Below are positions 1-64,000 of a DNA stretch of 64,000 nucleotides, piece by piece (positions within the stretch are counted from its first letter, which is position 1; every line of letters begins with the position of its first letter). This stretch comes from Ectobacillus antri (GTDB lineage: Bacteria > Bacillota > Bacilli > Bacillales > Bacillaceae_G), in NCBI RefSeq assembly GCF_003852715.1, contig NZ_RIAV01000005.1:62001-126000 (forward strand), in the 5' to 3' direction. The position numbers were made by a program, and so were the translations under genes. The notes below the pieces were generated by a model. That model saw nothing but the letters and a program-made list of their open reading frames with translations. It did not search any database and was not told the origin of the DNA.

Positions 1-244
<244 letters not shown>

Positions 245-246
245 TC

Positions 247-275
247 AAGGGCTGTGTTTGATAAACACAGCCCTT
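247..275 (-). terminator. Hairpin terminator after glyA
   Basis: Two 13-base arms (AAGGGCTGTGTTT and its complement) are separated by three bases, 12 bp past the glyA stop. The U-tract on the minus strand is weak, so termination may be partial or Rho-assisted. Confidence 0.6.
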
Positions 276-286
276 TGAAAAAATTC

Positions 287-1528
287 TTATAATTCAGGAT
301 ACATTGGGAATTTCGCTGTTAACGCGTCTACACGTCGTTTCGCTTCTTCAAGCGCTTCTGGGTTGTCGTGGTTTTTCAGCGTAAATGCGATTAGAGATGC
401 AATTTCATCCATTTCCTCTAGTCCAAAACCACGCGTTGTAACCGCTGCTGTACCGATACGGATACCGCTTGTTACAAACGGGCTTGCTGGGTCAAATGGA
501 ATGGTATTTTTATTTACTGTAACACCTACTTCATCCAATACATGCTCCGCTACTTTACCCGTTAGGTTCAGATTGCGAACATCAATTAAGATTAAGTGGT
601 TGTCCGTGCCACCAGAAACAAGAGTCAATCCTTCTTTTTGCAAGCTTTCAGCCAAACGCTTTGCATTGTTTACAATGTTTTGTGCGTATGCTTTGAACTC
701 ATCTTGTAACGCTTCGCCAAATGCGACAGCTTTTGCAGCAATAACGTGCATAAGTGGGCCGCCCTGAATACCAGGGAAAATGGATTTATCGATTGCTTTG
801 GCAAACTCTTCTTTACATAAAATCATACCGCCGCGAGGACCGCGCAATGTTTTATGTGTTGTTGTCGTTACAAAGTCTGCATAAGGAACTGGGTTCGGAT
901 GCAAACCTGCCGCTACAAGACCGGCAATGTGCGCCATATCAACCATTAGGTATGCGCCAACTTCATCAGCAATTTCACGGAATTTCTTAAAGTCAATTTC
1001 ACGCGGATATGCACTTGCGCCGGCAACGATTAGCTTTGGTTTATGTTGCTTTGCTTTTTCTCTTACATCTTCATAGTTAATAACATGTGTTTCTGCGTCT
1101 ACACCGTACTCTACGAAGTTATATTGCACACCACTAAAGTTAACTGGACTGCCGTGTGTTAAGTGACCACCATGGGATAAATTCATGCCAAGCACTGTGT
1201 CGCCTTGTTTCAAAATAGTAAAATAAACAGCCATGTTTGCTTGTGCACCGGAATGTGGTTGTACGTTCGCATGCTCGGCACCGAAGATCTCTTTTGCACG
1301 ATCTCTTGCGATGTCTTCCGCTACGTCCACATACTCACAACCACCATAGTAACGCTTACCAGGATAACCCTCCGCATACTTGTTCGTTAAAATAGATCCT
1401 TGTGCTTCCATAACGGCTTCGCTAACAAAGTTCTCAGAAGCAATTAATTCAATTTTAGAACGCTGTCTTCCTAACTCGGCCATAATCGCTTGAAACACTT
1501 TTTCATCCTGCAACTTTAAATGCTTCAT
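287..1528 (-). CDS. glyA: Serine hydroxymethyltransferase
   Basis: A 413-residue PLP enzyme interconverting serine and glycine and loading one-carbon units onto tetrahydrofolate in the cytoplasm. The PLP lysine lies in [14 protein letters not shown] (about K226), and [13 protein letters not shown] and DMAHIAGL are family blocks. The reading frame stays open upstream to 1717, but the start [10 protein letters not shown] fits the family and has a GGGGGA ribosome-binding site. A sigma-A-like promoter lies about 150 bases upstream, giving a long leader. The neighbourhood (upp downstream, ywlG upstream) matches B. subtilis. Confidence 0.97.
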
Positions 1529-1675
1529 GAAAATCCCCCTTTTCGCTGAAAGAAACCAAGACTTTACGCATTTATATTCGTTGTAAATCTTAAAAACACG
1601 AATTATAAAGGCAAGATTCCTTTTAACATTCACATTTTTCAATTTTATTCTAACATGATTGTACTTAATAGTGAA

Positions 1676-1704
1676 AGAATAAATTCTACGAACAGAAAAG
1701 TCAA
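1676..1704 (-). promoter_or_regulatory. Candidate sigma-A promoter of glyA
   Basis: On the minus strand TTGACT and TATTCT are separated by exactly 17 bases. This lies about 150 bases before the glyA start and about 40 bases downstream of the CTATCGGCC array. A second weaker candidate (TTCACT-17-TAGAAT) lies a little closer to glyA. Inferred from sequence only. Confidence 0.5.
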
Positions 1705-1741
1705 AAGTGAAGTTCATCGTTAAAAAGATTTCATCGCACCT

Positions 1742-1902
1742 CTATCGGCCAAATTTCCTCTTCTATCGGCCGAACTTACCTCTCTATCGGCCAAATTCAC
1801 CTCTCTATCGGCCAAACTTGCCTCTCTATCGGCCGAACTTCCTCTTCTATCGGCCGATTTCCCTCTTCTATCGGCCAAATTTCCTCTTCTATCGGCCGAT
1901 TT
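1742..1902. repeat. CTATCGGCC array 1, eight copies at 21-bp pitch
   Basis: The nonamer CTATCGGCC starts at 1742, 1763, 1784, 1805, 1826, 1847, 1868 and 1889, an exact 21-bp pitch. The 12-bp linkers are pyrimidine-rich variants (AAATTTCCTCTT, GAACTTACCTCT and similar). A pitch divisible by three leaves open frames on both strands (heptads YRPNFLF or ADRRGNL). These are by-products: no ribosome-binding site supports them, and the second array in this window does not keep frame. The array lies between the glyA promoter and the terminator of a 46-aa gene. Confidence 0.95.
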
Positions 1903-1916
1903 CTCCAAACACTACA

Positions 1917-1944
1917 ATAAAAGCAGCCCGCGTTTGGGCTGCTT
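1917..1944 (-). terminator. Terminator of the 46-aa gene
   Basis: AAGCAGCCC and GGGCTGCTT pair around a six-base loop. On the minus strand the stem is followed by TTTATT. It lies just after the stop of the small gene at 1951. Confidence 0.85.
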
Positions 1945-1950
1945 TGCTAG

Positions 1951-2091
1951 TTATTTATGTTTAGATTGCTTGATCAACTGGTCACGTTCTGCGTTTGCTT
2001 GCATTTCGCGTGCAAATTCTGCATCTGCCTTTTTTGCGCCCGCTTTCACATTGCCGCCAAAACGTTGTAGTGAACCTTTATTTTGATTCAT
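1951..2091 (-). CDS. Small basic conserved-looking protein, 46 aa, unknown
   Basis: The frame encodes 46 residues starting MNQNKGSLQRFGGNVKAGAK and ending KQSKHK. Support: an ATG with a good ribosome-binding site (AAAGGATG, about 8 bases upstream), a proper stop, and a rho-independent terminator straight after. The product is hydrophilic, lacks Cys and Trp, has no membrane segment, and is rich in Lys, Ala, Asn, Gln and Glu, resembling minor spore proteins in composition. I do not recognise a named family. It stands alone between glyA and ywlG with its own terminator. Confidence 0.75.
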   Translation of the reverse strand: MNQNKGSLQRFGGNVKAGAKKADAEFAREMQANAERDQLIKQSKHK

Positions 2092-2170
2092 GTTTTCACA
2101 TCCTTTTTACAAGATGACTTAGTATGGGGCAAGAAGCGAAGTTTGCATGCTTAGCAATTTTCACCGCGCA

Positions 2171-2198
2171 AAAAAAGACTATCCGTATAGATAGCCTT
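2171..2198 (-). terminator. Terminator of ywlG
   Basis: Minus-strand stem AAGGCTATC/GATAGTCTT (one G-U pair) followed by seven U residues. It overlaps the ywlG stop codon. Confidence 0.85.
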
Positions 2199-2769
2199 AT
2201 TGACACGTAAATGATTCTTGCTTGACTGCATATACGGCACGGGCGCCGCCGATTAACTTCGGACGCGTATTCGCCATTGTGACGTGCGCATGACCAATCT
2301 GTTTTACACTCGTGCGAATGGGCACAGCTACATGTTTTAAATGCATCCCAATAAACGTATCGCCGATATCCATACCAGCATCCGCTTTAATGAACTCCAC
2401 AATCACAGGATCTTTGAGGTTATGATAGGCATACGTTGGGAGGGCACCGCCCGCTGAACGAACCGGCAACACTTCTACTTGCTCAAATCCGTGCTTGAGA
2501 GCCGTTTCTCTTTCTACAACTAAGGCGCGATTTAAATGCTCACAGCACTGAAATGCTAAAGCGATACCTGTACTGTTTTGAAATGAAAGAAGTTCCTTAA
2601 ACACAATCTCCGCAACTTCCATCGTCCCGGATGTACCGATACGTGAGCCAATAATTTCACTTGTACTGCAGCCTACCACAAAAATACTTCCTTCTTTTAA
2701 AAAAGCCTGTTCCTGAAAATCCGAAAGCGCTGTTTGTAATTGTTCTTTTAAATGCGCTAACTCATTCAT
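2197..2769 (-). CDS. ywlG: YwlG family protein (TIGR01440/UPF0340)
   Basis: About 190 residues with family blocks [24 protein letters not shown] (near the N-terminus), [18 protein letters not shown] and [17 protein letters not shown]. The biochemical function of the family is not known to me. I chose the ATG giving [10 protein letters not shown], about 8 bases after an AAGGAAG ribosome-binding site. An upstream GTG (2787) and a nearer ATG (2775) are in frame but badly spaced. It lies between glyA and rpiB-ywlE in the classic ywl order. Confidence 0.9.
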
Positions 2770-2915
2770 CGCCATTCTTCCTTTCACGGCATTTTGCAGA
2801 ACCGACTGTTTGATAGGTTCGGCGTTACACTGCCGATTCTAGAATATTTCATCAAATTATATCACGCTTGTGAAATGTAAGGAACAACTATTCATGGTGT
2901 TTTTTCTACAATGCA

Positions 2916-3353
2916 TCATGCTTCGTAATTTTTAATTTTACCAACTCGATGTTCATGACGTCCGCCTTCAAATTCAGTTGATAACCAAATGCGCGCAATA
3001 TCAAGCGCCAAGCCAGGACCAATCACACGCTCACCCATCGCAAGCATGTTGCTGTCGTTATGTTGTCTTGTCGCTTTTGCACTAAATGTGTCATGAACAA
3101 GCGCACAACGAACACCCTTCACTTTGTTAGCCGCAATCGACATACCAATGCCTGTACCACAAATTAAAATACCTCTGTCCACTTCGCCTTTTGCAACCAT
3201 CTCTGCTGCAGGAAATGCAAAATCAGGATAATCGACAGAGCCCTCACAGTTACAACCTAAATCTACATATTCAATGTTAAGCTCTTCCAATAATCTAATT
3301 ATTTCTTTACGAATATTGATTCCCCCATGGTCTGACGCTATAACTACCTTCAT
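2916..3353 (-). CDS. rpiB: Ribose-5-phosphate isomerase B
   Basis: 145 residues of the RpiB/LacAB family, interconverting ribose 5-phosphate and ribulose 5-phosphate in the pentose phosphate pathway. Visible are MKVVIASDHGG with the phosphate-binding start, ILICGTGIGMSIAANK with the catalytic cysteine, and RQHNDSNMLAMGERVIG near the C-terminus. The ribosome-binding site is GGAGGTG. ywlE lies 46 bp upstream in the same direction, so the two are probably co-transcribed. Related sugar isomerases (LacA/LacB) are a less likely alternative in this context. Confidence 0.93.
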   Translation of the reverse strand: MKVVIASDHGGINIRKEIIRLLEELNIEYVDLGCNCEGSVDYPDFAFPAAEMVAKGEVDRGILICGTGIGMSIAANKVKGVRCALVHDTFSAKATRQHNDSNMLAMGERVIGPGLALDIARIWLSTEFEGGRHEHRVGKIKNYEA

Positions 3354-3399
3354 CCTGACACCTCCACCATTTATACATAATGAAACATATCACTTCATA

Positions 3400-3837
3400 C
3401 TAGCGATTACTATGCTTTTTAATAAAATTTAAAATTAAATTTTCAAGTTCATCTCTCGTTTGTTGATACGTACGTAAAGAGCCTCCGAACGGATCTGAAA
3501 TATCACCTCTTGTACCAGAAGCCGCTTCAAATAGCGTACTAACTTTTTCTTTTATTTCAGGGAAATAGTGTAAAATTGTTTGCTTATGCCCCTCTGTCAT
3601 GGTTAGCACAATATCAGCCCAAAGCAACTGTTCCTCTTGGAGCTGTGATGCCTGATGCTCGATTGAAATTCCCTTTTCACTAAGCGCTTCTTTTGCATGA
3701 GCGGAAGCATCGCTACCATGTGCAGCATATACGCCCGCCGACTTTACCTCAAACACATCTTGACCGTGGTGTCTAAGTAATGCTTCTGCCATTGGACTAC
3801 GGCATGTGTTGCCCGTACAAACGAATAAGACACGCAT
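3400..3837 (-). CDS. ywlE: Protein-arginine-phosphate phosphatase (low-MW phosphatase fold)
   Basis: 145 residues. The P-loop CTGNTCRS (C7 nucleophile to R13) near the N-terminus and the acid loop ISDPFGG (Asp near 118) define a low-molecular-weight protein phosphatase. Threonine in the P-loop (GNTCRS) is the feature linked to phospho-arginine specificity in B. subtilis YwlE, which opposes the McsB arginine kinase that marks proteins for ClpCP. The start MRVLFVCTGN follows AAAGGAGG; the frame is open further upstream without support. rpiB follows after 46 bp. Confidence 0.93.
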   Translation of the reverse strand: MRVLFVCTGNTCRSPMAEALLRHHGQDVFEVKSAGVYAAHGSDASAHAKEALSEKGISIEHQASQLQEEQLLWADIVLTMTEGHKQTILHYFPEIKEKVSTLFEAASGTRGDISDPFGGSLRTYQQTRDELENLILNFIKKHSNR

Positions 3838-3920
3838 GTATACTTCCTCCTTTAGGTTATACTGTTTCTTGTAATTCAAACTACATAAAGTTTTCCTCCC
3901 CTTAGTATAACGCATATAAG

Positions 3921-3947
3921 AAAAGCTGTCCGCATTAGCGGACAGCT
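3921..3947 (-). terminator. Terminator of the ohrR-ohr operon
   Basis: A perfect 10-bp stem (AGCTGTCCGC) with a four-base loop, followed on the minus strand by TTTTC. It starts 6 bp past the ohr stop. Confidence 0.85.
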
Positions 3948-3953
3948 CCTGTA

Positions 3954-4373
3954 TTACTCGACTACTTTTAATTGTACATTCATATTGCCTCTTGTTGCTT
4001 TAGAGTAAGGGCAAACCTGATGTGCTGCCGCCACTAGCTGCTCTGCTTCTTCTCTAGATACACCCGGTACCTTTACTTCCAATACTGCCGCAAGTTCAAA
4101 GCCGCCATCTGTTCCTTTACCGATTGAAACATGAGCTGTTACCTCAGTGGTTCCAACACTTACACGCTTGGTACGAGCTACCAAGTTAAGCGCACTATCA
4201 AAGCAAGCTGCGTATCCTGCCGCAAATAATTGTTCCGGATTTGTCGCCTCTCCGCCAGGACCGCCAAGCGCTTTTGGCATTTTCACATCTAGGTTGATGA
4301 CGTTATCTTCAGACACAACCTTGCCGTTTCTTCCACCTGTTGCTGTTACTTTTGCAGTGTATAAATGTTCCAT
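3954..4373 (-). CDS. ohrA: Organic hydroperoxide resistance protein (Ohr/OsmC family)
   Basis: 139 residues. This thiol peroxidase reduces organic hydroperoxides in the cytoplasm. The two redox cysteines sit in the expected places: C57 in AAGYAACFDSALN and C121 in HQVCPYSKATRGN. The start MEHLYTAKVT has AAAGGAGA upstream; the longer open frame is not supported. It begins 4 bp after the OhrR stop, so it is the second gene of an ohrR-ohr operon. B. subtilis has OhrA and OhrB around ohrR, and I cannot say which this corresponds to. Confidence 0.95.
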   Translation of the reverse strand: MEHLYTAKVTATGGRNGKVVSEDNVINLDVKMPKALGGPGGEATNPEQLFAAGYAACFDSALNLVARTKRVSVGTTEVTAHVSIGKGTDGGFELAAVLEVKVPGVSREEAEQLVAAAHQVCPYSKATRGNMNVQLKVVE

Positions 4374-4377
4374 ATTG

Positions 4378-4827
4378 TTAGTCTCCTTTTTCATTGTATT
4401 GATGAATATTTTGTAAAAGCGAACGGCTTTGCTCCAATAACTTAGAAAAGTCAGCCGGAGAAACACCGCTTTGCTGCAGAAGAGATTCAGGAATACAATA
4501 CGCTTTTTCCTTTAATGCCTCTCCTTTTTCTGTCAATGCAATAAATACCTTACGCTCATCTGCGGAGGAACGCTCTCTCGTTACCAGTCCGCTTGCCTCC
4601 ATACGTTTTAGCATCGGTGTCAACGTACCAGAGTCTAAAAACAATTCATCTCCTAATTCCCTTACAAGAGAAGGTCCTTTATCCCATAACACAAGTAGCA
4701 CTAAATATTGCGGATACGTAAGACCCAATTCTTCTAAGTAGGGACGATATAAGCGCGTAATTTCCCGGGAACACGCATAAATCGAAAAACAAAGTTGATT
4801 TTCAAGCTTTAATATTTCCTTATTCAT
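4378..4827 (-). CDS. ohrR: MarR-family organic peroxide sensor/repressor OhrR
   Basis: 149 residues. The N-terminus ENQLCFSIYACSREI carries the peroxide-sensing cysteine (C13 here, equivalent to C15 of B. subtilis OhrR). A second cysteine five residues later (C18) is not in the B. subtilis protein as I recall it. The winged-helix part includes ELGDELFLDSGTLTPMLKRMEASGLVTRERSSADER. The start was chosen at MNKEILKLEN after GAGAGG; the upstream extension lacks support. The gene precedes ohr by 4 bp. Oxidation by lipid or organic hydroperoxides should release the operon; this is family knowledge. Confidence 0.94.
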   Translation of the reverse strand: MNKEILKLENQLCFSIYACSREITRLYRPYLEELGLTYPQYLVLLVLWDKGPSLVRELGDELFLDSGTLTPMLKRMEASGLVTRERSSADERKVFIALTEKGEALKEKAYCIPESLLQQSGVSPADFSKLLEQSRSLLQNIHQYNEKGD

Positions 4828-4847
4828 TTGTAGAAACCTCTCATTTA

Positions 4848-4876
4848 GATTGTGCACAACTAAATTTGACACAATC
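4848..4876 (-). promoter_or_regulatory. Candidate OhrR operator
   Basis: A perfect 7-bp inverted repeat, GATTGTG and CACAATC, with a 15-bp AT-rich centre. It starts 21 bp upstream of the ohrR start. Position and ATTGTG-type arms suit autoregulation, but the match to known OhrR sites is only partial. Confidence 0.4.
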
Positions 4877-4940
4877 ATAACAAACCTAGTATGTATCGTC
4901 AACTATTATGCCCGCGCTTTTTATCTTAATTCACTATATG

Positions 4941-4972
4941 AAAAAACACGCGATTCTATATAGAACCGCGCA
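4941..4972 (-). terminator. Terminator of crr
   Basis: Minus-strand stem GCGCGGTTCTA/TAGAATCGCGT with one G-U pair, followed by GTTTTTT. It lies 28 bp past the crr stop. Confidence 0.85.
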
Positions 4973-4999
4973 TGTATCAAGCAACAATACGTATTATTT

Positions 5000-5500
5000 T
5001 TACTTCTCAAGCGCTATCTTCATCACTTGTGTTGTACCTTTTTCAGCACGAATATCAAGTGATTTATCAACTGCGCCAAATGCATCCCCATTTGTGATTA
5101 CAATAGGTGTAATCGTACTTTTTGCTTTTTCAGAAATAAACGCCAGATCAAACGTAATCAATTTATCGCCTGCTTTTACTTGTTGACCTGTAGCGACATG
5201 CGCTTCAAAACCTTCACCATTTAAATTAACTGTTTCCAAGCCAACATGAATTAAAATTTCAAGTCCATTGCTTGATTTAATACCAATGGCATGTTTTGTA
5301 TGAAATAGCTGAACAACCTCACCATCGACCGGAGATACAACCACCCCCTCCTCAGGAACAATTGCAATACCGTCACCCATCATACGTTGCGCGAACACTG
5401 GATCCGGCACTTCTTCAATATTTTTAACAGCACCTGTAAGCGGCGCTACAACCCATTCTTCTTTTTTTGTTTTTGATAAACCAAATAATTTTTTTAACAT
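5000..5500 (-). CDS. crr: PTS glucose-type IIA component
   Basis: A stand-alone 166-residue EIIA-Glc domain. It accepts phosphate from HPr and passes it to sugar-specific IIB domains. The active-site pair is H70 (HTKHAIGI) and H85 (ILIHVGLETV, the phosphorylated one), and GDGIAIVPEEG and SPVDGEV are family blocks. It starts with ATG after AGGAGG and ends at a terminator, so it is probably monocistronic. No PTS permease gene is adjacent, so it may serve IIA-less permeases elsewhere. The symbol could equally be ypqE. Confidence 0.92.
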   Translation of the reverse strand: MLKKLFGLSKTKKEEWVVAPLTGAVKNIEEVPDPVFAQRMMGDGIAIVPEEGVVVSPVDGEVVQLFHTKHAIGIKSSNGLEILIHVGLETVNLNGEGFEAHVATGQQVKAGDKLITFDLAFISEKAKSTITPIVITNGDAFGAVDKSLDIRAEKGTTQVMKIALEK

Positions 5501-5641
5501 GTTACGTCCTCCTTTACACTTACTTTCATAAGTATAAAGTAATTTTGTTTCATTTTTCTACTTTGAGGATAATCGTCCAAAAATCTTAACAACTTTGTTC
5601 TATTTGTTTAAAATTTGCAATTTCAACAGATTTTAAAAATA

Positions 5642-5693
5642 GTTACTTGACAAAAGTAAGTAACAAAATTATTATTACTTACATAAAGTAAGT
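5642..5693 (+). promoter_or_regulatory. Sigma-A promoter with two TTAC/GTAA operators (YodB/CatR-like)
   Basis: A near-consensus promoter, TTGACA (5647-5652), 17-bp spacer, TATTAT (5670-5675), is covered by two inverted repeats. GTTACTT/AAGTAAC (5642-5664) spans the -35 and spacer; ACTTAC/GTAAGT (5677-5693) sits just after the -10. Arms of TTAC...GTAA type are, from memory, those bound by DUF24/HxlR quinone sensors such as YodB and CatR. CatR controls a DoxX-dioxygenase pair in B. subtilis, which fits the gene that follows. Confidence 0.75.
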
Positions 5694-5719
5694 TAATTAA
5701 CTTTTTGGAGGTTTTAAAT

Positions 5720-6109
5720 ATGTTGATGGATTTAGGGTTGTTGTTAATTCGTTTGTTTGTCGGAATTGTGTTTATGGGGCACGGTGCCCAAAAATTATTT
5801 GGCTGGTTTGGTGGCTATGGTCTAAAAGGAACAGGTGGCTGGATGGCATCAATTGGTTTAAAACCAGGCGTGTTTATGGCTTTTATGGCAGGTGCTACAG
5901 AGCTGCTAGGCGGATTTTTATTCGCAGCAGGAATTTTTACTTGGGCAGGTGCAATACTAATCGCAGGATCTATGCTAGTTGCTATTCTGACTGTACACGG
6001 TAAAAATGGATTTTGGATTACACAAAACGGATATGAGTACAATTTGATGCTAATTGTCGTCGTGATTGGGGTTGCCTTAATAGGACCAGGCGCTTACACT
6101 TTATTATAA
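5720..6109 (+). CDS. DoxX-family membrane protein (CatD/MhqP-like)
   Basis: 129 residues with four hydrophobic segments (about 5-25, 48-70, 73-92, 107-127) and the DoxX signature GIVFMGHGAQKLFGWFGG near the N-terminus. The start ATG was chosen because TTGGAGG lies 9 bases upstream. Close relatives (CatD, MhqP) are induced by catechol and quinones and work with ring-cleaving dioxygenases, possibly in thiol or quinone redox homeostasis at the membrane; the exact reaction is uncertain. It has its own strong promoter with twin operators, and a dioxygenase gene follows. Confidence 0.88.
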   Translation: MLMDLGLLLIRLFVGIVFMGHGAQKLFGWFGGYGLKGTGGWMASIGLKPGVFMAFMAGATELLGGFLFAAGIFTWAGAILIAGSMLVAILTVHGKNGFWITQNGYEYNLMLIVVVIGVALIGPGAYTLL

Positions 6110-6113
6110 CAGA

Positions 6114-6133
6114 TATCTCGAATTCAAGATTTT
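6114..6133 (+). promoter_or_regulatory. MhqR-type operator
   Basis: The sequence TATCTCGAATTCAAGATTTT is an inverted repeat with one mismatch in the arms. It closely matches the published MhqR box (tATCTcgaAtTCgAGATaaaa, from memory). It lies 5 bp after the DoxX stop and 19 bp before the dioxygenase start, so the dioxygenase-hydrolase-reductase genes can be induced separately from the DoxX gene. Confidence 0.75.
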
Positions 6134-6151
6134 ATAGAAGAGGTGAAGCAT

Positions 6152-7096
6152 ATGAAACACACAACAGGTATTCATCATGTAACAGCTATCGTTGGTAATC
6201 CCCAAGAAAACGTTGATTTTTACGCAGGCGTGTTAGGGCTTCGCCTCGTAAAGAAAACGGTGAACTTTGATGACCCTGGAACATATCATCTTTATTTTGG
6301 TAACGAGCAAGGAAGTCCTGGCACAATCATCACATTTTTCCCTTGGCCAAATGCCTACCAGGGTCGTATCGGTTCTGGGCAGGTTGGCGTTACCACATAT
6401 ATTGTTCCGAAGGGATCCCTCACGTTTTGGGAGGACCGCCTAAGCAAATTCGGGCTTGCAGTTACAAAATATGAACGCTTTGGGGAAACATATTTAGAGT
6501 TTGATGACCCACATGGCTTGCATTTGGAGATTACAGAACGCGAGGAAGGACCGAATAGTGCTTGGGCATTTGGAGGCGTCCCCGCCGCGCATGCAATTAA
6601 AGGGTTTGGCGGCGCTGTCCTATTAAGTGCCGATCCCCTTAGGACGATGCGCGTTCTGACAGAAGTGATGGGACTTACGCGAGTTGGTGAAGAAGGTGAC
6701 TTCATTCGGTTCCGCGCATCGGGAGACCTTGGCAATATTATTGATGTCAAGCAAACCACAATGGCCCCAGGACGCATGGGCGTGGGCACAGTCCACCATA
6801 TCGCTTGGCGCGCCGATGATTTTGCCGACCACGAGGCATGGCGTGAACATGTGAGTGCGCACGGTCATCAAGTCACACCGATTGTGGACCGTCAGTATTT
6901 TAATGCAATTTACTTCCGAGAGCCAGGCGCGATTTTATTTGAGATTGCGACAGATCCGCCAGGCTTCCTGCATAACGAACCGTTTGAACAGCTTGGCGAA
7001 ACACTTCTGTTACCACCATGGCTTGAGCCAAAACGTGCTGAGCTAGAGCGCATCCTATTGCCAGCTGAGGTACGTGTACTGAAGGAGGACCTATGA
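6152..7096 (+). CDS. Ring-cleaving (extradiol-type) dioxygenase, MhqO/MhqE family
   Basis: 314 residues made of two vicinal-oxygen-chelate halves. The first begins GIHHVTAIVGNPQENVDFYAGVLGLRLVKKTVNFDD, the second contains GVGTVHHIAWRADDFADHE. Metal ligands are likely H in GIHHVTAI, H in VHHIAW, and E in ILFEIATDPPGF. The family opens hydroquinone or catechol rings during quinone detoxification. The ATG at 6152 follows AGAGGTG; an in-frame GTG (6143) lies inside that site. The stop overlaps the MhqD-like start by 4 bp (ATGA), so the two are translationally coupled. An MhqR box lies immediately upstream. Confidence 0.92.
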   Translation: MKHTTGIHHVTAIVGNPQENVDFYAGVLGLRLVKKTVNFDDPGTYHLYFGNEQGSPGTIITFFPWPNAYQGRIGSGQVGVTTYIVPKGSLTFWEDRLSKFGLAVTKYERFGETYLEFDDPHGLHLEITEREEGPNSAWAFGGVPAAHAIKGFGGAVLLSADPLRTMRVLTEVMGLTRVGEEGDFIRFRASGDLGNIIDVKQTTMAPGRMGVGTVHHIAWRADDFADHEAWREHVSAHGHQVTPIVDRQYFNAIYFREPGAILFEIATDPPGFLHNEPFEQLGETLLLPPWLEPKRAELERILLPAEVRVLKEDL

Positions 7097-7701
7097 TGAA
7101 GCATATTTATAAACAAGGAGCGGATACCTCCGCTCCTACCCTGTTGTTGTTACACGGTACAGGCGGCACAGAGACAGATTTACTGCCTCTAGCCAATCTT
7201 ATCGCGCCGTCTTATAGTATACTAAGTGTACGTGGGAATGTATTGGAAAACGGCATGCCACGCTTTTTTAGACGCTTAGCAGAAGGCGTATTTGACGAAG
7301 AAGATTTGGTGTTTCGCACAAAAGAGTTACATGACTTTTTAGAAGAGGCGGCACAGCGGTACGGCTTTAACAGAAACAATATGATTGCTGTCGGCTATTC
7401 CAACGGTGCTAACATTGCTGGAAGTCTGCTTTTTCATTATCAAAATGCCCTAAAAGGCGCAATCCTTCACCATCCGATGGTGCCGCGCCGCGGGATTCCT
7501 TTGCCAGACCTTGCGGGAACCCCTGTCTTCATCAGTGCTGGCACAAATGATCCAATCTGTCCGTCGCAGGAAACAACAGAATTAGAAGCCCTGCTGACAG
7601 ATGCCGGCGCAAACGTACATGTACATTGGGAAAGCTTCGGGCACCAGCTGACACGAAGTGAAGTAGAAGCCGCCAAGACGTGGCTACAAAAAAACAAATA
7701 G
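7093..7701 (+). CDS. mhqD: Alpha/beta-hydrolase (carboxylesterase), MhqD-like
   Basis: 202 residues with the hydrolase triad visible: nucleophile S103 in GYSNGAN, acid D153 in SAGTNDPIC and H184 in SFGHQLT, plus an oxyanion block LLLHGTGGTETDLLPLA near the N-terminus. Relatives (YodD/MhqD, phospholipase/carboxylesterase family) are induced by methyl-hydroquinone and catechol together with the dioxygenase. The start overlaps the dioxygenase stop. Two consecutive ATGs occur; GGAGG is better spaced for the second (7096). The natural substrate is not known. Confidence 0.93.
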   Translation: MMKHIYKQGADTSAPTLLLLHGTGGTETDLLPLANLIAPSYSILSVRGNVLENGMPRFFRRLAEGVFDEEDLVFRTKELHDFLEEAAQRYGFNRNNMIAVGYSNGANIAGSLLFHYQNALKGAILHHPMVPRRGIPLPDLAGTPVFISAGTNDPICPSQETTELEALLTDAGANVHVHWESFGHQLTRSEVEAAKTWLQKNK

Positions 7702-7719
7702 TACAGAGGAGGAAGTGTT

Positions 7720-8319
7720 GTGCACAGTATTGATCCCCGCACGCAAAGTGAACGAGATAACTATAAGCTGCTGACAGGGAGTATCATCCCTCGTCCTGTA
7801 GCATTTGTAACCACACTCTCAAAAGATGGCGTCCATAACGGGGCTCCGTTCAGCTACTTTACTATCGTAACTGCGAATCCGCCCCTCATCTCCGTTTCTG
7901 TTCAGCGACAAAACGGGGTACAAAAGGACACTGCACGCAATGCGATAGAAACCGGCGCCTTCGTCGTTCATATTTCAGACGAAACATATGCGGAAGCAAT
8001 TAATATGACAGCGGCGCAGCTTCCTCCTCATGAAAGTGAAATAGAGCTCGCTAAGCTGACACCAGTGCCAAGTGAGGTCATCGCCGTGCCGGGTGTAGAG
8101 GAAGCCAGCATCCGCATGGAATGCCTGCTCGAGCAAGCGATTCCCTTAGGAGACGGCCCGGCCTGTGATTTGCTAATTGGCAAGGTTGTCCGCTTCCACG
8201 TAGCAGAGCATCTCTACGAAAACGGACGAATCGATGCCACAGGGCTTCGCCCCATCAGCCGCCTCGCGGGGAACAGCTACGCGAAGCTTGGGGAGCTGTT
8301 TGAGATTGAGCGACCGTAA
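7720..8319 (+). CDS. Flavin reductase-like FMN-binding split-barrel protein
   Basis: 199 residues. The N-terminal half (about 15-110) has the flavin-reductase split-barrel pattern: LLTGSIIPRPVAFVTTLS, NGAPFSYFTIVTANPPLISVSV and TGAFVVHISDETYAEAINMTA. Such proteins bind FMN and either reduce flavin with NAD(P)H or act on unknown substrates. It starts with GTG behind AGAGGAGG, 18 bp after the hydrolase stop, so it is probably the third gene of the MhqR-controlled unit. It could supply reduced flavin or reduce quinones; this is inference from context. Confidence 0.87.
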   Translation: MHSIDPRTQSERDNYKLLTGSIIPRPVAFVTTLSKDGVHNGAPFSYFTIVTANPPLISVSVQRQNGVQKDTARNAIETGAFVVHISDETYAEAINMTAAQLPPHESEIELAKLTPVPSEVIAVPGVEEASIRMECLLEQAIPLGDGPACDLLIGKVVRFHVAEHLYENGRIDATGLRPISRLAGNSYAKLGELFEIERP

Positions 8320-8410
8320 CAATTCTCATATACACATAAAAAGGTCCTGTTGTTCTTTATGTTTATTGAATTTGCGCTAGGACATCCTGGTCTTGGCATT
8401 ATTACTTGTG

Positions 8411-8452
8411 AACTACCCGCCACCTACGCTTCGCTTAGAGGTGGGGGCTTCT
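8411..8452. mobile_element. IS200/IS605-type end hairpin, relic
   Basis: CCC(g)CCACCT pairs with AGGTGGGGG around an 11-13-base loop (8416-8447), followed by GGCTTCTAAG. This CCACCT...AGGTGGGGGCTTCT pattern is typical of IS200/IS605/TnpB element ends in Firmicutes, from memory. No transposase frame is nearby, and the flanks (8340-8410, 8455-8505) contain only short open patches. A decayed element end is the best reading. Confidence 0.55.
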
Positions 8453-8506
8453 AAGTTAAAACCACCTGAGCTTAATGAAGAAACTGAATCGCTTACTAAA
8501 GCCTTT

Positions 8507-8544
8507 AATATCATCATCCCATCACCAAACGGTGGGATGATATT
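8507..8544 (+). terminator. Hairpin, probable terminator of the mhq unit
   Basis: AATATCATC..CCC pairs with GGGATGATATT with a three-base bulge, followed by TATAAT. It is a plausible plus-strand terminator about 190 bp after the flavin reductase gene. The intervening stretch holds only an IS-end relic. Confidence 0.45.
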
Positions 8545-8577
8545 TATAATGTGGAAGAAATATATATCCTAGTAAAA

Positions 8578-8862
8578 CTAAAAAATCTTGATTAACATAC
8601 CGCCCTGTGTAAATAAGCAAAATACCTGTAAATATAAAAGTCTTTTTTTGGCAGCCAAGTCACGGCTATCCACACCGTTAATTGTAATGGAACCTTTTTG
8701 TTTTTCTAATAGATCACAAATTAATTTAATGAGCGTTGTTTTTCCACAGCCGTTTGGACCAATGAGAGCTAACATATCTCCCTTAGCTACTTCAAAGCTC
8801 ACATGATCTAACACTGTAACTTTGTTGTCATAAGAAAAATGCAAATCTTGTACTTTTAACAT
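8578..8862 (-). pseudogene. ABC transporter ATPase, 3'-truncated remnant
   Basis: The frame encodes the first part of an ABC ATPase: MLKVQDLHFSYDNKVTVLDHVSFE, then the Walker A GPNGCGKTT at about 36-44. From about residue 78 the sequence becomes unrelated (LYLQVFCLFTQGG) and ends at 94 residues. The Q-loop, LSGGQ signature and Walker B are missing, so the product cannot hydrolyse ATP. The 5' end is intact, with AAAGGACG before ATG and a structured leader upstream. The partner permease is absent. The break lies next to the IS200/IS605 relic, suggesting loss by a deletion there. Confidence 0.85.
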
Positions 8863-9044
8863 CCATAACGTCCTTTCTACAGTACGTATACAAAAAAATA
8901 TTCCTTTTTTAAGCGACTAAGGGCTTCACAAAATAATCTTCTCTAATCTCTATTTCTATAAAAACCTTCAAGGCTCAATAAGAAAATATTAACATATAAA
9001 CAAATATGATATATTTTCCTAATTTATATTTAGTTTAAATATTC

Positions 9045-9165
9045 TGTAAATAAAAAGGACTACTTCATATAGAAGCAGCCCATCAATTAGGGTACCCTTC
9101 ATCAGGGCGGAAAAGGAAAACAGGCGCTCTCATTCAGAGAGCAAAGAGAGGATTCCCTCTCTATA
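9045..9165 (-). promoter_or_regulatory. Structured leader with terminator upstream of the ABC remnant
   Basis: Reading on the minus strand: hairpin AGAGAGG/CCTCTCT (9145-9162), hairpin GCTCTC/GAGAGC (9126-9142), a GGGTACCC block, then a terminator GGGCTGCTTC/GAAGTAGTCC (two G-U pairs) followed by TTTTTATTT (9051-9081). This looks like an attenuated leader for the ABC gene starting at 8862. I cannot match it to a known riboswitch or T-box; drug-responsive attenuation is possible but unproven. 8863-9044 is AT-rich with nothing else recognisable. Confidence 0.5.
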
Positions 9166-9260
9166 TAACTAACGAAAGAAAATAACCCTTGGATCATTTT
9201 TATCATGTTAAAGATATTTTTTATCCAGCTACGCCACTCAGAGGATATTCCCATACATCA

Positions 9261-9290
9261 AAAAATCCACTCTAGTGTAAGTGGATTTTT
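9261..9290 (-). terminator. Terminator of mntP
   Basis: AAAAATCCAC and GTGGATTTTT form a perfect 10-bp stem 2 bp after the mntP stop. It ends in U residues on both strands, so it can work in both directions. Confidence 0.85.
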
Positions 9291-9292
9291 CA

Positions 9293-9853
9293 TTATATTG
9301 GAAATAGCAGTTTCAAACCAAATCCTATTAAAATACTACCTCCGAGTACTTCACCGTATGTGCCAAGTACTTTTTTGGCATGCCTCCCTAGCAGCAGGCC
9401 TGACCATGTTAGAAATGCGCTAACTAAGCCGAAAATGACAATGGTAGCCCATGTACGCGCTCCATAAATGCCAAGGCTTAAGCCAACCGAGAAGCTGTCC
9501 AAGCTGACGGAAAAAGCAAATAGATATAAGCCAAGACCGGATGGTGCGACTTTGCTTTCTTCCGAGCCAAATAAATTGGAATAAATAATATGAAAGCCCA
9601 GCCCGATTAACAGAATACCGCCGGCAATTGTCGCAAGTTCACCAAATCGTGCTGACAGTAGCCGCCCAATTAACATGCCAAGTAGTGGCATCACAACGTG
9701 AAATGCACCAATTGTCAGCCCTATGTAAAAGATTTGTTTCAGTCTAAGACGAACCATCCCCATGCCAAGACTGACAGAAAAGGCATCAAGCCCAAGGGCA
9801 AATGCCATGATTGTGAGAGTTAAAATCTCTCCAATAATATGTTGAATATCCAT
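9293..9853 (-). CDS. mntP: Manganese efflux pump MntP (YwlD)
   Basis: 186 residues with six hydrophobic segments. The duplicated MntP signature is present: [18 protein letters not shown] in the first half and [17 protein letters not shown] in the second, each with the membrane Asp implicated in Mn2+ transport. MntP exports excess Mn2+. It follows ywlC in the conserved ywl order. No yybP-ykoY Mn2+ riboswitch is visible upstream. Instead a hairpin buries its ribosome-binding site. Confidence 0.93.
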
Positions 9854-9860
9854 ATCTTCC

Positions 9861-9901
9861 CTCCTTGGACTTGCTAATTAAAGATATGCACGTCCAAGGA
9901 G
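9861..9901 (-). promoter_or_regulatory. Hairpin enclosing the mntP ribosome-binding site
   Basis: Perfect 10-base arms CTCCTTGGAC and GTCCAAGGAG with a 21-base loop occupy most of the ywlC-mntP gap. On the minus strand the 3' arm contains the mntP Shine-Dalgarno (AAGGAG), so folding would hide it. This may tune mntP translation or act as a weak terminator of ywlC; it has no U-tract. Confidence 0.55.
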
Positions 9902-9908
9902 AGTTAGA

Positions 9909-10955
9909 CTATTCTTTTATGACCTGGTGACCCGCGGCCTTAACAAGGCGATTCATCACCGCAATGCCAATGCCGATTTGCGGAAATGCTTCACTGTAAA
10001 TTACATCTACATCTGTACTATCAAAGCTTCGAAGTGCTTCATACAAACCAGCGGCGACTGTGGATAAATCCTCACGCTTACCACATATGATGATTTGATC
10101 TGCTTTATAACTACCTTTTTGTTCCGCAGTTGTGAGAACACCGACTTTCAGGCCTTCCTGCCTCGCTTCGTCAATAAGGGCTTGCACAAATGACGTTGAT
10201 CCATCGGCAATAACGAGCGGGGCTTTTGGCGCATAATGCGTATATTTCATACCCGGCGATTTTGGTTTTTCCACATGACTTTCAAGACCAGGGTCAACCA
10301 GCACAGGACCAATTACCTCTTCTAGCTGCTCTTTTGTAACACCGCCTGGTCGCAAGATAACCGGCACCGCTCCGGTACAATCAAGCACCGTTGATTCTAC
10401 GCCAACTCCTGTTGCACCGCCATCTACAATACCGGCAATTTTACCTTCTAAATCCTCCTGCACGTGCGAAGCAAGCGTTGGACTCGGACGTCCGGAACGA
10501 TTGGCACTAGGTGCTGCGACTGGTACATCGGCCGCTGCGATAAGAGCTAACGCAATGTCATGATCTGGCATGCGCACAGCCACAGTATCCAAACCTGCAG
10601 TTACCTTTGCGGAAACACCGTCCCGTTTTGGAAAAATTAATGTGAGTGGCCCCGGCCAAAAGTGCTCCATTAATATACGCGCAATGGGTGGAACATCCGA
10701 AACCAGCTTTTCTAGCTGCGACTGACTTGCAATGTGGACAATGAGTGGATTATCGCTCGGTCTACCCTTTGCTTCAAAAATTTTGGCAACTGCCGCATCA
10801 CTTGTCGCGTCTGCACCAAGGCCATATACTGTCTCTGTTGGAAAAGCAATCGCTTCTCCGTCACGAAGCAACATCGCGGCTTCGTGTATTTGTGGATAAT
10901 TTTTTTCGTTTTCAACATTTTTATCCACAGACCAATACTTCGTTTTCACCTTCAT
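9909..10955 (-). CDS. ywlC: Threonylcarbamoyl-AMP synthase (Sua5/YwlC)
   Basis: 348 residues: a YrdC/TsaC domain (about 20-205, with AIAFPTETVYGLGADA, KGRPSDNPLIVHI and APSANRSGRPSPT) followed by a linker SPGMKYTHYAPKAPL and a C-terminal Sua5 domain. It makes threonylcarbamoyl-AMP from Thr, bicarbonate and ATP for the t6A37 tRNA modification. The ATG follows AAGGGTG. mntP lies 55 bp downstream. The 5' end and upstream gap carry a cluster of DnaA boxes. Confidence 0.95.
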   Translation of the reverse strand: MKVKTKYWSVDKNVENEKNYPQIHEAAMLLRDGEAIAFPTETVYGLGADATSDAAVAKIFEAKGRPSDNPLIVHIASQSQLEKLVSDVPPIARILMEHFWPGPLTLIFPKRDGVSAKVTAGLDTVAVRMPDHDIALALIAAADVPVAAPSANRSGRPSPTLASHVQEDLEGKIAGIVDGGATGVGVESTVLDCTGAVPVILRPGGVTKEQLEEVIGPVLVDPGLESHVEKPKSPGMKYTHYAPKAPLVIADGSTSFVQALIDEARQEGLKVGVLTTAEQKGSYKADQIIICGKREDLSTVAAGLYEALRSFDSTDVDVIYSEAFPQIGIGIAVMNRLVKAAGHQVIKE

Positions 10956-11508
10956 TCACACCCTTATTTCGTAAATTTCCTTTGTATTACACAGTTTACT
11001 ATGAGCCGTATATAAAATACAAACAAGGTTTATCCACGGATTGTGGATAAACCTCTGGATTCAGTGGATAACTTTGTGAATAGCTGATAATTCTTACAAT
11101 CTTGTTTTTCCACATAAAATAAAGGATCCGGGGCGTTCTATGCTCCTTTTAAAGTGCTGAAGTTCACTAACAGCATGTGGAACATCAGACTTTTCCACAG
11201 CTTCAAAACCAAATGCATGAAAAAGCGGTACAGATTGCTTTTTATCTGTGACTAAGTATAACTTTTCCACAGCTTGTTTTTCTAAATAGAAGAAAAAGCT
11301 CTGCATTAAATACAACAATTGCGCTTGATCAACCCCACTTTTTAAAACAAGTGAACGAAGCAAACCTAGATTTCCCGCCTTTTCATAACCAATTGTACCT
11401 GTGATTGTTCCGTTTTCATCCTCAACAACCATAAACTGCCCGTATATTTCACGTATACTTTTACCGTCAATATCAGCTTGTCCTAAAAATGCAATTAAGT
11501 TATCCACA
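10891..11508. promoter_or_regulatory. DnaA-box cluster at ywlC
   Basis: Exact boxes TTATCCACA/TGTGGATAA occur at 10891, 10921, 11042 and 11500. TTTTCCACA, fitting the looser TTWTNCACA, occurs at 11106, 11191 and 11273. One-mismatch boxes occur at 11030 and 11063. These nine sites in 618 bp span the 5' end of ywlC, the gap and the ywlB gene. From memory, B. subtilis has a DnaA-binding cluster at ywlC among a handful of origin-proximal clusters that titrate DnaA. Confidence 0.8.
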
Positions 11509-11531
11509 TCCCGCTCCGTTGCAAAACGCAT
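11094..11531 (-). CDS. ywlB: GNAT-like N-acetyltransferase family protein (YwlB)
   Basis: 145 residues with a GNAT-like layout: FMVVEDENGTITGTIGYEKAGNLGLLRSLVL (beta strands and acetyl-CoA pyrophosphate region) and LYLVTDKKQSVPLFHAFGFEAVEKSDVPHAV (C-terminal strand and AFGF turn). The usual Q/RxxGxG/A loop is not clear, so acetyl-CoA binding is uncertain. The start MRFATERDV follows GGGGGTG; an upstream GTG frame is less likely. It lies between ywlC and spoIIR as in B. subtilis. Substrate unknown. Several DnaA boxes lie within the coding sequence. Confidence 0.85.
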   Translation of the reverse strand: MRFATERDVDNLIAFLGQADIDGKSIREIYGQFMVVEDENGTITGTIGYEKAGNLGLLRSLVLKSGVDQAQLLYLMQSFFFYLEKQAVEKLYLVTDKKQSVPLFHAFGFEAVEKSDVPHAVSELQHFKRSIERPGSFILCGKTRL

Positions 11532-11582
11532 CACGGACACCCCCTTTACTTTCACTATATGAAGGGAATGTCCGATTAGAAC

Positions 11583-12386
11583 TTATTTAGAAAATAGAGA
11601 TGTTACGACTTCTACGAAAAAGAACTTCACTTCAGGCTCTTCTTCTATCTCAACCTTATCTTCAGGCTCTTCGACTGATTCTGTTTCAACTGCGGCTACC
11701 ACTTGCTCTATCAGCTTTTCTTCCTTTTCCAATCGCTGTGTATCCTTCTTTTTCGTTTGCACTTTCGCTACTGTCTTCTCATTCGTTTTTTGAACGACAG
11801 GCTTTTCCGTCTTAACTTCTTCTACTTCTTCTACTTCTTCTACAACTTTTTCTTCCTCTACAGGCTCTTCTTTTACTTGTTGTTTTTTAATAGCTGTACC
11901 GCTTGCAAAATCTAAGAAGCATAGGGGTGGAAAAAGTACGCACCACCAATTCGCACCTTCTCCAGCTCCTAACGTTACAAGTACCGCTTCATACTCACCA
12001 GCAGGATATAAAAAGTTGCCATATTGCTTTGTTGGAAATTTTACCTGCTTACCAAATTCAACTTTATAGCTTTGATTACTTTTTTCTTCTTTTAATACTT
12101 TCGCTACTGTCTTCTCAAGCTCTGGGATTCGGCTTTGAATGATAGTACGCGCATCTTCAATAGAAGTTAACTCAGCTACCCAACCGTCAATCTGCGCTTT
12201 TACTTCATCGCGCACTTTACGTTTTAATGCCTGATCTTTATTAGAATCACTATTAGCCAAAATTCGTAGGCGAATCGCCTCGTTTGGAATTACCTTGGCT
12301 TCTGCTTGCATATATCCAAAATGCGCCATGAACTGGGCACCGATCACCAATAAAATAAGAAATGCGATAACTTGTTTTTTCATCAT
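11583..12386 (-). CDS. spoIIR: Stage II sporulation protein R
   Basis: 267 residues. After a signal peptide or anchor (KKQVIAFLILLVIGAQFMA) comes the SpoIIR domain: IPNEAIRLRILANSDSNKDQALKRKVRD through YLPAGEYEAVLVTLGAG-like strands and GEGANWWCVLFPPLCFLD. SpoIIR is made in the forespore and secreted into the intermembrane space, where it triggers SpoIIGA to process pro-sigma-E. Residues from about 170 on form a long low-complexity tail of alternating Glu/Val and Lys runs (EEEKVVEEVEEVEEVKTEK), longer than in B. subtilis SpoIIR as I recall it. A candidate sigma-F promoter precedes it. Confidence 0.93.
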   Translation of the reverse strand: MMKKQVIAFLILLVIGAQFMAHFGYMQAEAKVIPNEAIRLRILANSDSNKDQALKRKVRDEVKAQIDGWVAELTSIEDARTIIQSRIPELEKTVAKVLKEEKSNQSYKVEFGKQVKFPTKQYGNFLYPAGEYEAVLVTLGAGEGANWWCVLFPPLCFLDFASGTAIKKQQVKEEPVEEEKVVEEVEEVEEVKTEKPVVQKTNEKTVAKVQTKKKDTQRLEKEEKLIEQVVAAVETESVEEPEDKVEIEEEPEVKFFFVEVVTSLFSK

Positions 12387-12409
12387 CCACACCGTCCCTT
12401 CTACTAAGA

Positions 12410-12439
12410 CAGTGTAGGCAGGTTTGGTTGTTTCTAAAC
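12410..12439 (-). promoter_or_regulatory. Candidate sigma-F promoter of spoIIR
   Basis: On the minus strand GTTTA, 15 bases, GCCTACACTG. This differs from the sigma-F consensus (GYATA-15-GGNNANAHTR) at one position in each element. It predicts a very short leader before the AAGGGA ribosome-binding site. spoIIR is a known sigma-F gene. Confidence 0.45.
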
Positions 12440-12461
12440 TAGTAATCTAAAAAAAGATTTT

Positions 12462-12623
12462 TTTAGATGGGAGAGAGGAACGGGCTTTGAGTTGTTGCGG
12501 GTGAGGCCTTATGTGCGCCTCGTTACTGGTGAGACCATATTTGTTCTCTCTTTCTACTGTTTAGATGGATACCCTTGGGTTGTTGTAGGCAGGACTTATG
12601 TGCGCCTCTCTTGGTGAGATCAT
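12462..12623. repeat. Imperfect tandem repeat, two copies
   Basis: Two copies begin TTTAGATGG (12462 and 12560) and share GTTGTTG, a CTTATGTGCGCCTC block and GGTGAGAYCAT. Copy lengths are about 77 and 64 bp. They fill the prmC-spoIIR gap. No gene or known element is recognised. Confidence 0.6.
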
Positions 12624-12654
12624 CATGTAGCGAGGTGGTCTTGTATAAGGACGA

Positions 12655-12689
12655 GATAAAGGCGACTTTTGGTGCAAGTCGCTTTTATC
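12655..12689 (-). terminator. Terminator of the tdk-prfA-prmC region
   Basis: GATAAAGGCGACTT pairs with AAGTCGCTTTTATC around a seven-base loop, overlapping the prmC stop. The U-tract is short on the minus strand. Confidence 0.65.
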
Positions 12690-13536
12690 CTAGCTTTGCA
12701 AATATCATGCGGTCTTTGCCGTTGATATCATATACAATTTCTATGTGAGCCTCAGGGAAGGTGTCTTCAAGCATTTCCTTGATAGCTTTTCCTTGTCCTG
12801 CGCCGTATTCAAAGGCAACAAGTGCTTTTGGTTGCAGTACCTGCGGCAGTTCTATCATAAAGCGGCGATAAAAGTCGAGTCCATCTTCTCCGCCGACAAG
12901 CGCGCGCGCTGGTTCGTAATCTTTTACAACCGGGGAAAGTTCTTCCCATTCGTGCTGTGGTATGTAAGGTGGATTAGAAACTACCACATCAAGCTTTTGG
13001 GCGTTTTGAATGAAAGGCTGCAGTAAGTCGCCATGATAGAATGTCACTTCTGCCCCCAGCATTTCGGCATTCTTCTTTGCAACTTCAATGGAGGCTGCCG
13101 CAATATCAACAGTTGCAACTTGCAGGTTTCTGTTTTCAAGGGCTAATGTAATAGCAATTGCGCCGCTTCCTGTTCCAATATCTGCAACCGCCAAGCGTTC
13201 GTTTCCAAAGTGAGTTTTGATGCGCTGTAGCACACCCTCAATCAGCTCTTCTGTTTCCGGTCTTGGAATCAACACTTCCTCGTTAACTCGAAAGGGTCTG
13301 CCATAAAACATTTCATGTCCGATCATATATTGAACCGGAATGCCCTCGCCATGACGAATAACCATATCTTTAAAAGCATTCATTTGTGCATCGTCTATCG
13401 TATCGCGCATTTGCATCAATAGCTCTGTTCGATTTACCTCTAACACATGAAGTAAAAGTACTTCAGCAGCATGTTCTTCACGTTCTTTTTCCCGCAAAAA
13501 AGAAGAAGCCCATTTTAGGGCTTCGTACACGCGCAT
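12685..13536 (-). CDS. prmC: Release-factor glutamine N5-methyltransferase
   Basis: 283 residues. A helical N-terminal substrate domain (about 1-95) is followed by a class I SAM methyltransferase with ADIGTGSGAIAITLA (motif I) and VVSNPPYIPQHE (the NPPY catalytic motif). It methylates the glutamine of the GGQ motif of RF1/RF2. The start codon overlaps the prfA stop by one base (TAATG), so the enzyme is co-translated with its substrate RF1. Confidence 0.96.
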   Translation of the reverse strand: MRVYEALKWASSFLREKEREEHAAEVLLLHVLEVNRTELLMQMRDTIDDAQMNAFKDMVIRHGEGIPVQYMIGHEMFYGRPFRVNEEVLIPRPETEELIEGVLQRIKTHFGNERLAVADIGTGSGAIAITLALENRNLQVATVDIAAASIEVAKKNAEMLGAEVTFYHGDLLQPFIQNAQKLDVVVSNPPYIPQHEWEELSPVVKDYEPARALVGGEDGLDFYRRFMIELPQVLQPKALVAFEYGAGQGKAIKEMLEDTFPEAHIEIVYDINGKDRMIFAKLG

Positions 13537-14612
13537 TATTCCGCTGCCTCCATGCGCTTCGCTTGATCGTCCATGATTAAAGCATTAATAAACTCATCAA
13601 GCTTACCTTGAAGAATTTGATCAAGCTTTTGGATTGTCAAACCGATGCGATGGTCAGTAACACGGTTTTGCGGGAAGTTGTAGGTACGGATACGTTCGGA
13701 ACGGTCGCCCGTGCCCACCGCTTGTTTACGGTTTTGATCGTATTCCGCCTGCGCTTCCTGCTGAAACTTATCATACACGCGGGCACGCAATACCTTCATA
13801 GCTTTTTCCTTGTTTTTAATCTGAGACTTCTCATCCTGACACGATACAACAACGCCTGTCGGCAAGTGCGTTAAACGAACAGCTGACATTGTTGTATTAA
13901 CGCTTTGTCCGCCCGGTCCGCTAGATGCGAATGTATCAACGCGAATATCTTTTTCATGGATTTCGACTTCTACTTCTTCCGCTTCCGGCAACACAGCCAC
14001 AGTTGCGGTAGATGTATGAATACGGCCGCCTGATTCTGTTTCAGGTACACGCTGTACACGGTGTGCGCCGTTTTCAAACTTCATTTTAGAGTAAGCGCCG
14101 TTCCCATTAATCATAAAGATAATTTCTTTAAAGCCACCAAGTCCTGTTGGGCTCGCTTCAATGACTTCCGGTTTCCACCCCTGCATCTCTGCATAACGGC
14201 TGTACATACGGTACAGATCGCCCGCAAATAGAGCAGCTTCATCTCCACCTGCAGCGCCGCGAATCTCAATAATAACGTTTTTATCATCGTTTGGATCTTT
14301 CGGAATTAACAATACTTTCAGGCGATCAGAAAGCTCTCGTTCTTGTGTTTCGAGTTCTGATATTTCTTCTTTGACCATTTCACGCATATCCGCATCCAAC
14401 TTGTCTTCAAGCATGGCTTTTGCGTCTTTCAATTGCTCACGAACACTTTTGTATTCGCGGTATACCGCTACGGTTTCTTGAATATCAGATTGCTCTTTCG
14501 AATATTCACGAAGCTTTTTTGGATCATTAACAACAGCTGGATCACTCAAAAGTTCGTTTAGCTTTTCGTAACGGTTTTCTACAGCTTGTAAACGATCTAA
14601 CACGTCACTCAC
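13536..14612 (-). CDS. prfA: Peptide chain release factor 1
   Basis: 358 residues of normal RF1 length. The peptidyl-tRNA hydrolysis motif GGQ is in [41 protein letters not shown] precedes it, with the RF1-type UAA/UAG recognition region upstream. It terminates translation at UAA and UAG. prmC, which methylates the GGQ glutamine, is coupled by a 1-base overlap. Confidence 0.97.
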
Positions 14613-14678
14613 CTCAACATTTTCATTCTATAGTTAGTATATCTGTTTTTTCGTGGTTTTACAAAGTAGCATCCTTTG

Positions 14679-14706
14679 AAAAAAACCCGCTGATTAGCGA
14701 GTTTTT
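14679..14706 (-). terminator. Terminator of tdk
   Basis: Minus-strand stem AACTCGCT/AGCGGGTT with a four-base loop and a following run of seven U, overlapping the tdk stop. Confidence 0.8.
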
Positions 14707-15283
14707 ATTCTTCCGGTACCTCGTGGCAATGGCGGCAGCGCGGTTCGTAGGATTCTGATGCACCTACCAAGATCACAGGTTCATGAAAGCCTGCTGGTTT
14801 GCCATCAATTAAACGCTGCGTACGGCTTGCAGGTGCACCGCATGATGAGCATACAGCTTGTAGCTTGGTTACATGCTCTGCAATTGCCATAAGCGCCGGA
14901 ACTTGCCCAAACGGAACACCGCGGAAGTCCTGATCAAGTCCTGCCACAATGACACGATAGCCGCGGTTTGCTAGTGTTTGAACAACTTCTACAATGTCAT
15001 CATCAAAAAACTGTACTTCGTCAATTGCAATTACATCCATTTCCTCTGTTACATGATGCAAAATCTGCAGCGATGATGAAACAGGAGTTGCGGTTACCTT
15101 GGCGCCATTGTGCGAGACAACATCTTCTTCGCTATATCTTGTATCAATGCCGGGTTTGAACACAACTGCTGTTTGCTTTGCAAATTGCGTACGGCGCACA
15201 CGGCGAATCAGCTCTTCTGATTTACCGGAAAACATGCTACCACAAATGACTTCAATCCAGCCGTTTCGATTCATTAAATACAT
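14705..15283 (-). CDS. tdk: Thymidine kinase
   Basis: 192 residues, type II thymidine kinase. P-loop GSMFSGKS is at 15-22, the Walker B-like DEVQFFDDD is mid-protein, and [16 protein letters not shown] is the lasso region. Two zinc cysteine pairs occur (CSSCGAP and CRHCHE). It phosphorylates thymidine for dTTP salvage. The start [12 protein letters not shown] follows GAGGAGG and matches the family; the open frame extends upstream without support. Confidence 0.95.
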
Positions 15284-15388
15284 AATAAGCCTCCTCGTTG
15301 CAAGAAGCGTAATCTCAAAAACGGAGCACGGGAATCCCCGTGCTTCCTTGGTAAGCAAAGCGCTTTCGCTCGCTTTTTATGACTAAAA

Positions 15389-15417
15389 AAAGCAGGCAAG
15401 CGGTGCTTGCCTGCTTT
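15389..15417 (-). terminator. Strong terminator of rpmE2
   Basis: Thirteen-base arms AAAGCAGGCAAGC and GCTTGCCTGCTTT with a three-base loop and U-runs on both sides. Confidence 0.9.
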
Positions 15418-15447
15418 ATTTCCATATCATTCGTAGGAACGCAGCTA

Positions 15448-15693
15448 TTACTTAAGGCCGTATTTTTTGTTGAAGCGATCAACACGTCCGTCTGCAGTAG
15501 CGAATTTCTGACGTCCTGTGTAGAATGGGTGAGAGTCAGAACTGATCTCCACTTTAATTAGTGGGTAAGTGTTACCGTCTTCCCATTCGATTGTTTCAGC
15601 AGAATACTTTGTAGAGCCAGTTAAAAACTTGAATCCAGTGTTTGTATCCATGAAAACAACCTTCTTATAATCTGGATGAATTCCTTGTTTCAT
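15448..15693 (-). CDS. rpmE2: Ribosomal protein L31, zinc-independent type B
   Basis: 81 residues: [20 protein letters not shown], then [17 protein letters not shown], ending [12 protein letters not shown]. There is no cysteine at all, so this is the zinc-free type B form rather than the CxxC zinc-binding type A. It sits between rho and tdk, the place of zinc-type rpmE in B. subtilis, as in the B. cereus group. The second ATG was chosen because AAGGAG is 9 bases from it, while the first ATG directly abuts the site. Confidence 0.95.
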
Positions 15694-15737
15694 TCTTTTC
15701 ATCTCCTTCCGCCCTGAATCATTTTAGAAACAGAGTT

Positions 15738-15776
15738 TTTCATCAAATGCTATAGCAGCATAGTCTATCGATGAAA
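15738..15776 (-). promoter_or_regulatory. Inverted repeat in the rpmE2 leader
   Basis: TTTCATC and GATGAAA arms (7 bp) enclose a 25-base AT-rich centre with a partial inner stem, about 45 bp before the rpmE2 start. It may be a ribosomal-protein leader structure or part of the rho 3' end. Low confidence. Confidence 0.25.
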
Positions 15777-15873
15777 CACACATGATAAAATTATATCAAG
15801 GTAAAAATGATTTTGCAACTACCTGTTTTTAGTATTTTTATGAACCAAGCGCAGACACATTGTATGTTCTATG

Positions 15874-17145
15874 TTATTTCATTGTGACTGGGCTTTTTTG
15901 TTCTTTGGATACAATTTGGAAGAATTCTTCGTTTGATTTTGTTTTGCGCAATGTGCGTAATAGACGATCTGTAAAATCTGGTGCATCCGTCATTGCCTTG
16001 CGAATCGCCCATAACTTATCAAGATGCTCTTTTGGTATGAGTAAATCTTCTTTACGCGTACCGGATCTGCGAATATCGATTGCCGGGAAGATACGACGCT
16101 CTGCAAGTGCGCGATCTAAATGCAATTCCATATTACCCGTTCCTTTAAACTCCTCATAGATGACATCATCCATACGAGAGCCAGTATCGACAAGAGCCGT
16201 GGCAAGAATGGTTAAACTGCCACCTTCCTCAATATTACGCGCTGCACCAAAGAAGCGCTTCGGACGATGAAAGGCCGCAGGGTCAATACCGCCTGATAGT
16301 GTGCGCCCACTTGGCGGAATCACCAGGTTATATGCACGAGCTAAACGAGTAATACTATCCATTAAGATTACAACATCCTTTTTATGTTCAACAAGACGCA
16401 TCGCACGCTCAAGCACAAGCTCAGCTACTTTAATATGGTTTTCTGGTACTTCATCAAATGTTGAGCTTACTACATCACCTGCTACAGAACGCTCAATATC
16501 TGTAACTTCTTCTGGACGCTCATCAATTAACAATACGATAAGTTCGGCTTCTGGATGGTTTGTTGTAATACTGTTCGCAATCTCCTTTAAAAGCATGGTT
16601 TTACCAGCTTTTGGGGGTGCTACAATCAAGCCGCGTTGACCAAATCCAACTGGTGCTACAAGATCCATAATACGCGTTGATAGCCCTTTGGCTTCTGTTT
16701 CTAGCTTCATCTGACGGTCTGGGTATAGCGGTGTAAGCGCTGGAAAATGAACGCGCTCCTTCGCTGATTCAGGATTATCACCATTTACTGCTTCTACCTG
16801 CAACAAACCAAAATAACGCTCATTTTCTTTTGGCGGACGAACCTTCCCTGATACTTTATCACCGTTACGTAAGTCGAATCTGCGGATTTGCGATGCGGAA
16901 ATATAAATATCTTCAGAGCTTGGGGAGTAATTGATTGGACGCAAGAAGCCAAATCCCTCGGATTGAATAATTTCTAAAACGCCTTCCATAAAGAAAAAGC
17001 CTTCTTTTTCTGCTTGTGCTTTCAAAATAGCAAAAATTAACTCTTTTTTTGTTAGTTTACTGTAATAGGAAATTTTAAAACTCTTCGCATGTTCGTAAAG
17101 CTCTTTTAACTTCATACTTTCTAATGCTGAAATTGTTAAATTCAT
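15874..17145 (-). CDS. rho: Transcription termination factor Rho
   Basis: 423 residues. The N-terminal Rho domain [36 protein letters not shown] is followed by the cold-shock RNA-binding domain ([38 protein letters not shown]) and the RecA-type ATPase with P-loop [10 protein letters not shown] and the Q-loop region [15 protein letters not shown]. The hexameric helicase ends transcription. The start [16 protein letters not shown] matches the family although the ribosome-binding site (GTGTGGTG) is weak. rpmE2 lies downstream and glpX about 470 bp upstream. Confidence 0.96.
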
Positions 17146-17419
17146 TGGGACACCACACTTTAATTTATTCTATTTATTTTCATAAATTCAACGGCATCGA
17201 CCAGATACCTTTGGCTCATCAAATTTTAATTGTATATCGGCTATGGTAGTCTGTCAGAAGACAAATTGAACTTATCTAGAAAGGAAAAAACGGAAGGTAT
17301 TATGAAAGATATAAATACATGCAGAGTAATATTTCCTATTGTAACCTCTTTTTCTAGGTTTAATCAATGCTTGTTTGAAAGATATACCGTAAGAATAGGA
17401 AAATCCTTTTCAGTATGGA

Positions 17420-17453
17420 AAGGGTGCCCCTTAGGACACCCTCCTTTTATTTA
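17420..17453. terminator. Hairpin in the rho-glpX gap
   Basis: GGGTGCCCC pairs with GGACACCC, and plus-strand TCCTTTTATTT follows. It has a better U-tract on the plus strand; on the minus strand it could end glpX. An open frame (17302-17454, 50 codons after GGAAGG) ends inside it but shows no other sign of being a gene. Confidence 0.5.
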
Positions 17454-17498
17454 AGGCTGTTTTCGCAAACTTTGTTGCGATGCAATAAGTAGTGGGGC

Positions 17499-17572
17499 AT
17501 GATTGATTTCCGCGGGGCGTGCGGTGCTCCCGCAGGAGTCTCGCACCTTCCGCTCCAACCAACCTGAAACAA
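17499..17572. repeat. Dispersed Bacillaceae-type repeat, copy A
   Basis: Read on the minus strand, TTGGTTGGAGCGGAAGGTGC, then GAGACTCCTGCGGGA, then CCCCGCGGAAATCAATCATG. It shares GAGACTYYTGCGGGA and a GGAAATCAA-type end with copies at 29766, 53063 and 59603. It fills most of the gap between glpX and the hairpin; nothing else is recognised there. Confidence 0.65.
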
Positions 17573-17612
17573 AGAATCCTATCTAAAAACAACAATCTTT
17601 TAGAAAAGAGCC

Positions 17613-18578
17613 TTATTTAATTACCAGGTTTGGTTTTTTCTGCAGACTATGGCGTCCATCAATGAAGCGAACTGTCCCGGATTTTGCACGCATAACAACA
17701 GAGTGCGTTGTACCAACCGTTCCTTTAAATTGTACGCCACGAAGTAACTCCCCGTCCGTTACGCCTGTTGCTGCGAAGATTGCATCATCCCCTCGCACAA
17801 GATCTTCCATACGTAAGACCCGATTCACATCAGTGATGCCCATCTTTGTACAACGAATCAGTTCTTCTTCGCTTTGCGGAAGAAGCTTGCCTTGGAGCTC
17901 GCCTCCGAGGCACTTTAGCGCAACTGCCGCAAGGACACCCTCAGGAGCACCACCTGATCCGAATAAAATATCCACACCGGTATGATCAAAAGCTGTGTTA
18001 ATGGCACCAGCTACGTCACCGTCATTAATTAGCTTAATGCGGGCACCAGCCCTTCTAATTTCTTCAATAATCTGTTCGTGCCGAGGACGATTTAAAATTG
18101 TCGCAACAACATCTTCAATATCTTTGCCCTTTGCCTTTGCAACTGCACGCAGATTATCAATAATCGGTGCATTGATATCAATAGCACCCACTGCTTCTGG
18201 TCCAACCGCAATCTTATCCATATACATATCCGGCGCATGAAGCAAATTACCGTGATCTGCAACTGCTAAAACAGCTAGTGCATTCCACCCGCCGGAGGAT
18301 ACAATATTCGTTCCTTCTAGCGGGTCAACTGCCACGTCTACACGTGGTCCGTAGCCTGTGCCGAGCTTTTCTCCAATATACAGCATCGGCGCTTCATCCA
18401 TTTCGCCTTCGCCGATAACAACAGTCCCCTTCATTGGAATGGTATCAAACACATCGCGCATAGCGGATGTTGCTGCATCATCTGCCTCATCCTTCTTGCC
18501 GCGTCCCATCCATCGCGCTGCTGATAGTGCTGCCGCTTCTGTAACACGAACCAATTCCATTGATAAACTTCTTTCCAT
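17613..18578 (-). CDS. glpX: Fructose-1,6-bisphosphatase class II
   Basis: 321 residues of the GlpX family, hydrolysing fructose 1,6-bisphosphate in gluconeogenesis. Metal and substrate motifs: [39 protein letters not shown] and [15 protein letters not shown]. The start [17 protein letters not shown] lies 26 bp after the murAB stop, so it probably shares a transcript with murAB and tal. The order fba-tal-murAB-glpX-rho is the same in B. subtilis (ywjI). Confidence 0.95.
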
Positions 18579-18604
18579 TTCTCCCCATCTCCCTTTTACG
18601 CCAT

Positions 18605-19891
18605 TTACGAGTTTTGCACCTGCTCAATTTCTTGTTCTGTCAGTTTTTCTCGCCAAATACGCGCGCCGAGACCGCGCAATTTATTTTCTAAATCCTCATA
18701 TCCTCGATCAATGTGCTCAAGCCCCGTTACTTCTGTTATACCATGTGCCATCAATCCAGCAATTACCAACGCTGCGCCGGCTCGCAAATCACTTGCCTTT
18801 ACTTTGGCACCTTGTAAAGCAACAGGGCCATTTACGATGGCCGTTCGGCCTTCTACCTTAATATTGGCATTCATACGACGCAATTCATCAATATGCTTAA
18901 AACGCGCCCCGTAAATGGTATCAGTCACAACGCCTGTCCCGTTTGCCTTAGTCAGCAAAGATGTGAACGGTTGTTGAAGATCCGTTGCAAAGCCTGGATA
19001 AACAAGTGTTTTAATATCCACTGTCTTCAGGTCGTTGCCACCTGTCACAATCATTTGATCGTCAAGCGTCTCGATTTGTACGCCCATTTCCCGAAGCTTA
19101 GCCGTTACGGACTCAAGGTGTTGCGGGATAACATTATCAATTACAATTCGTTCACCGGCAGCTGCAGCTAAAATCATGAACGTCCCTGCTTCAATGCGGT
19201 CCGGGATAATAGAATGATAACAGCCTTTTAAAGAATCTACGCCATCGATGCGAATCACATCTGTACCGGCTCCTTTAATACGGGCGCCCATGCTTGTAAG
19301 TAAAGTTGCAACATCAATAATTTCCGGCTCTTTTGCTGCATTTTCGATAATGGTTCTGCCTTTGGCACGAACCGCCGCAAGCATGATGTTAATGGTTGCT
19401 CCTACGCTCACCACATCAAGATAAATACGCGCACCACGTAGCTCATCAGCGCGTAAATAAATAGCACCTTGCTCATTCGTCACTTGCGCTCCTAATGCTT
19501 CAAAGCCTTTAATATGCTGATCAATAGGACGTGGTCCAAGGTGACAACCGCCTGGCAAACCAATAACAGCCTTTTTGAAACGACCAAGCATAGCTCCCAT
19601 TAAATAATAAGAAGCACGTAGTTTCTTCACCTTACCATTTGGAAGCGGCATATCAATCATCTTAGAAGGATCTACGGTCATATCTTGTCCATTAAACGTA
19701 ACAACTCCGCCAATCTCTTCTAATAAATCTCCAAGTACACCTACATCGGAAATATTCGGAATGCCCCCAATGGTCACTGGTGTTTCCGCAAGAATCGTAG
19801 CCGGTATCAGTGCTACCGCACTGTTTTTTGCGCCGCTAATACGCACTGTCCCACGTAAGGGAATACCGCCTTCAATAAGTAATTTTTCCAT
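18605..19891 (-). CDS. murAB: UDP-GlcNAc 1-carboxyvinyltransferase (second MurA paralogue)
   Basis: 428 residues. It transfers enolpyruvate from PEP to UDP-GlcNAc, the first step of peptidoglycan synthesis, and is the target of fosfomycin. K22-N23 ([13 protein letters not shown]) and the catalytic cysteine C116 in [13 protein letters not shown] are present. Later blocks are [17 protein letters not shown] and [15 protein letters not shown]. Its location between tal and glpX identifies it as the MurAB/MurZ paralogue rather than MurAA. It starts 18 bp after tal. Confidence 0.95.
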
Positions 19892-19909
19892 CTTGCACCC
19901 CTTTTCAGC

Positions 19910-20551
19910 TTATCGGTTGTTCCAATCATTTAGAAATTGCTCAATCCCCTTATCCGTTAATGGATGTTTCATCAGTTGTCCAAACACTTTATAAGGGATG
20001 GTTGCAATATGTGCACCGCGCAGCGCAGCCTCTGTTACATGTACAGGATGACGCACGGATGCTGCAATAATTTCTGTTTTGATATTGTGCTGCAAGAAAA
20101 TAGCTGAGATTGTGTCAATCAGCTCTAAACCATCTTGACCGATATCATCTAGTCGACCTAAGAAAGGAGATACATAGGTTGCGCCGGCACGAGCAGCTAG
20201 CAATGCCTGGTTTGCATTGAAAATGAGCGTAACATTTGTTTTAATTCCTAACTCACTGAACGCCTTTACCGCCTTTAAACCGTCGGCCGTCATTGGTACC
20301 TTTACCGTAATATTTGGCGCAATAGCAGCTAATTCTTTTCCCTCTTCAATCATTTCCTCTGCTGTTAGGGCAATTACCTCAGCGCTGACAGAGCCCTTTA
20401 CTTCAGCAGTGATTTCACGCAAACGCTCGTGAAAGGATACCCCTTTTTCCTTCGCTACCAAACTTGGATTTGTCGTTACACCTGCTAAAATTCCCATACT
20501 GTTGATTTCTTTGATTTCTTCTAGATTCGCTGTATCAATAAAAAACTTCAT
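19910..20551 (-). CDS. tal: Transaldolase (TalC/fructose-6-phosphate aldolase type)
   Basis: 213 residues, the short transaldolase subfamily. [31 protein letters not shown] opens the TIM barrel. The Schiff-base lysine is K84 in ITVKVPMT, and [32 protein letters not shown] is typical. It moves dihydroxyacetone units in the non-oxidative pentose phosphate pathway. The ribosome-binding site is AAGGAGG. It is followed closely by murAB. The fba terminator precedes it. Confidence 0.95.
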
Positions 20552-20664
20552 ATTGTGAATCCTCCTTATCCCCCATAATTTCCTATACTTCTACAGTATA
20601 GACAATTTTTTTGCGTTTTTTGTCTGTTCTTGTAAATTGTTGCCGCTTTCATTATACAACGAAA

Positions 20665-20694
20665 GGAAACCGCCTAAAAGACTAGACGGTTTCC
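20665..20694 (-). terminator. Terminator of fba
   Basis: GGAAACCG(CCT) pairs with (AGA)CGGTTTCC around an AT-rich loop, followed on the minus strand by TTTC. Confidence 0.8.
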
Positions 20695-20726
20695 AAGCTG
20701 TATAAAAATTTATGGAAAAGCAATAC

Positions 20727-21584
20727 TTACGCTTTGCCGTTGGAGCCGAACTCACGGATTTTGCCTACAACTGTAGCCTTAATCGCTTCGCGGCCAGGAA
20801 CGATGTATTTACGCGGATCGTAAACTTCACCGTCTGCTCCCAATACTTCGCGTACTGCTTTTGTAAATGCAATTTGGTTTTCTGTGTTTACGTTGATTTT
20901 AGATGTACCTAAAGAGATAGAACGGTCGATGTCGCTCTTTGGAATTCCAGTACCGCCGTGCAATACTAATGGTACGCCAGTCAAGTCGCGAACTTGTTCC
21001 ATTTCTTTGAAGCCAAGGTTTGGCTCGCCTTTGTAAGGACCATGAACAGAACCTAATGCTGGAGCCAAGCAGTCAACGCCTGTACGTTTTACAAGCTCAG
21101 CGCACTCATTTGGATCTGCGTAAATTACGCCTTCAGCAACTACATCGTCTTCTTGACCGCCGACAGTACCTAGCTCAGCTTCTACAGATACGTTGCGCGC
21201 ATGTGCGTATTCTACTACTTTCTTTGTAGTTTCTACGTTCTCATCGAATGGATGGTGAGAAGCATCAATCATAACAGATGTAAAACCTGCATCAATCGCT
21301 TCTTTACATTTATCAAAGCTAGAACCATGGTCCAAGTGAATTGCTACAGGAACCGTGATTTTCATATCTTCCATTAAACCTTTAACCATCATAACAGTTG
21401 TCTTGAAGCCACCCATGTGACGAGCTGCACCTTCAGACACACCAAGGATAACAGGAGATTGCTCTTGCTCAGCAGCAGCTAAGATCGCTTGCGTCCACTC
21501 CAAGTTGTTGATGTTGAATTGACCGACAGCGTACTTACCTTCCAATGCTTTATTAAGCATTTCTTTCATGGAAACTAAAGGCAT
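20727..21584 (-). CDS. fbaA: Fructose-bisphosphate aldolase class II
   Basis: 285 residues. Zinc and substrate motifs: [50 protein letters not shown] and [16 protein letters not shown]. It cleaves fructose 1,6-bisphosphate in glycolysis. The start [16 protein letters not shown] has TAGGAGG 8 bases upstream and matches relatives; the longer open frame does not. It is monocistronic by appearance (terminator after, spo0F about 210 bp upstream). Confidence 0.97.
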
Positions 21585-21749
21585 GTTGAATCCTCCTAGA
21601 AAAACAAATTTTACATCCGATAAATTCCCGTATAGTTTTAGCAACGGCAAAAAAAATATGTATTGAATTATACCGGACTTTTTTCTACATTACATAGGAT
21701 ACCAACTTGCCCGAGAAAACTCAACTGAATTCACCCGGAAAGCCCGTTA

Positions 21750-21763
21750 TGAAAGCGCTTTTT
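21750..21763. promoter_or_regulatory. Possible CcpA (cre-like) site before fba
   Basis: TGAAAGCGCTTTTT resembles the cre consensus TGNAANCGNWNNCA, but the last CA is missing. It lies in the spo0F-fba gap about 170 bp from fba. Weak evidence. Confidence 0.25.
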
Positions 21764-21792
21764 CGTAATTATTTTCTAAATCTGACACACCA

Positions 21793-22161
21793 TTATGCAT
21801 TTACAGTAAGTTCTTGTCTTACCGCAGCTCGCATCTCATCAATATCAAACGGTTTCGCAAAATGCATAATTGCACCGTGATCCTTTGCCTCTTGAATCAT
21901 ATCAAGTTCACCGTATGCTGTCATTAAGATCACTTTAATATCTTGATCGATTGCCTTTACTCGCTTTAAAATCTCAATTCCATCCATACCTGGAATTTTC
22001 ATATCCAATATCACAAGGTCGGGCTTGTCCTTCATTACAATATCAATAGCCTGAAAACCATTGGCTGCCTGCGCAGTTTGGTAACCTTCTTTTTGAAACA
22101 CTTCATTTAATAAAATACGAATACCGTATTGATCATCCACAATTAAAATTTTCCCTTTCAT
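21793..22161 (-). CDS. spo0F: Sporulation phosphorelay response regulator Spo0F
   Basis: 122 residues, a single receiver domain with no output domain. Acidic pocket VDDQ, phospho-acceptor D53 in [14 protein letters not shown] in [11 protein letters not shown] and K in HFAKPFD are present. It takes phosphate from Kin kinases and hands it to Spo0B and then Spo0[11 protein letters not shown] was chosen as start; an in-frame GTG three codons upstream is possible. A sigma-H-like promoter lies about 60 bp upstream, as expected for spo0F. Confidence 0.96.
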
Positions 22162-22221
22162 TTTCCCCACAGCCTTTCAGTTGATAAAATATAATGTGTC
22201 CTAATTCTTCAGTTTCAAACT

Positions 22222-22249
22222 ATTTCTCTTTTTACATTGAATTTCCTTC
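22222..22249 (-). promoter_or_regulatory. Candidate sigma-H promoter of spo0F
   Basis: On the minus strand GAAGGAAAT, 12 bases, GAGAAAT. The -35 matches RNAGGAWWW fully; the -10 differs from RNNGAAT at one base. B. subtilis spo0F has a sigma-H promoter. Confidence 0.5.
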
Positions 22250-22602
22250 TTAGTCTTAATTGTATACCTTATTATTTCAGATTTTAAGTTAAATTTCTTA
22301 TAATAGATATACAAACGGAAAAATACATGTTTTTAGATAGGGAAGAAGAACAGACATTGTTTCGTTGCGTTCAGGGCTTATACCTCGCTCACGCTGAGGA
22401 AAACACTATGCATGTGATGAATTGTTGCACCTTTTTGTTTGGTTGTTTATCTAGGTGTTTACATCTGTTAGAAAAATGAGGGATGCAGCTTTGGTTAGTG
22501 CTTACGAGGTTTTAGAGCATATGCATATAATATGTATCACATACTTATGTAGTAAAATGAACAGCATGACCTCATAGATATTTGGTAAAAGGAGAAAGAA
22601 GG
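22250..22602. other. Gene-free stretch between spo0F and ywjG
   Basis: AT-rich spacer with no supported gene. A weak TATAAT-like hexamer lies near 22530, and the ywjG ribosome-binding site AAAGGAGA is at the end. The stretch TTTAGATAGGGAAGAAGAAC near 22330 faintly resembles the repeat at 12462. Confidence 0.4.
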
Positions 22603-23118
22603 ATGTTAAAGATATTTTCAACGCAAATTAGCGGCTATTTTAAGCGTATTGCGGAACAGGAAGAGATGAACATAGAGGATGGCGCTCGCATTTTAGCGCA
22701 GGCCTTAGTTGGGGACGGACGTATTCACATATACGGTTCACGCGAAATGCAAGCTGTGGTAGCGGAAGCTTTGTACGGTGCCGAACCACTGCAAGGTGCC
22801 CAAGAACTATGCATGGATGAAATAACGTATGCAGACCGTGTTATGATTGTAAGCCGCTTTTCTACAGACGAAGAGGCCATTTCTCTTGCCAAGCGATTAC
22901 AAGAGGAGGGTCATGCGATTGTGGGCATTTCTGCCGTACAAGAAGGAACGGAGTCTCTTGAGCAATATGTGGATGCTCATATTGATACCAAGCTTTTGAA
23001 AGCGTTGATTCCCGACGATGAGGGTGTGCGTTATGGCTTTCCAAGTAGCATTATTGCTTTGTTTGCCTACTATGGTCTTGCGTTTACAGTAAAAGAAATT
23101 TTATCTGAGTATGAATAA
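22603..23118 (+). CDS. ywjG: YwjG, DUF2529 protein
   Basis: 171 residues. The pattern of an N-terminal helix, then GDGRIHIYGSREMQAVVAEALYGAEPL and DRVMIVSRFSTDEEAISLAKRLQEEGHAIVGISA, suggests a SIS-like Rossmann fold that may bind a phosphosugar. No function is known to me. The ATG at 22603 was chosen as it lies 12 bases after AGGAGA; an upstream in-frame start overlaps the site. It lies between spo0F and pyrG on the opposite strand, as in B. subtilis, and has its own terminator. Confidence 0.88.
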   Translation: MLKIFSTQISGYFKRIAEQEEMNIEDGARILAQALVGDGRIHIYGSREMQAVVAEALYGAEPLQGAQELCMDEITYADRVMIVSRFSTDEEAISLAKRLQEEGHAIVGISAVQEGTESLEQYVDAHIDTKLLKALIPDDEGVRYGFPSSIIALFAYYGLAFTVKEILSEYE

Positions 23119-23142
23119 AAGCATGGCGGCTGCCATGCTTTT
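23117..23142 (+). terminator. Terminator of ywjG
   Basis: GCATGGC/GCCATGC stem extended by AAAA/TTTT, followed by TTTTATTG, directly at the ywjG stop. Confidence 0.85.
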
Positions 23143-23198
23143 ATTGTGCTTGCATCTATTCTGCTAATGCACAACCAATTTGCTCAATGAGCCATTTT

Positions 23199-24839
<1,641 letters not shown>

Positions 24840-24928
24840 TCATCATGAGCTTATATAAAACGTTGCAATTCGCAACGTATGTAAGGAGCATATGTTTTAT
24901 TGTTAGATTTTTTTATGTTTCTAAACAA

Positions 24929-24974
24929 AAAAGAAAATAGCTCCCTATTTAATAGTAGGGAGCTATTTTCTTTT
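24929..24974 (-). promoter_or_regulatory. pyrG leader attenuator (terminator hairpin)
   Basis: The arms AAAAGAAAATAGCTCCCTA and TAGGGAGCTATTTTCTTTT are perfectly complementary over 19 bp, with a U-run following on the minus strand, 122 bp before pyrG. The 5' arm contains GCUCCCU. In B. subtilis, low CTP makes RNA polymerase add extra G residues at the GGGC start of the transcript, and the G-tract pairs with this CUCCC to stop terminator formation. Confidence 0.88.
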
Positions 24975-25005
24975 ATATAAAACGCAGTTGTATCTATTTT
25001 AAAGA

Positions 25006-25045
25006 GCCCAAAAATGATTCTACATAGACTCTCCGGAAAAGTCAA
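25006..25045 (-). promoter_or_regulatory. pyrG promoter with GGGC initiation site
   Basis: TTGACT (25040-25045), a 17-bp spacer and TAGAAT (25017-25022) are followed after 7 bases by GGGCTC, placing the start at 25009. GGGC is the initially transcribed sequence needed for CTP-sensitive reiterative transcription of pyrG. The -35 starts 4 bp beyond the rpoE stop. Confidence 0.85.
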
Positions 25046-25048
25046 GGA

Positions 25049-25585
25049 TTATAGTTCGTCCTCTTCTTCCACTTCATCGTACTCTACTTCATCTACAAAA
25101 TCTTCGTCTTCATCAAGATCTTCATCGATAAGTTCTTCTTCATCTATCTCTTCTAAGTCTTCATCTAAGTCCTCTAGGTCCTCATCCAACTCATCCAAGT
25201 CCTCTAAATCTTCTACTTCATCAAGATCTTCATAGTCTTCATCTTCCACAATGAAATCATCAAACTCATCTTCGTCGTACTTGCGTTTCTTCTTAGGCTT
25301 CGCTTGCGGCAAAATTTCTTCATCAATCTGCTCGTACGGATACCAGCTGCGCAACCCCCAACGGTTTTCTCCAATTGTAATGAAACGTCCATCGATATTT
25401 AAATCTGTATAAAATTGAGCAATTCTTGCCGCAACCTCTTCTTGGGATAAATTAAGCACGCTAGAGATTTCTTTCACAAGCTGTGAAAACTCAATCGCTT
25501 CTTTTCTACTTTCCATAATTGAATACGTTACTTCAATCATAGATAGTTCTTTTAACTCTTCTGGTGAATACTGTTGTAAATTCAC
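25049..25585 (-). CDS. rpoE: RNA polymerase delta subunit
   Basis: 178 residues. A folded N-terminal HARE-HTH domain (about 1-90: [25 protein letters not shown], then [24 protein letters not shown]) is followed by a very acidic disordered tail, almost all Asp and Glu from about residue 105. Delta displaces nucleic acids from RNA polymerase and aids recycling in Gram-positives. Translation starts at GTG after GGAAGTG. The codon pattern of the acidic tail gives a serine-rich shadow frame on the other strand, which is not a gene. Confidence 0.96.
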
Positions 25586-25759
25586 GGTCGAGGCACTTCC
25601 TTTCTCTCAAAATAATGCATTAATAGGCCTGTACAAAAAAATACATACTATTCATTATAAACAATTCTATATGGATTATGCTATATATGGAACGTAAAAA
25701 AAGATGTTTTTTCATACCTGGTAGCATTTAAAAAAAGGGAAATCAAAGATGATTTCCCT

Positions 25760-28700
25760 CTACATGTTCCGGCGATACTGTCCTCCTACTTCATATAAAG
25801 CCTTTGTAATTTGTCCGAGACTAGCTACTTTTACAGTTTCCATCAATTCCGCAAAGATATTTCCACCGGCGATTGCTGTTTGCTGAAGGCGTGCTAGCGC
25901 TACCGCTGCTTGGTCCTTATGCGTTTCCTGGAATGCTTGTAGATTTACAATCTGCGTTTCTTTTTCTTGATACGAAGCACGGGCAATCTCCATATTGTTC
26001 ATATCTTCTTCCACCGCAGCACTTGGATTCAAATATGTGTTTACACCAATAATCGGCAGTTCTCCTGTATGCTTTTGCATTTCGTAATGCATAGACTCAT
26101 CTTGAATTTTACCGCGCTGATACTGCGTTTCCATCGCGCCAAGCACACCCCCGCGGTCATTGATGCGATCAAATTCCTGCAACACCATTTCTTCTACTAG
26201 GTCGGTTAACTCTTCAATAATAAACGAGCCCTGCAATGGATTTTCATTTTTTGTTAACCCATGCTCTTTTGTAATAATAAGCTGAATTGCCATCGCGCGG
26301 CGTACAGATTCTTCCGTTGGTGTCGTAATAGCTTCATCATATGCATTTGTATGAAGGGAATTACAGTTATCATGCAGCGCCATCAAAGCCTGCAATGTGG
26401 TACGAATATCATTGAATGCAATTTCCTGCGCATGAAGAGAGCGCCCCGATGTTTGTACATGGTACTTTAGCTTTTGACTACGCTCGTTGGCACCGTATTT
26501 TTCCTTCATTACAATCGACCAAATACGACGAGCAACACGACCAATAACAGAATACTCCGCATCCAGGCCATTGCTGAAGAAATATGATAGATTTGGTGCA
26601 AAATCATCAATTTTCATCCCGCGGCTTAAATAATACTCTACATACGTAAAGCCGTTCGCAAGAGTAAAGGCCAGCTGTGAAATTGGATTTGCCCCGGCTT
26701 CTGCGATATGGTAGCCAGAAATTGAAACAGAATAGTAGTTTCTCACTTGATTTTGAATGAAATACTCTTGAATATCTCCCATTAAGCGCAGCGCGAACTC
26801 AGTAGAGAAAATACACGTATTTTGTCCTTGGTCTTCCTTGAGAATATCCGCTTGTACGGTACCTCGCACTGTTTGTAAGGTTTTCGCTTTTACATGCAAG
26901 TACTCTTCTTCTGTCAAAGTACGTCCTAGCTCAGCTTCTTTTATTTCAACTTGTTGCGAGATTGCTGTATTCATGAACATTGCCAAAATGATTGGCGCAG
27001 GTCCGTTAATTGTCATTGAAACAGATGTAGAAGGTGCACATAAATCGAAGCCTTTATACAGCTTTTTCATATCATCAAGTGTGCACACATTCACACCGCT
27101 CTCACCGATTTTACCGAAAATGTCTGGGCGATAAGATGGATCTTCTCCGTACAATGTAACGGAATCAAATGCTGTACTTAAGCGCTTTGCGTTGTCGTCC
27201 TTACACAAATAGTGAAAACGGCGATTCGTACGCTCCGGCGTTCCTTCCCCAGCAAACTGCCGCTTCGGATCTTCATCGGCGCGCTTAAATGGAAATACAC
27301 CTGCTGTATAAGGGAATTGTCCTGGTACATTTTCTTTGCGTACCCAACGTAGAATTTCGCCGTAGTTACTGTACTTCGGTAGTGTCACCTTTGGAATTTT
27401 AGTACCGGAAAGTGTGATTGTATGTAACTTTGTACGAATTTCTTTATCACGAATTTTTGTGACAAACTCATCACCGCTATATTTCTTTTTCACATCATCC
27501 CATGTATCTAAAATTAGTTTCGCTTGTGGAGAAAGCGCATTCTCATAACTGCGTTTCACCGCTTGCAACGTTTCGAGTGTCTGCTCATCCGTACTTTGCT
27601 CACGAATAGCTTCTAGTGCACCTTCTATTTGGAACAAGCGCTCAGCAACCTTCGCCTGTTGTTCGGTTTGCTTATGGTAACCGCGTACGGCATCAGAGAT
27701 TTCACGTAAATAATAGCGGCGCTCGTTTGGAATAATAACATGTTGCTTTTCCACTTTTCCTGCTTGAATGGTTTGGGTTTCTAGATTGCGCTTTGTTTTC
27801 TCATTTATCAAATCTACCAGCTTTAAAAATACAGTATTTGTACCCGCATCATTGAATTGGCTGGCAATAGTACCATACACAGGCATCTCTTCAAGAGGTA
27901 ATTCGAACAGCATGCGGCTGCGTTGATACTGCTTTTGTACTTGGCGCAAAGCATCCTCTGAGCCTTTGCGTTCGAATTTGTTGATGACGATCAGGTCTGC
28001 GTAATCAATCATATCAATTTTTTCAAGCTGCGTCGGCGCACCAAATTCACTGGTCATAACATACATACTAAGGTCACTGTACTCTGTAATGCCGGCATCT
28101 CCCTGGCCGATTCCGCTCGTTTCCACAATAATTAAATCAAAGCCTGCTGCTTTTACGACAGTAATTGCATCCTGAATTGCAAGCGATAGCTCCGAACGCG
28201 AATCACGCGTAGCCAGGCTTCTCATATATACGCGCGGTGAGTTAATCGCGTTCATACGAATGCGATCCCCAAGCAAAGCGCCACCCGTTTTTTGCTTGGT
28301 TGGATCAATAGAAATAACCGCGATTTTCATATCTTTAAATTCATGCAAAAAGCGGCGAATGAGTTCATCTGTTAATGAGCTTTTTCCGGCACCGCCCGTT
28401 CCGGTAATCCCAAGAACCGGTGCGGTATGTTGCACGCGTTCTGCCAATGTTCGAAATACATCACTACCAACTCCGACACTTTGCTCAGCTAGCGTGATCA
28501 GCTTCGCAATGCTACCTGCATCCAACTGTTCCGTCTGATCCAGTTCTTTCACCAGGTCGCCTACTGTCGGAAAATCACACTCCTTCAGCATTTCATTAAT
28601 CATTCCCTGCAATCCTAGGCGACGCCCATCTTCCGGTGAAAAGATTTTCGCAATGCCGTACTCGTGCAATTCATCAATTTCCCGCGGAATGATTACACCG

Positions 28701-29005
28701 CCACCACCACCATAAATACGTATACTAGAAGCACCTTTTTCTTTTAAAAGATCGTACATGTATTTAAAGTATTCAACATGACCGCCTTGATAAGAAGAAA
28801 TCGCAATTCCCTGTACATCCTCTTGAATAGCAGCATTTACAATTTCTTCTACAGAACGATTATGTCCAAGATGAATGACCTCTGCTCCGCTTGCCTGTAG
28901 GATACGTCTCATAATGTTAATAGAAGCATCATGACCATCAAATAAACTAGAAGCCGTAACAAATCGAACTTTATGCTTTGGACGATAGATCTCAACCACA
29001 GTCAT
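25760..29005 (-). CDS. icmF: Fused isobutyryl-CoA mutase with G-protein chaperone
   Basis: 1081 residues in three parts. Residues 1-145 are the coenzyme B12-binding domain ([21 protein letters not shown], with the cobalt-ligand His). Residues about 200-430 are a MeaI-like GTPase ([30 protein letters not shown]). The rest is the mutase large subunit ([40 protein letters not shown]). It interconverts isobutyryl-CoA and butyryl-CoA and protects its own cofactor. ATG at 29005 overlaps the TetR gene stop by 4 bp, coupling the two. It links valine or branched-chain acyl-CoA breakdown to straight-chain beta-oxidation. Confidence 0.96.
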
Positions 29006-29643
29006 TTCCCCATCTCCTCTTTTCTCATATACATGCCGTACAGTAAATAATTGCTTTGCAGTTCTGTATATTCTTCTAATGTATATAATTTCTGCATGAC
29101 CCAACGACGAAAACCCCACATTTGCCCTTGGACAAAAATGTTATGAGCAATTGCGCCAATCTCCTTTTCTGTTAACGAAATTCCTTCATCTTCAGCGCAT
29201 TGTCGCAATAAATCCTCAAACATCTGAACCATCTCAAGCTCTTTTTTCAACACATAAGGTATAGACTCCTTAGAAAGAGAACGCGCTTCCTGATACATAA
29301 TGAGCACTTCCTCCTGCAGTTCGTCCATCACCTTAAAGTAGTTAGCGATTGCCTGCCGCAAGCTCAATACACTCACTTTATCCAGACTGAGCGCTTGCTC
29401 AAGGCGTTCCTTTACGTTGTCATAAATACTGTCACATACTAGGTACAGTACATCATCCTTTGTACGTATATATTCATAAAGCGTCCCGATACTAAAGCCT
29501 GCTGCTTTTGCAATTTCACGTGTTGTCGTACGATGAAAACCCTTCTGCTTAAATAACTGCACAGCACCCTTTACCATCTGCTCGCGTCGCTTCATCACCA
29601 GCTTTTCATCCTTTACCGAAGCATGCACATTATGTTTGGTCAT
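29002..29643 (-). CDS. fadR: TetR-family regulator, likely FadR
   Basis: 213 residues. The TetR DNA-binding domain is at about 20-65 ([42 protein letters not shown]). The remaining helices form the ligand domain. Location between acyl-CoA dehydrogenase and icmF, plus a FadR-type box before fadF, suggests the fatty-acid-degradation repressor FadR, released by long-chain acyl-CoA. This is inference; the B. subtilis fadR operon has a different layout. It overlaps icmF by 4 bp. Confidence 0.85.
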
Positions 29644-29765
29644 TCCCTCACCTCGCTCTCTAATCCACCTCTCTACCTACAGCTATTCCTGCACATGAAC
29701 TTTCTTCAATCCTAAACGCAACCTCGTATCTGATTCCTCTCTTTAATCTATGCGCTGTTCAAGTT

Positions 29766-29850
29766 CATTGTTGGTTTCTGTTGCAGGGGTTTACTTGCTG
29801 CGGGATCTCCCTTTGACTTGTTTTTCCCGCAGAAGTCTCACCCTTCAACA
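29766..29850. repeat. Dispersed Bacillaceae-type repeat, copy B
   Basis: On the minus strand TTGAAGGGTGAGACTTCTGC, GGGAAAAACAAGTCAAAGG and GAGATCCCGCAG are followed by CAACAGAAACCAACAATGAA. It is clearly related to copies at 53063 and 59603 and lies between the acyl-CoA dehydrogenase and TetR genes. CCAATTAGCAGCATTAGG beside it recurs near 51288. Confidence 0.7.
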
Positions 29851-29901
29851 AATGCCAATTAGCAGCATTAGGCTTTACATTTTAAAAAGAGTTGCATGTT
29901 A

Positions 29902-31041
29902 TTACCTCGTAATCATACGAGAAATTACTAACCTTTGAATCTCTTGTGTACCCTCATAAATTTGTGTGATTTTCGCATCGCGCATGAAACGTTCTACTGG
30001 GTAATCCTTTGTATAGCCATAACCGCCAAAGACTTGCACAGCTTCTGTTGTTACTTTCATCGCAGTATCGCCTGCAAATAGCTTGGACATCGCTGACTCT
30101 TTTCCGTACGGAAGACCTTCTGATTCAAGCCATGCCGCTTGATATGTTAATAAGCGAGCAGCCTCTATGCTCGTTGCCATATCCGCTAATTTAAAACCAA
30201 TGCCTTGCTGTGCAGCGATTGGCTTACCGAATTGCTCGCGCTCTTTCGCGTATTCCACGGAAGCATCTAACGCTCCCTGCGCGATCCCCACTGCTTGCGC
30301 AGCGATGCCGTTGCGGCCTCCATCGAGTGTTTGCATTGCAATTTTAAAGCCCTGCCCTTCTTCACCAAGACGATTTTCAACCGGAATGCGGCATTCTTCA
30401 AACATGATTTCCGTTGTAGGTGAAGAACGAATGCCAAGCTTACTTTCCTTCTTACCCACAGAAAATCCTGGTGTATTGCTTTCCACAATAAAAGCAGTTG
30501 TGCCGCGCTGCTTAGAGGATGGATCTGTTAAAGCAAACACAACGTAAATATCAGCAATGCCACCGTTTGTGATGAAGATCTTTGAGCCATTCAATATATA
30601 ATGATCACCATCACGCTTCGCTGTTGTTCTCATACCACCTGCATCCGAGCCTGAGCCGGGCTCCGTTAAGCCGTACGCGCCGATTTTTGTTCCTTCTGCC
30701 ATCGGACGTAAGTATTTTTGCTTTTGTTCTTCTGAACCAAATTTATAAATAGGCCAGCCCGCAAGAGATGTGTGAGCGGATAGTGTAACACCCGTAGATG
30801 CGCATACGCGTGACAGCTCTTCTACCGCAATAACATACGCTAGGTAATCACTACCGATACCGCCATACTCTTCCGGCCAAGGAATTCCGGTTAAGCCAAG
30901 CTCAGCCATTTTATCGAAAATTTCTCTATCAAAGCGTTCTTCCTCATCACGTTCTGCTGCAGTTGGCGCCACTTCATTTCTAGCAAAATCTCGAACCATT
31001 TTCCGAATCATTTCATGTTCTTCTGTTAATTTGAATTGCAT
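29902..31041 (-). CDS. Acyl-CoA dehydrogenase (1)
   Basis: 379 residues, full-length. FAD and substrate motifs: [41 protein letters not shown] and [23 protein letters not shown]. The catalytic base is E363 in [11 protein letters not shown]. It performs the first oxidation of beta-oxidation and passes electrons to ETF. It is about 44% alike by eye to the next gene over many blocks, implying an old duplication. Chain length or branched substrate cannot be told; the icmF neighbour suggests short or branched acyl-CoA. It lies 98 bp after its paralogue. Confidence 0.94.
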
Positions 31042-31139
31042 CGTAAAATCCCCCTTATATTGTTTTAATTTTTTCTACATATGAGTTTTGGGCTCCGCAC
31101 TGCCCGCCGGTTCTTCTCTATTCCTAAAAGAGAGCTGTT

Positions 31140-32270
31140 TTACAAACTCTTGCTAATAACCATTCTTTGAATTTCGCTTGTGCCTTCATAGATTTCGCAT
31201 ACCTTTGCATCGCGGAAATAGCGCTCTACTGGATAATCTGTCGTGTAGCCGTAACCACCGTACACCTGCACCGCTTCAATCGCCACGTCAACTGCAGTTC
31301 GGGAAGCAAACAGTTTAGCCATAGATGCTTCTTTGCCACAGTTCATACCTTGTGCCTGCAGGGATGCTGCGCGGTATACAAGCAGTTTTGCCGCCTCGAC
31401 ACTCGTTGCCATATCAGCCAGCTTGAAACCAATACCTTGCTGGGTAGAAATAGGTTTACCGAACTGCTCCCTTTCCGTTGCATAGGCAGTTGCACACTGT
31501 AGCGCTGCCTCAGCGATTCCCAATGCCTGTGCTCCAATCCCAATACGGCCGACATCCAGGTTTGCCATCGCAACCTTAAAGCCATCTCCTTCTTTGCCAA
31601 GCAAATTTTCTACCGGGACTCTCATATCTTCAAACGTAAGCTGTACCGTGCGGGACCCGTGCAGACCCATTTTATGTTCATCTTTTCCTACCATAAGCCC
31701 TGGGGTTCCCTTCTCGACGATGAATGCTGAGATACCGCGCTTGCCAGCAGCCGGATTTGTAGACGCAAATACAATATATGTATCCGCTTCACCGCCGTTT
31801 GTAATGAATACTTTTGAGCCGTTCAAGCGGTATACATCGCCTGCCTTCACAGCTCTCGTTTTCAGACTGCCGGCATCTGAGCCAGCGCTCGGTTCCGTCA
31901 AAGCAAAGGCCCCCAAATACTCACCGCTAGCAAGTTTCGGTACATACTTGTTTTTCTGTTCCTCTGTACCGAAATACAAGATAGGATTCGTTCCTACAGA
32001 AGTGTGAACAGCTAAAATAACACCGATTGTAGCACTGACGCGTGACAGCTCGTTAATTGCTAAAATATAAGAAATAAAGTCCATGCCCGCGCCGCCGTAC
32101 TTCTCAGGGATAGGGATTCCCATCAAACCGAGCTCTCCCATTTTACGAATAACCTCGCGCGGAAACTCGCCCTGCTCCATCATAGGAATAAACGGAACGA
32201 TTTCCTTCTCCGCAAAATCTCTGACCATTTTCCTCATCATTTCTTGTTCTTCTGTAAATAGTAGCTTCAT
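31140..32270 (-). CDS. Acyl-CoA dehydrogenase (2)
   Basis: 376 residues. Same architecture as its neighbour: FALTEPSAGSDAGSLKTRAV, LNGSKVFITNGGEADTYIVFA and YGGYGYTTDYPVERYFRDAKVCEIYEGTSEIQR, with base E362. It starts 11 bp after the 3-hydroxyacyl-CoA dehydrogenase gene, so the two are co-transcribed. It is closest in layout to butyryl-CoA or MmgC-type dehydrogenases. Substrate preference is not readable from the sequence. Confidence 0.94.
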   Translation of the reverse strand: MKLLFTEEQEMMRKMVRDFAEKEIVPFIPMMEQGEFPREVIRKMGELGLMGIPIPEKYGGAGMDFISYILAINELSRVSATIGVILAVHTSVGTNPILYFGTEEQKNKYVPKLASGEYLGAFALTEPSAGSDAGSLKTRAVKAGDVYRLNGSKVFITNGGEADTYIVFASTNPAAGKRGISAFIVEKGTPGLMVGKDEHKMGLHGSRTVQLTFEDMRVPVENLLGKEGDGFKVAMANLDVGRIGIGAQALGIAEAALQCATAYATEREQFGKPISTQQGIGFKLADMATSVEAAKLLVYRAASLQAQGMNCGKEASMAKLFASRTAVDVAIEAVQVYGGYGYTTDYPVERYFRDAKVCEIYEGTSEIQRMVISKSL

Positions 32271-32281
32271 ATAGTCACCGC

Positions 32282-33133
32282 CTATTCATAGATATAGAAG
32301 CCGCGTCCTGTTTTCTTACCAAGCCAGCCGGCGCTTACATATTTACGAAGCAACGGGCACGGACGGTATTTGCTGTCACCAAGCCCTTCGTGTAGGACTT
32401 CCATAATATAAAGACAAGTATCCAACCCGATAAAATCTGCAAGTGTAAGTGGCCCCATTGGATGGTTCATGCCTAGTTTCATCACATCATCAATTGCTTC
32501 CTTTGTCGCAACACCTTCATATAAGGCATAAATTGCTTCATTAATCATTGGCAATAAAATACGGTTGGAAACAAACCCTGGAAAATCATTTACTTCCACT
32601 GGTACTTTGCCAATTTGCTTTGTAATGCTCTCAATCGTTTCATAGACTGCATCTGTTGTTGCTAAGCCGCGAATGATTTCTACTAGCTTCATAACTGGTA
32701 CCGGATTCATAAAATGCATACCTATGACTTGCTCTGGTCGTTTTGTTACCGCCGCAATCTCTGTAATCGGCAAGGAAGATGTATTCGTCGCCAAAATGGC
32801 ATGCTGCGGTGCGATTTCATCCAGCTGCTTGAAAATTTGCTTCTTAATATCCATGCGCTCTACCGCTGCTTCAATGATTAAATCCGCTTCCTTTGCACAG
32901 GACACATCTACTGTTGGCGTAATGCGGCTTAAAGTCGCTTGTTTTTCTTCTTCCGTTAAACGCCCCTTCTCTACCTGGCGAGACAGATTTTTCGTAATGA
33001 TTGCCATTCCTTTATCAAGCTGCTCCTGTTTTAGGTCCTGCATGTTTACCATATATCCAGCCGCGGCACAAACCTGTGCGATCCCCGATCCCATTTGACC
33101 TGCTCCTATGACGACAATTCGCCTTACGTTCAT
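32282..33133 (-). CDS. hbd: 3-hydroxybutyryl/3-hydroxyacyl-CoA dehydrogenase
   Basis: 283 residues. The NAD-binding Rossmann motif is [17 protein letters not shown]. The catalytic His-Glu region is [20 protein letters not shown], and the C-terminal domain has [26 protein letters not shown]. It oxidises 3-hydroxyacyl-CoA to 3-ketoacyl-CoA. It is equivalent to MmgB of B. subtilis. The ribosome-binding site is GGGGATGGAG. It follows the thiolase terminator and begins a new stretch with the two dehydrogenases. Confidence 0.94.
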
Positions 33134-33244
33134 TGCTCCATCCCCTTTGTTTTTTATGTAAGCTTACTGAGGTACAGAAGGGAGATGTAGAATGCATCTC
33201 AGCCCCTGAATCCCTTAAGTTATCGGCCAATTTACAATTAACTC

Positions 33245-33273
33245 AAAAAATGCCCCAGGCATGCCCGGGGCAC
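33245..33273 (-). terminator. Terminator of the thiolase gene
   Basis: TGCCCC/GGGGCA with an inner GGCATGCC stem, followed by six U on the minus strand, just after the thiolase stop. A lone TATCGGCCAATTTAC unit, as in the arrays, lies at 33221-33235 beside it. Confidence 0.85.
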
Positions 33274-33280
33274 CCGTTTC

Positions 33281-34453
33281 TTAATGCACCTCAATCATAA
33301 TGGCGTCGCCTTGACCGCCGCCGCTGCAGATTGCCGCAACACCGATACCACCGCCGCGGCGCTTTAGCTCATGAATCAAAGAAACAATAATGCGCGCACC
33401 ACTTGCTCCGATTGGGTGACCTAGCGCTACTGCTCCTCCGTTTACGTTTACTTTATTCATATCAAGCCCTGCAATACGGCTACTTGCAATGGCTACAGCC
33501 GCAAACGCCTCATTAATTTCAAATAAATCTACATCCGCCGCTGTTTTGCCCGTCTTCTTTAACAGCGCATTGATGACGTAGCCCGGTGTGCGCGGGAAGT
33601 CCTTCGCTTCCACAGCAATCGCAGCCTGACCAATAATTGTCGCAATCGGGGTTTTTCCTTCCGCTTGAGCACGCTCCTCGCTCATCAGAACAAGTGCAGC
33701 TGCCCCGTCATTAAGTCCCGGCGCATTCCCTGCTGTAATCGTACCACCACCAAAAACAGGCTTTAACTTCGCCAACTTTTCCACTGTTGTATCCTCACGA
33801 GGGGCTTCGTCCTGCGCAACAATAATGGGTTCGCCTTTACGCTGTGGTATTGTAACCGGAACGATCTCTTCTGCAAATCGTGCGCGCGCCGCTACCGCTT
33901 TTTGATGACTTTCATACGCCCATTGATCCTGTTCTTCACGAGAGATTTCATCTTCTTCAGCCACTGCATTGCCGTACGTACCCATATGAACACCTGTAAA
34001 GGAACAAGATAAACCGTCAGAAATATTTAAATCCAGCAGCTCGCTGTGACCCATACGTGTACCCCAACGTGCACTTTTTAGAATGTATGGTGTATTGCTC
34101 ATAGACTCCATGCCACCTGCGACAATTACAGATTGATCGCCAGCACGAATGATTTGATCCGCTAATGTAACCGCTCTCAATCCAGAGGCACAAACTTTGT
34201 TAATCGTCTCTGTTTGCGTCTCCCACGGGATACCCGCATGACGCGCTGCTTGACGAGATGGGATTTGACCTTGCCCGCCCTGTACAACCGTACCGAAAAT
34301 AACTTCTTCCACCAGATCCGGTGTTACGTCTGCGCGCTCAAGTGCAGCCTGAATCGCAGCTCCCCCAAGCTCCGCAGCCTTCACGTCCTTGAGTGTGCCT
34401 CCAAATTTGCCAATTGGTGTTCTGGCAGCTCCTACAATGACTGTTTTTCCCAT
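33281..34453 (-). CDS. Acetyl-CoA acetyltransferase (thiolase)
   Basis: 390 residues. The acyl-accepting cysteine is in [15 protein letters not shown] (about C88). The others are [18 protein letters not shown] (His) and [16 protein letters not shown] (second Cys). It cleaves 3-ketoacyl-CoA to acetyl-CoA or condenses two acetyl-CoA. It is equivalent in context to MmgA. Transcription units on both sides are separated by terminators, so it may have its own promoter. Confidence 0.95.
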
Positions 34454-34552
34454 GAAAAAATCCCCCTTTTTTCATTTCTTCTTGCATTACCCCTAGAATA
34501 GACAATACACAAGGCTCATCATGAGATGAACGCTCGCTCAGCTTCGTTGCGA

Positions 34553-34578
34553 CGAAAAAAGGTGCAGTCTGCACCTCT
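34553..34578 (-). terminator. Terminator of fadF
   Basis: GGTGCA/TGCACC stem with a three-base loop and six U on the minus strand, 26 bp after the fadF stop. Confidence 0.8.
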
Positions 34579-34603
34579 TTTCTTCTTAAGTTGTGTGAAT
34601 TCT

Positions 34604-36685
34604 TTACCCAACTACTGATTTTTCCAGAATTTCTGTCACATCAAGCGTTTGAACGGATTCTTCCACTTCCTTCGCCTTTGTTCCGTCGCTAATCATGGTC
34701 AAACAGTATGGACATCCAGTACTAATAACAGATGGATTCACCGTTAAGGCTTGTTCAGTTCTCGCGACATTGATACGTGTACCTGAATGTTCTTCCATCC
34801 ACATCAGACCACCGCCCGCTCCGCAACACATTCCTTTTTCACGATTGCGCTCCATCTCTACAATACGCACGCCCGGAATCGCTTTTAATACAGTACGAGG
34901 CGCTTCGTATACCTCGTTGTAGCGACCAAGGTAGCAAGAATCATGGTATGTGACCACTTCATTCACTTCATGTGTTGGCTTCAACTTTCCTTCTTGTACC
35001 CACTGTGCCAACAGTTCTGTATGATGATAAACTTCGGCTTGTAAACCAAAGTCTGGGTACTCATTTTTAAAGATGTTATAAGCATGCGGGTCGATTGTAA
35101 CAATTTTTGTAACGCCCGCTTTTTCAAACTCTTCAATGTTTTTCACAGCGAGGTCCTGGAACAAAAATTCATTTCCAAGTCGACGCGGCGTATCACCGGA
35201 GTTCTTTTCCTTATTGCCGAGAATTGCAAACTTGATCCCCGCTTCATTCATCAGCTTCGCGAAAGAAAGCGCAATTTTTTGGCTTCGATTATCATAAGAA
35301 CCCATAGAGCCAACCCAGAATAGATATTCAAATTCCTCACCTGCTTTGGACATTTCCTTCACCGTTGGAATATGAACGTCCTCACGCGCCTCGCGCCATG
35401 TTTCGCGTTGCTTTCTGTTTAGACCCCAAGGGTTGCCTTGACGCTCGATATTTGTCATCGCACGCTGTGCATCCGCATCCATCTTGCCTTCTGTTAGTAC
35501 AAGATAACGGCGCAGGTCAATAATTTTGTCAACATGTTCGTTCATAACTGGACATTGATCTTCACAATTGCGGCACGTTGTACAAGCCCAGATTTCTTCT
35601 TCAGTGATAACCTCGCCAATCAAGCTTGGGCTGTACGCCAACGCAGCTGCTGATTCCTGCTGTCCCGCTGCCATCGCTAGCTGATTACCTTGTGTGCTGG
35701 CGAACGCAAACGCTGGTACCCACGGTGTACGTGATGTGACCGCGGCACCTGTGTCTGTCAAATGATCGCGTAGTTTTAAAATTAAATCCATTGGCGACAG
35801 CATTTTTCCTGTACCTGTTGCTGGACACATATTTGTACAACGACCGCACTCTACGCAAGCGTACAAATCAATGAGCTGATTTTGCTTAAAATCTTGAATT
35901 TTACCAACCCCGAAGGATTCTTGTGATTCATCTTCAAAATCGATTTTCTCAAGCTTGCCTGGATTGCTAAGGCGTCCAAAGAAAACGTTTACAGGACCAG
36001 CTATTAAATGAGCGTGCTTCGATTGAGGCACGTATACTAAAAACGTTAATAAAATAACAAGGTGAATCCACCAAGCAATGTAAAAAATCACAATAGCGCC
36101 CGTTTCACCAATGCCAGAAAGCAAGAACGCAATAGCGGATGCAATCGGCTCGCTCCAAGATAACTCATGTCCGTGCCAGATGATGCTTGCACCGTTTCCG
36201 ATCAATACCGAAAGCATAAGACCACCGATGAAAATAAGAACAAGACCTGCTTTAAAATTGCGCTTTAAGCGCACCAATTTTTCAATATAACGGCGATGAA
36301 ATGCCCACAATACTGCAGCTAAAATGAGTAAAGTGACAATTTCTTGAAAGAATGTAAAGCCCGAATATAAAGGACCAAGCGGCAAATGAGAGCCCGGCAC
36401 CAGACCTTTCCAGATAAAATCAATTGCCCCAAACTGTACTAAAATAAAGCCGTAAAAAAACATCACGTGCATAATACCGCTCTTTTTGTCTTTTAGAAGC
36501 TTTTTCTGTCCAAATACATTAACCTTCACAAGCTCTAAACGTTCTTTAATCTTGTTGTCAAATTCAATCTTTTTCCCCAACTTGATGTAGGCGGTTCTCG
36601 TTAAAAGTAAGTATACAAACAGGTATACCCCATAACCCGTAATTGCGAGAAAAGCCAGCCAATTCACAAGAAGCCAGATGTTCAT
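34604..36685 (-). CDS. fadF: Membrane iron-sulphur oxidoreductase FadF
   Basis: 693 residues. The N-terminal half has several membrane helices (about 5-30, 70-95, 105-130, 145-165, 195-230), as in NarI-type subunits. Two ferredoxin [4Fe-4S] motifs follow, CVECGRCTNMCP and CTTCRNCEDQCP. The C-terminal CCG domains include CCGAGGGLMWMEE and STGCPYCLTMI. It is thought to take electrons from acyl-CoA dehydrogenases via ETF to the quinone pool. It is the first gene of the cluster, and its promoter carries a FadR-type operator. Confidence 0.93.
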   Translation of the reverse strand: MNIWLLVNWLAFLAITGYGVYLFVYLLLTRTAYIKLGKKIEFDNKIKERLELVKVNVFGQKKLLKDKKSGIMHVMFFYGFILVQFGAIDFIWKGLVPGSHLPLGPLYSGFTFFQEIVTLLILAAVLWAFHRRYIEKLVRLKRNFKAGLVLIFIGGLMLSVLIGNGASIIWHGHELSWSEPIASAIAFLLSGIGETGAIVIFYIAWWIHLVILLTFLVYVPQSKHAHLIAGPVNVFFGRLSNPGKLEKIDFEDESQESFGVGKIQDFKQNQLIDLYACVECGRCTNMCPATGTGKMLSPMDLILKLRDHLTDTGAAVTSRTPWVPAFAFASTQGNQLAMAAGQQESAAALAYSPSLIGEVITEEEIWACTTCRNCEDQCPVMNEHVDKIIDLRRYLVLTEGKMDADAQRAMTNIERQGNPWGLNRKQRETWREAREDVHIPTVKEMSKAGEEFEYLFWVGSMGSYDNRSQKIALSFAKLMNEAGIKFAILGNKEKNSGDTPRRLGNEFLFQDLAVKNIEEFEKAGVTKIVTIDPHAYNIFKNEYPDFGLQAEVYHHTELLAQWVQEGKLKPTHEVNEVVTYHDSCYLGRYNEVYEAPRTVLKAIPGVRIVEMERNREKGMCCGAGGGLMWMEEHSGTRINVARTEQALTVNPSVISTGCPYCLTMISDGTKAKEVEESVQTLDVTEILEKSVVG

Positions 36686-36795
36686 GCTTTATCCCCTCTC
36701 TGCACACATAGAAATAATTTGAGGAATTACTATAATTGTAACTCCTTTTTAAACATTTTGAAACTAATAAATGTTCTGAATTTTTACCTACCTTT

Positions 36796-36823
36796 ATTAT
36801 ATTATGAATGAACATTCAGTCAA
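36796..36823 (-). promoter_or_regulatory. fadF promoter with FadR-type operator
   Basis: On the minus strand TTGACT, 16 bases, TATAAT. Overlapping the -35 and spacer is TGAATGA-ACAT-TCAGTCA (plus strand 36805-36822). It matches the B. subtilis FadR box TGAATGAMTANTCATTCA (from memory) except at one arm position and the centre. Binding would block the promoter. Confidence 0.8.
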
Positions 36824-37007
36824 CAGTTTTTGTTATATAACAAAATAATTTTTTATATAGAAACTCCTTAGCAAAGAAAACAGCATCATTTCACAAAAGC
36901 TTATATAAACAACTGCCATCTTCCTGTTCTTACGGATATAAAAATAACAATTGCACAAAATAATAGCTGTTATTCTATCTCTTTCCCTATCAAAGGAGGA
37001 GCTCATT

Positions 37008-38201
37008 ATGCGTTATATCCTTCTCTTCCTCGTTCTTGTTGTTGTGTGGATTACTCTAGATTTAAAGCTAGGGCGGCGCGCGCAGGTGCGGCGCGCCAAG
37101 AGTCGGTCGTTTCCTTATCGTTATAGCGACTTTGAACTGTATACATATGGCCAAACCTTATACGATCAGTTATTTCTAGATATAAGACAAGCGCAACAGC
37201 ATATACATATTTTATTTTTCATTGTAAATAATGATGAGGTTAGTCAGAAGTTTTTACGTATTCTCAAAGAAAAGGCAGAAGAAGGCGTAGAGGTGCGCTT
37301 GCTGTTAGACCGAATTGGAAGCCATCACCTTTCTAAGGCGAGTATTCAGGCGCTGCGCGCAAGTGGTGTTCATTTTTCTTTTTGTCATAATCCGTGCTTT
37401 CCTTACTTGCTATATTCTATTAATCAGCGTAATCATCGTAAAATTACCATTATTGACGGCAGCATCGGGTATATCGGTGGCTTTAATATCGGCGAAGAAT
37501 ATTTGGGACATGACCCTAAGCTCGGCAAATGGCGTGACTATCATTTGCGGGTAGTTGGGGAAGGTGTGCAGGATTTGCAAATGCAGTTTTTGCATGATTG
37601 GCGGGATGAAACGCGAGAAGACTTAACAAAGGAAGACACATACTTTCCACCTCTGCAAAAAGGAAAGACAAAGCATCGGTTTATACCAACAGACGGTACA
37701 TACCTCCAGCACACATTTTTGGAACTTATCCAAGAGGCTCAGCACGACCTATATATTGGAACCCCTTACTTCATCCCAGGTCGCAAGCTACTTCGGGAGT
37801 TGATCGCCGCTGCCAAGCGCGGTGTTCGCGTAACGATTTTAGTACCGGAACGCGCAGATCATCCACTGGTGAAAGAAGCTAAGCTTCCTTATTTCAGAGA
37901 GTTGCTTCGTGCAGGATGCGTCATTTATGAATTTACAGACGGCTTTTTTCACGCCAAAATCGTAACCGTTGACGGTCGTATTTGTGATATCGGAACTGCA
38001 AACTTTGACTTACGAAGCTTATATATAAATCATGAAATTAATTGTATTATGTATGATTCACCTTTTCTAGAAACAGTTAAAAAGGAAGTAGATCAAGACC
38101 TAGAGAACTCTCGCCTACTTTCCTTAACCGACATTTCAAATCCGACATTTTGGCAACGATGCAAGGAATGGTTTGCCAGCATCATCGCATTTTTTCTGTG
38201 A
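37008..38201 (+). CDS. Cardiolipin synthase-like phospholipase D protein (YwjE)
   Basis: 397 residues. An N-terminal membrane anchor ([18 protein letters not shown]) precedes two PLD domains with HKD motifs [21 protein letters not shown] and [21 protein letters not shown]. Such enzymes join two phosphatidylglycerols to cardiolipin. It has one predicted anchor rather than the two of main ClsA. The ATG at 37008 lies 7 bases after AAAGGAGGAG; the open frame upstream is rejected. uvsE follows 11 bp later. Confidence 0.92.
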
Positions 38202-38212
38202 AGGAGCCCGCT

Positions 38213-39166
38213 ATGAGAATTAGATTCGGCTATGTATCCCATGCCCTATCACTATGGGATTGCTCTCCCGCCAAGACCATGACCTTTACACGCTGGAAGC
38301 AGCTTGAAAAACAAGAACGCGAGGAGAGACTGTATAATATCATCCGGCAAAATATTATGCATACGATGCGAACCATACATTATAACATTGCCCATGATAT
38401 CCCGCTATACCGCATGTCCTCCTCTATCGTACCGCTCGCTACGCACCCGGAAGTAGACTTTCCCTACCTCGATTTATTCCGGGATATGTGGGAGGAACTC
38501 GGGGCTCTGATTAATAAACATTGCCTGCGCGTTAGCTTTCATCCCAATCAATTTACACTGTTCACAAGCGATAAGCCCCATATCACAGACAATGCAGTAC
38601 TAGATATGGTTTATCATTATGAACTTCTTGAAGTAATGGGTGTAGAGGAGAACGGTTTTTTAAATATTCACGTAGGCGGTGCTTATGGTGATAAAACAAA
38701 GGCAATCAAGCGCTTTCACCATAATATAAAAAAATTACCGGTACATGTGAAGCATCATATGACACTTGAAAATGATGACAAAACATATACAACCAAAGAA
38801 ACGTTAGGCGTATGCCAAGCACAACGAATCCCTCTTGTGTTCGACTATCACCATCATCTTGCCAACCCCGGAGAAGAAACAGCGGAAGAATTATGGCCAG
38901 ACGTGTTTGCTACGTGGAATCATGTTGACCTGCCTCCTAAGGTTCATCTTTCTTCTCCTAAATCTGAAAAAGAATTTCGTGCACATGCTGATTACGTAGA
39001 TTTGGAATTCATTAAGCCATTTCTTCAAGTCGCTAAAGCATACGGTAAAGATTTTGATGTAATGATTGAAAGCAAAGCAAAGGACAAAGCGTTATTGAAA
39101 CTGATGGATGAAATGGCGAAAATAAGAGGATTCAAACGAGTAGGAGGCGCTACCTTTGAGGTATAG
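38213..39166 (+). CDS. uvsE: UV damage endonuclease
   Basis: 317 residues of the UvdE/UvsE family (YwjD), a TIM-barrel nuclease that nicks 5' of UV photoproducts. Motifs: [25 protein letters not shown] start, [44 protein letters not shown] and [14 protein letters not shown]-like metal ligands. The ATG follows GAAGGAG, and the longer frame overlapping cls is rejected. It is probably co-transcribed with cls. Confidence 0.95.
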
Positions 39167-39264
39167 CGTCTCTTTCAATAAAATCATAATATTTAATTAA
39201 CGTTATATTTACATTTTTGTAATAAAATTTGAATACAACTGTGATTTTTCAAGGAGACGATTAT

Positions 39265-41214
39265 ATGGAACAATTTCAATCACAAATGGCAGATGATATC
39301 CCTTCGCATAAATATATTACCAATCGCCACTACCTTCGCTTTTTTCTTCCGTATATAGTCATTATTATTTTGTTACACGATATTGTTACAAATGCAGCTT
39401 CGCATCAATATCCACAATTTGTGCTACTCGCTCTGTGTATTGTACTTTGCTTTCGCCAATTTTATATGTGGCGAGAAAATCGGACACTCGTCCTTACATA
39501 TCAATCCTTACAGGAGAGGCTTGAAGATAAGATAAATGAAGGTATACAAGCGCTGGCCAAAAATGAACTTCACTATAAAACATTATTTGAAAATCATCCA
39601 GATGCTGTGTTTTCTCTTGATACAAGCGGAAACTTTCAAGCAATGAATGTTTCTTGCACCAAAATATTCCACTACTCTCATAAAGAGTTGGCAGGGCGAC
39701 CACTCTTAAATTACGTGACAGATCCATACAGACACGTGGTAAGAGATGCCATTCGCCATGCCAAAAGCGGCAAGCCACAAACCTTTGATATTTTATTTAA
39801 TGAAACACATCTGCAAGTTACCTTCATACCTACCATGCTTGGTACAAAGTGCATTGGTATGTATGGTATTGCGAAAGACATGACGGAGTTAAAAGAAAAA
39901 CAGCAGCAGGTTGAGCATATGGCATTTCATGATGCACTGACAGGGCTCGCAAACAGGCGGCAATTTGAAATGCGCTTAGAAGAGGCGATGAAGCTGGCAA
40001 CAAAAAGAGAAACGATGGTCGCTGTCTTATTTATCGACTTAGATCGCTTTAAAAAAATTAATGATCGTCTCGGACACGATGTAGGCGATTTGCTGCTAAT
40101 TGAGATTGGTCAACGATTGGCCAGTGCACTGCGCTCTAAGGACGTCGTTGCACGGCAGGGAGGTGATGAGTTCACCGTATTGCTTACAGATGTGTTCTCT
40201 AAAAAAAGTGCTGCACTTGTCGCTGAGCGGCTTATGGAGTTGTTGAACGAACCCGTATACATAGGCGGTCACGAGCTAAAAATTACACCAAGTATTGGTA
40301 TTGCCATGTATCCTTCTCACGGTACAAACGTAACAAAATTGATGAAGCATGCAGATATCGCCATGTACCGCGCAAAAGCAAGTGGTAAAAATAAATATAT
40401 GTTTTATGCGGCCAAAATGAGTGATGTAGAGGATGAAAAGCATTTCCTAGAGGGTGAGCTAAGCAAAGCGCTTCAAAATGAAGAGCTTGTGCTGCATTAT
40501 CAACCCCAGGTCGATCTCGCGACAAAACGCATTGTTGGATTTGAAGCACTGCTTCGTTGGCACCATCCAAAGCTTGGGCTCGTTTCTCCGGCTTCTTTTA
40601 TTCCACTTGCTGAAGAAACAGGATTGATTATACCAATGGGTGAGTGGATTATTCGAACTGCCTGTAAACAAGCAGCTACCTGGAGGGATGGAGGATACGA
40701 GTTAAAGGTTGGCGTAAACCTTTCTCCCTTACAATTTAATCAATCAAATTTAGTAGGCTTAATTGCCCATATTTTAAAGGAAACAAAGTTGCCGCCGCAC
40801 CTGTTGGATCTTGAGATTACAGAAGGCATTGCGATGAAGAAAGAAGAGCAGGTTATTAAAAAATTACATCAATTAAAAGAGCTCGGCGTACAAATTTCCA
40901 TTGATGACTTTGGTACTGGCTACTCTTCTTTATCTTACTTAACAAAGTATCCGATTCATACGCTGAAAATTGCCCGTGAATTTATTCGAGAAATTGGAAC
41001 CAGTAGACAAGAGGAAGCTATTATTTCTTCAATTGTAATGATGGCTAAAAATCTAGGGTTAACTGTAATCGCAGAAGGCGTTGAAACAAATGTACAGTGG
41101 CAGTTTTTAGAGAAACAAGATTGCGATCATATTCAAGGATTCTATATCAGCAAACCTATTCCTGAAACGGAAATTATAGCTCTTTTACAAAAGTCGGAAG
41201 CTCACTATGGATAA
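39265..41214 (+). CDS. Membrane PAS-GGDEF-EAL protein (c-di-GMP turnover)
   Basis: 649 residues. Two membrane helices (about 22-40 and 46-63), a coiled stretch, a PAS domain (about 90-205), a GGDEF domain with intact RQGGDEF and FIDLDRFKKINDRLGHD, and an EAL domain with GFEALLRW, DDFGTGYSSLSYL and AEGVETNVQW. Both catalytic signatures look intact, so it could make or degrade cyclic di-GMP; which activity wins is not readable. The start was set by AAGGAGA 8 bases upstream. It stands alone. Confidence 0.93.
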   Translation: MEQFQSQMADDIPSHKYITNRHYLRFFLPYIVIIILLHDIVTNAASHQYPQFVLLALCIVLCFRQFYMWRENRTLVLTYQSLQERLEDKINEGIQALAKNELHYKTLFENHPDAVFSLDTSGNFQAMNVSCTKIFHYSHKELAGRPLLNYVTDPYRHVVRDAIRHAKSGKPQTFDILFNETHLQVTFIPTMLGTKCIGMYGIAKDMTELKEKQQQVEHMAFHDALTGLANRRQFEMRLEEAMKLATKRETMVAVLFIDLDRFKKINDRLGHDVGDLLLIEIGQRLASALRSKDVVARQGGDEFTVLLTDVFSKKSAALVAERLMELLNEPVYIGGHELKITPSIGIAMYPSHGTNVTKLMKHADIAMYRAKASGKNKYMFYAAKMSDVEDEKHFLEGELSKALQNEELVLHYQPQVDLATKRIVGFEALLRWHHPKLGLVSPASFIPLAEETGLIIPMGEWIIRTACKQAATWRDGGYELKVGVNLSPLQFNQSNLVGLIAHILKETKLPPHLLDLEITEGIAMKKEEQVIKKLHQLKELGVQISIDDFGTGYSSLSYLTKYPIHTLKIAREFIREIGTSRQEEAIISSIVMMAKNLGLTVIAEGVETNVQWQFLEKQDCDHIQGFYISKPIPETEIIALLQKSEAHYG

Positions 41215-41306
41215 ACGAGCTTCCTTTTTTGTTGCCATGAAAACTTTGAACGAATTCGGGAAAAATGATACTATCATGTCAGGACAGAGAAGAAGGAAGT
41301 GTCATA

Positions 41307-42050
41307 ATGATTATTCGCAATGAGCAAGATTTAGAAGGTCTTCGCAAAATCGGCCGCATTGTTGCGCTGGCACGCGAAGAAATGAAAGCATCCGCAAAAC
41401 CGGGCATGACAACGAAAGAGCTCGATTTAATCGGCAAGCGTGTACTAGATGAGCATGGTGCTGAATCCGCGCCCCAAAAAGAGTATAATTTTCCTGGCGT
41501 AACATGCATCAGCGTGAATGAAGAGGTGGCGCACGGTATCCCTGGTGACCGCGTGCTCCAAGAGGGCGACCTCGTAAACATTGATATTTCAGCTACACTT
41601 GGCGGTTACTATGCCGATACAGGTATTTCGTTTGTGCTTGGCAATGACCCAGAAAAAGAGCGTCTATGTCAAGCTGCTGTAGATGCGTTTTGGGCGGCGA
41701 TGAAGAAAACCAAAGCTGGCGCACGTAAAAATCAAATCGGCCGCGCTGTTATGAATGAAGCTAGAAAAAATAACTTTAATGTTATTGAAAATTTAACTGG
41801 GCATGGCATTGGTTTAAGCCTGCATGAGGCACCTGAGCATATCTTAAACTACTTCGACCCGATGGATAATATGCTACTAAAAGACGGCATGGTTCTCGCG
41901 ATAGAGCCATTCGTTTCCGCAGGTGCCAACCATATTATTGAATCTGGCGACGGCTGGACATTTGTAACGCCAGACAAAAGTCTAGTGGCACAATGTGAAC
42001 ATACTGTCGTAGTGACAAAAGGCGAACCTATTATTTTAACGCAATTATAA
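41307..42050 (+). CDS. map: Methionine aminopeptidase, type I
   Basis: 247 residues. It removes the N-terminal methionine from new proteins. Metal ligands are visible in INIDISATLGGYYADTGISF (two Asp), GHGIGLSLHEAPEHIL (His), LAIEPFVS (Glu) and CEHTVVV (Glu). The start MIIRNEQDLEGL follows AGAAGGAAG. The usual Bacillus map lies in the ribosomal protein cluster, so this is probably a second gene (YflG type). A terminator follows directly. Confidence 0.93.
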   Translation: MIIRNEQDLEGLRKIGRIVALAREEMKASAKPGMTTKELDLIGKRVLDEHGAESAPQKEYNFPGVTCISVNEEVAHGIPGDRVLQEGDLVNIDISATLGGYYADTGISFVLGNDPEKERLCQAAVDAFWAAMKKTKAGARKNQIGRAVMNEARKNNFNVIENLTGHGIGLSLHEAPEHILNYFDPMDNMLLKDGMVLAIEPFVSAGANHIIESGDGWTFVTPDKSLVAQCEHTVVVTKGEPIILTQL

Positions 42051-42076
42051 AAGGAAGAGCAGCTGCTCTTCCTTTA
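42051..42076 (+). terminator. Terminator of map
   Basis: A perfect 24-bp palindrome, AAGGAAGAGCAG and its complement, followed by TACTTTTTT. Confidence 0.85.
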
Positions 42077-42139
42077 CTTTTTTCATAAATTTCTGCTCAC
42101 TTCACAGGCTTTAGGGCTATTTCATTCATTTCACACCTT

Positions 42140-42456
42140 CTATCGGCCGTTTTACACCTTCTATCGGCCGTTTTACACCTTCTATCGGCCATTTTCCTCT
42201 CCTATCGGCCGTTTTCCTCTCCTATCGGCCGTTTTCCTCTCCTATCGGCCGTTTTCCTCTCCTATCGGCCGTTTTCCTCTCCTATCGGCCGTTTTACACC
42301 TTCTATCGGCCAATTCACCTCTCCTATCGGCCAAACTTACCTCTCTATCGGCCAATTCACCTCTCCTATCGGCCGTTTTACACCTTCTATCGGCCAATTC
42401 CCTCTCCTATCGGCCGTTTTACACCTTCTATCGGCCAATTTCCTCTCCTATCGGCC
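42140..42456. repeat. CTATCGGCC array 2, sixteen copies at 20-21-bp pitch
   Basis: CTATCGGCC starts at 42140, 42161, 42182, 42202, 42222, 42242, 42262, 42282, 42303, 42324, 42345, 42366, 42387, 42407, 42428 and 42448. Linkers come in a few types: GTTTTACACCTT, GTTTTCCTCTC and AATTCACCTCTC. The mixture of 20 and 21 bp breaks every reading frame, so the unit is conserved as DNA or RNA, not protein. The array runs from the map terminator to the stop of the gene at 42460. Confidence 0.96.
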
Positions 42457-42459
42457 GTT

Positions 42460-42771
42460 TTATGTTTCTCTTTCTTTTACGACTTGTTCAAGCCCCTCTA
42501 AGTAACGCAGAAAATAATGATGTAAATAACCTGAGTCGCGTTCTAGTAGGAAAAGCGGTGGTGAGCACTTTCTGCGGTAGCACATCCGTAAAATATCCAC
42601 ATATATGTCTTCTTTAACTTGCCAAGACCATCCTTCCTCAAATGACTTGCGACGTAAAAAACGAAGCTTTACCGCATAGTCGTGCAATGCGGTTTGTGAC
42701 GGAATGGCATTTCCCATTTGATATCCGTCTTCGTACGATTGTTTGTGAAGTCTCTGAACATCCAAATACAT
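42460..42771 (-). CDS. Uncharacterised 103-aa protein
   Basis: Starts MYLDVQRLHKQSYEDGYQMG after a strong ribosome-binding site (AAGGAGG, 9 bases) and ends LEGLEQVVKERET. It is soluble, rich in Tyr, Leu and charged residues, with CYRRKCSPPLF near residue 65. I do not recognise the family. It lies directly after the argS terminator, so it depends on read-through or an unseen promoter. Its stop codon lies within the linker sequence of the last CTATCGGCC unit, so the array has grown right up to the gene. Confidence 0.8.
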   Translation of the reverse strand: MYLDVQRLHKQSYEDGYQMGNAIPSQTALHDYAVKLRFLRRKSFEEGWSWQVKEDIYVDILRMCYRRKCSPPLFLLERDSGYLHHYFLRYLEGLEQVVKERET

Positions 42772-42791
42772 GCACAGCGCCTCCTTGTAAG

Positions 42792-42825
42792 AAAAACGCT
42801 TCGTTTGCAGAAACGAAGCGTTTTT
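42792..42825 (-). terminator. Terminator of argS
   Basis: AAAAACGCTTCGTTT pairs perfectly over 15 bp with AAACGAAGCGTTTTT around a four-base loop. It lies 12 bp past argS and 20 bp before the next gene start. Confidence 0.9.
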
Positions 42826-42836
42826 TACTAGTATAT

Positions 42837-44507
42837 TTACATTTTCTCCGGCGCAGAAACACCAATTAGTTTTAATGCGTTTTGCAGTGTAATTTGTACA
42901 GCCTTCATTAGCTCGTAGCGCGCTTGACTCTTCTCCATGTTTTCGCGGTCTAGCACCTTCTCAGCATTGTAAAAGCTGTGAAGTGCAGACGCTAATTCAA
43001 ACACATAGTTTGTCATACGATGCGGAATGCGCTTTTGCGCTGCATCTGCCACGATAGCCGGGAAATCACCCATTTTCTTAAGCAAGTCAAATTCTTTTTC
43101 AGAATTAATCAATTTATAATTAATTTCTCCTTCTCCCGGTAAACCAAGTTCCTCGCCCTGGCGCAGAATGCTGCATACGCGTGCGTGCGCATATTGTGCA
43201 TAGTAGACTGGGTTTTCATTGGATTTAGACACAGCCAAATCCATATCAAAATCAAGGTGAGAATCCGCGCTGCGCATTGCGAAGAAGTAACGCATCGCAT
43301 CTACGCCAACCTCTTCCATTAATTCACGAAGCGTAACTGCTTTACCTGTACGTTTACTCATCTTCATCTTTTCACCGTTTTGATACAGCTGCACCATTTG
43401 AATGATTTCAACTTCAAGTGTATCACGGTCATGACCAAGCGCTTGAATTGCCGCTTTCATACGCGGGATGTAACCATGGTGATCCGCACCCCAAATGTTA
43501 ATCAGCTTTGTAAAGCCGCGCTCAATTTTATCGCGGTGATACGCGATATCTGGTGTTAAGTACGTGTAAGATCCGTCTTGCTTAATTAATACGCGGTCTT
43601 TGTCATCACCGTATGTTGTGGAACGGAACCATGTCGCACCATCAAGCTCATAAATTTCACCGCTCTTTTTCAAATCTGCAAGGGCTTCATCAATTTTACC
43701 ATTTTTGTATAGAGACGTTTCTGAATACCATACGTCAAAACCGACGCGGAAGCTTTCCAAGTCTTTTTTCAGCTTTTCTAATTCGTATTTTAAACCGTAT
43801 TCACGGAAGAAGTTATAACGCTCTTCTTCATCTGCGTTCACGTAGCGGTCCCCAAACTCAGCTGCCAATGTTTTACCGATATTAATAACATCTTCTCCGT
43901 AGTAGCCGTCCTCTGGCATTTCTTTCTCTATACCCAAAGCCTGCATATAGCGTGCTTCCACAGAAAGGGCCAAGTTATGAATTTGGTTACCAGCATCATT
44001 AATGTAATACTCGCGTGATACATCATAGCCAGCTTTTGCAAGTATATTGCAAAGTGTATCTCCTACTGCCGCGCCGCGTGCATGACCGAGGTGAAGATCG
44101 CCTGTCGGATTGGCGGATACAAACTCGACCTGTACCTTTTGACCTTGACCGGTATTTGTTTCGCCATATGCTTCTCCCGCTTGTAAAATGGCAGGAATCA
44201 AATCTGTTAAATAACTGTTGTCCATGTAGAAATTGATAAAGCCCGGTCCGGCAATATCAATTTTTTCTACAGATGCTTTTGTTTGGTCAATGTTTTGTAC
44301 TAGCTCTTCCGCAATCATGCGAGGAGCTTTTTTCGCTACGCGTGCAAGTTGCATCGCCATATTTGTAGAGAAATCACCGTTCGCTTTATCCTTCGGCACT
44401 TCAAGCACCACGTTTGGCATTTGTTCTTCTGTTGCCAAGCCTGCTTTGATAACCGCTGCTTTTATTTCTTCTTTTAATAATTCTTTAATTTGTTCCAAAG
44501 AGTTCAT
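42837..44507 (-). CDS. argS: Arginyl-tRNA synthetase
   Basis: 556 residues. HIGH motif as [17 protein letters not shown] as [15 protein letters not shown], the arginine-binding NPTGDLHLG start and a C-terminal DALR anticodon-binding domain ([25 protein letters not shown]). It charges tRNA-Arg. The start overlaps the ywiB stop by 4 bp (ATGA), so the two are translationally coupled. Confidence 0.97.
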
Positions 44508-44944
44508 TTTGTCTCCTCCTTAAATTGAATCGTAATCGTATAGCGACCCGCATCGCTTCCGTTTAGAAGCAGGGCATATGTTAAAAACAACTGTCCTTTT
44601 CTCGTTTTCTCCGACCATTCGAGCTGAACGTTGTCTGTTTTCGTCTCCAATCGAAAGGTACCGAGGGCACTTTCGTATACGCCTTCTGTTTTTTCTCCCT
44701 TTACGTGCATTTGTCGCATGGAAAGAGCGCCAGAGCGCATAATGCGTACTACCTCATCTTGTATTTTCACAATGGTTCTTACCTGTCCCTGCTCATTTGG
44801 CTCTTCAAATGTCAGGTACGTGCTTTGACCTTTTTCATAGTATAGACCATTTGTGTCAAATGCAATAGTTTCCTTGCGCGCGCCGTCACGAATTTGCGTT
44901 ACAAATTTTACATGCACCGGCACACCATTCGTTTGCTTGTCCAC
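44504..44944 (-). CDS. ywiB: DUF1934 protein (YwiB)
   Basis: 146 residues, a small beta-barrel (calycin-like) protein: [52 protein letters not shown]. Function unknown. The GTG at 44944 was chosen because AAAGGATG is 9 bases upstream and the length matches B. subtilis YwiB; the frame is open a further 14 codons. It is coupled to argS as in other bacilli. Confidence 0.9.
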
Positions 44945-45059
44945 GTGCTTGCACATCCTTTTTGCATATACGTTCATCTTCAGCATAAGTACTTTATTTT
45001 AAAACACACTTTTTTCATCATACCAAAAAAAAGTCCAGTCGTCTTGTAAAAAACGAAGT

Positions 45060-45092
45060 AACCCCTCTCTTTTTATGAAAAAAGAGAGGGGT
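45060..45092 (-). terminator. Terminator of speB
   Basis: AACCCCTCTCTTTTT/AAAAAGAGAGGGGTT stem with a three- to four-base loop, 15 bp past the speB stop. Confidence 0.85.
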
Positions 45093-45106
45093 TAGCTAGA
45101 CATGCA

Positions 45107-45988
45107 TTATTTATTTTTTTGAACCAAACCAAGAATAATCTCGCGAATGATTTTGCTTGCGACTATGGGTGTTTGTTCGCTGTGATCATATACAGGCGCA
45201 ACCTCTACTAAGTCAGCTCCAACAACCTTCACGTCAGAGTTTGCAATCTCAACCAAAGAAGCAAGAAGCTCTTTCGATGTAATACCGCCTGCTTCTAGCG
45301 TACCTGTACCAGGTGCGTGCGCAGGGTCCAGTACATCAATATCAATTGTTACATATACCGGACGACCTGCAAGCTTTGGCAATACTTCCTTAAGTGGCTG
45401 ATGTACATCGAACTTGAATAAGTTCATACCCACTTCTTTTGCCCATTGAAATTCTTCCTTCATACCAGAGCGGATACCAAAGGAGTATACGTTTTTAGGA
45501 CCAATCAAATCACACGCTTTTTTAATTGGCGTGGAATGAGATAATGGCTCGCCTTCGTAGTTATCACGAAGATCTGTGTGGGCATCCATATGAATAATCG
45601 CAAGGTCCGGATACTTTTTGTACATTGCTTTAATAACCGGCCAGGATACTAAATGCTCACCGCCAAGACCGATTGGGAATTTGCCATCAGCCAATAAACC
45701 GTCGATGTACTCTTCAATCATATCAAGGCTACGCTGTGCGTTTCCGAACGGCAAGGGAATATCACCTGCGTCAAAGTACTTTACTTCTTCTAGCTCACGA
45801 TCCATGTAGGGGCTGTATTCTTCCAGACCAATGGATACCTCGCGAATGCGACCAGGACCAAAACGGGAGCCCGGACGGAAACTTACTGTCCAGTCCATCG
45901 GCATACCGTAGATTACTGCTTCGGACTCTTCATAGTTTGGATGACTTTTAATAAATACATTACCAGAATATGCTTCGTCAAAACGCAT
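45107..45988 (-). CDS. speB: Agmatinase
   Basis: 293 residues of the ureohydrolase family. Mn2+ ligands are in LGGEHLVSW, IIHMDAHTDLRD and VYVTIDIDVLDPAHAPGTGT. It hydrolyses agmatine to putrescine and urea. It follows speE by 55 bp in the conserved speE-speB order, so the pair supplies putrescine and converts it to spermidine. A hairpin between them may give partial termination. Confidence 0.95.
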   Translation of the reverse strand: MRFDEAYSGNVFIKSHPNYEESEAVIYGMPMDWTVSFRPGSRFGPGRIREVSIGLEEYSPYMDRELEEVKYFDAGDIPLPFGNAQRSLDMIEEYIDGLLADGKFPIGLGGEHLVSWPVIKAMYKKYPDLAIIHMDAHTDLRDNYEGEPLSHSTPIKKACDLIGPKNVYSFGIRSGMKEEFQWAKEVGMNLFKFDVHQPLKEVLPKLAGRPVYVTIDIDVLDPAHAPGTGTLEAGGITSKELLASLVEIANSDVKVVGADLVEVAPVYDHSEQTPIVASKIIREIILGLVQKNK

Positions 45989-46010
45989 AGTACATTCCTC
46001 CTTATGTATG

Positions 46011-46036
46011 AAGAACGCCTCTTACAAGGCGTTCTT
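46011..46036 (-). terminator. Hairpin between speE and speB
   Basis: AAGAACGCC/GGCGTTCTT with an eight-base loop and no proper U-tract on the minus strand. It may be a partial terminator or an RNA stability element. Confidence 0.45.
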
Positions 46037-46042
46037 TCGTCA

Positions 46043-46870
46043 TTATTTAATCAAATCGCCTACAAATTTAGGCAACACGAATGCTGCTTTGTGAAGCTCT
46101 TTCGTGTAGTATTTTGTTTCGATTTCATGGAAGCGTTCTTCGCTCACCGCAAGTGGGTCATGCTTTTTAGAACCCATTGTAAACGTCCAAAGACCGCTTG
46201 GGTACGTTGGGATGTTTGCAGTGTAAAGACGAGTAATTGGGAAGATTTCGCTTACGTCTTTAAATACCTTTGTAATCAATTCAGGTGTGAACCAAGGGTT
46301 GTCCGTTTGGGCTACAAAAATACCGTCTTCTTTAAGCGCTTTGGAGATACCGGAATAAAAGCCTTTTGTGAACAAATTCACCGCAGGACCTACCGGCTCA
46401 GTGGAGTCAACCATGATTACATCATATACGTTCTCGCTTTGTGCAATGTGCATGAAGCCGTCGTCAACCTTGACATCAACACGTGGGTTCTCAAGCTCAC
46501 CCGCGATTTCAGGCAAGTACTTTTTAGAGTACTCAATTACTTTGCCGTCGATTTCAACAAGCGTTGCTTTTTTCACGCTTGGGTGCTTTAATACTTCACG
46601 AATTACACCGCCGTCGCCGCCGCCTACTACAAGCACGTTTTCAGGGTTTGGATGCGTAAACAAAGGTACGTGCGCTACCATCTCATGATATACGAATTCG
46701 TCCTTTTGAGAAGTCATGACCATGCCGTCCAATAAAAGCATGTTACCGAACTCCTCTGTCTCCACCATATCAAGCTTTTGAAAATCAGTTTGCTCTGTAT
46801 GTAAAGTGCGGTTGATTTTAATTGTGATACCAAAGTTCTCAGTTTGCTTTTCAGTAAACCATAATCCCAT
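46043..46870 (-). CDS. speE: Spermidine synthase
   Basis: 275 residues. Motifs: [29 protein letters not shown] (dcSAM binding), [23 protein letters not shown] (gate-keeping Asp) and [12 protein letters not shown]. It transfers the aminopropyl group to putrescine. I chose [15 protein letters not shown] because relatives start there; the in-frame GTG four codons earlier abuts the AAAGGC site. First gene of the speE-speB unit. Confidence 0.95.
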
Positions 46871-47105
46871 TTGTTTAATCACGCCTTTCTCTTCGTAATG
46901 TGTACGAAACTTAATGTTCCCTATACAAAATAAAACAAATCATAAAAAATGTATAGTTAAATTGTGAAAAAAAGATAAAGTTTTTACAAAGTTCGACATT
47001 CTTCCTTATATACTTCTCACATTATATACAAATCCCCCTCACATAATCTCTAATGAAAAGGGGGAAATTAAGGGAAATATATTTGTACAAAATGTGGAGA
47101 TAACC

Positions 47106-48662
47106 ATGCCTGAAAAGAAAAAACAGCGCTTTTCCCAAATGAAAAAACAACAAAGCAAAGCGTTTGAGGTACCGATTCCTCTCAAAGAAGAGCTGTCCGA
47201 AACGCAATTGCTGACCGGCGATATAAGCCATGACGCCAGTCTGCTTCAAAAAGCAACTGGCAATAGTGCTGATATTATCTATAAAACCTTCCATATAAAT
47301 CCCCAATCTTTCTTGTTCATTTATACGGAAGGTCTTGCTAATCAACAAACTATTAGAAATCTCCTGGAATACTTGATGAGCGTTTCAGTAGCGGATTACT
47401 TGGAGCAATTATTAGTAGAAAGCCGCATTCCCATCGGCTCCACAAAAGAATTGCTGACCGCACAAGAAGCACTATCATCCCTTTTGGTTGGTCATTCCGT
47501 TCTTATTATAGCAGGTATCCCTAAAGGGATTGCGATTGATACGAATGGAATAGAGCACAGAACGGTGAGTGAGCCCCAGAATCAAACTGTTATTAAAGGT
47601 CCGCAGGAAGCATTCAATGAAACATTAGTGACAAACATTGCTCTTGTTCGAAAAAGAATTAGACATCCAAACTTATGGACGGAGCGAATGGAAATTGGTG
47701 ATGTCACCAAGACGGCTATTTGTATAATGTATGTCAAAAATTTAGCCAATGAGGACATTATCAACGAGGTTAGAAGACGATTGAAGCAAATCAAGACCGA
47801 TTCGATTCTAGAGAGCGGTTATATTGAAGAGTTTATTGCGGATCAACAGAGAGGGATTTTTCCTACCATGTTCAATACAGAGCGCCCAGATGTGATTGCG
47901 GCTGATCTTCTTGAAGGAAAGGTCGCAATCTTTGTAGACGGTACGCCATACGTATTGTCGGCACCTGCTGTATTTATTCAATTCTTCCAAGCTGCCGAAG
48001 ATTATTATAACCGGGGCGATTATGGCATGCTGCGTATGCTTAGGTTTGCTTGCTTTTTCATTACACTTTTGGCACCAGCACTTTATATTGCGCTAACCAC
48101 ATATCACCAAGAAATGCTTCCTACCACCCTGCTCATCAGCATTGCAGCGCAGCGAGATGCCATTCCATTTCCTGCTTTCATAGAAGCTTTATTAATGCAA
48201 TTTACGTTTGAGATTTTACGTGAAGCTGGCATCCGTATGCCTCGCGCGATTGGTAACGCCGTTTCTATCGTAGGTGCGCTTGTTCTCGGAGAAGCTGCCG
48301 TACAGGCAGGTTTTGTGTCACCTGCTATGGTCATTGTGATTTCCATTACAGCCCTAACAACCTTTATTTCTCCGGACTTTGCTATGTCGTTTCCGCAACG
48401 AATTCTGCGTATCATCCTGATGCTGCTCGGTGCATCATTTGGTTTGTTCGGCATAGTAGTAGGTTTATTTGCCGTCTTGCTGCATCTTTGTCATTTACAA
48501 TCCTTCGGTGTCCCTTATATGTCACCGCTTGCCCCGTTTAATAGAAATGATCAGCAAGATACGTTTTTACGATTACCAAGATGGGCGATGCACAAGCGGC
48601 CTAAAATGTTTCATTCACAAAATGAAATTAGAACGGCTACAAAACAAGGAGATGAAACATGA
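47106..48662 (+). CDS. Spore germinant receptor A subunit (GerA family)
   Basis: 518 residues. A large hydrophilic N-terminal domain (about 1-290) is followed by about five membrane helices (from MLRFACFFITLLAPALYIAL onward) and a short C-terminal tail. Family blocks: GRI-like VESRIPIGSTKEL, IRHPNLWTERMEIGDVTKT, FPTMFNTERPDVIAADLLEGKVAIFVDGTP and ERDAIPFP-like QRDAIPFPAF. It forms germinant receptors in the spore inner membrane. ATG at 47106 follows TGGAGA. It overlaps the next gene by 4 bp. The germinant is not predictable. Confidence 0.94.
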   Translation: MPEKKKQRFSQMKKQQSKAFEVPIPLKEELSETQLLTGDISHDASLLQKATGNSADIIYKTFHINPQSFLFIYTEGLANQQTIRNLLEYLMSVSVADYLEQLLVESRIPIGSTKELLTAQEALSSLLVGHSVLIIAGIPKGIAIDTNGIEHRTVSEPQNQTVIKGPQEAFNETLVTNIALVRKRIRHPNLWTERMEIGDVTKTAICIMYVKNLANEDIINEVRRRLKQIKTDSILESGYIEEFIADQQRGIFPTMFNTERPDVIAADLLEGKVAIFVDGTPYVLSAPAVFIQFFQAAEDYYNRGDYGMLRMLRFACFFITLLAPALYIALTTYHQEMLPTTLLISIAAQRDAIPFPAFIEALLMQFTFEILREAGIRMPRAIGNAVSIVGALVLGEAAVQAGFVSPAMVIVISITALTTFISPDFAMSFPQRILRIILMLLGASFGLFGIVVGLFAVLLHLCHLQSFGVPYMSPLAPFNRNDQQDTFLRLPRWAMHKRPKMFHSQNEIRTATKQGDET

Positions 48663-48892
48663 CCAAATTTATCATCGTAATTGTTTTTTTCATCATTGCA
48701 TTCCTACTAGAAGGCTCTTCTTTACGAAAACAGAAAAGGTTTTCTGATTTATATATATTTAGCTTCCTTATGTTTCTCGCTTTCGGATTAAGTATCTTAT
48801 ATATATTAAAAATCCCTATACCTAACCCATTGGTGCTCATTAATTATATGTTCATGCCTGTTGCAAATTGGATTTATGGGTTACTTAACTAA
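48659..48892 (+). CDS. Small two-helix germinant receptor D subunit
   Basis: 77 residues with two membrane helices (about 3-18 and 30-50) and a third hydrophobic stretch. It starts with ATG overlapping the A-subunit stop (ATGA) after AAGGAGA. Small two-helix proteins inside ger operons are called D subunits and modulate receptor function in Bacillus. Assignment is by position, size and hydrophobicity. Confidence 0.85.
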   Translation: MTKFIIVIVFFIIAFLLEGSSLRKQKRFSDLYIFSFLMFLAFGLSILYILKIPIPNPLVLINYMFMPVANWIYGLLN

Positions 48893-48906
48893 GGAGGTGA
48901 TTTGCA

Positions 48907-50007
48907 TTGCATGCACAAATAAACCGCTATCAATTTTTCATCTTAGTATTCTTTTTCACTATAGGTAGCTCTATTTTACTTACCCCTTCTACATTGGTTT
49001 CTACCGCTCAGCAACAGGGCTGGATTGCCGGTATCATTACTTTAGGAGTAGGTGTTTTATTATCGTTGCTATATACCACGTTAGGTGCAAGGCAAGGTAC
49101 AACCTCTTTAGTGACATATGCACGCAATTTATATGGAAATTGGCTTGGAGCTCTATTCGGTGTGTATTACCTTGTCTTCTTCATGATTTTGACCGCTCTT
49201 GTTTTGCGTGATATGGGCGACTTTATGACTACACAAATTTTGACAGAAACACCGATTATGCAAATTCACATTGTTCTCATGTCACTCATCGTGTACGCCA
49301 CTAAACTTGGCTTAACTTCCTTAAGTAGATTTGGCGAACTCTTATTTCCCGTTTTTCTCATTTTATTTATATTACTATTTTTTCTGGTTACACCGGAGAT
49401 AGAATACCGAAATATGCTCCCTCTATTTCCACTCGCATACAAAGATATTACAAAGGGCGTCATTTCGTTTACTGGTTTCCCTTTTCTTGAACTCTCTGTC
49501 TTTTTGGTTTTGCAGCCGTTCGTGCAAACACAAGCGAGTCTCAAAAAACCTTTTATATTAGGTTCCTTATTTGGCGGTCTCATCTTAGTTTCAGTCACAC
49601 TGCAAAGCATTCTGGTAATGAGCACAGAATTAACCAGCACCTTTCTCTATCCAAGCTACGAGCTGGCAAAGCATATTAAACTGGCTTATTTTTTGGAGCG
49701 AATTGAAGCTATTATGGCTGTTTTATGGTTTATCTCTTTATTTTTGAAAATTGCTATCACATTTTGGGCTAGTGTTACACTGCTCGGTGACATACTTAAG
49801 CTACAGTTATACAGCTACCTTATCATTCCACTGGCAGTTATTATACTGATTTATTCCATTACGATGAGCCCAAATGTGATGTTCATCTGGTTTAGTGCCA
49901 AAGTTTGGCCATTCTATGCATTTGTAACAGGATTTATACTTCCCGTTCTACTGTTACTGCGCAAGCCCTCGTCATCTAGTGATAAAACTGTGAGGGATAC
50001 AGAATGA
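48907..50007 (+). CDS. Spore germinant receptor B subunit (spore permease family)
   Basis: 366 residues with about ten membrane helices, similar to amino-acid/APC transporters. The N-terminus INRYQFFILVFFFTIGSSILL is typical of GerAB-like proteins. It probably binds the germinant. Translation starts at TTG (48907), 9 bases after GGAGG; the ATG four bases on is out of frame. It overlaps the C-subunit gene by 4 bp. Confidence 0.92.
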   Translation: MHAQINRYQFFILVFFFTIGSSILLTPSTLVSTAQQQGWIAGIITLGVGVLLSLLYTTLGARQGTTSLVTYARNLYGNWLGALFGVYYLVFFMILTALVLRDMGDFMTTQILTETPIMQIHIVLMSLIVYATKLGLTSLSRFGELLFPVFLILFILLFFLVTPEIEYRNMLPLFPLAYKDITKGVISFTGFPFLELSVFLVLQPFVQTQASLKKPFILGSLFGGLILVSVTLQSILVMSTELTSTFLYPSYELAKHIKLAYFLERIEAIMAVLWFISLFLKIAITFWASVTLLGDILKLQLYSYLIIPLAVIILIYSITMSPNVMFIWFSAKVWPFYAFVTGFILPVLLLLRKPSSSSDKTVRDTE

Positions 50008-51203
50008 ACCGTGTCGTACTATGTATAACTTGCCTCTTGTTTCTTTCATGCAGCTTAACGGGATGTAGCAGTAAAAAAGAACTAAATGACATGGGAATTG
50101 CACTTGCTTTGGCAATCGATAAGAAAGATGATATTTATAATATCTCTATCCAAATTGTCAACCCAAGCGCCATTTCTGCACAAGGGGGCAGTAGTAATCG
50201 CTCCCCTGTCACAACTTACTCCACATCTGGAAAGACTATTTTTGAAGCGATTAGAAGATTAACAAAAGAAACGCCACGAAAAATTTATTTTGCCCACCTT
50301 CGTTTAATGGTCATTTCAGAAGCTTTAGCGCGCGAGCAGGGCATCAGCAATATTTTAGAATTTCTCATGCGTGATCCAGAATTGCGGAAGGATTTTTACG
50401 TGTTAATTTCCAGAGAACAATCAGCACGAACGATACTAAGCATTATGAGTCCTATTGAAAAGATTCCTGCCAATAAAATTTTTCGTTCTTTGGAGATGTC
50501 AGAAAGATACTGGGCACCTACGACAGCGATAAAGATGGATGAGTTAGTTCGCGATATTACAAGAGCTGGAAAAGAACCTGTTCTCACAGGTATACAAGTA
50601 GAAGGCTCTACTAAACATGGAGCAAGCAATGAAAATGCAAATCGAGTGTTACCAAATGCCATATTACATTTGGATAGCGTAGCCATCTTTCGAAAAGATC
50701 GCTTAGTCGGCTGGTTAAATGAAAGTGAAAGCAAGGGCTATAATTATATTACGAATAAAGTCCATTCCACTGTGGGCGCTGTAGCGTGCAATAAAAAGGA
50801 ATGGGTTAACATCGAGGTCATTCATGCCAAATCACATATTAAGGTTCGTATGGAGAAAGGGAAGCCATCTATTCACATTTACTTTGATATAGAAGGAAAC
50901 GTAGCGGAGGTTGGATGTAAAATAGACATAAGCAAGAGGGCAACCATTGCACGATTAGAGGATAAGTTTAATCATCGTGTAAAATATGTCTCACATGCAG
51001 CTATTACAAAAGCTCACCGTTATGGAACAGATATTTTTGGGTTTGGTGATTTAATTTATCGCACACACCCTACTGAGTGGGAAAAACTCAAAAACAACTG
51101 GAATGCAAAAGGATTTCGAGAAATAAAGGTATATTTGCACCCTAAAACGCATATTCAACATACAGGCATTACCATCCAAAGCCCCTTAAAAGATGCAAAA
51201 TAA
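50004..51203 (+). CDS. Spore germinant receptor C subunit (lipoprotein)
   Basis: 399 residues. It begins with a lipoprotein signal: hydrophobic VVLCITCLLFLSCSLTGC with the acylated cysteine at about 21. Then come three GerAC domains with ELNDMGIALALAIDK at the start and LPNAILHLDSVAIFRKDRLVGWLN mid-protein. It attaches to the outer face of the spore inner membrane and completes the A-D-B-C receptor. The four genes are coupled by 4-bp overlaps or short gaps. No clear sigma-G promoter was found; CATTATA at 47020 lacks a good -35. Confidence 0.93.
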   Translation: MNRVVLCITCLLFLSCSLTGCSSKKELNDMGIALALAIDKKDDIYNISIQIVNPSAISAQGGSSNRSPVTTYSTSGKTIFEAIRRLTKETPRKIYFAHLRLMVISEALAREQGISNILEFLMRDPELRKDFYVLISREQSARTILSIMSPIEKIPANKIFRSLEMSERYWAPTTAIKMDELVRDITRAGKEPVLTGIQVEGSTKHGASNENANRVLPNAILHLDSVAIFRKDRLVGWLNESESKGYNYITNKVHSTVGAVACNKKEWVNIEVIHAKSHIKVRMEKGKPSIHIYFDIEGNVAEVGCKIDISKRATIARLEDKFNHRVKYVSHAAITKAHRYGTDIFGFGDLIYRTHPTEWEKLKNNWNAKGFREIKVYLHPKTHIQHTGITIQSPLKDAK

Positions 51204-51349
51204 GCATCCGGGCTTTGTTCGTATGTCTCTGTTAAATTTTATTGTTGTTTCGTTTCCCTTTATATGTGTTCGCTCTAATCAACAAGTATCAATTAGCAGC
51301 ATCAGAGGAACCGCACCTTACAATATAGCTAGTATAGTGGTTCACAATT

Positions 51350-51387
51350 AACCGAGGTATCCCGTTTAGTTTAGGGATACCTCGGTT
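51350..51387. terminator. Strong hairpin between ger and ugp remnants
   Basis: AACCGAGGTATCCC pairs perfectly over 14 bp with GGGATACCTCGGTT. It ends the ugpB remnant on the minus strand and could also protect against ger read-through. 51204-51349 otherwise holds AT-rich spacer and a short piece (CAATTAGCAGCATCAG) also found beside the repeat at 29766. Confidence 0.8.
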
Positions 51388-51397
51388 GACATGAATT

Positions 51398-52309
51398 CTA
51401 TTTCACATTGATTTTATTGTAATTTGCAATTGCATCATTAATCGTTTTTGAAGCATCCTTCATAGCGCCTTCAGGTGTGGACTGACCTTGAATCATTTTT
51501 TCTAGATTCAGCTCAATCGTTTGACGTGCTTCAGGGAACACACCAAGCAATGCACCTGTAGCTGTTTTGGGTGAATCATGAAGTTGATTGATAGCTGTTT
51601 GGAATTGGGGAAACTTTTGTAGGTGTTCTTTTAATTCAGGTAAATCGTACGCTTTTTTTGTTACAGCGAAGTAGCCTGTATTTTTGCTCCAAAATGCTTG
51701 TTGCTCAGGAGATACCATAAACTTAATAAACTCAAAAGCAGCCTTTTGCTTCTCTTTATCCTTTTTATCCATGACCCACAGTGATGCACCGCCAATAGAA
51801 ACACCACCGTTTTTAGAACCGTCAACTGCCGGCAGGTAAGCTGTTCCAATTTCAAAACGGCCGCCCACACCGTTCATAATATCTTTTAGTGCAGCCGTAG
51901 AATCCATTGTCATCGCAATTTTGCCGGCAATAAAAGCACTCTTTGTCTCATCTGTTTTACGTCCTAAATTTACAACTGCTCCTGTATCATATAGCTTTTT
52001 CCAAGATTCAAAGACCTTCAAACCCGCTCCGTTTGTATCAAAATCAACCTTTGTTGCTTTATCTGCGCGGCCATTTTGGCTGTTTGCATAATTGGCCTGT
52101 TGTTTTACAAGGAGCTGTTCAAAAAACCATCCATATGTTGCCAATGCAAAGCCGTGACGCTCTGTTTTATCACCGTTTTTCTTTGTAAGCTTTTGAGAGT
52201 ATTCCATGAGCTCATCAAAGTTTTTCGGGCCTTTTTCTGGATCTAAACCAGCTTCTTTAAAGGCTGTTTTGTTGTAATAAACTAACGGAGTAGAAGAGTT
52301 AAATGGCAT
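51398..52309 (-). pseudogene. ugpB remnant: sugar/glycerol-3-phosphate-binding protein, 5' part deleted
   Basis: The frame holds the C-terminal two-thirds of an extracellular binding protein of the UgpB/MalE type: PFNSSTPLVYYNKTAFKEAG, FAIGKIAM-like FIAGKIAMTMDS, SIGGASLWVMDKK and FEFIKFMVSPEQQAFWS. The signal peptide, lipobox and first domain are missing. Upstream the sequence switches to permease ugpA at about 52310-52325. An ATG with AAGGAA sits at the junction, so a cytoplasmic fragment might be made but could not serve transport. Confidence 0.9.
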
Positions 52310-52800
52310 GGAATTTCCTTGCCTAATATGTAATTGACAACTCCAATACTCGGGTGATACATCATCGTCCAAATCACCGCAGCGCAGGAGGTAGAAACTG
52401 CCATCGGCATGGCATACATCATGCGGATAGCTCCGATACCTTTCAGCTTTTGCTGCGCCAACAGTGCAAGGCCTAAACCACCCAGGATCGCAGGCACACA
52501 CATCAATACAACAAATGTTACTGTTACAAGCAAGCTGTTATGGAATTCCGGTGAAAGAAACAGCTCTTTATAGTTTTTCAACCCTACAAATTCCACCGCT
52601 TTTCCCGCAATATTTGTCAGCTGAAAACTAGTTACAATCGTCTTAAAAAAAGGATAGTAAACAAATAAGAAGAAAATTAAAAATGCAGGCAGCAAATAGA
52701 TATAAGGTTCTAAGTGCTTAAACAGCCGCTTTATATTTACTGTTTGTTTATGTGATTTTGCTTTGACGGCTCGTTTATCCGTCACCGTACTTCCTTGCAT
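52282..52800 (-). pseudogene. ugpA remnant: ABC permease, 3' part deleted
   Basis: The first 160 or so residues of an ABC sugar permease: LEPYIYLLPAFLIFFLFVYYPFFKTIVTSFQ, FVGLKNYKELF, VVLMCVPAILGGLGLALLAQ and MMYAMPMAVSTSCAAVIWTMMYHPSIGVVNYILGK. It then runs into ugpB sequence in another frame and ends. The EAA loop that contacts the ATPase is lost, as are ugpE and ugpC. A deletion between ugpA and ugpB removed the middle of an ugpA-ugpE-ugpB operon. The phosphodiesterase gene upstream on the other strand fits a former glycerol-3-phosphate system. Confidence 0.9.
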
Positions 52801-53062
52801 CCGTAAACCCCCTTGCTTATTTTCTCAACAAACACGAGTATAGCAATTCATTATTAAGAATTTGTATGATTCTCCTAAAGATTGATGAATTTTCCTTCTT
52901 CTATGTAAAATTGTGTAAATTTTTGTAAACTTCATTGTGTTTCTATATAAAGTTCTTCATAATGATGAAACTGACATTCTTTTTCGATAGGAGAGGTATA
53001 CGGACGATGTGTGTGGCTTAACGCAACCTTAGGTTTTAAAGATTGGCTTTTCTAAAACCTAA

Positions 53063-53160
53063 TGTTGATTGGAGTGAAGGAGATGAGACTCCTGCGGGAA
53101 AAGCGAGTCAAAAGGAGACCCCGGAAAGCGTAACCCCCGTAACGGAAAGCAACAATGAAC
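53063..53160. repeat. Dispersed Bacillaceae-type repeat, copy C
   Basis: TGTTGATTGGAGTGAAGGAG, GAGACTCCTGCGGGAAAAG and CGAGTCAAAAGGAGACCCC are followed by GTAACGGAAAGCAACAATG. The ends (TGTTGATT...AACAATG) are roughly inverted. It lies between the ugpA remnant and the phosphodiesterase gene. The rest of 52801-53208 is AT-rich spacer. Confidence 0.75.
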
Positions 53161-53208
53161 TTTAAAAGATCCCCAAAATTAACATACAGGTAGAAAGGAG
53201 CTTTTTAT

Positions 53209-53940
53209 ATGAACCGACCCCTTATTTTTGCGCATCGCGGTGTAAAAGGAACACATCCGGAAAATACCATGATTGCCTTTCGTGAAGCAGAACGCGTGGG
53301 TGCTCACGGTATTGAACTAGATGTTCACTTATCCAAAGACGGCGAGGTTGTGGTCATTCATGACGAAACATTAGATCGAACAACGAATGGAAGCGGGCTT
53401 GTTTGTGAAAAAACGCTGAACGAATTACAAAAGCTCGATGCTGGAAGCTACTTCGGTTTTAATGGAGAGCATGTTCCTTCTTTAAAGGAAGTTTTGAACT
53501 GGATGCACGGCAATACCCTGCTTTTAAATATTGAGTTGAAAAATGATATGATTCGCTATACGAATTTGGAACAAAAGGTTATTCATCTAGTACGGGAATA
53601 CAATATGGAAAAGCGCGTTATTTTATCATCGTTTAACCATGAATCGGTCGGTATGCTGGGCGATTTAGCCCCTGATATTGAACGCGCTATTTTGTACCAT
53701 CACCCGCTGGAGGATCCGCTTCAGCAAGCCCGCAACTACCAAGCGCACGGGCTTCACCCAAATTTCAGATTACTAACTCCCGAGTTTGTCTTAGAGGCAA
53801 GGCAACAAGGCTATCCACTACGCCCTTACACAATTAATCAGCCACAAGATTTACAGTCTATGATTGACCTTGGCGTGGATGTCATTATTACAGACTGGCC
53901 CGAGCGAGCATTTTCTTTACTAAACAAACGGAAGTCCTGA
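53209..53940 (+). CDS. Glycerophosphodiester phosphodiesterase
   Basis: 243 residues of the GDPD family. Catalytic blocks: IFAHRGVKGTHPENTMIAF (His-Arg-Gly), IELDVHLSKDGEVVVIHDETLDRTTNG (Glu/Asp metal site, second His) and LLLNIELKND (Glu-Lys). It splits glycerophosphodiesters to glycerol 3-phosphate. There is no signal peptide, so it is cytosolic (UgpQ type). Beside a broken ugp transporter, its supply of external substrate is doubtful; it may act on internal lipid-derived diesters. The ribosome-binding site is AAAGGAG. Confidence 0.93.
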   Translation: MNRPLIFAHRGVKGTHPENTMIAFREAERVGAHGIELDVHLSKDGEVVVIHDETLDRTTNGSGLVCEKTLNELQKLDAGSYFGFNGEHVPSLKEVLNWMHGNTLLLNIELKNDMIRYTNLEQKVIHLVREYNMEKRVILSSFNHESVGMLGDLAPDIERAILYHHPLEDPLQQARNYQAHGLHPNFRLLTPEFVLEARQQGYPLRPYTINQPQDLQSMIDLGVDVIITDWPERAFSLLNKRKS

Positions 53941-53960
53941 CTAGGGCTTCCGTTTGTTTT
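53929..53960 (+). terminator. Terminator of the phosphodiesterase gene
   Basis: ACGGAAGTCC/GGGCTTCCGT with one mismatch, followed by TTGTTTTTTC. It overlaps the stop. Confidence 0.8.
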
Positions 53961-54076
53961 TTCTAGTTGATAAAGTTCGTTTAAAAACACCCTAAACTCC
54001 CAATAATAAGAAAAGCGGAAGCTTCACGTGCTGTGACTCTATATTTTCTTTTAAAAAAGTACTTTGGGGGTCTCCT

Positions 54077-56128
54077 ATGGAACTAATTGCAAATAAAGCC
54101 AAGTATATTCGTGCATTTGTTATTATAAGCGTAACCATTTCAATTATCATCGCCACAGGGATTTCCTTATTTATTATCGGCGCGAAAATTGCAGGGCCGC
54201 CGCCCGTTTCTGTTCCGCAAACGACAGTATTTTATGCAAATGATGACTCTGTTATTGGACAAAGTCATACCGGACAGAACCGCCATTGGGTTTCTCTTGA
54301 AAATATTTCTCCTTTTGTAAGAGAAGCTTCACTAGCAATTGAAGATCAGCACTTTTATGATCATTACGGGTTTGATATAAAGAGGATTGCAGGCGCAGCT
54401 ATCGCCGATTTAAAAGCAATGGCGATGGTACAGGGTGCGAGTACCATTACACAGCAGTATGCTCGTAATTTATATTTAAGTCATGATAAAACGTGGAAGC
54501 GCAAGTTGATGGAGGCTCTTTATACGATTCGTCTAGAAGTAAACTATGATAAAGCTGAGATATTAGAAGGCTATTTAAATACCATCTATTATGGGCACGG
54601 CGCTTATGGCATCGAGGCAGCCTCGCGCTTATATTTTAATAAGCATGCAAAAGACTTGACTTTAGCAGAAGCCAGCATGCTTGCCGGAATTCCAAAAGGA
54701 CCGAGCTACTACTCTCCTTATTTGAACGAAAATCGTGCAAAACAAAGACAAAAGCTCATTCTTTCCCAAATGCATGAGCAGGGCTTCATCACACAGCAGC
54801 AAGAAGATGCGGCAGGAGCTGAAAAACTAAAGCTGCAACCATTGAAGCCGCAGGAAGCATTAGAAATAGCCCCTTACTTTCAAGACGCCGTCCAGCAGGC
54901 TCTCGCCAACGATTTGCATATGGACGAGCAAACATTAGAACGCGGCGGGCTTCGAATTTATACCACACTAAACGTAAAGCTACAAGAAATTGCGGAACAA
55001 GCTGCCTCTATGATTCCAAGTTCTACAGAGCTTGAGACAGCTATTGTTGCCATGCACCCTAAAACAGGTGAAGTGCAGGCTCTTATCGGTGGACGCGACT
55101 ATAAAAGAAGTCAATTCAACCGCGCCACACAAGCATATAGACAACCGGGTTCAACCATAAAGCCGCTTCTATATTATGCAGCCCTAGAACAAGGCTTTAC
55201 ACCGGCGACACGCTTAAAGAGCGAATATACAACCTTTTCCTTGTCGGATGGCGTATCAACCTATCAACCAACCAATTATAAGAACTATTATGCTGAGGAT
55301 TTTGTCACGATGGCGCAGGCTCTGGCAGTCTCAGATAATGTATATGCCGTCAAAACGCACATGTTTTTAGGAATGGATAAACTCGTAAAAACCGCAAAAG
55401 AATTTGGAATTACGAGTGAGATGAAAGAAATCCCGTCGTTAGCGCTCGGCAGCGAGCCTGTAAAACCGCTTGAAATCATTAACGCCTACGGTATGCTTGC
55501 CAATGGTGGTAAGCAAATTAAGCCAATTTTCATTCGACGCATCCTCGATAAAGATGGCACTGTCTTATACGATACACACGTGAAAAACAAACAAGTTTTA
55601 AATAAAGATAATGCCTTTGTTGTAGCTGAAATGATGACAGGCATGTTTAATAAAAAGCTGAGTGGTTATGCGAGCGTTACTGGTCAGACAATTGCAGGAA
55701 AGCTATCGCGGCCATATGCGGGCAAATCTGGGTCAACAAAAACAGACAGCTGGATGATTGGCTTTACACCTCAGCTCGTTACGGGGGTTTGGACCGGCTA
55801 CGATCGTGAGAAAGAACTAACAGACGTCACTGAACAGCGCTATGCAAAAGAAATATGGGCCAAAATCATGGAAGAAGGCCTAGCAGAGGAGCCGGAAGAA
55901 CCTTTTGTGAAAACATCGGGGACTGTCGCCCTTGATATCAACCCGCAAAATGGAAAAATTGCAACCAAGGGCTGCCCGGTCAAAGTAAAAATGTATTTTG
56001 TAAAAGGAACAGAGCCAACAGATCACTGCATGGAGCATCTCGATGGTACAGAAGACTTTAACAGCATGAAAATTAAAGCGAAAGAAGATGCGAAAAACGG
56101 CTGGTGGAAGCGATACATGCCATGGTAG
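54077..56128 (+). CDS. pbpG: Class A penicillin-binding protein (PbpG/PBP2d-like)
   Basis: 683 residues. A membrane anchor (about 10-35) is followed by the glycosyltransferase domain (EDQHFYDHYGFDIKRI, GASTITQQYARNLYLS, KILE-like KAEILEGYLNTIYYG) and the transpeptidase domain with serine in PGSTIKPLLYYA, SDN in ALAVSDNVYAV and KSGSTKTD. It polymerises and cross-links peptidoglycan. Position beside ywhD-ywhC matches B. subtilis pbpG (ywhE), a forespore PBP used in spore cortex formation. I saw no convincing sigma-F promoter. Confidence 0.93.
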   Translation: MELIANKAKYIRAFVIISVTISIIIATGISLFIIGAKIAGPPPVSVPQTTVFYANDDSVIGQSHTGQNRHWVSLENISPFVREASLAIEDQHFYDHYGFDIKRIAGAAIADLKAMAMVQGASTITQQYARNLYLSHDKTWKRKLMEALYTIRLEVNYDKAEILEGYLNTIYYGHGAYGIEAASRLYFNKHAKDLTLAEASMLAGIPKGPSYYSPYLNENRAKQRQKLILSQMHEQGFITQQQEDAAGAEKLKLQPLKPQEALEIAPYFQDAVQQALANDLHMDEQTLERGGLRIYTTLNVKLQEIAEQAASMIPSSTELETAIVAMHPKTGEVQALIGGRDYKRSQFNRATQAYRQPGSTIKPLLYYAALEQGFTPATRLKSEYTTFSLSDGVSTYQPTNYKNYYAEDFVTMAQALAVSDNVYAVKTHMFLGMDKLVKTAKEFGITSEMKEIPSLALGSEPVKPLEIINAYGMLANGGKQIKPIFIRRILDKDGTVLYDTHVKNKQVLNKDNAFVVAEMMTGMFNKKLSGYASVTGQTIAGKLSRPYAGKSGSTKTDSWMIGFTPQLVTGVWTGYDREKELTDVTEQRYAKEIWAKIMEEGLAEEPEEPFVKTSGTVALDINPQNGKIATKGCPVKVKMYFVKGTEPTDHCMEHLDGTEDFNSMKIKAKEDAKNGWWKRYMPW

Positions 56129-56131
56129 TAC

Positions 56132-56163
56132 AAAAGGTCCCCGCAAAGCTGCGGAGACCTTTT
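56132..56163 (+). terminator. Terminator of pbpG
   Basis: AAAAGGTC(c)CCGCA pairs with TGCGG(a)GACCTTTT around a four-base loop, followed by GTTG. Confidence 0.8.
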
Positions 56164-56345
56164 GTTGTCCTAGTTTTTCGTGTAGATAGGTTCGTTTTTA
56201 GTTTACTGGAAATCTTATCTTTTCACAAGGCAAGAAAACAAGCTTTTTTAGACAGAAAGAAGAGCGAAAACCTAAGACGTAATCCCGCCTTATAAAACCA
56301 AGCCATCAAATCAGTTACTCTCGTATTTCTTCTCTGCACATCTAC

Positions 56346-56855
56346 TTAGGCAAGGGCCTGTTTTAGTTCTTCCTTTGATCTCTCCCACATGCCTGCATCG
56401 TGCTGTTGTAGGAATTCCCTGAGTACCTTCTTGGACTTTTCATCCATATAATCAACCATGATGTGACGTTTTAAGGATTTATCCATCTTGTTTACGTGCT
56501 CCGGCAATGATTTATAACCACGGCGGATTTCGCGGTCAACCGTCATTTCACAGGCTGTTACCCCCGCATAATAAGGACCTTCTGGTAACCGCTCGATTGT
56601 TACCCATACAAGCCAATATGGCTTTCCATTTGGCACTTCGCTTTTCGTTGGCAAAAATTTAATACCTTTTTCTACCACGCTGCGCGCATGCATGGCCCCC
56701 ATATCAACGAAAGCAATGCCCTCTTCCACATCTACAAAGACAGGTGACATATTTTCAAGGCTAAGCGCTCCAACCCCAAAGCCCCCGTGACCGCTTGTAG
56801 AATCATCTTTAATAATATTGAAACCAATTGCTTTTTTCTTTGGTTGTTCTTCCAT
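56346..56855 (-). CDS. ywhD: YwhD family protein
   Basis: 169 residues: KAIGFNIIKDDSTSGHGGFGVGALSLENMSPVF, then AFVDMGAMHARSVVEKGIKF and PYYAGVTACEMTVDREIRRGYKS. It is soluble with no known catalytic motif, and the function is unknown to me. The ribosome-binding site AGGAGG is 9 bases upstream. It lies 15 bp after ywhC, so the two are co-transcribed as in B. subtilis. Confidence 0.9.
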   Translation of the reverse strand: MEEQPKKKAIGFNIIKDDSTSGHGGFGVGALSLENMSPVFVDVEEGIAFVDMGAMHARSVVEKGIKFLPTKSEVPNGKPYWLVWVTIERLPEGPYYAGVTACEMTVDREIRRGYKSLPEHVNKMDKSLKRHIMVDYMDEKSKKVLREFLQQHDAGMWERSKEELKQALA

Positions 56856-56870
56856 ACGTAAAACCTCCTA

Positions 56871-57539
56871 TTATCCAAATATCGGTGCCAGTAAGCTTTG
56901 TAATGTATCTAGAATGTTTGGTACAACAACATTAAAAATGGGCTGAATTGTATATTGATCAAGTGGTGTTACAACTAAAATCAAGAAAATAATAATACCG
57001 TAGTTTTCAAACTGTGTCATTTTAGCGCGGATGTTCGTCGGCATGAGGTCCTCCACAATGCGATAGCCATCCAACGGAGGAAGTGGCAACAGATTGAACA
57101 CGAACAACACAATATTTAATACAATGAAGATGTTAAAAAAGCGCGACAATGTTTCTGTCACAGATTCCGGTACCATATCTACCACGCCAAAGCTAATTAA
57201 CGCATACCAAATTGCTAAACCGATTGTGCCGAGTATTAAGTTGCTGACAGGACCAGCAACAGAAACCAAAATACCGGCAAGACGCGGTTTTTTAAAGAAA
57301 TACGGGTTCACCGGCACAGGTCTTGCCCAACCGAAGCCAAGCAGTAAAATGGCCAGCGTTCCGACAATATCTAAATGCGCAAGTGGCGATAATGTGAGAC
57401 GTCCTTGCTTTTGGGCTGTCGGATCTCCAAATTTATATGCTACATATGCATGGGCAAACTCATGGACGGACAAAGCCGCCGCAAGCGCCAGCAAAACCAA
57501 CGGGATATCTTGAAGCGGATATGCGAAAAAGTGTTCCAT
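56871..57539 (-). CDS. ywhC: Membrane site-2-protease-like metallopeptidase M50 (YwhC)
   Basis: 222 residues, five or six membrane helices. The zinc motif HEFAH is in ALSVHEFAHAYVAYKFGDPTA and the third ligand in LPLPPLDGYRIVEDLMP. A GPVSNLILGTIGL segment is typical of the short rhomboid-like S2P branch without a PDZ domain. Substrate unknown. The start follows GAGGAGA. It is followed by ywhD, and ywhB diverges upstream. Confidence 0.93.
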   Translation of the reverse strand: MEHFFAYPLQDIPLVLLALAAALSVHEFAHAYVAYKFGDPTAQKQGRLTLSPLAHLDIVGTLAILLLGFGWARPVPVNPYFFKKPRLAGILVSVAGPVSNLILGTIGLAIWYALISFGVVDMVPESVTETLSRFFNIFIVLNIVLFVFNLLPLPPLDGYRIVEDLMPTNIRAKMTQFENYGIIIFLILVVTPLDQYTIQPIFNVVVPNILDTLQSLLAPIFG

Positions 57540-57656
57540 TCTTCATCTCCTCTATTTCAATATACTTATTTTTATCTATATCATACATTTTCTTGGGTGG
57601 AAGCGCTCCAAATTCGTTATAATAAGATTGTAATTTCATACAAAGGAGCGATACAT

Positions 57657-57842
57657 ATGCCATACGTAACGGTTAAAATGCTAGAAGGTCGCACTGAAGA
57701 GCAAAAGAAAGCCCTAGCAGAGAAAGTCACTGCCGCAGTAAGTGAAACAACAGGTGCAACAGCTGATAAGATTGTTGTGTTTATTGAAGAAATGTCTAAA
57801 AACCACTACGCAGTAGGCGGCAAGCGTCTAAGCGACGAGTAG
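57657..57842 (+). CDS. ywhB: 4-oxalocrotonate tautomerase family protein (YwhB)
   Basis: 61 residues. After Met removal the catalytic Pro1 is N-terminal (MPYVTVKMLEGRTEEQKKAL). The protein ends NHYAVGGKRLSDE, and VFIEEM is the central strand. It tautomerises 2-hydroxymuconate-like keto-enols; the physiological role is uncertain. The true start is set by AAAGGAGCG 8 bases upstream; the frame stays open upstream across ywhC antisense, which is not used. A TATAAT lies at 57618. Confidence 0.92.
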   Translation: MPYVTVKMLEGRTEEQKKALAEKVTAAVSETTGATADKIVVFIEEMSKNHYAVGGKRLSDE

Positions 57843-57849
57843 AAGCACC

Positions 57850-57866
57850 GGCGCGCTATGCGCGCC
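57850..57866. terminator. Short GC hairpin between ywhB and ywfO
   Basis: GGCGCGC/GCGCGCC-type stem with a three-base loop, followed on the plus strand by TTATCCTTTTCC. It lies between two converging genes. Confidence 0.6.
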
Positions 57867-59174
57867 TTATCCTTTTCCTTCCAGTAAAGAAATAATCTTC
57901 TCCTTCACTTTTCCCTTTTTACTATCTTCATAAATTAAATCATGCGGGTAAAACAGTTTTTGGTCTGTGCGTTTTTTGCCTGTTATCGCTTCAACAATAT
58001 CAGACTCCCTTGATAGCTCGCGAAGCTCACCATTTGGCATAAGCAATAAAATTGGAAGTCGTTCCTCCTCTTCACCTGCACGGTAAAAATCATAAGGTAA
58101 GTCCGATGTTGAGTCCACCACAAGGTAGTATTCCGGATCGATCCCTGCCTTTTTGAATAAGCTACTTAATTCCACCCAATTATTCAAGCCATGTTGTTTT
58201 TCAGTGAAGTCGACGTATTTAAACAGATTACGGTTCATAAAGCGGCGACATAAATCGCGCAAAATACTGTCCTCTTCCTCCTGCCACACTTGAAAATAGT
58301 AATACATAATATTTTCATCTAATTTTAGGTAATCTTCAAGTGTCACCTCTTCCTCAAACAGCGAGTAAAAGTGAGCAGGTTCATATTTAAAAGTGTAGTA
58401 CTGACTGTGCAAAGCCTTAGCCCGATGCAAAATTTTTGTTAAAATCACTTCCGCACTTCGTGTGACAGGATGGAAATATACTTGCCAATACATTTGATAA
58501 CGGCTCATAATGTAATGCTCTACCGCATGCATACCGCTCGCTTTAATGACTACTTGATCACCTTGAGGGCGCATTACACGCAGGATACGCTCCATATCAA
58601 AATTGCCGTAGCTAACACCTGTAAAGTACGCGTCACGAAGCAAATAATCCATTCGATCAGCATCAATCTGGCTAGAAATCATACTGATAGCTAACTTATT
58701 ATCAGAAGTTTTTGCGATAACATCAGATACGCGCTGCGGAAAATCCGAACCGACACGGCGCAACACGCGGTTGACCTCGGTATCTCCTAAAATAATTCGC
58801 TGTGTAAACTTTTCATGATTTAAGTGAAATACCTTCTCAAACGAATGCGAGAATGGTCCATGTCCCAAATCATGTAAAAGCGCGGCACATAAGCAAAGCA
58901 AGCGGTCCTCCGCATTCCATTGCGGTCTGCCGTCAAATACATCATCAATCATGCGGCGCACAATCTCATACACACCTAAAGAATGATTAAAACGGCTTTG
59001 TTCAGCACCGTGAAATGTATAAAAGGTTGTACCGAGCTGTTTAATGCGGCGCAGTCTTTGAAATTCCGATGTTCCGATTAAATCCCAGATGACTTTATCA
59101 CGAACTTGGACATACTTATGTACAGGGTCTTTAAACACCTTTTTTTCGTCAAGTTTGCCGTTTGTATATACCAA
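57867..59174 (-). CDS. ywfO: HD-domain phosphohydrolase (YwfO)
   Basis: 435 residues. The HD motif is in LCAALLHDLGHGPFSHSFEKVF; TFHGAEQSRFNHSLGVYEIVRRM supplies the first His, and SSQIDADRMDYLLRDAYFTGVSYG the distal Asp. This resembles SAMHD1/dGTPase-type dNTP triphosphohydrolases. TTG at 59174 is taken as start: AAAGGAGG lies 8 bases upstream and the product then aligns with relatives. The frame is open 14 codons further. The DUF1450 gene lies upstream behind a terminator. Confidence 0.9.
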   Translation of the reverse strand: MVYTNGKLDEKKVFKDPVHKYVQVRDKVIWDLIGTSEFQRLRRIKQLGTTFYTFHGAEQSRFNHSLGVYEIVRRMIDDVFDGRPQWNAEDRLLCLCAALLHDLGHGPFSHSFEKVFHLNHEKFTQRIILGDTEVNRVLRRVGSDFPQRVSDVIAKTSDNKLAISMISSQIDADRMDYLLRDAYFTGVSYGNFDMERILRVMRPQGDQVVIKASGMHAVEHYIMSRYQMYWQVYFHPVTRSAEVILTKILHRAKALHSQYYTFKYEPAHFYSLFEEEVTLEDYLKLDENIMYYYFQVWQEEEDSILRDLCRRFMNRNLFKYVDFTEKQHGLNNWVELSSLFKKAGIDPEYYLVVDSTSDLPYDFYRAGEEEERLPILLLMPNGELRELSRESDIVEAITGKKRTDQKLFYPHDLIYEDSKKGKVKEKIISLLEGKG

Positions 59175-59213
59175 GGAACGCCCTCCTTTAGGCTGTGATA
59201 TATCTATTATATA

Positions 59214-59245
59214 CAAAAAGCACTTCTTTTGTATAAGAAGTGCTT
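59214..59245 (-). terminator. Terminator of the DUF1450 gene
   Basis: AAGCACTTCTT/AAGAAGTGCTT perfect stem with a six-base loop and five U on the minus strand. Confidence 0.88.
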
Positions 59246-59249
59246 CGTA

Positions 59250-59474
59250 TTATTTACCTAGCTTGTCTTCAATTTTTTTGATGAGCTCGTCCTCATTTGG
59301 TGCTGCTATCGGACGATTGTTAACAAATGCAAAGGATTTTTTACGTCCTGGTCCGCAATATGACTGACAACCGATTTTAATATCAGCATCCGCATCCACC
59401 TTTTTCAGGCGCGGTAGCAATGTTTTCAAGTTCGTTGCTTGACAATCATCGCATACACGAAATTCATTTCCCAT
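59250..59474 (-). CDS. DUF1450 small cysteine protein
   Basis: 74 residues: [20 protein letters not shown] with a CxxC pair, and [21 protein letters not shown] with CxxxC. Four cysteines suggest metal or [2Fe-2S] binding, as in thioredoxin-like ferredoxins. The family (YuzB-like, DUF1450) is widespread in Bacillus and of unknown function. The second ATG is used because the first lies inside the AAGGGATG ribosome-binding site. Confidence 0.88.
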
Positions 59475-59602
59475 ATTGTACATCCCTTCTCTATCACAAA
59501 CTTTTACTACATAGTATTTACAATTTATAGCGGTACAAGTAGAAAACCAACAGTCTTTTTAGATAAAGGCTGTGTTAAAACCTACTGTTAATCATTTGCA
59601 TT

Positions 59603-59735
59603 AATTGATTGGAGTGAAGGGGTGAGACTCTTGCGGGAAAAGCAAGTCAAAAGAAGACCCCGCAGGCACGTAGCGCTGAGGAAGATCCCTGTCCGCCCGC
59701 AGAAAGCGACCCCCCGTAACGGAAATCAACAACAA
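59603..59735. repeat. Dispersed Bacillaceae-type repeat, copy D
   Basis: Longest copy: ATTGATTGGAGTGAAGGGGT, GAGACTCTTGCGGGAAAAGC and AAGTCAAAAGAAGACCCCGC are followed by a middle part missing in copy C and by GTAACGGAAATCAACAACAA. It occupies the centre of the 59475-60031 gap. The rest of the gap is AT-rich, apart from the rsfA promoter at its end. Confidence 0.75.
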
Positions 59736-59958
59736 ACTTTAACAGAGCCTAGATAAAAAAGAAAATGGGCGGCGTTTTCGTTTCTTGATCATCCATATGT
59801 CAGAAGAACCACATGTACTTTATATCATATCTGGTTTGTATCAACAAAATTGCAGGTGTTTATTTTTGCATCTTGGAGATAATACAAAAGGTATTGTACC
59901 TTTCTTTTAGATGTCATGCAAGTAGCGCAGAGTAATCTACCATTTTTATGAAAGGTTT

Positions 59959-59988
59959 GTATAAATCATACGGATTTTGTCCATTCTA
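59959..59988 (+). promoter_or_regulatory. Forespore (sigma-F/sigma-G) promoter of rsfA
   Basis: GTATA, 18 bases, CATTCTA: a full match to the sigma-G pattern GHATR-18-CATWHTA. It also matches much of the sigma-F pattern, which shares these bases. It lies 44 bp before the rsfA start. B. subtilis rsfA is sigma-F controlled. Confidence 0.7.
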
Positions 59989-60031
59989 AAAATAGTAAAT
60001 TATAAATCCGATGAACTAGGGAGATGAATCT

Positions 60032-60700
60032 ATGAAAGTAAGACAAGATGCTTGGACTGAAGAAGACGATTTGTTGCTTGCAGAGACCGTTTTGCGCCAT
60101 GTTCGTGAGGGTAGTACACAGTTAAATGCATTCGAAGAAGTGGGAGATAAATTGAATCGTACCTCTGCTGCATGCGGATTTCGCTGGAATGCTGTTGTTC
60201 GCTACACATACGATCAGGCCCTGCAAATGGCCAAAAAGCATCGAAAAGAGAGAATGAGAGCAGCAAGCGGCGAGCAAGCGAAAAAACGATTGCTATATAA
60301 TCCGCCAGTACCGGCCTTTACCGCACCGATTGATGAAGATATCGAAAGCTTTGAGGAAACTGTACCTGCAATGCAGCGCTACTCTGGCGGGCAGCTTACA
60401 ATGTCCGATGTGATCGAGTTTTTACAAACAGTCGGTGGTAGCGGAGCCAAAGCCGAAGCATTGCAGAAAGAGAATGAGAGACTTAAACGCGAAGCAGCCG
60501 AACTCACTCGACAAAATCAAGAGCTTGCACATAAAATCAATCAAATGGAACAGCAGTCTACAACGATTCAAGAAGACTACGAAACCATCTTAAAGATTAT
60601 GAATCGCGCGCGTCAGATTGCGTTGATTGAAGACGAAGAACGCTCTGCGACAAGCTTCCGAATGGATCGTAACGGCAACCTCGAGAAGATTGCTGAGTAA
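60032..60700 (+). CDS. rsfA: RsfA-family forespore transcription regulator
   Basis: 222 residues. The N-terminus is a Myb/SANT-like DNA-binding domain ([32 protein letters not shown], then [19 protein letters not shown]). A long coiled coil occupies about 145-200. RsfA adjusts sigma-F gene expression in the forespore. It starts with ATG after GGGAGA, behind a forespore promoter. The place between ywfO and lipL matches the ywf region of B. subtilis. Related YlbO-type paralogues exist, so the exact orthology is moderately sure. Confidence 0.92.
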
Positions 60701-60882
60701 GAATTCATTACAAAAGAGAAAAATAAAATTTACAATTAGTTCCATATAGAAAAAATGTAAAACCCATGCACAGTGCGTGGGTTTTCTGTTTATCTATTTT
60801 ACTGAAATTTTTAAATTTAACAACGTGAAATATACTACTTGCTTTTATGTGTTCATAGTTGTATATTAATTGATGTATCAAA

Positions 60883-60898
60883 AATTGACATGTCAATT
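60883..60898. promoter_or_regulatory. Perfect 16-bp palindrome before the MarR gene
   Basis: AATTGACATGTCAATT lies 28 bp upstream of the MarR start. It is a likely operator for the regulator it precedes. Confidence 0.6.
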
Positions 60899-60925
60899 AT
60901 TTAACCAAAGGTTTGGAGGTAACGC

Positions 60926-61366
60926 GTGCCGCACTCAAAAGAAATACACATTTTAAACGAGCTAAAAGCATTGAAGGTTCAGCTGGAAACTACATTTGAA
61001 AAGTGCACAGGCGTCAGTCAATCGCGCTTAGAGATCTTAAATCAGTTATTTCAGTCAGAGGAACTCAGTCAATCTCAACTGCAAAAAACACTGCAAATTG
61101 ACAATGCAGCTATCACTCGTCACCTCAAACAACTCGAAGCAAGCGGACGAATTACACGCAGAAAAAGCGATGCAGATAATCGCATTACTCTTGTACAGCT
61201 AACGCCGCAGGCAAGACAGGAACTGGCTTCGTTATGGGATGAGAAGGTTGATTTCGTAACTAACATGCTAGAAGGGTTTTCTTCTGAAGAAATTGATATG
61301 ACCCTTCAGCTATTACAGCGCATTGGAGCCAATGTTGCCAAAATAAAAGCAGATCGCAGCTTATAA
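60926..61366 (+). CDS. MarR-family regulator
   Basis: 146 residues. Winged-helix domain at about 45-100: LSQSQLQKTLQIDNAAITRHLKQLEASGRITRRKSDADNRITLVQLT. One cysteine (CTGVSQSR, about C28) could sense thiol-reactive compounds. Starts at GTG after TTTGGAGG. It is followed 17 bp later by a nitroreductase and then a quinol-monooxygenase-like gene. It likely represses this operon through the palindrome upstream and responds to nitro-aromatics or quinones; this is inference. Confidence 0.92.
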   Translation: MPHSKEIHILNELKALKVQLETTFEKCTGVSQSRLEILNQLFQSEELSQSQLQKTLQIDNAAITRHLKQLEASGRITRRKSDADNRITLVQLTPQARQELASLWDEKVDFVTNMLEGFSSEEIDMTLQLLQRIGANVAKIKADRSL

Positions 61367-61382
61367 AAAGGAGAGAACAACT

Positions 61383-62021
61383 ATGACAAGCACGACTTTG
61401 CTTAATGATTTTAATACAATTGTAAAAGGTCGACGTTCCATTCGTAAATACGATACAAACGTAAAAATTTCAAAAGAAGAAATGACACAAATTATTGAAA
61501 CTGCAACGCTAGCACCTTCTTCTGTTAACATGCAGCCTTGGCGTTTTGTTGTAATTGAAAGCCCGGAAGCAAAAGCAACACTTGCACCTTTAGCACGCTT
61601 TAACCAATCACAAGTAGAAACGTCTTCTGCAATGATTGCGCTATTCGGCGACTTAAACAACTTCGACTATGCAGAAGAAATCTACGGCCGCGCTGTTGAG
61701 CTTGGTTACATGCCGGCTGAGGTAAAAGAGCGTCAGCTAGAAGCAATTGGCGGCTTATATGCTAATGTAACGCCAGAGCAAATGAAAGATATTGTGCTAA
61801 TTGATGGCGGCTTAGTAGCTATGCAGTTTATGTTAGCTGCACGTGCACACGGTTATGATACTTGCCCAATTGGTGGCTTTGAAAAAGATCAAATTGCAGA
61901 AGCTTTCGGTATGGACAAGGACCGTTACGTTCCGGTTATGCTCATCTCTATCGGTAAAGCAGAAGATACTGGTTATCAATCTGTACGCCTTCCTGTTGAC
62001 CGCATCACAGAGTGGAAATAA
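61383..62021 (+). CDS. NAD(P)H nitroreductase family protein (YodC/MhqN-like)
   Basis: 212 residues. FMN-binding blocks: GRRSIRKYDTNVKISKEEM, TLAPSSVNMQPWRFVVIES, GGLVAMQFMLAARAHGYDTCPIGGF and YVPVMLISIGKAED. These dimeric enzymes reduce nitro groups or quinones by hydride transfer. It has AAAGGAGA upstream and is the second gene of the MarR operon. Relatives in B. subtilis are under MarR-type quinone sensors, in line with this layout. Confidence 0.93.
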   Translation: MTSTTLLNDFNTIVKGRRSIRKYDTNVKISKEEMTQIIETATLAPSSVNMQPWRFVVIESPEAKATLAPLARFNQSQVETSSAMIALFGDLNNFDYAEEIYGRAVELGYMPAEVKERQLEAIGGLYANVTPEQMKDIVLIDGGLVAMQFMLAARAHGYDTCPIGGFEKDQIAEAFGMDKDRYVPVMLISIGKAEDTGYQSVRLPVDRITEWK

Positions 62022-62047
62022 TAAAACAAACTAAGGAAGTGGCTACC

Positions 62048-62341
62048 ATGATTATTATTCATGCGACGTTAACAATTGATGCAACAAAAGAAGCGCTGTT
62101 TTTACAAGAAATTACACCTTTATTAGAAGCATCTCGTGCTGAAGAAGGAAATATCTCCTATACATTGACGAAAAATGCACAAAAGGAAAATGAGTTTATC
62201 ATGGTAGAAGTGTGGAAGGATTTACGTGCTGTGTCTGCGCACAACACGAGCACTCACTTTACTGCTTTCTCCGAGAATGCAAGAGACTTTGTCATTGCGC
62301 CAATTGAACTAAAAATGTATGAAGCAAGTACGTTAAAGTAA
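62048..62341 (+). CDS. Antibiotic biosynthesis monooxygenase (ABM)/quinol monooxygenase-like protein
   Basis: 97 residues of the ferredoxin-like ABM fold: MIIIHATLTIDATKEALFLQEITPLLEASRAEEGNISYTL, then FIMVEVWKDLRAVSAHNTSTHFTAF. YgiN-type relatives oxidise quinols or degrade small aromatics. ATG at 62048 has GGAAGTGG before it; the longer frame overlaps the nitroreductase and is rejected. It lies 26 bp after the nitroreductase, last gene of the operon before a terminator. Confidence 0.9.
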   Translation: MIIIHATLTIDATKEALFLQEITPLLEASRAEEGNISYTLTKNAQKENEFIMVEVWKDLRAVSAHNTSTHFTAFSENARDFVIAPIELKMYEASTLK

Positions 62342-62347
62342 TATGAA

Positions 62348-62380
62348 GCAGCTTGTAGGGGTAACCTGCAAGCTGTTTTT
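62348..62380 (+). terminator. Terminator of the MarR-nitroreductase operon
   Basis: GCAGCTTGTAGG/CCTGCAAGCTGT with one G-U pair, followed by TTTTTAT. The IS-like element begins 7 bp later. Confidence 0.88.
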
Positions 62381-62386
62381 ATATAT

Positions 62387-62820
62387 TTGACACTCCCACC
62401 CCTAAAGAGGCAAGCTGGCTAACGCCAGTGGGATTCTTGTATGACTTTGCGTTCGCAGTCTATTTCTGTTTTGAACAGCCTACAAGATGAGGGTGTGCCA
62501 TCACCCTTCCATAGGCAGTGCGTATAGCACCTATGGCGACTATTCTGTTACCAAATAGCCTAGCTTTTGGTTCTCAAATGTGTTGTAGCGTCTTATTCTT
62601 GACGACTTAATACATTTTACGGAGTAGAGGAATTTGCTACTCCAACCTCATATGTATTCTGTTTTCAGAGAACATGTCGTTTTAGAGACTTTTGCTTGTC
62701 TATGAACCAAGTATAGCATACAAACATATGTTTTTCTATTGAAAAAGCGACACTTTCATCCCACGCCTAAAGGCGGTGCTATTGCACCGTAGTGGGCTTT
62801 CCCGTATCGCAAATTCTGTA
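62387..62820 (-). mobile_element. Protein-less IS200/IS605-like element with highly folded interior
   Basis: Both ends carry the same three-way junction in direct orientation. Near end 62395-62432: CCCAC, CCTaaagAGG, TGGCtaacGCCA, GTGGG. Far end 62760-62796: CCCAC, GCCTaaaGGC, GGTGCtattGCACC, GTGGG. Subterminal hairpins in the same orientation typify IS200/IS605. On the minus strand the near end reads CAAGAATCCCAC... and finishes AGTGTCAA, like the 3' scaffold of TnpB omega-RNAs (from memory). No tnpA, tnpB or iscB frame is present. The interior holds at least five further hairpins. The far boundary (about 62820, after TTAC on the minus strand) is approximate. Confidence 0.7.
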
Positions 62821-62880
62821 ACGAATGCTATAATATAGATATCAGTCATGTTAATTTGTAGAACGTAAGGAGTTTATCTT

Positions 62881-63714
62881 ATGAGTCATATAGATATTTT
62901 AAAACAACCCGAGTGGCGCATTATCGACCAATCAAGTATGGGACCGCAATTTCATGCGCTTCAGTCCTTCGCGATGGACGACACGCTGTGTACGGTGGTC
63001 GGCAGCGGAGATTCACCCGCTACGATGCGCTCTTGGGTGCATCACGAAACAATTGTACTCGGCATCCAAGATACCCGCCTTCCTCACTTACAAGAAGGTA
63101 TTGCCCTGCTAAAGGAGCGTGGCTATCGCGTGATTGTACGCAACTCCGGCGGATTGGCGGTTGTATTGGATGAGGGTGTGCTGAATGTTTCATTAATTTT
63201 GCGCGAGTCTGAGAAAAGCATTGATATTAATTTAGGCTACGATGCCATGTATGGCTTAATTCAGCACATGCTTCGAGATTTTCCGGCTGTGATTGAGGCA
63301 AAAGAAATAGTAGGCTCTTATTGTCCTGGCAGCTATGATTTAAGTATTAATAATCAAAAGTTCGCAGGTATCTCACAGCGCCGCATTCGCGGGGGCATTG
63401 CCGTACAAATTTATCTATGCGCAGACGGTAGCGGCTCGGACCGAGCTCGGACGATTCGTGACTTTTATGATATTGCTCTGCAGAATGAAGAGACCAAATT
63501 TACCTTTCCAACCATCATCCCGGAGACGATGGCATCTCTATCCGAGCTACTTGGGCAGCACATCACCGTTCAGAACTTAATGCTTCGTCTATTTCAGTCC
63601 CTACAAAGCATGGGAGGTCGCTTGCGTGCGGAACCCCTTTCTCCGCAAGAGGCAGAATTGTATGAGCATCATTTGCTGCGTGTCATGGAACGGAATAATA
63701 AAGTGCTTGTATAG
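62881..63714 (+). CDS. lipL: Octanoyl-[GcvH]:protein N-octanoyltransferase (LipL)
   Basis: 277 residues of the lipoate/biotin ligase fold. [21 protein letters not shown] is the ligand loop, and the acyl-carrying cysteine is C148 in [24 protein letters not shown]. In B. subtilis (YwfL) it moves octanoyl from GcvH to the E2 subunits of 2-oxoacid dehydrogenases. The start follows AAGGAG. Next to pta as in B. subtilis. Confidence 0.94.
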
Positions 63715-63748
63715 AAAAAGAGACTGCATCGCAGCCTCTTTTTCTATA
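63711..63748. terminator. Bidirectional terminator between lipL and pta
   Basis: TATAGAAAAAGAG(a)CTGC pairs with GCAG(c)CTCTTTTTCTATA around a three-base loop. It serves both converging genes. Confidence 0.88.
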
Positions 63749-63751
63749 CAC

Positions 63752-64000
<249 letters not shown>

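Follow-up and report, generated by a model that had tools for sequence, protein, structure and literature searches.

A protein-free IS200/IS605-type element of Ectobacillus antri as a probable standalone omega-RNA gene

A 431-bp element without a protein gene was delimited at positions 62387-62817, minus strand, of the window (the whole 64,000-nucleotide stretch analysed here, from Ectobacillus antri contig NZ_RIAV01000005.1). It is probably a non-autonomous transposon of the IS200/IS605 type which doubles as the gene of a standalone omega-RNA and uses TnpA and TnpB in trans. Sequence comparison places it in a family of Bacilli elements that are likewise of the IS200/IS605 type and protein-free. 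A preliminary description had offered a guide RNA acting in trans and a mobile passenger element as alternatives; the comparisons reported here support both, which would fit jointly and not as rivals.

The bounds of the element were set by an empty site (locus L163) in a complete congener genome, G002. This genome is uninterrupted at the position of the window copy, the insertion is precise and without target duplication, and the empty site reads TTGC where the window copy has TTAC. Either the copy arrived after the split from G002 or G002 lost it precisely. The presumed target tetranucleotide (TAM), TTAC, lies before the left end (62818-62821, minus strand) and the element ends in TCAA. Among 27 parsed family rows, three of them duplicates, a script that sought exactly these strings found TCAA at the right end in 21 and TTAC before the left end in 23; as to exceptions, L002/L005 read TTTAA (by eye), the left ends of L061/L062 lie outside the sequence and the L058 match may be spurious.

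Subterminal imperfect hairpins (CCCAC...GTGGG with inner hairpins) stand in the same orientation at both ends, on the left at 62760-62796 and on the right at 62393-62435 (both minus strand), as the preliminary description had read them. The right-end hairpin adjoins the presumed guide, which from TnpB biology would be the first ~20 nt of the flank (62367-62386, minus strand) and which is part of the terminator of the upstream operon, a terminator-like site. The reading of the element as protein-free also held, no open reading frame of at least 50 amino acids overlapping 62342-62880. Like PATEs of the IS200/IS605 type, the element has such hairpins at both ends, is inserted 3' of a fixed tetranucleotide without target duplication (one empty site) and lacks a transposase gene; autonomous tnpA-tnpB relatives with matching ends exist.

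Searched with Rfam, window positions 61800-63400 gave three sRNA matches below the gathering threshold (up to E 5), none inside the element, and seven related loci gave one match below that threshold (up to E 1), again outside. No credible covariance-model match was obtained to the IscB omega-RNA (HEARO), to the group I intron of IStrons, a model proposed earlier for this site, or to other Rfam families. TnpB and IscB had both been suggested as partner; homology of the core (below) points to TnpB, and Rfam gave no HEARO match that would speak for IscB. A CRISPR-Cas12f guide was rejected because no repeat-spacer array was seen by eye in the element sequence.

Further copies are present in the window's own draft genome (G000) on contigs C6 (95%) and C74 (78%), both over most of the length, together with a 67-base match on C24; G002 holds three long copies. 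The C6 copy is common to both genomes at the same site (L002/L005, 99.2% over 3420 bp). Copy L003 is 98.6% identical to L016/L024 inside the element (L016 and L024 share 99.1%), and the flanks are unrelated. By these comparisons the set of copies as a whole has moved, and the mobile nature proposed earlier is borne out by protein-free copies at unrelated sites and by the precise empty site.

The omega-RNA core was defined by alignment, covariation and tnpB-side homology as the 177 nt at 62387-62563 (minus strand), terminating in the right end. In tnpA-tnpB elements the segment that follows tnpB immediately on its 3' side is a homologue of the right end and the ~180 nt upstream of it, and the first core stem there overlaps the last tnpB codons; this agrees with the likeness to a TnpB guide-RNA scaffold that had been noticed at the minus-strand end. 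As in an omega-RNA, the scaffold ends at the right end and its secondary structure is conserved. Minus-strand 62391-62704 (314 nt) folds at -91.6 kcal/mol (z -4.06), and none of 100 shuffles is as stable. In an alignment of 18 core sequences (A2), compensatory changes occur in 30 of 51 pairs. Core cells are paired in 98.3% of cases versus 77.9% in shuffles, a level reached by none of 500; all five covariation measures exceed all 500 shuffles, and slid controls pair at 33-47%. The stems listed in the preliminary description were recovered: CCATAGG (62509-62515) with CCTATGG (62530-62536), GGGTG (62491-62495) with CACCC (62502-62506), CTTGTA (62436-62441) with TACAAG (62481-62486) and GGAGTAG (62621-62627) with CTACTCC (62637-62643). 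The covariation, the empty site and the related complete elements in other genomes, on whose absence that description would have given up its reading, were thus all found.

Upstream of the core, ~140 nt at the 5' end (62564-62703, minus strand; alignment A1, model R1) form a separate domain that is not seen in tnpB-bearing elements, which corrects the earlier picture. In 17 sequences this 5' domain has 19 predicted pairs, ten with compensatory changes, and 26 of 57 loci score at least 107 bits with R1; the domain is kept from Exiguobacterium to Paenibacillus. Alignments A1 and A2 exclude the divergent L007 and six loci that are incomplete or without the right end (L051, L053, L058, L060, L063, L027); L054, without most of the 5' domain, is in A2 only, and the identical duplicates L005, L046 and L062 were removed.

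Several elements were located within the domain, all on the minus strand. Hairpin 1 (62679-62701), identified by motif scan, consists of AGAC, a loop and GTCT followed by CTAAAAC. Hairpin 2 (62582-62604), placed by alignment, is like a hairpin in tnpB open reading frames; its tail is CTAAAAC in most copies and CTACAAC in the window copy, whose hairpin 2 thus falls outside the motif scan. Pairing of the hairpin 2 loop with the omega-RNA core was considered and rejected, since inspection by eye revealed no consistent complement. Between them the module alignment gives a central hairpin (62610-62657) with stems ATACAT/ATGTAT and GGAGTAG/CTACTCC around a ATGAGGTT/GTAAA internal loop. A closing stem of GTTCTC (62668-62673) with GAGAAC (62570-62575), spanning 62570-62673, was evaluated by arm-swap scoring: of 17 members all but L055 (10.5) score at least 15, and own arms average 16.1 versus 11.2 for arms swapped between members, the own mean being reached by 7 of 214 swaps. 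RNAalifold did not predict this stem. Since the hairpin 2 tail and ATAGACTG in the core depart from otherwise conserved positions, the window copy is possibly decaying.

A -10 hexamer, TATACT, with TG before it was placed at 62710-62715 (minus strand). In the 17 members listed a TA-initial hexamer (TATACT, TACAAT, TACACT, TATATC, TATCTT and others) stands at a roughly constant distance from ATAGACAAG. This positional conservation points to a promoter-like region just inside the left end; a consensus promoter scan performed at chance level (two found, 1.7 expected from shuffles).

The exact pattern of the RNA 5' end was found in 17 stretches in bacterial genomes taken one per species, from Exiguobacterium, Caryophanon, Metalysinibacillus, Lysinibacillus, Paenibacillus, Bacillus, Siminovitchia and Virgibacillus. 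Matches to the element occur in 12 of 60 genomes searched (own included), several only to an end or the core. Under stricter filters, by which weak matches are lost, R1 matches were obtained in 28 of 398 genomes of the class (15 of them with matches of at least 70 bits and up to seven copies per genome) and in 7 of 397 genomes of the order. Some single genomes hold many R1 matches (G689, seven copies; G737, six weak ones). Plasmid records of B. velezensis and B. carboniphilus contain standalone copies, and six B. subtilis plasmids with matching stretches are among the matches listed. Phage records gave no match, nor did IMG/VR with the 5'-domain pattern; IMG/VR searched with TnpB gave three loci, each matching residues 1-359. 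The near-identical Exiguobacterium elements L061 and L062, from two genomes, have right flanks that match but begin six bases apart; the L061 flank has an extra TGTTAC, which either re-insertion or a small deletion would fit.

A boxA-like sequence, GTTCTCTGAAAACA, lies at 62660-62673 (minus strand) with two mismatches to the rRNA boxA, as judged against the rRNA operons of G002. There GTTCTTTGAAAACT occurs exactly at 11 sites, all at rRNA operons: nine start 60 nt before the 16S rRNA and two are in the 16S-23S spacer. Of eight further one-mismatch sites two are standalone elements (L156, L159), and a backward control pattern gave three. The motif is at the same place with one to three mismatches in 14 of 17 standalone RNAs, a level that dinucleotide shuffles reach in 0-12 of 1000. 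The three members without a Bacillus-type boxA are the Exiguobacterium copies L050, L052 and L061 (5, 7 and 5 mismatches). In the four operons listed for the host shared by L050 and L061, the leader carries GAACTTTGAAAACTGAACG and the spacer GCACCTTGAAAACTGAAGA, and the corresponding region of L061 is GCCCCTTGAAAATC; its likeness to the boxA variant of its own host is suggestive, that of L050 less so. This own-host comparison covers G000/G002 and one Exiguobacterium, a 16S rRNA having been found in one of five hosts searched. Three protein-free elements with another right end (L216, L218, L220) carry the exact 14-mer; from identical TnpB coordinates (G633 and G760), their genomes would share a genus code with the host of L050 and L061.

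RNAs that are not translated are prone to termination by Rho, which boxA, a binding site for NusB/NusE, can prevent (PMC4807359); the same source holds that in rRNA operons boxA serves mainly in rRNA maturation. As the tnpB mRNA is translated and the standalone RNA is not, we propose that the boxA of the latter may act as an antitermination signal. This reading is complicated by the overlap of boxA with the closing stem in most members.

Weak R1 matches and blast matches led to protein-free elements with different right ends, recognised by the strings GGGGAGTGGTCAA, GGTGGAGGTAGTTCAA, GTGTGGAGTGTCAA, GTTGTTGAC and GGGAGTTGTCA. In 19 such loci, which include three of the window element's core type (L206-L208), a right end was recognised in 16 and none in three, and no open stretch exceeds 98 codons before the right end. 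By eye they represent at least three core types besides that of the window element, and these cores, too, may be omega-RNA cores. Alignment A3 holds 21 of the 24 segments found by regular expression, the near-copies L215, L218 and L220 being omitted; six of 30 loci gave no match to the expression (L007, L050, L061, L015, L207, L208). The aligned segments have a boxA-like stretch and then a hairpin with a ATGAGGTT/GTAAA-type internal loop. Its cells are paired in 98.8% of cases versus 62.8% in shuffles and 96 cells carry double changes versus 28.7; two measures stay near the shuffles (pairs with a double change, 10 versus 8.9; pair types, 26 versus 24.4). Because the same module is found beside different core types, it seems to travel independently of the core. 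In another core type (L209, L210, L212, L214, L015 and others) a shared GCGAAAACCAAGC can pair with a downstream GCTTGG, and AAAAACCAAAAG, a related stretch, is found in a tnpB of similar type (L039).

The IS200/IS605 relatives comprise a tnpA of 133-134 codons with stop and a tnpB of 360, and share their last ~180 nt with the standalone elements. A similar left end stands upstream of tnpA in the five of eight loci where this region is in view (L046-L049, L010); the gene table for L049, which is known to have gaps, shows tnpA alone. The two L048 proteins match NCBIfam guided_TnpB and transpos_IS200 above cut-off. The element at L047 (pNY3A, CP079755), on a record labelled Klebsiella grimontii, is a tnpA-tnpB element close to the Paenibacillus/Bacillus ones and may reflect either transfer or a mixed assembly. 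An R1 search of 50 loci around tnpB found the 5' domain within no tnpB-bearing element. The sole strong match (134 bits) belongs to a standalone copy that lies apart from the tnpB element on the B. carboniphilus stretch L046, and the other 13 matches (19-28 bits) mostly represent a hairpin inside tnpB, with two (L099, L100) upstream of tnpB. Since the 5' domain is absent from tnpB-bearing elements, tnpA and tnpB would have been replaced by the promoter-like region and ~140 nt of conserved RNA.

Possible partners were sought in the host genomes. An uninterrupted TnpB relative (69-72% identity) is present in six of 12 hosts; of the others one has an open 256-codon piece, one a stop-broken copy, two only distant relatives (30-36%) and two none at E 1e-20. 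Cognate TnpB (E 1e-60) occurs in 11 of the 15 genomes with strong R1 matches versus 28 of 383 others (Fisher p 2e-9, uncorrected for kinship and assuming that both draws are the same genomes), and is missing at that threshold in four of the 15. The core of the same-genome TnpB element is the best or a tied best match to the standalone core for six of eight copies, from four of six genomes, among 46 partly redundant partner cores (Caryophanon L172, which gave no core, is absent); one standalone/partner pair is 100% identical over 108 nt. The same-genome partner was not the best core in the two remaining tests (L059, L006).

The preliminary description had suggested a search of the genome for TnpA and TnpB with matching ends; such genes were found in other genomes and not in the window's own draft, where the best TnpB match is 37% over residues 151-347 and the best TnpA match 40-47%. 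G002, assembled as one contig, holds only broken tnpB pieces of this TnpB family. The family looks orphaned in G000 and G002, and in the draft G000 a copy could be hidden. A TnpB/Cas12f-like gene with an array-like repeat lies elsewhere in the window's genome (C1:65671). Its protein is not favoured as partner, given the 37% identity over 151-347 and a different RNA downstream. The corresponding locus L038 (G000:C1:64600-67800) encodes a 516-aa protein above the NCBIfam cut-off for guided_TnpB and below that for Cas12f2, with the array-like repeat after it and a boxA-like TTGTTCTTTGATAAGTA just after the stop codon.

Weak R1 matches (E 0.012-0.65) in each of seven tnpB-bearing loci include one hairpin inside the coding sequence, ACGGCAAGAACAAGCCGTAAAAAC or a close variant, which codes TARTSRKN or TTRTSRKN. 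Its four stem pairs form in 42 of 43 distinct tnpB sequences (three of four in L125), and where alanine is replaced by threonine the stem changes on both sides. For a synonymous-site test, 33 of the 43 coding sequences were retained so that no two shared 90% identity or more. Excess codon identity peaks in seven-codon windows whose first codon is 265-272 or 346-353 (z 2.7-4.5), the second range marking the omega-RNA overlap; the windows listed between the two peaks have z -0.8 to 1.4. The hairpin, with constrained synonymous sites, lies ~210 nt upstream of the tnpB stretch overlapping the omega-RNA. It occurs twice in standalone RNAs and once in the tnpB mRNA. A motif scan of ~0.9 Mb on both strands, covering all collected loci and the window, gave 144 matches: 59 in tnpB, 84 in standalone elements (by loose context rules), one in the standalone L007 and none elsewhere. 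As the loci were collected around these features, the scan speaks for specificity and not abundance. Most likely the hairpin would either belong to a longer guide RNA or let TnpB control its own mRNA at this site. We know of no earlier description of an RNA element inside the tnpB coding sequence.

In the mechanism that we propose, the minus strand would be transcribed from a promoter just inside the left end, the rRNA-type boxA and hairpin would keep RNA polymerase going through the long untranslated RNA, and the omega-RNA core would run through the right end into flanking DNA, which would serve as guide. TnpA of an autonomous relative would move the element, and TnpB of such a relative would take up the standalone RNA and cut the vacated site (TTAC and guide), repair then restoring the element. 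In a model proposed for ISDra2, the donor site left empty is cut by TnpB and repair brings the transposon back (PMC8612924). A non-autonomous copy would need an omega-RNA of its own because the autonomous guide matches only its own site; an excised copy would be lost unless TnpB carries its guide, so core, right end and promoter-like region would be kept while the genes are lost.

That the element is protein-free, with IS605-type ends and copies at unrelated sites, would equally be expected of a decayed palindrome-ended remnant (PATE/MITE) moved by TnpA in trans, its RNA structure inherited and now functionless; the window genome without a detected cognate TnpB and the changed conserved positions of the window copy would suit such a remnant. 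We consider it unlikely, since compensatory changes are seen among the standalone copies themselves and the 5' domain, though not found in the loci with tnpB, is conserved from Exiguobacterium to Paenibacillus. The RNA might instead be a decoy or repressor that titrates TnpB or another factor and restrains the autonomous element, its guide being unimportant. If an mRNA-binding factor were competed for, two copies of the hairpin versus one in the tnpB mRNA would make sense. In a decoy, however, a guide would be superfluous; the elements retain the right end and the hairpin beside the guide, and the core tracks the resident partner in six of eight tests as guide function expects, so this reading is rather improbable.

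Nuclease-dead TnpB repressors use gRNAs, and a host-adopted regulatory guide RNA of that kind could explain the one copy held at the same site in G000 and G002. The flanks, that is the presumed guides, nevertheless differ among parsed copies (duplicates and the L061/L062 pair aside), and the L048 TnpB, the only one scanned, matches guided_TnpB above cut-off; we regard host adoption as very improbable. The reading as a transposon carrying its own omega-RNA gene would explain how a gene-less transposon survives peel-and-paste movement. More broadly, protein-free transposons, as a class widespread in Bacilli, may exploit TnpA to move and TnpB to survive their own excision through a portable cassette (promoter, rRNA-type boxA and covarying hairpin) joined to several omega-RNA cores, with a second RNA element in the tnpB mRNA; this combined picture might hold or fail with about equal chance. 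Its prediction is that guide RNAs of transposons make use of the rRNA antitermination machinery, and it points to an RNA element inside the tnpB coding sequence. The B. velezensis plasmid copy and the listed B. subtilis plasmid matches bring ordinary laboratory tests within reach.

Among known systems, trans-acting standalone omega-RNAs have reportedly been found for IscB; the likeness lies in a guide RNA without a nuclease gene and the difference in the nuclease family. PATEs are said to have been noted beside TnpB elements in Geobacillus. The literature searched gave no paper that names TnpB together with boxA, a weak indication as most subscription papers lie outside its coverage. With the rRNA boxA (PMC4807359) the present motif shares the same 14-mer within one to three mismatches in 14 of 17 members and a long untranslated RNA, but it sits in a transposon and is followed by a covarying hairpin. 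PATE and PATE-like IS605 elements resemble the present family in their IS605 ends, the absence of tnpA and tnpB and a presumed TnpA in trans; in a Halanaerobium PATE-like element of ~271 nt the final 58 nt of tnpB and the complete right end, the expected place of an omega-RNA, are retained, and a passage search of that source gave neither 'ncRNA' nor 'non-coding' (PMC7290912). The present family differs from PATEs in its conserved 5' domain, conserved -10-like position, covariation and occurrence in many species. The TnpB omega-RNA or reRNA, as in ISDra2, has in common with it a right-end-derived scaffold followed by flank as guide and a TnpB partner of the same family. The ISDra2 reRNA is ~150 nt (PMC8612924) and TnpB processes its own mRNA (PMC10278001), whereas the standalone RNA, which lacks tnpB in cis, would measure ~320 nt and includes a separate 5' domain.
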